This document shows, piece by piece, positions 1-24,738 of a DNA stretch of 24,738 bases; the first letter of the stretch is position 1; each line of letters begins with the position of its first letter. Source of the DNA: a virus; the IMG/VR virus record IMGVR_UViG_3300043449_001158, positions 1 through 24,738 of that record; one strand, 5' to 3'. The notes beneath the pieces are model-generated. The model ran no database searches and was not told the DNA's origin. It saw only the letters and a list, made by a program, of their open reading frames with translations. The position numbers and the translations under genes were made by a program.

Positions 1-128
1 CAACCACCCCACCAGCACAGCGCACATGGGTTGGTCTGACTGGGCACGAGCAGAAAGCGTTGATGGCAATGAATGCTCGTGAAGCGGTGTTTGCAACAGA
101 AACCAAACTCAAGGAGAAGAACACATGA
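1..128 (+). CDS. C-terminal end of an upstream phage protein (partial)
   Basis: Reading from base 3, an open frame runs to a TGA at 126-128 and encodes the last 41 residues of a protein whose start lies off the left edge. The tail contains WVGLTGHE and ends in TKLKEKNT. From memory, this kind of WVGLT...KLKEKN ending is common on small phage proteins of unknown function in replication regions. The stop overlaps the ATG of the next gene (ATGA at 125-128), the same junction style used by the genes that follow, which supports it being real. There is a purine-rich AAGGAGAAG sequence just before the overlap, serving as the ribosome binding site of the next gene. No function can be assigned. Confidence 0.6.
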   Translation, partial: TTPPAQRTWVGLTGHEQKALMAMNAREAVFATETKLKEKNT

Positions 129-322
129 CCGTCAAGCCAACGCGTGACAACGCGGCCATGGTGGACAAGGACTACCACTGGCTCGACGCCAAGACCAACC
201 CGCCACCACGTGGCCCCAAGATGCTGATGATCGACCGCAAGCTCGGTGTAGCTGTGATGGGCGCATGGCGCGACTCCGACGGTTGGACGCACTGGTGCCC
301 ACTGCCCACGTTCGAGGACTGA
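125..322 (+). CDS. small phage protein, DUF551-like
   Basis: This encodes 65 residues starting at ATG 125, preceded by a strong AAGGAG ribosome binding site at about 111-118. The C-terminus GWTHWCPLPTFED resembles the ending of DUF551 proteins, short phage proteins that close with a THWMPLPE-type motif. The middle segment (KMLMIDRKLGVAVMGAWRDSDGW) reads as two beta-strands followed by that conserved Trp-rich end, also in keeping with DUF551. The function of the family is unknown. The gene sits in a run of small accessory genes upstream of the replication genes and is followed after 1 nt by the next ATG. The family assignment is from pattern memory only. Confidence 0.7.
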   Translation: MTVKPTRDNAAMVDKDYHWLDAKTNPPPRGPKMLMIDRKLGVAVMGAWRDSDGWTHWCPLPTFED

Positions 323-323
323 C

Positions 324-806
324 ATGGCACAGAGCAAGAAACCCCGCAAGAAGTACAAGCCCAAGGGTGTCATCGTCGACACCATGACTTGGGTGCAAGC
401 TGGGATGAAGAAGGTCGATGCCATCGGTGCGGGCACCACGCTGAAGATTCGCAACTACGACGCGATGAACAACCTGCGGATGGGCATCGCCACACGCCGT
501 GATGTGGATGGCATCGTCGACGCAATCAATATGGCGGAGGCCCTGTGCCGACGCGGCATTGGTGAAGACTGGCTGGCTGAGATCAACGACGCACAGGACA
601 AGTTGCTGGAGCTGGCACGACGAGGTGTCGCTAACGGATTCAAATTCATCGTGCGAGGCGAAGAGCTCAAGGCGTTGAACTTGGCCATGGAAGTGCACGA
701 TGCACAGCTGAGCGAAGTCACCGTGAAGCAACTTGAGACAGCGATCAACGATGTGTTGGAAACACAACGCCAAAAGAAAATGCGTTACATCGTGGAGCCA
801 GTATGA
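324..806 (+). CDS. conserved hypothetical phage protein, 160 aa
   Basis: The protein has a very basic N-terminus (QSKKPRKKYKPKG) followed by a mostly alpha-helical body. It includes segments such as INMAEALCRRGIGEDW (about 69-84) and LNLAMEVHDAQLSEVTVKQ (about 117-135), which I recognise as resembling conserved hypothetical proteins of other podoviruses of Proteobacteria. No catalytic motif or membrane segment is visible. The basic N-terminus could allow nucleic acid binding, but that is inference. GAGGA at 313-317 precedes the ATG, and the 3' end overlaps the next gene in an ATGA junction, suggesting translational coupling. I cannot give a function. Confidence 0.75.
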   Translation: MAQSKKPRKKYKPKGVIVDTMTWVQAGMKKVDAIGAGTTLKIRNYDAMNNLRMGIATRRDVDGIVDAINMAEALCRRGIGEDWLAEINDAQDKLLELARRGVANGFKFIVRGEELKALNLAMEVHDAQLSEVTVKQLETAINDVLETQRQKKMRYIVEPV

Positions 807-1060
807 GAAGATACGCGTCACACGAGCTGCGAGCACTGCTGCGCAGCAACCCCGACGGACTGACGATACGAGAGATCATGGCTGCGTTCCCAGAGCGCAC
901 CGAATCGAACATACGCCGCACACTCATTGACTTGCCCGACTCTTACATCGACCGATGGGAGCCCGCGCCACGCAATGCGTACCGCGCCGTGTGGTGTGTC
1001 GTCACTCCGCCAGAGAACTGCCCCAAACCACCAACCAAGAAAATGGAGAGTTACGAATGA
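803..1060 (+). CDS. small winged-helix-like protein
   Basis: An 85-aa protein starts at the ATGA overlap (803-806). Its N-terminal 40 residues (HELRALLRSNPDGLTIREIMAAF, then TESNIRRTLIDL) have the spacing of a helix-turn-helix/winged-helix DNA-binding fold. A leucine-rich first helix is followed by a DGLTIREI turn and a likely recognition helix. The remainder (YIDRWEPAPRNAYRAVWCVV) would fit the wing strands. It could therefore be a small transcriptional regulator of the early genes or a nucleic-acid-binding accessory. It ends in another ATGA junction at 1057-1060. The fold assignment is by eye and moderate; no operator site was identified. Confidence 0.65.
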   Translation: MRRYASHELRALLRSNPDGLTIREIMAAFPERTESNIRRTLIDLPDSYIDRWEPAPRNAYRAVWCVVTPPENCPKPPTKKMESYE

Positions 1061-1362
1061 ACTGGTTAAAGAAAAAGATCATCGCATGGGCGATGCAAGG
1101 CACAGGCCCGCAGCTGATGAAAGAAGCAACCGTTGGTCCGATGTCCCGCGACATTGGTGCGTTCGACGGCGTCGAGCAGATACGCATCACGATTTTCAAC
1201 GTGAGCAACGGCACACTGGTGCGCATGGACGCTCGCTCTGACGAAGATTACGTGGTGCGATCCACCGGCCCACGCCGCCCACCTGTGTTCATCGTCAAAG
1301 ACGGCGAGACTGTGCAAGACGTGATCGTCCGCCAGCTGGCCATTGCCGCACTGGAGCGATGA
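1057..1362 (+). CDS. hypothetical phage protein, 101 aa
   Basis: The open frame extends upstream to 955, but ATG 1057 is chosen. It overlaps the previous stop (ATGA), has GGAGAG at 1045-1050 and gives a protein beginning MNWLKKKIIAWAMQG. The N-terminus is a short amphipathic, positively charged helix; the rest looks like alternating beta-strands (IRITIFNVSNGTLVRMDA, then PPVFIVKDGETVQDVIV) with a final helix. No known domain is recognised. The gene is followed after 1 nt by the next gene. The amphipathic N-terminus might contact membrane or nucleic acid, but nothing in the sequence settles that. Confidence 0.7.
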   Translation: MNWLKKKIIAWAMQGTGPQLMKEATVGPMSRDIGAFDGVEQIRITIFNVSNGTLVRMDARSDEDYVVRSTGPRRPPVFIVKDGETVQDVIVRQLAIAALER

Positions 1363-1363
1363 C

Positions 1364-1654
1364 ATGGCCAAGTACAGAAAGAAACCTGTGGTCATTGAGG
1401 CCATGCAGTGGGATGGCACGCGAGCGTGCAAGGAGCTGATCGAAGAGACGCTCTACGATCTGGAGACCAACAATGTCGAGCTGCCTATGGAGGGAGAGTG
1501 GGACGGTACGACCTACCTGAGCTGGACGATCTACACGCTAGAAGGCCTCATCACAGCATCGCCGGGCGACTGGATCGTTCGAGGCGTCAAGGGTGAGCAC
1601 TACCCGTGCAAGCCCGACATCTTTGAAGCAACATACGAGGCCGTCGATGAATGA
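1364..1654 (+). CDS. YRKKPVVIEA-type phage protein of unknown function
   Basis: The start is set at ATG 1364 (MAKYRKKPVVIEAMQWDG), not at the longer open frame beginning 1343. The segment from MAKYRKKP onward matches a very widespread small phage/prophage family recognised by its YRKKPVVIEA opening and an internal PGDWIVRGVKGEHYPCKPD segment (about residues 66-84). Full length here is 96 aa, as usual for that family. No biochemical role has been assigned that I know of. It lies among tightly packed early accessory genes and overlaps the next gene by 8 nt. Confidence 0.85.
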   Translation: MAKYRKKPVVIEAMQWDGTRACKELIEETLYDLETNNVELPMEGEWDGTTYLSWTIYTLEGLITASPGDWIVRGVKGEHYPCKPDIFEATYEAVDE

Positions 1655-1838
1655 ATCACAACTCATGATCGAGCTGGAGGAAGCCAAGGCCGAGAACCGG
1701 TACCTGCGCCACCAACTCAACAACACCTTCCACGAGGCCCTTCGACTGCGCCATGCCATGGAGCAGATTTATGGTGCAGCACACATGACGCTGCATGTCA
1801 TCAACACAGGAGCGACAGATGAAAAACGTAATGGTTGA
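1647..1838 (+). CDS. small coiled-coil protein, 63 aa
   Basis: The start is taken as ATG 1647 (MNESQLMIELEEAKAEN), with GAGG at 1637-1640 upstream. The longer frame from 1593 would overlap the previous gene by 62 nt without a better ribosome site. Residues 1-40 form a charged helix with a leucine heptad-like pattern, predicted to be a coiled coil, so the protein may dimerise. The C-terminal part has no recognisable motif. It overlaps the start of the exonuclease gene by 20 nt, suggesting coupled translation. The function is unknown, and this short gene is less certain than its neighbours. Confidence 0.55.
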   Translation: MNESQLMIELEEAKAENRYLRHQLNNTFHEALRLRHAMEQIYGAAHMTLHVINTGATDEKRNG

Positions 1839-2331
1839 CTTGGAGACACTGGGCAACGGCAGCAATGCCGTGATGATCGCCATCGGTGCGGTGGAGTTCG
1901 ACGAGACAGGCCTTGGCCGCACGTTCTACATGAACGTCGACCCACAGTCCTGCGTAGATGCTGGCCTGAAGATGGACGTCAGCACCGTGATGTGGTGGAT
2001 GCAGCAAAGCGACGAAGCTCGTGCCGCGTTTAAGAAGCCCGGCGTCCCGCTGGAGCTTGCGCTGGCTGAGTTCTCCAACTGGTTCCCGCGCGGCGCTACG
2101 CTGTGGGGCAACGGTGCCACGTTCGACAACGCCATCCTCGGCAACGCGTACCGCGCACTGAACGGCAAGCAGCCATGGGAGTTCTGGAACGACCGCTGCT
2201 ACCGCACGCTCAAGAGCATGTACCCACACATCAAGATGGATCGCTCGGGCACGTACCACAACGCGCTCGATGACGCCAAGTCGCAGGCACTGCACGCTGT
2301 CCGTATCTTGCTTGCATCGAAGGTGGTGTGA
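1819..2331 (+). CDS. DEDDh 3'-5' exonuclease (RNase T/DnaQ fold)
   Basis: The start is ATG 1819 (MKNVMVDLETLG), preceded by AGGAG at 1809-1813; the upstream in-frame ATG at 1795 has no such support. The 170-aa protein shows the DEDDh signature: D7 and E9 in VDLETLG, D103 in WGNGATFDNAIL, and H147 with D152 in HNALDDAKSQA. These residues coordinate two metal ions in 3'-5' exonucleases. The pattern, including the WGNGATFDN segment, resembles the phage exonuclease/Rv2179c-like exoribonuclease group rather than a polymerase proofreading subunit. It probably processes DNA or RNA 3' ends during replication or recombination. It lies just upstream of the nucleotide-pool and polymerase genes; the TGA overlaps the next ATG. 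Confidence 0.88.
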   Translation: MKNVMVDLETLGNGSNAVMIAIGAVEFDETGLGRTFYMNVDPQSCVDAGLKMDVSTVMWWMQQSDEARAAFKKPGVPLELALAEFSNWFPRGATLWGNGATFDNAILGNAYRALNGKQPWEFWNDRCYRTLKSMYPHIKMDRSGTYHNALDDAKSQALHAVRILLASKVV

Positions 2332-2657
2332 TGAAACAGCTCGGCCTATTCCCCGAAACCTTGGCCCCGACCACTGAGGGCCGCAAGTACGACGCAGGTA
2401 AGCCCGATTTCACACTGTTGCCGTGGGACGGCATCGAACAGATCGTGCGCGTCCTCGACTTTGGAGCAAAGAAATATGCACGAGACAACTGGAAGCACGT
2501 GGCGGACGCCGACCATCGCTATCTCGCGGCTGCGTTCCGCCATCTTGCGGCGCACGCACAGGGAGAAAAAGCTGACCCGGAAACTGGTATCAGCCATCTC
2601 GCGCATGTGGGGTGCTGTGTGCTCTTCCTTCTTTCACTGGAGCAAACCCATGAATAA
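2331..2657 (+). CDS. dATP/dGTP diphosphohydrolase-like protein (DUF5664)
   Basis: The start is taken as ATG 2331, with AAGGTGG upstream; a GTG one codon earlier is also possible. The 108-aa protein contains KYDAGKPDFTLLPWDGIEQI, then VLDFGAKKYARDNWKHV, then RYLAAAFRHLAAHAQGEKAD and the TGISHLAHVGCCVLFLL helix. This is the conserved order of the DUF5664 family, now associated with dATP/dGTP diphosphohydrolases such as cyanophage S-2L MazZ. The domain is related to all-alpha NTP pyrophosphohydrolases, in which acidic residues on two helices bind metal. It would act in the cytoplasm on the phage nucleotide pool. The family is common in phages with normal DNA, so no modified genome is implied; no purZ-like gene is present in this window. 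Confidence 0.8.
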   Translation: MKQLGLFPETLAPTTEGRKYDAGKPDFTLLPWDGIEQIVRVLDFGAKKYARDNWKHVADADHRYLAAAFRHLAAHAQGEKADPETGISHLAHVGCCVLFLLSLEQTHE

Positions 2658-2976
2658 CCCACTGTCTGGCGCTATCGGCGCAGCAAACGCAGGATTGACC
2701 GGCAGCATCGGCATGGCCAACGCCATCAGCAACACCAACAGTGCAGCGCAACAGCACGCATACAACCAAGCTGTGCAGTCTAGGATGTGGTCGAACGAGA
2801 AGAGCAAGCGCATGGTGCTGAACCTCGTCATCGAGCAGGCGGGCAACGGCTATATCGTGGGCTTCGCTGCCGGGTACGGCGAGATCATGGACAAGCAGGT
2901 GGCCACCAGCATCGAGCAGGTGCAGAACATCATCGCCGCTGAGATGGCGTCACGCATGTTGGAAGCGAGCGCGTAA
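2650..2976 (+). CDS. hypothetical phage protein, 108 aa
   Basis: ATG 2650 gives a 108-aa protein beginning MNNPLSGAIGAANAG, overlapping the end of the diphosphohydrolase-like gene by 8 nt; the longer frame from 2461 lies inside that gene and is not used. The N-terminal 40 residues are rich in Gly, Ala, Ser and Asn, with repeated short GxxGxANA-like motifs. The C-terminal half (IEQAGNGYIVGFAAGYGE, then a long helix to the end) resembles a small alpha/beta domain. No family is recognised. Its stop and the polymerase start share an A (TAATG at 2974-2978), so it is probably translationally coupled to the polymerase. Confidence 0.65.
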   Translation: MNNPLSGAIGAANAGLTGSIGMANAISNTNSAAQQHAYNQAVQSRMWSNEKSKRMVLNLVIEQAGNGYIVGFAAGYGEIMDKQVATSIEQVQNIIAAEMASRMLEASA

Positions 2977-4814
2977 TGGACATCCTGACCGTTGACTTCG
3001 AGACTTACTACGACCAGCAGTACAGCCTCAGCAAGATGCAGACCGATGCGTACATCAACGACAGTCGGTTTGAGATGATCGGCGTGTCCGTCATCAAGAA
3101 CGATGAGCCCGCTGTGTGGTTCTCTGGCTCCGAGCTGGAGACCATCGGCTGGCTGCACGGCAACTACGACTGGGAGAACAGCGCAGTGCGCTGCCACAAC
3201 ACCATGTTCGACGGGTTCATCCTGACGCAGCGCTGCGGCATAAAGCCCAAGCTGTGGATGGATACCCTTGGCCAAGGCCGCATGCTGCTGCCGTTCCTGA
3301 CGTCGCACTCACTGGCCAACCTCGCCAAGCAGTACGCGCTGCCTGACAAGGGCACGGCTGTGGTGAAGGCGCTGGGCAAACGCCGCGCAGACTTTAATCC
3401 CATGGAATTAGAGGAGTACGCGGACTACTGCAAGCACGACACGTGGCTGTGCAAGGAGCTGGGCAAGCGCTTTGACCCGTTCACCCCAGCCTTGGCCATG
3501 AAGCTGATCGACATGACGGTGCGCATGTTCACCGAACCCATGCTGATCGGCGACCAAGCCAAGATGAGACAGCTGTACGACGACGAGGTGATCCGCAAGG
3601 AGCTGCTGCTCAAAGAAGCCGCCGTGAACCGCGACGTCATCATGTCCAACGACAAATTCGCCGCTCGCCTTCTGGAGCTGGGTGTGACCCCGCCGATGAA
3701 GCAGAGCAAAGCCAACCCTGACAAAGAGACCTATGCCTTCGCAAAATCCGACAAAGCCTTTACCGACCTGCTGGAGTCCGACGATGCGGACGTACAGGCG
3801 TTGGTTGCGGCTCGCCTTGGTGTCAAAACGACTATCGCTGAAACACGTGCGCTGAAGTTCTTGGAGACTGCACAGCGCGGCCCACTGCCGGTGTATCTCA
3901 ACTTCTGGGGTGCCAAGACGACCGGACGCTACTCAGGCGGCAACAGCATCAACTGGCAGAACATCCCTGCGCGTGGCCCCTCGGCGGGTCTGCGTGCGGC
4001 ATTGCTGGCTCCGCCCGGTCATACGGTGCTGGTGGGTGACTCCTCCAACATCGAGCTGCGCACAGTGATGGCGCTGGCTGGGCAAGATGACGTGGTGGAC
4101 AAGCTGCGCAATGGCGTCGATCTGTACTGCGACTTCGCGGGCAAGCTGTTCGGTCGTGTGATCACCAAAGCCGACAAGGCCGAGCGCCAGCTGGGCAAGG
4201 TGGCCATGCTGTCCCTGCAGTACGGTGCTGGTGCCAAGCGATTCCAAGAGATGGTGCGCATCGCTGCGCGGACTGACAAGGCGCTGACACCGATCGACGA
4301 AGCGCGGGCCTATGCCATCGTGGACTTGTATCGCTCCGTGCACCACAAGGTGGTGGCGCTGTGGCGCAGATGCAACGACGTGATCTTGCCGGACATCGCC
4401 AACGGTTGCAGCATGACGAACGTGGACATCCCCGGATGGTTCATCACCCAGTGGGACGGCTTCGGTCGCCCCGGCGAGCCCGGAGTCATGTACAACGACC
4501 TGAAGTGGGACGGCAAAGACTGGACGTACCAGATGGGTCGCCAGCGAGTGCACATCCACGGCGCGAAGATGGTAGAAAATTTGTCGCAGCATGCTGCAAT
4601 GCAGATCGTTATGTGGCAAACTGCACGTATCAATCAGCGCTACCCAGTGAAGCTGTCCGTCCATGACGAAGCTGTCTGTGTGGTGCGCAATGAAGAACTT
4701 ACTGAAGCACAGGCGTACATGGAAGAGTGCCTCGCAATGACGCCCAAGTGGTGTCGCGACATTCCCGTGGCGTGTGAAACTGGAACTGGCCCCTCGTACG
4801 GAGACGCGAAGTAA
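2976..4814 (+). CDS. DNA polymerase, family A, with 3'-5' exonuclease domain
   Basis: This 612-aa replicative polymerase has no 5'-3' exonuclease domain, as is usual for phages. The proofreading domain carries D7 and E9 (VDFETYYD), D79 (HNTMFDGF) and Y151/D155 (YCKHD). The polymerase domain has motif A with catalytic D355 (GDSSNIELR). Its motif B helix runs from R404 through K408 to Y416-G417 (RQLGKVAMLSLQYG), and motif C is H563-D564-E565 (LSVHDEAV). Aligning motif B with E. coli Pol I puts Leu412 at the position of Phe762. The motif A second residue is Ser where Pol I has Tyr. It extends primers made by the primase-helicase encoded downstream. TAATG coupling links it to the upstream gene, and its last A is shared with the next ATG. 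Confidence 0.95.
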   Translation: MDILTVDFETYYDQQYSLSKMQTDAYINDSRFEMIGVSVIKNDEPAVWFSGSELETIGWLHGNYDWENSAVRCHNTMFDGFILTQRCGIKPKLWMDTLGQGRMLLPFLTSHSLANLAKQYALPDKGTAVVKALGKRRADFNPMELEEYADYCKHDTWLCKELGKRFDPFTPALAMKLIDMTVRMFTEPMLIGDQAKMRQLYDDEVIRKELLLKEAAVNRDVIMSNDKFAARLLELGVTPPMKQSKANPDKETYAFAKSDKAFTDLLESDDADVQALVAARLGVKTTIAETRALKFLETAQRGPLPVYLNFWGAKTTGRYSGGNSINWQNIPARGPSAGLRAALLAPPGHTVLVGDSSNIELRTVMALAGQDDVVDKLRNGVDLYCDFAGKLFGRVITKADKAERQLGKVAMLSLQYGAGAKRFQEMVRIAARTDKALTPIDEARAYAIVDLYRSVHHKVVALWRRCNDVILPDIANGCSMTNVDIPGWFITQWDGFGRPGEPGVMYNDLKWDGKDWTYQMGRQRVHIHGAKMVENLSQHAAMQIVMWQTARINQRYPVKLSVHDEAVCVVRNEELTEAQAYMEECLAMTPKWCRDIPVACETGTGPSYGDAK

Positions 4815-5059
4815 TGGCACTGACTTATCACGCTGCTGACCGCTTGCCCAGCTGGGCTCGCTGTGAGTGGCATCACGACGCGTACTCGTACGAGTCGCAG
4901 GTGTGGTTTGGCGTCCACTGCGCTGACGGCAATGTGCACGTCACGGTCACCATGCCCGAGGAGTTCGGTCAGAGGTCGATCACTCGCCGCGTAGTTCTTC
5001 AGGACATGATTGAGCAACTCACCGTACAACTCGCTAAAGCAACCTTGGAAGAAAAATGA
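4814..5059 (+). CDS. hypothetical phage protein, 81 aa
   Basis: A short protein lies between the polymerase and the PD-(D/E)XK nuclease, overlapping both by 1-4 nt (TAATG at its start, ATGA at its end). The first half is rich in aromatic residues and His (RCEWHHDAYSYESQVWFGVH) and probably forms beta-strands. The last 30 residues (ITRRVVLQDMIEQLTVQLAK) form a helix. I recognise no family. The tight coupling to two DNA-processing genes suggests an accessory role in replication, but this is inference from position only. Confidence 0.65.
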   Translation: MALTYHAADRLPSWARCEWHHDAYSYESQVWFGVHCADGNVHVTVTMPEEFGQRSITRRVVLQDMIEQLTVQLAKATLEEK

Positions 5060-5748
5060 CCACACCAATGCCGCTGTCGTTCAGCCGACTGTCCACCTTT
5101 GAGCAGTGCCCTGCGCAGTTCGATTACCTGTACGTGTCCAAGCGCGTGCAGAACTCGTCGAACGAAGCATCAGAGTACGGAGACCGTGTGCACAAGACGC
5201 TGGAGGCCTACGGCCTTGGCACGCTTGACCAAAGCACGCTGTCGCTGGAAGGCAAACAGTCCCTCGAACGCTGGGGCCCACTGGTGGACAAGATCACCTC
5301 ACGCAATGGTGAGAAGTTGTTCGAGCATCAGATGGCGGTCAACCGTCAGCTGCAGCCTGTGGACTGGTTTGCCAAGGACGTGTGGATTCGTTCGATCGCC
5401 GATGTGCTGGTCGTTGACGGTGACACTGCGTACTGCCTCGACTACAAGACGGGCAAGGTCAAGGACAACCCTACCCAGCTGCAGCTCTTTGCAGCCATGG
5501 TGTTCTGGCATTTCCCCGAGGTGACGAAGGTGAAGACCTCGTTCATCTGGCTCAAGTTCGACGAGGTGACCAACGCCACGTATGAGCGCCGCTTCCTTGA
5601 CTCGCTGTGGCGGGCACTGGAGCCACGCTTTGACATGGTGCAGGAAGTGATTGACCTCGGCGTGTTCAAAACAAAACCATCGGGCCTGTGCCCATGGTGT
5701 GCAGCAAAAGGGTTCTGCCCTGATGCACGACTGAAAGGTAAACGATGA
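5056..5748 (+). CDS. PD-(D/E)XK nuclease with likely 4Fe-4S cluster (Cas4/RecB-like)
   Basis: The 230-aa protein opens with LSFSRLSTFEQCPAQFDYLY, the helix-Cys start typical of Cas4/AddB/RecB-family nucleases. It continues with GDRVHKTLE (H46), ADVLVV with D116, and the catalytic LDYKTGK (D129, K131), followed by a helix with Q141. The C-terminus holds C212, C215 and C221 in CPWCAAKGFC, which together with C18 give the four ligands expected for an iron-sulphur cluster in this group. The family cuts single-stranded ends, often in recombination. It is immediately followed by a VRR-NUC nuclease and an SNF2-type ATPase, so it may work with them on DNA ends or forks. The start at ATGA 5056 is supported by overlap with the previous gene. 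Confidence 0.9.
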   Translation: MTTPMPLSFSRLSTFEQCPAQFDYLYVSKRVQNSSNEASEYGDRVHKTLEAYGLGTLDQSTLSLEGKQSLERWGPLVDKITSRNGEKLFEHQMAVNRQLQPVDWFAKDVWIRSIADVLVVDGDTAYCLDYKTGKVKDNPTQLQLFAAMVFWHFPEVTKVKTSFIWLKFDEVTNATYERRFLDSLWRALEPRFDMVQEVIDLGVFKTKPSGLCPWCAAKGFCPDARLKGKR

Positions 5749-6056
5749 AGAAGGAAGAAGATGTCAAGAAGGTGGTCAAGGCTGTGCTCAAGAGCACGCC
5801 AAACTGCTGGTGGTTTATGCCACCTGCTAATGGCTTTGGCCGCTCTGGTATCCCTGACTTTGTGGGGATTGTCAATGGTCTCGGCTTTGCTGTGGAGACA
5901 AAGTTCGGCAAGGGCACTACTACTGCTAACCAAGAGCGCGAGATTGCAGCGGCAACGCAAGCAGGCGGCGAAGTCTGGATCGTGAGAGAAACCAACGTGG
6001 ACGAATGGGCGCTCACGTTCAAAGCATGGGCGGCACTCAATGCTCGTAATACCTGA
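5745..6056 (+). CDS. VRR-NUC domain nuclease
   Basis: This 103-aa protein is essentially a single VRR-NUC domain. An N-terminal helix (EEDVKKVVKAVLK) is followed by PPANGFGRSGIPDFVGIV with D38, then the GFAVETKF strand carrying E51 and K53 and a Gln at 63 (TANQ). This is the G-x-PD ... ExK signature of the family, a branch of the PD-(D/E)XK fold that includes the FAN1 nuclease domain and many stand-alone phage proteins, some of which cut Holliday junctions. It overlaps the upstream nuclease gene in ATGA and the helicase gene by 17 nt. VRR-NUC next to an SNF2 helicase is a familiar phage pairing, suggesting joint action on branched DNA. Confidence 0.92.
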   Translation: MKKEEDVKKVVKAVLKSTPNCWWFMPPANGFGRSGIPDFVGIVNGLGFAVETKFGKGTTTANQEREIAAATQAGGEVWIVRETNVDEWALTFKAWAALNARNT

Positions 6057-7593
6057 GAAGCGGCGGATCGTCATCAACAGCAACGAGAACGACACCGTTG
6101 CTCAGGTGATCCCGCACGCCAAAAAATTCATGCACGGTGGTGAAGAGATGGTCGCCGTACCCTACGGGGTCGACGAGTCGATGGTGCTCAAGAACCTCGG
6201 CTTCAGCGTGCCAGCTCCGATCCTGCAGTACTACACGTGGCCCGGTCGCTTCACAGCGATGGATCACCAGAAGGACACTGCTGCGTTCCTCACAACTCAC
6301 AAGCGTGCCCTGTGCCTGAACGCACCGGGTACTGGCAAGTCCATCAGCTCGATCTGGGCTGCCGACTTCTTGCTGGATGAGGGCGTGGCTCGTAAGGTGC
6401 TGATCATCGCGCCGTTGTCGACGCTTAAGGTTGTGTGGGGGCGCGAGCTCAAGCATCACCTGCCGCATCGCTCGTTCGTTATCTGCACTGGCACAGCCGC
6501 CAAGCGCAAGCAACTGCTGGAGACGCCGGGGGTTCAGTACGTCATCATCAACCATGACGGCTTCACCAACATGCAGGCTGATCTGACGGGCTTCGACGTG
6601 GTGATCTACGACGAGGCAACAGCGCTCAAGTCGCCGAGCTCACAGCGGTACAAGATATTCGCCAAGTGGATGGCCAAGCACCAGCCATGGCTGTGGTTGC
6701 TGACCGGCACGCCCATCTCGCAGACCCCTGCGGATGCGTGGACACTGGCGCGTCTCGTGGACTCACCGCAGTGCCCCAAGAGCTTCACCACGTTCAAGGA
6801 CTTGGTGATGCAGAAGGTGACGACGTTCAAGTGGATGCCCAGACCCGATGCGTTGGAGACTTGCCGCAAGGTGCTTCAGCCGTCAATTCGTTTCTCGCTG
6901 GATGAGTGCAAGGACTTGCCCGACACCAACTTCGTTGGCCGCAAGACCGAGCTGACCAAGCAGCAAGAGAAGGCGTTCAAAGAGATGAAGGACAAAGCTG
7001 TGACGATCTTCGCCGGTGGCGAAGTGACCGCAGCGAACACGGCTGTGATGCTGAGCAAGCTGTTGCAAATCAGCTGCGGCGTGGTGTACGGAGACGACAC
7101 TACGATTGCCATCGACGCCTCGGAGCGGTATAATACGCTTACGGAATTACTTACAGAGATCGGCGACAAAGCGATCATATTCGTGCCACTCAAGGGTGTG
7201 CAAGTTTGGCTGCGCGACAAGCTGACAGCAGATGGTTTCGACGTTGCGATGGTCAATGGTGACACGAGCAAAAAAGAACGTGATGAGATATTCAATGACT
7301 TTCAGCACACGGACAGGCCACAGATTTTGTTGGCTCACCCGAAGGTTGCTGCGCACGGGCTGACACTGACGAGAGCGAAGGACATCATCTGGTATGCGCC
7401 GATCTATTCGCTTGAGCAGTACGAGCAGGCCAATGCAAGGATTCGTCGGTTGACCACAACCGGCAAAACGTCTGTGTGGCACATCTGGGCCACCGGCTTC
7501 GAGGCAGAGCTGTACCGCAGGCTCCGCGCAAAGAAGAACACACTTGCGGAGTTTTTGAATTTGGTGCAAGGCATCAACAGTGACGATGAATAA
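6040..7593 (+). CDS. SNF2-type DEAD-like helicase/ATPase
   Basis: This 517-aa superfamily 2 ATPase shows the motifs in order. Walker A is NAPGTGKS (about 94-101), motif Ia is IIAPLSTLKVVW (about 122-133), Walker B is the YDEAT box (190-194) and motif III is LTGTP (221-225). The second RecA-like lobe has IIFVPLKGV, the motif V region AAHGLTLTRAKDIIWYAP and motif VI EQANARIRR. The layout matches compact phage SNF2-like proteins. It would use ATP to translocate on duplex or branched DNA, plausibly supplying substrate to the adjacent VRR-NUC and Fe-S nucleases. The start overlaps the VRR-NUC gene. A near-consensus promoter lies inside the coding region at 7106-7134, where codon use shifts locally towards A/T-rich codons. 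Confidence 0.93.
   Translation: MLVIPEKRRIVINSNENDTVAQVIPHAKKFMHGGEEMVAVPYGVDESMVLKNLGFSVPAPILQYYTWPGRFTAMDHQKDTAAFLTTHKRALCLNAPGTGKSISSIWAADFLLDEGVARKVLIIAPLSTLKVVWGRELKHHLPHRSFVICTGTAAKRKQLLETPGVQYVIINHDGFTNMQADLTGFDVVIYDEATALKSPSSQRYKIFAKWMAKHQPWLWLLTGTPISQTPADAWTLARLVDSPQCPKSFTTFKDLVMQKVTTFKWMPRPDALETCRKVLQPSIRFSLDECKDLPDTNFVGRKTELTKQQEKAFKEMKDKAVTIFAGGEVTAANTAVMLSKLLQISCGVVYGDDTTIAIDASERYNTLTELLTEIGDKAIIFVPLKGVQVWLRDKLTADGFDVAMVNGDTSKKERDEIFNDFQHTDRPQILLAHPKVAAHGLTLTRAKDIIWYAPIYSLEQYEQANARIRRLTTTGKTSVWHIWATGFEAELYRRLRAKKNTLAEFLNLVQGINSDDE
7106..7134 (+). promoter_or_regulatory. candidate sigma70 promoter inside the helicase gene
   Basis: A TTGCCA hexamer (7106-7111, five of six matches to TTGACA) is separated by exactly 17 nt from a perfect TATAAT (7129-7134). 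The following 30 nt are unusually A/T-rich for this region, with codons such as TTA, CTT and ACA that are rare nearby. It is well placed to transcribe the 7607 gene and the putative DNA-binding protein gene at 8003, with the terminator at 8924-8946 closing the unit. It is embedded in coding sequence, roughly 470 nt upstream of the next start codon, so chance occurrence is possible. Confidence 0.4.
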
Positions 7594-7606
7594 ACGAGGT
7601 GACTGA

Positions 7607-7999
7607 ATGAATTACGACATGGCAGCAGAGAAATATGTCGCAGTGCGCAAAGAGATCGACGATCTTGAGCGCGAGCACAAAGCAGCCAAGGGCAAGCTCA
7701 CAGAAAAGCTGATCGCCCTTGAAAACTGGATGACAGCGAAAGCACAGGAAGACGGACTGGAAACAGTCAAGACTCCGCACGGTACGGCCTACTGGTCTAC
7801 CCACCACACAGCAACAGTTGGTTCTCGTGAAGAGTTCTTCAACTTCTGCAAAGAGCATGACGCATGGGATATGGTCGAGTCCCGTGCATCAAAGACCGGA
7901 GTCAAGAGTTACATCGAGGCTAACGGCGCACCACCACCGGGGGTGAACTTCTCATCGACGCGTGTTTTTAATCTTCGCAAAGCTCAATCCAAGGAGTAA
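7607..7999 (+). CDS. hypothetical phage protein with N-terminal coiled coil, 130 aa
   Basis: ATG 7607 is preceded by GAGGTGAC at 7596-7603. Residues 5-48 form a highly charged helix (VRKEIDDLEREHKAAKGKL) with heptad-like hydrophobics, suggesting a coiled coil. The central part (TVKTPHGTAYWSTHHTATV) is probably a beta-hairpin, followed by a short helix containing FFNFCKEHDAWDM. The organisation resembles hypothetical proteins found beside single-strand-binding proteins in other phages, but I cannot name a family with confidence. It is separated by 3 nt from the downstream gene, so the two are probably co-transcribed and may act together on DNA. No catalytic motif is visible. Confidence 0.75.
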   Translation: MNYDMAAEKYVAVRKEIDDLEREHKAAKGKLTEKLIALENWMTAKAQEDGLETVKTPHGTAYWSTHHTATVGSREEFFNFCKEHDAWDMVESRASKTGVKSYIEANGAPPPGVNFSSTRVFNLRKAQSKE

Positions 8000-8002
8000 C
8001 TT

Positions 8003-8902
8003 ATGAGCAACATGATCGCAAACGTCCCAGCGCACATTGCAGCGCGTATCGCAGCCCGCCAACAAGCAGGCACCAAGTCTTCCGTGGCATCTGCCATCGT
8101 CAGTGATGGCGTGAGCATTCCGCGCATCAGCATCCGTGCTGGCCGTTATCGCCTGAATGAAGAGGGCGTTGAGACCACAGTCGGCGTCACGCTGGACACC
8201 ATCATCGTGGGTGCCAACCCCCGCGTGTCCAAGGTGTTCTACGCCAAGGCCTTCGACGCATCTGCCGAGAACGTCCGCCCTGACTGCTGGTCTAACGACG
8301 GCCTGAAGGCTGATGCCAGCATCGACGCACCTGTGCACAGCGGCTGCGCTGACTGCCCCAACAACGTGCTGGGCTCCAAGATTCTGCCCTCGGGTGCCAA
8401 GTCCAAGATGTGCGCTGACCAGCGTCACCTCGCTGTTGTTGCAGCTGCTGACCCCACCAAGGTGTACAGCCTCACGGTTCCCGTCAGCGGCATGAAAGCT
8501 CTGCGTGAATACTTCAAAGAGCTGGGCAACTACAACATCGGCCCTGAAGAGGTCATCACCGAGCTGGGCTTCGACGACGCAGCCAGCTTCCCGAAGATCA
8601 CCTTCAAGCAGAAGGGGTATGTTCCCGAGAAGGCCATCAGCCGTGTGGATAACCTGTTGACAAGTGACTCTGTCAAAGTGGCAACACGTCAGATGGCACC
8701 TCAGAGCGCTGGCCCTTCGTTGGCTGCACCTGCCGCCAAGGCCGCTTTGCCTGCTGCTCCCGCAGTGGACGACGCGTACGAGGAAGAAGCTGCAGCACCG
8801 GCACCTGTCGTCGCGGCGACACCGAAGGCCAAGCCAACCGTTGCCCCAGTAAAAGCGTCGGATGAACTGGCTGCTAAACTCGACAGCCTGTTCGACGAGT
8901 AA
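8003..8902 (+). CDS. putative single-stranded-DNA-binding protein with Cys cluster
   Basis: The 299-aa protein starts at ATG 8003 behind a strong AAGGAG site. The N-terminal 200 residues read as a beta-rich core (PRISIRAGRYRL, then TLDTIIVGANP). Four cysteines (C95, C115, C118, C137), with SGCADCPNN at the centre, are spaced as a plausible zinc site. A flexible Ala/Pro-rich linker (about 233-285) leads to an acidic tip ending DSLFDE. A core, a flexible linker and an acidic hydrophobic-ended tail are the hallmarks of phage and bacterial single-strand-binding proteins such as T7 gp2.5, in which the tail recruits replication partners. It lies between the helicase cassette and the primase-helicase. 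The assignment rests on architecture, not a recognised family. Confidence 0.5.
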   Translation: MSNMIANVPAHIAARIAARQQAGTKSSVASAIVSDGVSIPRISIRAGRYRLNEEGVETTVGVTLDTIIVGANPRVSKVFYAKAFDASAENVRPDCWSNDGLKADASIDAPVHSGCADCPNNVLGSKILPSGAKSKMCADQRHLAVVAAADPTKVYSLTVPVSGMKALREYFKELGNYNIGPEEVITELGFDDAASFPKITFKQKGYVPEKAISRVDNLLTSDSVKVATRQMAPQSAGPSLAAPAAKAALPAAPAVDDAYEEEAAAPAPVVAATPKAKPTVAPVKASDELAAKLDSLFDE

Positions 8903-8923
8903 TAGAATTCTCGAAAACATGAC

Positions 8924-8946
8924 CCCCGGCTTAGGCCGGGGTTTTT
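8924..8946 (+). terminator. rho-independent terminator
   Basis: A perfect 7-bp stem CCCCGGC/GCCGGGG (8924-8930 pairing with 8935-8941) has a TTAG loop and is followed directly by TTTTT (8942-8946). It stands 22 nt after the stop codon of the putative DNA-binding protein gene and 17 nt before the TTG start of the primase-helicase. It therefore probably ends or attenuates the transcript of the upstream genes. Confidence 0.9.
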
Positions 8947-8962
8947 CATCCGGGGGCACATT

Positions 8963-11929
8963 TTGGATACCAAACACTTTCTTACTCGCGTTTTTGCCCA
9001 GTCCGACGAACTTGTCATCTGCACACACAAGCCTGATCCATCAGGCAAGAACCCACGTGGGTTCTTTTGGAACAGAGGATCGTTCGCCGACATCGACGAC
9101 GCAGTCGCAGCGATACAACGCTGGGACAACGAACCCGCATCAACCGTCTACTTCGGCGTTGGTGCATTTGCCGGACACAGTTACACAGACGACAACGGCA
9201 AGCAGAAGTGGTACCGCACACAAGCGCACGCCACATGGTTCAAGGCATTGGCCCTTGACCTCGACATCGGTGCCGACAAACCATACGCCACGCAGAAAGA
9301 AGGCTGGACTGCGATGGTCGCAGCACTCAAAGCGATCGGCATGCCCAAGCCCATGGTCATATCGTCGGGCAACGGCATTCACTGCTACTGGCCGCTGACA
9401 CAGAAGATCAGCAAGGCCCACTGGGAAAAGGCATCAACAGCATTGCGCATTGCGCTGGAGGAGAACGGCGTTGAGATCGACACCACAAAAATTCACGACC
9501 CATCCATGGTGCTCCGCCCCGTGGGCACGCACCACAAGAAGCAGCAGCCTTGGAAGGACGTCCGGTGTGTTGCGGACAGCCCAGACTACGATGCTGTTGC
9601 GCTCTTCGGTACGCTCAAGCCGTGGTTCGGCAAAGCCTCTGCGGTCGCAGCCAAAGCTCCAGCAACACGTGCAGGCAAGCCCAAGTCGTCCATCCTCGAC
9701 GCAGTGCTCAACTCCAACGACGTCATCCTCACTGCAGTGGCCTCACGCTGTAATCAAGTCAGAGCGCTTGTTGACTCGGGTGGAGTACTTGATGCTGCGG
9801 GTCGCGATGTGCCTGAGCCTTTGTGGCGTGCTTCTCTTGGGTTGGCCAAGCACTGCACCGATGTAACTGAAGCCGTCGTCATGCTCGCGGGCAAGCACAA
9901 GGACTTTGACCTGAATGCAAGCCTGAACAAGATCGACGGCTGGCACGGCACAGGGCCAACGACCTGCTCCAAATTCGAGCAGCTGTGCGCCAAGGGCTGC
10001 GAAGGCTGCCCGAGCCGTGGACAGATCACAAGCCCGGCCCAGCTGTCGGTGGTCACCGAAGTGGCTGTCGAGACTGAGGAAGGCGAAGAGATTACGCTGA
10101 CGATGCCCAAGGGCTACGTCGTGCAGAACGGACAGATTTACCGTGAGGTCAAGACAGAGGTCACAACGACCGATGCCAACGGCGTGGACGTGGCGCAGGA
10201 AGTGGTTGAGTTCGACCACGTCAGCCCATACGAGATGCACATCACCGGTGTGTACAGCGACGAGGAGAGCGGCAAGTCCGCATTCAAGATGCTGGTCAAG
10301 TACCCGATGACGGGTTGGAAAGAGACAGCGCACGAGATCACGGTGCTGGCTTCTGTGGGCAAGGACTTCAGCAGCTTCTTGCTGAACCGCCAGATTTACG
10401 TGAAGAACATTGGCCAGCAAGAAAAAGTACGGGGATACCTGATGGACTATTTGACGATGGTGCAACAACAGACGCCGACAGGACAGGACTACGTCTCGTT
10501 CGGCTGGCAAGACGATGGCTCGTTCATGTGCGGCCAGCAGCTGCTGGGTGGTTCACACGACAACATCGACACGCGCCTGCGCGGCCCAGCCAAGTCGTTT
10601 GCTGATCTGATCGGTGCGCACGGCTCCCGCGACGAGTGGATTCGTGGCATGGACATGCTCAACCGTCCGGGCTCGGAGACGATCCGTGCTGCGGTGCTGC
10701 TGGCTACCATCGGCATCCTTGGCCCAGTGGCTGGCAACTCGACACCGCTCATCTCGATCTACTCCACCGAGACCACAACCGGCAAGACGCTGGCACTGAT
10801 CGCAGCCAACAGCCTGATCGGCACACCCAAGCCGCTGTTCCTGAACCAGAAGGACACAGCCAACGCCATGTACAAGATGCGCGGTGTGCTCAACAGCCTG
10901 CCCTGCTGCATCGACGAGATGACCGCTGCCGAAGACAAGGAAGTTGCCGACATGGCCTACTACCTGAGCATGGGCCGCGAGAAGGTGTCCATGACCAAAG
11001 ACCGCGACCTGCGCGATCCGGCAACATGGAACGGCCCCACACTGGTCACGACCAACATCTCGCTGCACCAGAAGTTCGAGGGTGCACAGGCTGGCAATGA
11101 GCCGCTGAAGATTCGCTGCTTGGAGTTGCCCCAGCATGACCGCACGTTCGTCGCCACCCGTGAAGACGGCAAGAGCGATGCGTACGAGTTCTTCGACATC
11201 ATGGCCAAGAACAACGGCTGGGCATTCCCAGAGCTGGTCGAGGCTGTGCTGGCCAAGGGTGGCCCTGAAGTCATGTGGGAGTGGGCCGAGAAATCGTTCA
11301 ACAAGACGTTCAACTTCGTGTTCGAGCCGCAGGAGCGCTTCTACCGCACCGCCCTGATTGCCGCATGGGGCACGGGCCGCATCGGTCACGCCCTTGGCTT
11401 GTTCCCGTTCGATGTGCAGGGCACCATCCAGCACCTGATTGACCACGTCAAGACAACTCGTCAGTTCATGATCGACGGCAAGGTCGACGTGTTCGACATC
11501 GTGGGCCAGTTCCTCGCAGAGCACAACGACCAGATCGTGGAGTGCAAAGAGAAGTACGGTTCGGGCGTCGAGCAGGTCACCATGCCTGCACCAGAGCGTG
11601 CCGTGGCCCGCGTCAAGATTGTGTACGACGACAAGAACCCCATCATGCCGGGCAGCCAAGTGGCGATCAACGCTGAGAAGCTGCGCAGCTGGCTCAAGAT
11701 CAAGCGTGACGGGCTTGACCGCATCGAGCGGGAACTGGACGACAACAACGCACTGCTGCGCCGCCGTGACCGCATCACGATGTTCAAGGGCTGCCCCAAG
11801 CATGCCCCCGGCCAGATGCAGTGCCTGATCGTGAACCTGAACCACCCACGATTCATCGACAGCCTGACGGGCACCACTGCCCGCGCACAGAGTAAGATCA
11901 CCCTCGCAGTTTTGGGAGCTGCGGCATGA
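8963..11929 (+). CDS. primase-helicase fusion (AEP-like primase plus ATPase)
   Basis: The start is TTG 8963, since a stop codon lies in frame at 8903-8905 and no ATG or GTG occurs between; GGGGG at 8952-8956 can act as ribosome site. The first 215 residues look like an archaeo-eukaryotic primase: D99/D101 in ALDLDIG, SSGNGIHCYW with H140, and HDPSMVLRPVGTHHKK (179-193). A Cys cluster (C335, C342, C346, C349, ending GCEGCP) may bind zinc. The C-terminal ATPase resembles DUF927/D5-type helicases, with a Walker A variant TETTTGKT (602-609) and CCIDEM Walker B residues D651-E652. It would unwind DNA and lay down primers for the family A polymerase. It overlaps the next gene in ATGA and follows a terminator directly. 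Confidence 0.88.
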   Translation: MDTKHFLTRVFAQSDELVICTHKPDPSGKNPRGFFWNRGSFADIDDAVAAIQRWDNEPASTVYFGVGAFAGHSYTDDNGKQKWYRTQAHATWFKALALDLDIGADKPYATQKEGWTAMVAALKAIGMPKPMVISSGNGIHCYWPLTQKISKAHWEKASTALRIALEENGVEIDTTKIHDPSMVLRPVGTHHKKQQPWKDVRCVADSPDYDAVALFGTLKPWFGKASAVAAKAPATRAGKPKSSILDAVLNSNDVILTAVASRCNQVRALVDSGGVLDAAGRDVPEPLWRASLGLAKHCTDVTEAVVMLAGKHKDFDLNASLNKIDGWHGTGPTTCSKFEQLCAKGCEGCPSRGQITSPAQLSVVTEVAVETEEGEEITLTMPKGYVVQNGQIYREVKTEVTTTDANGVDVAQEVVEFDHVSPYEMHITGVYSDEESGKSAFKMLVKYPMTGWKETAHEITVLASVGKDFSSFLLNRQIYVKNIGQQEKVRGYLMDYLTMVQQQTPTGQDYVSFGWQDDGSFMCGQQLLGGSHDNIDTRLRGPAKSFADLIGAHGSRDEWIRGMDMLNRPGSETIRAAVLLATIGILGPVAGNSTPLISIYSTETTTGKTLALIAANSLIGTPKPLFLNQKDTANAMYKMRGVLNSLPCCIDEMTAAEDKEVADMAYYLSMGREKVSMTKDRDLRDPATWNGPTLVTTNISLHQKFEGAQAGNEPLKIRCLELPQHDRTFVATREDGKSDAYEFFDIMAKNNGWAFPELVEAVLAKGGPEVMWEWAEKSFNKTFNFVFEPQERFYRTALIAAWGTGRIGHALGLFPFDVQGTIQHLIDHVKTTRQFMIDGKVDVFDIVGQFLAEHNDQIVECKEKYGSGVEQVTMPAPERAVARVKIVYDDKNPIMPGSQVAINAEKLRSWLKIKRDGLDRIERELDDNNALLRRRDRITMFKGCPKHAPGQMQCLIVNLNHPRFIDSLTGTTARAQSKITLAVLGAAA

Positions 11930-12093
11930 GCTATGACGCTGACATTGCGCAAGGGCTAGTCGACGAAGTGCTGGCCGTGCTGCACAAGTATGATGAATCC
12001 GTGCTGCTGCCCACCGTGTTGGGCTGTCTTGACATAGTAAAGATGCAGCTTTTGCAAGAACACATGGAAGAGGACGACGAAGATGAGTATTGA
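11926..12093 (+). CDS. tiny acidic protein, 55 aa
   Basis: ATG 11926 overlaps the primase-helicase stop (ATGA) and the frame runs to TGA 12091-12093, encoding MSYDADIAQGLVDEVLAVL and so on. The protein is a likely helical bundle (LPTVLGCLDIVKMQLLQEH) with a very acidic C-terminus (EEDDEDEY). It overlaps the next gene by 11 nt. The position, coupling on both sides and coding-like composition support a real gene that length cut-offs would miss. No function is recognised; an acidic small protein after the primase-helicase could be a DNA mimic or a regulator, but this is speculation. Confidence 0.6.
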   Translation: MSYDADIAQGLVDEVLAVLHKYDESVLLPTVLGCLDIVKMQLLQEHMEEDDEDEY

Positions 12094-12508
12094 TTCGATC
12101 GAGTTATGGCACCGTCGTGCCCGACCTGAAGTGACTGCAAAGACATTCGATGTGCAGCTGGGCTGCCACATCGAGGAGATTGTGGAGATGCTGGCCTGCG
12201 TCAGGTTCGAGGGGGGCTGGCACAACCTGCGGTACGAGCTCACGCTGCTGGCTGACCGGCTCAAGAGTGGCGGCGAGTCCGCCATAATCTGCGACCGCAA
12301 AGAGCTGCTGGACTCACTGGCCGATCAAGTGGTGACGGCCGTGGGTGTAGGGCACAATGCGGGCATGAAAACCGTCGACGCCATTGACGCGGTGAACCGC
12401 AGCAACTGGAGCAAGTTCGACGACGAAGGCTTCCCCATTTTTAACGAGCATGGGAAAATAGCCAAAGGGCCGAAGTACAAGCGGCCAGTTCTGGACAATC
12501 TATACTGA
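12083..12508 (+). CDS. MazG-like all-alpha NTP pyrophosphohydrolase
   Basis: The 141-aa protein carries the all-alpha NTP-PPase signature: E31-E32-x-x-E35 in HIEEIVEM and E74-x-x-D77 in KELLDSLADQ, residues that bind magnesium. The C-terminal stretch NRSNWSKFDDEGFPIFNEHG followed by KGPKYKRP is typical of the phage MazG/HisE-like group annotated as dNTP or phosphoribosyl-ATP pyrophosphohydrolases. The expected reaction is hydrolysis of an NTP or dNTP to the monophosphate and pyrophosphate. Roles proposed for the family are trimming non-canonical or excess nucleotides, or lowering alarmones. Together with the DUF5664 protein at 2331 it makes two nucleotide-pool enzymes in this region. The gene overlaps the preceding small gene by 11 nt. 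Confidence 0.88.
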   Translation: MSIDSIELWHRRARPEVTAKTFDVQLGCHIEEIVEMLACVRFEGGWHNLRYELTLLADRLKSGGESAIICDRKELLDSLADQVVTAVGVGHNAGMKTVDAIDAVNRSNWSKFDDEGFPIFNEHGKIAKGPKYKRPVLDNLY

Positions 12509-12517
12509 GGAATAACT

Positions 12518-12769
12518 ATGTCACGCGACTACAAAAAAGAGTACCAAAATTATCAGGGTAAACCCGAGCAAATTGCCAACCGGGCCAAGCGCAATGCAGC
12601 TCGCGCTGAGCTGGAGAAGAAGGGCGTCGTGCACAAGGGCGACGGCAAGGACGTTGACCACAAAACGCCCATTGTGAAAGGCGGCGGCAACGGAGCAGGC
12701 AACCTGCGTGCAGTACCCAAGTCCGTCAACCGCTCCTTCGCACGTACCCGCAGCGCGGGTATGAAGTGA
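12518..12769 (+). CDS. small HNH endonuclease-like protein
   Basis: ATG 12518 follows GAGGAA at 12507-12512. The 83-aa protein is strongly basic, with an N-terminal helix (KKEYQNYQGKPEQIANRAKR). It ends in an HNH-like core: DVDHKTPIVKGGGNGAGNLR (about 49-68), then PKSVNRSFARTRS. The DH pair, the Gly-rich loop, the N of GNLR and the N of VNRSF match the conserved pattern of small phage HNH proteins. Such proteins are either nicking/packaging-related nucleases or free-standing homing-type nucleases; which applies here cannot be told. It is the last + strand gene, its stop abutting that of the opposing gene at 12770. Confidence 0.82.
   Translation: MSRDYKKEYQNYQGKPEQIANRAKRNAARAELEKKGVVHKGDGKDVDHKTPIVKGGGNGAGNLRAVPKSVNRSFARTRSAGMK
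12746..12760. repeat. short inverted repeat at the convergent junction
   Basis: ACCCGC (12746-12751) and GCGGGT (12755-12760) form a perfect 6-bp stem with an AGC loop inside the end of the HNH gene. It is followed by a weaker hairpin GAAGT/ACTTC (12763-12767 and 12772-12776) spanning the two opposing stop codons. There is no T-run on either side, so a canonical rho-independent terminator is not supported. The pair could still slow converging polymerases or act as an mRNA 3' end structure. Confidence 0.35.
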
Positions 12770-12922
12770 TTACTTCTTAGCCTTGGGCTTTGCGCCCTTG
12801 GCTTTGTCGGCGGCCACGTATTCTTTGGCGACCTTCTTGGGGATACCCAGCTTCTTTGCGAAGGCTGGGTCGTGCGCAGCAGCCCGCATCGTGCGGGCTT
12901 GCTTTTCGCTGGTGCTTGGCAT
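12770..12922 (-). CDS. small basic phage protein, 50 aa
   Basis: Translation of the - strand from ATG 12922 gives a 50-residue Lys/Ala-rich protein beginning MPSTSEKQARTMRAAAHDPA, then FAKKLGIPKKVAKEYVAADK and a Lys-rich tail. It closely resembles a family of tiny proteins seen in many podoviruses near the internal virion protein genes, typified by the pattern K/RMxAAAHxPxFAKKxGIPxxVAKEFxxAD. Its role is unknown; the basic composition suggests DNA or capsid association. The start overlaps the upstream gene's stop (TAATG), implying coupling. It is the most distal gene of the - strand operon in this window. Confidence 0.75.
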   Translation of the reverse strand: MPSTSEKQARTMRAAAHDPAFAKKLGIPKKVAKEYVAADKAKGAKPKAKK

Positions 12923-13101
12923 TACTTCTTGCCCTTGTGCATGCCGGGCTCGAACTTCTTCTCCATGGCAGCGTAGGCCTTCTTGGTGGGAGCCATCTTT
13001 TTCTCGGCGGCTTCCATCTTCTTGGACTCACCTTTGCCGAACGGGTTGGCTTTGGCTTTGTTGGTGGCGGTACGTTGACCGCGCATTGGCATCGACTTCA
13101 T
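12922..13101 (-). CDS. small basic Lys/Met-rich protein, 59 aa
   Basis: ATG 13101 on the - strand has an AGGAG ribosome site a few bases upstream. The frame gives a 59-aa, very basic protein (MKSMPMRGQRTATNKAKANP, then a helix KKMEAAEKKMAPTKKAYAAM and a final HKGKK). About a quarter of the residues are Lys, and seven Met are present. No family is recognised. It is translationally coupled to the next gene through TAATG. Small basic proteins here could bind packaged DNA or assist virion assembly, but nothing proves it. Confidence 0.65.
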   Translation of the reverse strand: MKSMPMRGQRTATNKAKANPFGKGESKKMEAAEKKMAPTKKAYAAMEKKFEPGMHKGKK

Positions 13102-13114
13102 GGGAATCTCCTGT

Positions 13115-13378
13115 TTACCACTTCACTTTGTCGGCCCAATAGGCGGCTGACATTTTGCCTTTGGCGATGTTGCCCGCATGGCGGGCTTTGAACGCCTCGT
13201 TGCGCTTGGAGCCGTCGGGCGACCCCTGCACACCTTGTTGGCCAAAACGAATCGTCTTGACCTGATCTCCAGATTTTGCCACGACTACGTGGCTTTTGGT
13301 TGGGTGGCTAGGGGTTGCCTTGGGCTTGTTGTAGCCCGACACGCCTGCGCGTGCCAGCCGAGGGTCTTTACCTGTCAT
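13115..13378 (-). CDS. conserved phage protein, DUF6321-like
   Basis: The 87-aa protein has the conserved layout GYNKPKATPSHPTKSHVVVA (about 15-34), then KTIRFGQQGVQGSP (about 41-54) and the end ARHAGNIAKGKMSAAYWADK. I recognise these as signature segments of a widespread phage family of unknown function, which I believe is DUF6321. The C-terminal helix with AAYWADKVKW is nearly invariant in that family as I remember it. The ATG overlaps the TGA of the 1977-aa protein gene (ATGA), with GGAG upstream, so it is probably translated together with that structural gene. A structural or morphogenetic role is inferred from position only. Confidence 0.8.
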   Translation of the reverse strand: MTGKDPRLARAGVSGYNKPKATPSHPTKSHVVVAKSGDQVKTIRFGQQGVQGSPDGSKRNEAFKARHAGNIAKGKMSAAYWADKVKW

Positions 13379-16300
13379 AGCTCTTCTCCACGTTTTTTGG
13401 CAATCTCTTCGTCCATGCGCTCGCGCAGGCTGTCGAGTTCTTTGTCCAGCGCCTCGTAGTCGGGGTACCCTTTGCGGTACTCGTCGCGCTTGGCCTTGGT
13501 CATTGCGGACTTGAATTCCTTCTCGACGCGCTTGGCGGCCAGCTCTTGAACTGCCTCAGCCTCAGTAACGTTGTAGTCGTACAGCTTCAGACCGAAGGCG
13601 CGAGCAAACACCAAGCTGGATGGCTCGGCACCCGTGATGCCAGTCTTTCCCTCGATGACGTCGGTGGCGCGGCTGAGCTGGCGGCTGCTGATGCCGGGCG
13701 GCGAGACGATGTCGTACGCAGCCTTAGTCGAGTTCCACAGCTTTTGCCACTCGGTGTCGGTCGGTTGGTGGATCGACTTGCCAGTGTAGGTGTCCACGCC
13801 CAGCACAAGGCTTGCAATGGCCGACACGAATGGGCCGCTGGGGGTGACCATGCCGGGAATCCACGACTGACCAGCGAAGCCGTTGGGCAAGCCCTTGGTC
13901 AGGGACGCAGCCGGGAAATAGTCGCCCAGCTTGTAGTACACGGGGTTCTCGGCATCGCCCATGAACGGGATGCGGACGTGCATGTAGGGGCCGACGGAGC
14001 CAAAGAACATGCGCTCGCGGATCGACTCAGGCCCAGACTTGCGGGTCTCTTCGTCATCGTCACCGGAGGCACCAGCCATTGCGGCTTCCAGTATGTAGTA
14101 GGCCATCAGCACATTGGCAATCTTCCACGGCTGGGTCAGTGCCATACGGCCAATCATCGGGCCCATGGCGTAGCCCCACGACACGAACGGCAGTACCGTC
14201 TGGCGGGCGACCTTCACGGCCTTGGAGTCGATGTCGTAGTCACCGAACGCCTTCAGTGCGAACTTGCCTGCAGTGCGGAACATCTCGTCGGTCGGTGCCT
14301 TGCCCCCGGCCTTGAGCTGCTCTTGGCCAACGCTCTTCATGAACGCAGCCATGCGGAACGCGTTGTCTTCAAAGGCGTACATCTGAGACATGAAGTCGTC
14401 GGCCTTGCCCACGTTCTTGGCGAGGAACTCAGCCTTGGACTTCTCGATGCCGAGGTGGCCTGCCACACGGGTCAGCAAACTATCATCATTGCCGCCGCGC
14501 ACGTTGGCCTCGTGGGCCTTGTACAAAGCCTCTTTGACTTCGGCACTGGAGAAGTCGCCCAGCATGGCACCAGAGTTGATGAACTGCTCGACCATGACGC
14601 GCTCTTGCTTGTTCAGCGTGTTCGGGCGGAACGAGATGTCGTGCATCATCGCCATGGTGATGTTGGACGCGGCGTTGGTCAGGTGTGTGCCGGGGTTGAG
14701 CGTGGTCTTGGACTTCTTGAACCAGCGCATGGTGTTGTTGATCGCACGCACCTTGATTGCGGGCTGGCGGTCGATCATGTCGGTCATGGCGTTCCACACC
14801 GGGCCGGGGATGTACTTGCCCGCCAGCTCGCCGTACACATCGGACTTGGGCATCTGAACCCATGTGCCGGACATGCGGTACAAGTCTTTGGTCTTCTCCG
14901 AGCGGGCCATCTCCAGCGACACAGACAACACTTGGTCTTCGTGCACCTTGGTGCCAAATTCCTTGTTGATCTCGTCGATGCTGTCGAACGCGACCTGTGC
15001 ATGCGGGCTGCCTTCCTTGCCCATCTTGGCCAGTGCACCGATGAAGTTCTTGCTGGCGTAGTTGTTGGCCAGCGCGGCCATGGTGTTGCGCAAGGCGTTG
15101 GCCAGATCGTCGGCCTTCTCGTCGGCAATCTTCTCGCGGGCAGTCGTGTTCGTGGTGAACTTGTACTTGCCCTTGTCCGCGTCGCCCGACTCCAAAATCC
15201 ACTTGCGTGTCGTGTCAACGGAGAAACCGACTGGGTCTTTGCCCATCTCGGCAAAGCGTGCGGCAGACATAAACCCGGCAGACTCGGGCGTGCCGGTCAC
15301 CGTGTTGGCGGTCTTGAAGACTTGGAAGAAGTCGCCGTCAATGATCGCATCGCCGTTGGCGTCTTTGGTCACCCAATCCATGTCGAGGTCGTTCTCGTTC
15401 ACGGACTTCTTGCCCAGCACGGCGTTGATCTTGCCGAGACCGAACTGGTTACGCGCCACTTCCTCGGTCTTGCCGGGAAACAGCAGGTTCTCAGAAAACT
15501 TGCGGGTGCGGAAGAACTGCTGCTCGATGGGCGACAGCTCTGACACGTACAGGTCGAACCAGCGCTTCATGTTGTCGGCCAAGCCCTTGAGCTTGCCGCC
15601 GTCGTCCAGACCATCCAGTGCGCGTTTGTTGCCGTCCAGATAGTCGAACACAGCGTTGACTTCAGCAGCGGGCTTGCTGACGATGTAGTTGGCGATGCGC
15701 TCAGCCACTTGGTAGCCGACGTTCTTGTCGTACTTGTAGTTGTCCTGAATGTCAGAGACGTCGCGGTTCACGTTGTAGCGCGAGTTCAGTAGGCCAGCAA
15801 CGATCTCAGCACCGGGGTAGTCCTTTGCCGTTTTGCGAGCCCACTCTGCCAGCTTGTCAGCGGTCTTGCCGACGACGCCTTCTTTGCTCCAGCCGATGGC
15901 CTCGAACACGCGCTGCGTGCTGAACACGTTGACGAGGTTGGTGTCGACCCACTTGGTGTAGTCGGTCTCAGGCACACCCAGAGCCGCAGCCTTGGCGCTG
16001 TTGTCGGTCTTCTTGGTGCTCTGCACGGCGGCTTCCAGCACTTGGCCGGTGGCTTTACCTGTCGGCTGGGTCTCAGCGGCCTGCTGAAGAAGGCGGAAGC
16101 TACCCATGAGCACATCGCTGGCTGCCGTGTTGTTGGTGCCCAGCATGCGACGCACGGTGGCGAGCATCATGTTCCAGACATCTTTGGCAGCCTGCACGAA
16201 CGACTGGGGTGTGCCTTTAGATGGCATGGCCTCCAGCGCCTTGCGGAACTCGACCAGCGTGTTGCCGTAGGAGATCAACTCCAGCACAGCGTCCAGTTCG

Positions 16301-19300
16301 CGTTTACCCGCGACCAGCTCAGCCAACACCTTTTGCACCTCGGCGGCTTTCTCGCTGAGCTTGGATGAGTCGTACTTGACGACTTGATTCACCGACTTCA
16401 CCAGTTGGCGAACGATCGGGTCTTTGGGGAAGGAGTGCACAAACCACTGCAAGGCGGCGTGCAACGCCTCGTGCAACGCGACTTCTGGCGAAGCCGTTGG
16501 CGACATGGTCACCGTGTTGTTCTTGGGGTCGAACTGCGACTTGCCCTCGGCGAAGACGATCTTCGGTGGGTTCTTGGTGTTCTTGAACACCTCGGACACG
16601 GCCTTGGCAATCATGCGCTCAAACGGTGTACCGCTGCTGCGAATGTAGTTCAGCACGCCTTGGAAGCCGGTCTCAGCCTTGGTGAACTTGTTGACCGAGT
16701 GGCCGTACTTGGCAGCACGCACCAGCGGCTGCTCGAAGCCTTGCTGTTTCTCTTCTTTCGATGTGCGGACTTCGCCGCCACGAACATCCAGAACGTCTTT
16801 GCCTTCGCGGAACGTGCCGCGCTTGGCAGCTGCCCAGCCTTGCGACAGGCCGAGGTCGAGCTTTTCGAGGGCTTTGATCTCGGTGGCGATTTCCATCGCC
16901 TGCTCGCCGTCTTCCTCGCCGAGCGCATCCATTTGATCTTGCAACGCCTGCTTCTGCGCTGCGATCTTGTCCTTGTTCAGGCGGATCAGGGCTTCGACGT
17001 TCTTGGCGGAGTTGCCAGCGGCTTGGCCGAGGGCAGTCAGCGCAGTCTGCGCTTCACTCCAGAGCTTCTCGACGTTGGCTACGTTCTCACCAGCACGAGC
17101 TTCAGCCTGCGCCTGTTCCCCTTTCTGGGGGAATTTTTTGGTGGACTTGAGCGTGGTGCGGCTTTCGGAAGGCACCATGTTGCCAGCGGCGTTCAGGTAC
17201 TTGGCATAGGCTTCGCCAAAGGCGCGAGCGGCTTGCGCCAGTTTTCCACCCTGCTCGTCACGGCTCTTCTTGCCAGTCAGGAAAGCATCACGGGCGGCAC
17301 CCAGAACCTTGGCTGTGAATGTGGGGCGGCCACCAACGCTGATGCGGCCACCTTGCACCGAGGCGTTGAGGTTTTCGGCTTCGCCGCCCACGAGAGGGCG
17401 CAGGCCCAGCTCGTCGATGGCCTGCTGCGTTTGTGCGATGTCGGCTTCTTCGCCTTCGGCTACTGCTGCGGGGGCAACTGAAACGGCGGCTGGGGCTTGT
17501 CCTTGCGCTTTTGTTTGCTTGGCTTGAGGGGTTTTAGGGCCACGTTTCGGAGCTTTCAAAGAAGCTCCCGCCACGACCGGCGTGACGGGAGAAACGGCGC
17601 TTGCGGCACCGGGGGGAGGAGAAACTTGTGTGACTGGAGCTGCAGGAGCCACAGCGGGGCCAGCAGCCAGCGGCCCGCCTTCTTCTTGGGCGAGCACTTG
17701 TTGGCTGTTCAAGATCGGAGTCTGGAACATGCCGGTGCGAATCTGCGACAGCGTGGGGCGCGGCTGTTGGGGCTGCACCTCGTAGACACCGTCGCCTTTT
17801 GTGGTGATGCCCTGCACGCCGTAAGCCCTGCTGGTGGTTTCCCGACCGGGGGCGGTCAAGTCCACGGGCGCTGTGGGCTGCTGGTAGTAAACACCGGGGG
17901 CGCTCTGAATGATGCCCGGTGCAATCTCTGCGCCAGTCTCGACTTGCTGGAGTTGCTCGCTGCTTGTGAGCAGGCCGCGTTGGCCGCTGATGTAGTCTTC
18001 TGCAGGTGCGCGTGCGCCGCCGATCAGGTCGATTTCACGGGTGCGTTCCTGCACAGGCGTAATACCCAACAAGGAGTCAATACGTGCCTGCAGGTCGATA
18101 GGCTCCGCCTCAGTCGTGATGCCCTTGGTCAGCTCGCGGTACTTGTCGCCCTCAGCCTGCTCGATCTCGCGCAGCTTCTCGGTGCGAGCGTCTTCCATGT
18201 CCAGCTGGGTGTCGAACCACTTGTCGACATCTTGAGCAGCAACACCTTGGCGCTGCGCTTCGGCCATGACCATGTCCATGGCTTGTGCGCGGACTTCGGG
18301 TGGTGTGGACTCGCCATACAAGGCTTCTTTGAGTCGAGCAGCGTTGCGAGCACGCGACACGTGACCACCAAACGACAGCGGACCGAGCAGCAGGGACAAG
18401 CCAGCGCCGCCCAAGGCCGACTGCCGTGCAATCGCACCGAGGTCTTCCTCTTTAGCGCCGTAGGCTCGCTCCACCAACGCAGTGCCCACGTCTTGGCCAG
18501 CTTCGGTACCTGCCTGCACAGCTGTGTTGACAGCCATACCCTTGGCGAACGGGCGAATGACGCCGGTGTCGGTCGCTGCTTTGGCGATACGCTCGGTTGT
18601 GGGTGCACCGCGAACAGCGGCCATGGCCGGACGGAATGCAGCACCCAGACCAGCAGTGGCGATACCCTCGCCAACACCTTGCACAGCCCAGACGCGGCGA
18701 GCCGCTGCGGCAGCCTCGGCTTCGGGAATGCCCTGCTCGATCAGCTTCTCGTACGTGTCTTGTGCAGAAGAGCCGCCGAACAAACCACTGGCCAGCGCTG
18801 ACGAAACAGCTTGCCCGCCGGGCAAGAACGCAGCGCCAAGGACGGGTGCCATCGGGCCGATAGCCCGTGCACCGGACACCAACGCTTCGCTCACCAAACC
18901 ACGGTCGCGCATGTCGGCTTCCCAGCCGGGAGCGCGTTGTTCAGCACCAGCAACCAAAGATTGCCCAGCGCGGTACATAGCGTCTGGCTCGGAGACCTGC
19001 ACGCCATACTGACGCTCAAGTCCTGTGGGGCGGCCCAGTCGTGGGAATGCGCCTTCGCCTACCCGTTGGCCACCAGCATCACCGTAATACTTCAGGGCTT
19101 GGCCAATAGTGCGTGGGAGGTCAACAGCAAAACCAGCACCGAGCTGACGACCGACTTCGCTGGCTGTGCCGCTAGGCGCAATGCCTAGCATGTCGGAGAT
19201 TTGCCCGACCGACGCGCCGGAGCGACGAGCCGCTTCGCCAAGAACCTCCGAGTCGCTTGCGTTTGCTAGTTCAGGGAAGGCTTGGCGAATTTGGTCGATG

Positions 19301-19308
19301 GCAGACAT
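13375..19308 (-). CDS. giant internal virion/polyvalent protein with metallopeptidase-like motif
   Basis: This 1977-aa protein starts at ATG 19308 behind GGAG. Its N-terminus holds Gly/Ala-rich hydrophobic stretches (about 140-180 and 300-320) that could contact membranes. A Pro/Ala/Lys linker spans about 539-622, and coiled-coil segments follow. HEALHAAL at 946-953 matches the zinc metallopeptidase HExxH motif. A later region (about 1530-1740, with TTLNPGTHLTNAASN and AFEDNAFRMAAFM) resembles large polyvalent protein-associated domains such as LPD38, ending with a hydrophobic segment near 1725. Phages of this kind carry giant ejection proteins that enter the host with the DNA, and the two preceding genes look like partners. 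Function is inferred from size, layout and context. The reading frame is intact. Confidence 0.75.
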   Translation of the reverse strand: MSAIDQIRQAFPELANASDSEVLGEAARRSGASVGQISDMLGIAPSGTASEVGRQLGAGFAVDLPRTIGQALKYYGDAGGQRVGEGAFPRLGRPTGLERQYGVQVSEPDAMYRAGQSLVAGAEQRAPGWEADMRDRGLVSEALVSGARAIGPMAPVLGAAFLPGGQAVSSALASGLFGGSSAQDTYEKLIEQGIPEAEAAAAARRVWAVQGVGEGIATAGLGAAFRPAMAAVRGAPTTERIAKAATDTGVIRPFAKGMAVNTAVQAGTEAGQDVGTALVERAYGAKEEDLGAIARQSALGGAGLSLLLGPLSFGGHVSRARNAARLKEALYGESTPPEVRAQAMDMVMAEAQRQGVAAQDVDKWFDTQLDMEDARTEKLREIEQAEGDKYRELTKGITTEAEPIDLQARIDSLLGITPVQERTREIDLIGGARAPAEDYISGQRGLLTSSEQLQQVETGAEIAPGIIQSAPGVYYQQPTAPVDLTAPGRETTSRAYGVQGITTKGDGVYEVQPQQPRPTLSQIRTGMFQTPILNSQQVLAQEEGGPLAAGPAVAPAAPVTQVSPPPGAASAVSPVTPVVAGASLKAPKRGPKTPQAKQTKAQGQAPAAVSVAPAAVAEGEEADIAQTQQAIDELGLRPLVGGEAENLNASVQGGRISVGGRPTFTAKVLGAARDAFLTGKKSRDEQGGKLAQAARAFGEAYAKYLNAAGNMVPSESRTTLKSTKKFPQKGEQAQAEARAGENVANVEKLWSEAQTALTALGQAAGNSAKNVEALIRLNKDKIAAQKQALQDQMDALGEEDGEQAMEIATEIKALEKLDLGLSQGWAAAKRGTFREGKDVLDVRGGEVRTSKEEKQQGFEQPLVRAAKYGHSVNKFTKAETGFQGVLNYIRSSGTPFERMIAKAVSEVFKNTKNPPKIVFAEGKSQFDPKNNTVTMSPTASPEVALHEALHAALQWFVHSFPKDPIVRQLVKSVNQVVKYDSSKLSEKAAEVQKVLAELVAGKRELDAVLELISYGNTLVEFRKALEAMPSKGTPQSFVQAAKDVWNMMLATVRRMLGTNNTAASDVLMGSFRLLQQAAETQPTGKATGQVLEAAVQSTKKTDNSAKAAALGVPETDYTKWVDTNLVNVFSTQRVFEAIGWSKEGVVGKTADKLAEWARKTAKDYPGAEIVAGLLNSRYNVNRDVSDIQDNYKYDKNVGYQVAERIANYIVSKPAAEVNAVFDYLDGNKRALDGLDDGGKLKGLADNMKRWFDLYVSELSPIEQQFFRTRKFSENLLFPGKTEEVARNQFGLGKINAVLGKKSVNENDLDMDWVTKDANGDAIIDGDFFQVFKTANTVTGTPESAGFMSAARFAEMGKDPVGFSVDTTRKWILESGDADKGKYKFTTNTTAREKIADEKADDLANALRNTMAALANNYASKNFIGALAKMGKEGSPHAQVAFDSIDEINKEFGTKVHEDQVLSVSLEMARSEKTKDLYRMSGTWVQMPKSDVYGELAGKYIPGPVWNAMTDMIDRQPAIKVRAINNTMRWFKKSKTTLNPGTHLTNAASNITMAMMHDISFRPNTLNKQERVMVEQFINSGAMLGDFSSAEVKEALYKAHEANVRGGNDDSLLTRVAGHLGIEKSKAEFLAKNVGKADDFMSQMYAFEDNAFRMAAFMKSVGQEQLKAGGKAPTDEMFRTAGKFALKAFGDYDIDSKAVKVARQTVLPFVSWGYAMGPMIGRMALTQPWKIANVLMAYYILEAAMAGASGDDDEETRKSGPESIRERMFFGSVGPYMHVRIPFMGDAENPVYYKLGDYFPAASLTKGLPNGFAGQSWIPGMVTPSGPFVSAIASLVLGVDTYTGKSIHQPTDTEWQKLWNSTKAAYDIVSPPGISSRQLSRATDVIEGKTGITGAEPSSLVFARAFGLKLYDYNVTEAEAVQELAAKRVEKEFKSAMTKAKRDEYRKGYPDYEALDKELDSLRERMDEEIAKKRGEEL

Positions 19309-19329
19309 CGGGGCTCCGTTTACTGTGGC

Positions 19330-20805
19330 TTAGCGATTGCCGAAGTATAGCCCGCGCATGCGCTCCTGACTAGACGTTGGGGCAGGCGTAGGCGGTACCT
19401 GAGCGGGCATGTACTCGTTGGCCAGATTGAGCAGGCCCTGACCAGCCGCAGTTGCTTGTGGTTTGGCAGCAGGTGCGTTCTGCTTCATGGTCAAGATCAA
19501 GTTGTTCACCGGTTGGGGTGCCGCTGTATCTCCGGCGCTGAGGTACCTGCGTGCGTCTGCCGTGGCTGTCTGCATCGTGTAACGCTCTGGTTTGCCGTCG
19601 ACCATGCGACCTGATGGCTTGCCGACCATTTCCTTGGCCAGATTGGCAACGGCTTCGGACGTCACTTCGCGTGGCTTAGGCGCGGCACCGAACAGCGTGA
19701 GTTTCTCCGGTTCAGTGAGCTTGCGGCCCAAGATGGCCTCCATATCTGTGAACTTCTGCTCCAAGCCCTTCCGTCCGAGCGCACCGGTTTGAGCACGCTT
19801 GTACTCGATGTCGGCTTCGCTGGCCCGGATGGCTGTCTCTTTGCCGCGCATACCCACCATCCACTCGGCAAGGTTTGCTGGGTCTTCGGCTGCTTTGCGC
19901 AGGTAGGCCGTGGCCATGCCAGAGTCTTTGAAGCTCTCGGTGCGCAGGACTTTGGTTGGATCAGCGTCGCTGACCAGATTGAGTACAACTTGACCGCCAG
20001 CACCTTTGGCCATGACGAAGTGGGTGCCGTCGCCGAAGCGAGAGTCGTTCTTGTGCAAGTCGATCAGGCCAGCCAAGTCTTTACCTTTGACAGCCTTCTT
20101 GATGTCCATGTCAAACGCGTCCAGCTCGTTTTTGGCGATGCCGGTAACCTGCGAAGTCACCTCCAGCTGCTGGCCACGATCCAAGTTGTACTTGGAGGCA
20201 AGCGTTTTAAGCTGTTCTGGCGTTGGGTTCTGCAGCGTGTTGAACTCGGTGTTAAAAGCGTCCATGCGGCCAGCGGCTTCGGCTTTTCGCTCAGCTTCGC
20301 CGAGTTGAACCTTGCCCAAGCCGACTTGCTGCTCCAGTTGCTGTCTACGCAATGGAGATTCTTCGGCTTCGCGCTCGGCACGTGTGGCTTCCATCAGCAT
20401 TTGCTGGCGCATGCGGGGGTCCGACACGCCCTCGGCCATGGCGCGAGTGCGCAAGGCTTCTACACGATCGGGGGTCAGACCACCTTCGTAGCGTTGGCCG
20501 AGGAACTCGGTAACACGCTGGGGCTGGATGCCGGGGCCTTCGACGGGGGTGTAGCCGCCTTCGGCGTTGAGCGTTGACAGCCCATAACCACCGCCAGTCT
20601 GCGGGGTCAGCTTATAAAACTCCCTACCCTCAGCGTCCTTGGCAGCTGCAATACCTTGCAGCTGCTCACCCATTTGCGGGGTATAGCCTTGTTCGATCTC
20701 AGTAGCCTTTGCGTTCTGGATTCCCTCCAGTCGGCGACGCTCTTGACCCTCTTTGAACGCTTTACCAAGCTGGATGCCAGCTTGCATACCTGATGCCCAT
20801 CCCAT
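19330..20805 (-). CDS. probable internal virion protein, 491 aa
   Basis: The start is ATG 20805 (MGWASGMQAGIQLGKAFKEG), preceded by GGAGG; the frame stays open to 20907 but the upstream part lacks a ribosome site and lies inside the neighbouring gene. The first 35 residues form an amphipathic helix rich in Gly, Gln and Lys. Residues about 130-185 are a long charged, Gln-rich helix (ESPLRRQQLEQQVGLGKVQL), probably coiled coil. The C-terminal 50 residues are Ala/Pro-rich. The composition and the position between the 335-aa and 1977-aa genes match the middle ejection protein of podoviruses. No enzymatic motif is visible, and no family is recognised by sequence. It starts one base after the previous stop. 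Confidence 0.65.
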   Translation of the reverse strand: MGWASGMQAGIQLGKAFKEGQERRRLEGIQNAKATEIEQGYTPQMGEQLQGIAAAKDAEGREFYKLTPQTGGGYGLSTLNAEGGYTPVEGPGIQPQRVTEFLGQRYEGGLTPDRVEALRTRAMAEGVSDPRMRQQMLMEATRAEREAEESPLRRQQLEQQVGLGKVQLGEAERKAEAAGRMDAFNTEFNTLQNPTPEQLKTLASKYNLDRGQQLEVTSQVTGIAKNELDAFDMDIKKAVKGKDLAGLIDLHKNDSRFGDGTHFVMAKGAGGQVVLNLVSDADPTKVLRTESFKDSGMATAYLRKAAEDPANLAEWMVGMRGKETAIRASEADIEYKRAQTGALGRKGLEQKFTDMEAILGRKLTEPEKLTLFGAAPKPREVTSEAVANLAKEMVGKPSGRMVDGKPERYTMQTATADARRYLSAGDTAAPQPVNNLILTMKQNAPAAKPQATAAGQGLLNLANEYMPAQVPPTPAPTSSQERMRGLYFGNR

Positions 20806-20806
20806 A

Positions 20807-21814
20807 TCAGACCTCCACCATTTCAATGCCGAGACCGGCGTAGTTGACTGCCTTGTAGCCGTCAGGCATTTCGTAGACCATGTCGGGGAAGCGCTTCTCA
20901 ACGTCATCCGCCATCACACCCAGATAACGCTTGCCCGAGCCGTTCTTGTACTCAAACTCGTACAGCGGCAGCATGGTGCGCTCGTCACGACCCACCTCTT
21001 GGATATTCTCTTTAAGGCGGCGATCCGAGAAGTATGTGGCCGCTGCGCCCAAGCCCGCACCGAGCATCTCGCCCTTAGCGTTGATGCCTGTGTTGTATGC
21101 ACTCGTCTGCGCGTTGAGGATATTGCCCTGACCTTGGATGCCCATCTGAGCACCTTGGATGCCGTACTGTGCGCCTTGGCCGAACGCTTGGCTGTACTGG
21201 TTGCCAGCGGACATAGCCGAGTTCAGACCAGCAGAACCTGCGCTCGTTGCACCGCCGTATGCGGCGGACGAAGCGCCAGCGAGGCCACGGCCAAGGCCAG
21301 CAGCGTCGAGGCGGCGGGCCCAGCCCATCTGTTCGGCTTGTGTGCGTGCACCGGTCTGTGCGCCTGCGGTGGCGGCAGCCAGTTTGAGGGCGTTGGCATT
21401 CTGCGCGGCACCGAAAGCGCCAGAGTTGGGGTTGATGCCCCGGCGAGTAGCTTCGCGCATGGACACACCTTGCGCACCTTGGAACGCCTGCTGCACGTCG
21501 GCGGCGGCCTTCTGAGCCATTTGCTCGCGGTAAGACTCTGTGTTGAACTTTTGCGCGTCGGCGACGAGGCCCTGCTCAAGCGGTCGGAACGTGCCCACGT
21601 TGTAGTCGTAGTAATCCTTGGCCTGCTGCATCTGCTGCGCTTGCGCGGCCATCTGCTGGTCAGCAACCTTCTGCGCCAGCGGTTTCATCTCCTCGTACTG
21701 GCGCTGGGCAAAGTCCATCTGACGAGTGCCTAGTCTTTCAGCAACATCAATGCCACGCTGGGTGGCAGCCGCCATGGCGCTGTAGTCTGGTGCTGGTTGC
21801 GATTTACCGCCCAT
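20807..21814 (-). CDS. probable internal virion protein with C-terminal S74 intramolecular chaperone
   Basis: The 335-aa protein has a Gln/Ala-rich helical N-terminus (about 10-110), a Gly/Ala/Ser-rich middle (about 175-235) and a C-terminal domain from about 260. That domain carries FSDRRLKENIQEVG, LPLYEFEYKN, KRYLGVMADDVEKRFPD and AVNYAGLGIEM, the signature of the S74/endosialidase intramolecular chaperone. S263 and K268 have the Ser-x4-Lys spacing of the self-cleavage dyad, so the last 73 residues may be released. S74 domains help trimeric tail spikes fold, but similar endings are also seen on small Ala/Gln-rich podovirus proteins encoded just before the ejection proteins. Which structural role applies here is inferred from context. 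Confidence 0.72.
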   Translation of the reverse strand: MGGKSQPAPDYSAMAAATQRGIDVAERLGTRQMDFAQRQYEEMKPLAQKVADQQMAAQAQQMQQAKDYYDYNVGTFRPLEQGLVADAQKFNTESYREQMAQKAAADVQQAFQGAQGVSMREATRRGINPNSGAFGAAQNANALKLAAATAGAQTGARTQAEQMGWARRLDAAGLGRGLAGASSAAYGGATSAGSAGLNSAMSAGNQYSQAFGQGAQYGIQGAQMGIQGQGNILNAQTSAYNTGINAKGEMLGAGLGAAATYFSDRRLKENIQEVGRDERTMLPLYEFEYKNGSGKRYLGVMADDVEKRFPDMVYEMPDGYKAVNYAGLGIEMVEV

Positions 21815-21817
21815 GAT

Positions 21818-22234
21818 TTACTCCTTGCGCAGCCACCGACAGGTGTCAGGCCGCATAACCAAAATGTGCATGTCAGCGCCCGGTGCGCCGTCCTTCATCA
21901 AGAACTCTTCTTCAAAACCGAGGTGCTTGTCAAAGGCCAAGATGTGCGGTTCGTTCGACGGAACCATACCCGTAAGCCGCTTCAAACCGCAGTGCCAAAA
22001 AGCGTACTCACACACCGCTCGGAACAGCGGGATGATCATTCTGGTGTGCCGTGCGATGGCTATGTGGCAAGTCGCATTGGCACCGTTGAAGTTGTTGATC
22101 ACCACCCCGGCTACAACGTCGTCACCCTGAATAATGCCCAGTGCATAGAAGCTACCCCAGTCAGCACCTTGGCCAACCTGCTGGGCAACCCATGCACCGA
22201 TACGCTCTTTCTGGTCGAAGACGAGTTCTGCCAT
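21818..22234 (-). CDS. GNAT-like acetyltransferase
   Basis: The 138-aa protein reads as a small GNAT fold. An N-terminal helix is followed by strands SFYALGIIQGDDVVAGVVIN and ATCHIAIARHTR, and a helix IIPLFRAVCEYAFWHCGLKR takes the place of the acetyl-CoA-binding helix. GMVPSNEPHILAFDKHLGF carries the N...A..F..K.GF segment typical of GNATs, followed by EEEFLMKDG. The classical Q/RxxGxG/A loop is poorly kept, so the phosphopantetheine contact is weak by eye. Such genes are frequent in podovirus late regions, where the substrate is unknown. The ribosome site upstream of ATG 22234 is weak. It lies directly before the 335-aa virion protein gene. Confidence 0.75.
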   Translation of the reverse strand: MAELVFDQKERIGAWVAQQVGQGADWGSFYALGIIQGDDVVAGVVINNFNGANATCHIAIARHTRMIIPLFRAVCEYAFWHCGLKRLTGMVPSNEPHILAFDKHLGFEEEFLMKDGAPGADMHILVMRPDTCRWLRKE

Positions 22235-22249
22235 GGTGCGTATTATGGC

Positions 22250-22636
22250 TTATTGAGGGGGAGTTGGCCAGATGATGTTGTGCGGGTCTGCTTGTTGGGT
22301 GATGTCGCGCAGGGCTTGGCGGTAATCCGCCCAAGCTGCCTTGGTTGGCAGGGGGACATCGGGGAGCTGCGTCCAGTCGGACTGACCCAGCAGGGTGTCG
22401 CGTCGGGCGCGAATCGTGGGCCACACGACCTCGTCGGGCAGTGCCTGAACCGTGAACTCCACATCCATGGCCTCGGCGGGCACTGGAGTAACTGCGGATG
22501 CAGCCGACATGCTGGCGTCAAGCGCTGGGGGGTTGTACCCCACAATGCGCTCACCCTCTGCCACCTTCATGTACGGGGAGAGCTTTGGCACCACCTGCTT
22601 GATGGAGCCGTCGGGGTTCAGGAATGCGTAGGGCAT
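22250..22636 (-). CDS. tail assembly chaperone-like protein
   Basis: The 128-aa protein has an N-terminal beta-rich part (AFLNPDGSIKQVV) and a C-terminal region of about residues 76-128 with IRARRDTLLGQSDWTQLPDV, then AWADYRQALRDI and a final WPTPP. The pattern RDxLLxxSDWTQLPD...W..YRQALRDI is the hallmark of the phage tail fibre assembly/tail assembly chaperone family (Phage_tail_APC-like). These proteins associate with tail fibre subunits during assembly and are not normally in the mature virion. It is coupled to the upstream appendage gene through TAATG at 22634-22638, which fits a fibre-plus-chaperone pair. Confidence 0.85.
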   Translation of the reverse strand: MPYAFLNPDGSIKQVVPKLSPYMKVAEGERIVGYNPPALDASMSAASAVTPVPAEAMDVEFTVQALPDEVVWPTIRARRDTLLGQSDWTQLPDVPLPTKAAWADYRQALRDITQQADPHNIIWPTPPQ

Positions 22637-23145
22637 TACTCGTACAAGATGTTGATCGTCCCGGCGTCGAAAGCATCGGTGCCGTTTACGGTTGTGATGC
22701 GGACACGGTCAAGGGTTCCTGAAGCGGTTTTGCTCCCAGCGCAGGCCATTGAAACCGCCACCGCCCCGGATGAGATATTGCCGGACCCGACCCAAGTGTT
22801 GCCACCCACAAGCGTAAGCGTTACTGCCCCCGAAAGAAAGGCTGACGCTGTTTGCACGCCCCCAGTTGATATTGCGAAGCCTGAAGTCAAATACTGCGTT
22901 TGGTTGCCAGTTGCGGCAAAACTAGCGGTTGAGCTGTATCCTGTAGTCTCAACGCCACCCGCGCCTATTTGGATTTGCGGGATGGATGTACCGTTTGTGC
23001 TCACGCCGTTGAACATTACCGTGACGCGCTTTACGCCAGCGGGGATTCCAGTGAAGTCAATCGAAGTTCCGCTCGTGGAGTTCTGTGCGGTGGCGGAGCC
23101 AATAAGGCCAATGCCGCCGGTTGTTCCACTAATTGTTGCTGCCAT
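22636..23145 (-). CDS. beta-rich tail appendage protein, 169 aa
   Basis: The start is ATG 23145 (MAATISGTTGGIGLIGSA), preceded by AAGGAG; the frame stays open to 23202 but overlaps the upstream gene without support. The protein is rich in Gly, Thr, Ser and Val with almost no charge. It contains TSIDFTGIPAGVKRVTVMFN (about 27-46) and IQIGAGGVETTGYSS, which I recognise as a family found at the ends of phage tail fibre clusters. It is likely a beta-sandwich appendage or receptor-contacting tip. The downstream chaperone-like gene overlaps by one base, supporting a fibre/chaperone pairing. The exact position in the virion is not known from sequence. Confidence 0.72.
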   Translation of the reverse strand: MAATISGTTGGIGLIGSATAQNSTSGTSIDFTGIPAGVKRVTVMFNGVSTNGTSIPQIQIGAGGVETTGYSSTASFAATGNQTQYLTSGFAISTGGVQTASAFLSGAVTLTLVGGNTWVGSGNISSGAVAVSMACAGSKTASGTLDRVRITTVNGTDAFDAGTINILYE

Positions 23146-23156
23146 GGCCGTACTCC

Positions 23157-23573
23157 TTATGCGGCGGCTTTGAGCGCACGCAGTTCTTCGGTTGTTGTGC
23201 AAGCATCAGCCAGAGTCGTAACGTCACGCAAACGGTTCTTTTCAGCCACGATTGCTGTGGTGTCTGCACCGGTTTCCATTGCACGCTGGAACAGTACGTC
23301 TTGTGCGGCCAACAAAGGAGCACGTTCAGCACGAAGACGATCTTTTGTCAGTAGCTTGGCTTTGTCAAGATTGACGGTAACGATGCCACGGGTCTGCTCC
23401 CAAGCATTGAAGAAGTCGTTGTCGTCTTCAGGCAAACTGTCGGCAGCCACGATGTAGCTCTGTACGCCAGAAGGAATGTCACGAGATTGGACAGTCTCAA
23501 TAGGCAGTTCGCCAGTTGGAATGCAGATTGAAACACCGCCGTTGTCGTTGGTGAAGATGATGACGTTTTTCAT
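23157..23573 (-). CDS. putative tail fibre-associated small protein, 138 aa
   Basis: ATG 23573 has AGGAGA just upstream. The N-terminal half (KNVIIFTNDNGGVSICIPTG, then VQSYIVAADSLP and FFNAWEQTRGIVTVNLDKAK) is beta-rich. The C-terminal half is a helix with LTKDRLRAERAPLLAAQDVL and KNRLRDVT. The TKDRLRxERxPLLxxxDVxFxRAxExG...K..LRDVT pattern is familiar from small proteins lying next to tail fibre genes in several phages, and its layout resembles that of tail assembly chaperones. It may assist folding or assembly of the appendage proteins on either side. No enzymatic motif is seen. Confidence 0.7.
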   Translation of the reverse strand: MKNVIIFTNDNGGVSICIPTGELPIETVQSRDIPSGVQSYIVAADSLPEDDNDFFNAWEQTRGIVTVNLDKAKLLTKDRLRAERAPLLAAQDVLFQRAMETGADTTAIVAEKNRLRDVTTLADACTTTEELRALKAAA

Positions 23574-23588
23574 GGGTTCTCCTGATGG

Positions 23589-23972
23589 TTAGCGGAAGAC
23601 TGCGATGCAGTTTTCTTCAAAATCAACAAACACTGGGCCGCCGGGGTTGCACGTTGTTATTTTGGCGCTTGATGCTGCCAACGCTCCAGCGACACTTTTG
23701 ACGTTGACCAGTGCCTGCCCAACTCCGCTTGTTGTCCACCGAGCAGCACCAGTTACAGCGTAGTTTGCATCAGCGAGCGCGTTCGTGAAGTTGATCGTAT
23801 AGTCGCCGGTGCTGTTGCGGACGACGCTGCTGACGTTAAACGATGCACGAATTGCAGCAGTGCTACCGTTAAAGTTAACCCAAGCCTTTGCGCTGCCTCG
23901 GATGGCATTGGTTGCGCTGGTGGTGTTTCCGCTGCCGTCTGTCAGCGTGTCGATTACAAGTGTTCCTGCCAT
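23589..23972 (-). CDS. tail appendage protein, paralog A (127 aa)
   Basis: The protein begins MAGTLVIDTLTDGSGNTTSA and contains a conserved core at about 30-73 (AWVNFNGSTAAIRASFNVSS, then GDYTINFTNALADANYAV). The core pattern AWVNF-G...IR-SFNVSS...GDYTINF is shared with many phage fibre-cluster proteins. The C-terminal region from about 74 is variable, ending ENCIAVFR. It is a paralog of the next gene upstream: the 44-residue core is identical at 36 positions, while the C-terminal parts differ. Short beta-rich proteins like this are probably exposed appendages or receptor-binding tips. It has no catalytic motif. Confidence 0.75.
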   Translation of the reverse strand: MAGTLVIDTLTDGSGNTTSATNAIRGSAKAWVNFNGSTAAIRASFNVSSVVRNSTGDYTINFTNALADANYAVTGAARWTTSGVGQALVNVKSVAGALAASSAKITTCNPGGPVFVDFEENCIAVFR

Positions 23973-23982
23973 GATTTACCTT

Positions 23983-24378
23983 TCAGCGGAAAACGCAGAC
24001 GTTGGTCGAGTTGACGTCAATGGAGGTTCCCGTCGAACTATTAAACACGTTTATGCGAAATGAAGATGTCGTTTTTGCAAAATCAGTTGCGTTTATGTAG
24101 CCGGTCATAACTGCCACGTTTCCAGTAACAGTTTGAGATGCGCCTGCAACTGCGTAGCTCGCATCGGGCATCGTATTTGTGAAGTTGATTGTGTAATCGC
24201 CAACAGCATTCCGCACAACGCTTGACACGTTAAACGCTGCACGAATTGCAGCGGTCACGCCGTTGAAGTTCACCCAAGCTCGGCAGAGCTGGCCTACTTC
24301 AGTGCCGTTGGTGTTCTGAAATACTGCCGGTCCAGTTGTACTGGATTTCAGCGTGTCGATGACGAGTGTGCCTGCCAT
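23983..24378 (-). CDS. tail appendage protein, paralog B (131 aa)
   Basis: The protein opens with the same ten residues as paralog A (MAGTLVIDTL), has a longer variable stretch (about 11-33), and carries the AWVNFNGVTAAIRAAFNVSS core at about 34-53, then GDYTINFTNTMPDASYAV. Its C-terminal part (about 78-131, with TSSFRINVFNSSTGTSIDVN) is unrelated in detail to that of paralog A, apart from a shared short end (VCVFR against IAVFR). GGAAAG before ATG 24378 serves as ribosome site. Gene duplication followed by tip divergence is the simplest reading. It lies immediately after the tail fibre gene end, 9 nt downstream. Confidence 0.75.
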   Translation of the reverse strand: MAGTLVIDTLKSSTTGPAVFQNTNGTEVGQLCRAWVNFNGVTAAIRAAFNVSSVVRNAVGDYTINFTNTMPDASYAVAGASQTVTGNVAVMTGYINATDFAKTTSSFRINVFNSSTGTSIDVNSTNVCVFR

Positions 24379-24387
24379 GTTCTTTCC

Positions 24388-24738
24388 TTAAACGATTGTC
24401 CAAACGCTGCCATCCGGCACATTGACTGTAATGCCGTCGTTGACTGTGATAGGCCCAGCCGACATGGCATTGTAGCCAGTGCTGATGGTGTGGTTCTGCG
24501 TCAGTGTGGAGAAGTTCTCATAGAACACGCCCTTTTTGGCCGCGCCGCCTATGAGTTTATCGCTGGAGAGCGACGTGAGCCACGACGGATCGGCATAGGA
24601 GCCGGTGGTAACAACGCCGTTCGTGGCAGTTGCCGCGTTACCAGAACAGGCCGCAGCTGTGACGGCGTTTGTCGCCGTCGCCGCGTTACCGCTAATGTTG
24701 ATCGCCCAGTTACCTGAAGCACCAGCGCCTGTGGTCGA
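24388..24738 (-). CDS. tail fibre protein, C-terminal part (partial)
   Basis: The open frame enters from the right edge and ends at TAA (24388-24390), giving the last 116 residues. The fragment contains two copies of SGNAATATN with a 16-residue period (coordinates about 24619-24693), preceded by a third SGN at the start of the fragment. A segment GVFYENFSTLTQNHTISTGY follows, then NAMSAGPITVNDGITVNVPD and SVWTIV. The GNAAT repeats and the NAMSAGPITVNxGxTVxVPxGSxWTIV ending are typical of phage tail fibres with a triple-stranded or beta-helical shaft. The protein probably mediates host contact. Its N-terminal, virion-attachment part is outside the window. Confidence 0.85.
   Translation of the reverse strand, partial: STTGAGASGNWAINISGNAATATNAVTAAACSGNAATATNGVVTTGSYADPSWLTSLSSDKLIGGAAKKGVFYENFSTLTQNHTISTGYNAMSAGPITVNDGITVNVPDGSVWTIV

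Follow-up and report, generated by a model that had tools for sequence, protein, structure and literature searches.

P0001, a giant protein of 1977 residues, is encoded by the 24,738-base virus record analysed here (the window). A HEALH pentapeptide near its middle raises the question of whether the protein contains a metallopeptidase and, if so, which polypeptide such an enzyme would cut, and when. The first-pass annotation had placed this HExxH motif at residues 946-950, preceded by NNTVTMSPTASPEVAL and followed by AALQWF, and the codon positions and the translation bear out both the location and the context (Table 1). HExxH occurs only once in P0001. With 13 His and 140 Glu residues, 0.006 such motifs are expected from the composition of the protein, and 57 of 10000 shuffles of P0001 contained one. 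Among the frames of at least 60 codons in the window there is one further HExxH (HERSH, at 14338 on the plus strand); it is part of a 720-codon frame running antisense to the P0001 gene, and we regard it as a chance occurrence. Searches with P0001 itself gave no match at E 1e-5 among 50,697 phage records, and no Pfam model scored above its cut-off for the protein or for its domain.

Table 1. Positions in the window of the giant gene, the residues discussed and the neighbouring genes of the block.
Feature	Position	Strand	Reading	Basis
P0001	13375-19308	minus	1977-aa giant protein, putative largest ejection protein; carries the MPTase domain	ORF translation and relatives
MPTase domain, residues 868-1085	16054-16707	minus	Zincin-like metallopeptidase (MPTase) domain	AF2 model, fold matches, phrog_2206
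HExxH	16459-16473	minus	H946 and H950 putative zinc ligands, E947 putative general base (roles by zincin analogy)	Invariant in 114/114; model helix 941-959
T932	16513-16515	minus	Invariant residue that starts strand 932-935 ahead of the active-site helix	A3 alignment and model
E1010	16279-16281	minus	Candidate third zinc ligand	Invariant in 114/114; in model helix 1004-1017
GQVLEAAVQS, residues 1088-1097	16018-16047	minus	Directly behind the MPTase; insertion slot in relatives	Clade comparison
P0002	19330-20907	minus	Second gene of the putative ejection block	Relatives upstream of the giant gene
P0003	20807-21814	minus	Virion structural/DNA-ejection-like, C-terminal Peptidase_S74	PHROG and Pfam

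Relatives of P0001 are encoded on ten viral contigs, with 48-66% identity in the best segment, and HExxH and a downstream glutamate, E1010, are kept in 10/10; none of the search patterns that found these relatives spans HExxH. The wider set of domain loci comprises the best 80 of the 137 confirmed in the scan with alignment A1 and the best 80 of at least 335 from the scan with the distant-group alignment A2. These 160 locus rows correspond to 155 distinct contigs by contig name. HExxH is at the expected place in 159 of the 160 listed rows, and the sole row without it (L080) starts behind the site at a contig end. Named phages are represented among the matches of the distant relatives, with 36 records matched by L089 and 57 by L086. 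A scan of bacterial and archaeal genomes confirmed 0 of 291 candidate stretches.

Alignment A3 has 114 sequences: the window domain and 113 others, taken from 125 distinct domain sequences (97% filter; sequences shorter than 190 aa had been removed beforehand). Identity to the window reaches down to 16%, and 70 of the 114 sequences are less than 30% identical to it. At least 90% occupancy is found in 171 of the 218 query columns, and five of these columns are invariant: T932, H946, E947, H950 and E1010. The three motif residues, each present in 114/114 sequences, are not freely substituted, and a chance origin of HEALH was rejected on this conservation among relatives. E1010 and T932 fall within back-translated search patterns, as HExxH does not, so their invariance is partly selected. 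Among the A3 sequences that do not match the respective patterns, E1010 is invariant in 35/35 and T932 in 39/39.

The third zinc ligand had been missing from the first-pass annotation. E1010 is the strongest candidate by its invariance in A3, and on the alignment and the model described below it is most likely this ligand. Metzincins have a third histidine, in the signature HExxHxxGxxH. In P0001, H950 is followed by AALQWFVH, with no Gly-x-x-His, and the invariant third residue is E1010; the metzincin assignment was rejected.

AlphaFold2 run on A3 (114 sequences) gave a domain model with a mean pLDDT of 91 and a pTM of 0.89, superseding an earlier model from 11 sequences with a pLDDT of 74. 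The model has helices at 881-892 and 895-910, strands at 916-919, 925-927 and 932-935, and then the HExxH helix and the helix with E1010 (Table 1). The predicted fold is zincin-like, with E1010 located where the third ligand would be expected. Foldseek found nothing in the PDB at E <=0.001 with this model (the first row is a transcriptional regulator). The 11-sequence model had given no Foldseek match at E 0.001, and its VIA-align rows were mixed and weak, with Z up to 4.6.

With the 114-sequence model, VIA-align returned a group of structures at Z 5-7 (values described by the program itself as common), and below this group Z drops from 5.0 to 3.9. The top row is the phage N4 virion RNA polymerase (vRNAP; 9pnt, Z 6.7, 166 aligned residues, rmsd 4.5; also 9pnr, Z 6.6). 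The group includes lethal factor over residues 566-776/778, which we take to be the protease part (1pwu, Z 6.4; zinc-bound 4pkq, Z 6.4, 147 aligned residues, rmsd 4.2), as well as PPEP-3 (9g0j, Z 5.8), PPEP-1 (6r5a, Z 5.3), Certhrax, and an anthrax-toxin complex with edema factor. Lethal factor and the PPEPs are zinc proteases of peptidase family M34. The model aligns to them at Z 5.0-6.5 over 130-164 residues with an identity of 7-14%, and some of these alignments run over a non-protease copy of the fold: 1pwv and Certhrax 4fxq (both Z 6.5) are aligned over chain residues 21-263, which are presumably N-terminal fold copies and not the protease. Since rows of similar Z hit non-protease copies, the fold match alone says nothing of catalysis. 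A viral structure library gave 10 matches at E <=0.001, the first of them named for large polyvalent protein associated domains and others for a virion RNA polymerase and an internal core protein. The conserved HExxH, the invariant E1010 and the zincin-like predicted fold support the active-site reading of the first-pass annotation, and the P0001 motif is very probably that of a zincin.

It is conceivable that the fold was kept for a role other than proteolysis, either as a different HExxH enzyme or through a metal site whose only function is to stabilise the ejection complex. HExxH is also present in radical SAM enzymes, according to the N4 vRNAP preprint (PMC12633501); statements taken here and below from this preprint, from PMC5512222 and from PMC11440229 refer to the accessible portions of their text. 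Proteolysis by a close relative was not found in the accessible literature, nor was a measured cut by a zincin-like domain of any polyvalent protein. However, E947 would serve as the general base rather than bind the metal, and yet it is conserved as strictly as the ligands; this would be needless in a purely structural metal site, which is therefore disfavoured. Another chemistry appears very unlikely, and there is similarly little chance that the MPTase performs no proteolysis.

The P0001 domain is the zincin-like MPTase already described in phage polyvalent proteins, which is the most widespread domain of the injected polyvalent proteins and has been placed in N4 vRNAP (Iyer et al. 2017, PMC5512222). 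Like the MPTase in that description, it has HExxH in the first and Glu in the second conserved C-terminal helix, and in the model it has three strands, in keeping with a three-stranded sheet, and an N-terminal helix (895-910). It is also part of a giant phage protein, and ADP-ribosyltransferase (ART) domains are its neighbours in relatives of P0001. Carriers of this MPTase are large multidomain proteins of phages or conjugative elements, with effector or LPD domains. Relatives of P0001 have such partners, with LPD39 in the distant relatives L086 and L089, whereas P0001 is large and has no recognised partner domain. The window's clade also has its own form of the site, E-x-x-x-Y with Tyr at position 1014 (44/114), in contrast to E-x-x-x-E with Glu at this position in the larger group (70/114). 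The second His and the Glu are 57-79 residues apart in the window's clade (57-62 in 39/44), compared with 39-41 in the larger group.

By itself, the window domain matches phrog_2206, "virion RNA polymerase", with an E of 5.9e-11 over profile positions 2072-2248 of 3406, and 69 of the 114 A3 members match this family at E 0.1. The Pfam family Tox-MPTase4 (PF15640) gives the window domain 15.8 bits, below the curated cut-off of 25, and matches 80/114 members at E 0.1 (best E 2e-5). For ATLF, 15/114 members reach the limit of 0.1 (best E 0.0035), with no significant match for the window domain. Searched against PDB chains, the A3 profile matches 9sfn, "Internal virion protein" (5.6e-14), 8vb2, "Tetrameric ejection protein (gp48)" (1.1e-7), and 23sg, "gp10" (1.1e-4), with HExxH and the Glu all present in the alignments. 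PDB sequence searches with a single sequence or with 11 sequences gave chance-level rows only. The A3 profile also hit phosphatidylinositol phospholipase C chains (E 0.001-0.003), over a short stretch that is taken as chance.

In phage N4, the phrog_2206 sequence match and the top VIA-align row both lead to the C1 domain (residues 2124-2375) of vRNAP gp50, and its authors remarked on the HExxH of C1 (PMC12633501). Unlike N4 vRNAP, P0001 has no recognised RNA polymerase domain.

PhiM1 gp48 (8vb2) and the largest internal virion proteins of T7-like Pseudomonas putida phages and a Variovorax phage carry the domain as well, with profile matches over HExxH and the Glu, and they are members of ejection blocks. 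The profile-profile match to the T7-like protein has a probability of 98.7 and an E of 2.2e-16, with an alignment (A5) of three sequences, two of them identical. In a full-length profile comparison of A4 and A5, similarity was found in residues 880-965 only, with none to the T7-like proteins beyond the MPTase. The full-length profile gave chance-level rows only against the PDB, so no relation to T7 gp16 is indicated outside the domain. The PhiM1 and T7-like proteins have 1263-1525 residues, compared with 1977 in P0001, and are called endolysin-like. In gp48, the label refers to Asp268-Asp528, called endolysin/exotransglycosidase-like by the authors, whose structure search pointed elsewhere than to a zincin; the accessible main text has no word starting with metallo, protease or peptidase (PMC11440229). 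The A3 profile covers gp48 residues 379-514 with the full motif, and on this sequence comparison we read these residues as a zincin domain.

The endolysin/exotransglycosidase label of gp48 (PMC11440229), together with P. putida homologs annotated "with endolysin domain", would be consistent with a role in the cell wall, where the domain would cut peptidoglycan cross-links or an envelope protein during channel building and so replace the transglycosylase of T7 gp16. No lysozyme or transglycosylase was recognised in P0001-P0003, with one chance-level PHROG row (P0003, E 0.13), and P0001 matches no cell-wall hydrolase family at E 1 in Pfam or PHROGs, an absence that is not proof. However, the profile and fold matches of the MPTase go to zincin families and phage ejection proteins, and not to cell-wall enzymes. 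In addition, early genes of N4 are transcribed by vRNAP as the phage invades (PMC5512222), and the MPTase carried by vRNAP would accordingly reach the cytoplasm. A cell-wall role seems quite improbable.

The giant gene appears to belong to an ejection block. The order P0001-P0002-P0003 resembles the three-protein ejection blocks of podophages (PMC11440229), and P0003 matches phrog_8003 (virion structural, 2.3e-47), phrog_4287 ("DNA ejection protein", 8.7e-14) and PF13884 (Peptidase_S74, 3.1e-9). Upstream of the giant gene, sequence of 3.2 kb or more is available on 56 distinct contigs, of which 50 encode a relative of P0003 and 31 a relative of P0002 in that region (tblastn, E 1e-5). From this gene order, and from the homologous domains in solved ejection proteins, we infer that P0001 is packaged and ejected.

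In its longest frame, P0002 shares about 100 bases (20807-20907) with P0003, so its real start is probably downstream of the longest-frame start; a start at MGWASG (residue 35) removes the overlap. P0003 ends in a Peptidase_S74 intramolecular chaperone domain, which is usually found on tail spikes. A small acyl-CoA N-acyltransferase-like gene adjoins the block (21818-22234, minus strand; phrog_4470, 1.8e-25), and separate exonuclease-like (178 aa) and DNA-polymerase-like (612 aa) genes lie at 1795-4814 on the plus strand.

P0001 probably contains, with high confidence on our part, a gluzincin-type peptidase within a virion-packaged and ejected giant protein, and this peptidase would cut a polypeptide in the host. 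Residues of about 868-1085 would form the zincin, with one zinc held by H946, H950 and E1010, and E947 would activate the water. The MPTase, mid-protein in the largest product of the three-gene block, would be packaged in the virion, and P0001 would enter the host together with the DNA or before it, so that cutting may take place inside the envelope or in the cytoplasm. The substrate may be the ejected protein complex itself, in which regulated cutting would split apart the modules that follow the protease, among them, in some relatives, effector cassettes such as ADP-ribosyltransferases. Such self-processing after release is our first choice for two reasons: exchangeable modules follow the protease, and Iyer et al. 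make a case for processing. It is also the least certain part of the reading, and is proposed tentatively, at somewhat under an even chance.

Processing might also occur earlier, as an autoproteolytic maturation before packaging that would leave the domain spent in the virion. This has been proposed for P1 DdrB, which is processed before packaging with its own MPTase predicted to be responsible, whereas N4 vRNAP, which also has the MPTase, is packaged unprocessed (Iyer et al. 2017, PMC5512222). Recombinant N4 vRNAP was likewise handled full-length, and its density is continuous over residues 1007-3500 except for two loops and a 23-residue linker that immediately precedes the HExxH domain (PMC12633501), which also counts against the preferred self-processing reading. 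In PhiM1 the homologous region was modelled within the virion ejection protein (PMC11440229). Maturation before packaging is unlikely.

The segment directly behind the MPTase, at which the modules are exchanged, bears on self-processing after release. It has 244-382 residues in 13 of 61 distinct clade proteins and 69-90 residues in the other 48, the window among them. The 13 cassette bearers are L022, L025, L030, L031, L035, L037, L038, L047, L050, L053, L057, L063 and L064. The ART scan covered 11 of these cassettes, with L047 and L038 (whose segment is identical to that of L037) outside it. ART-PolyVal scored above the Pfam cut-off in 9/10, and the cassette of L031 was also found to be an ART in a separate scan, giving 10/11. 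The L035 cassette, which is unrelated to these, has no Pfam match, and in PHROGs it matches only a family of unknown function (2.1e-4); by its motif we take it to be ParB-like.

A short motif flanks the cassettes. GN-x-L stands before the cassette in 13/13, and GN-x-L or NN-x-L stands after it in 12/13, with DNIL in L057; the non-ART cassette of L035 likewise has a copy on each side. At least one G[NQKS]-x-L is present in 47 of the 48 cassette-free proteins, and L014 has SQIL. The repeats may be cleavage sites, or they may show where recombination took place. The two DNA copies in a protein, in the cases read, are not the same at synonymous positions. This argues against a direct repeat of very recent origin, but it favours neither recombination nor cleavage. 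A result against cleavage is that [DN][IL]L is a common ART end, so that the copy behind the cassette may be part of the ART: this tail ends 5 of the 6 ARTs of named phages that were examined, out of 28 matched records, and in L181 it is the natural C-terminus of a stand-alone ART protein. The MPTase may be a processor of plug-in cassettes that cuts at G-N-x-L-E-A-A-like copies and frees any effector after ejection, though this scheme is improbable. Cassette release cannot be the general role, because 48/61 proteins have no cassette and yet keep HExxH.

The clade proteins vary at other sites as well, with a 68-residue insert at residue 626 in 5/55 and a long N-terminal extension in 2/55 (pairwise comparison). 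In L179 (Caulobacter phage Jess A), an ART is directly followed by a stretch with another HExxH, in the reverse of the order seen in the window's relatives.

Host targets rank next after self-processing. The MPTase would then be an effector protease that cleaves a specific host protein after ejection, for example a defence protein, RNA polymerase or an envelope protein; host cleavage had been suggested in the first-pass annotation. Some of its fold relatives are zinc proteases, and lethal factor and the PPEPs have substrate specificity. The active site is kept also in proteins without a cassette, and ADP-ribosyltransferase cassettes adjoin it in relatives. However, there is no positive pointer to a host target, and the domain is present in N4-like, T7-like and, weakly, crAss-like phages. 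Because it spans such different phage types, a general role fits better than a single host target, and cleavage of a host protein is possible but doubtful.

The "endolysin-like" region of PhiM1 gp48, and some of the proteins labelled "internal virion protein with endolysin domain", are suggested to cover a zincin. If the plug-in scheme is true, any effector placed in the slot behind the protease would be freed after ejection. One active site joins the N4 virion RNA polymerase, the T7-like internal virion proteins and the PhiM1 ejection protein.
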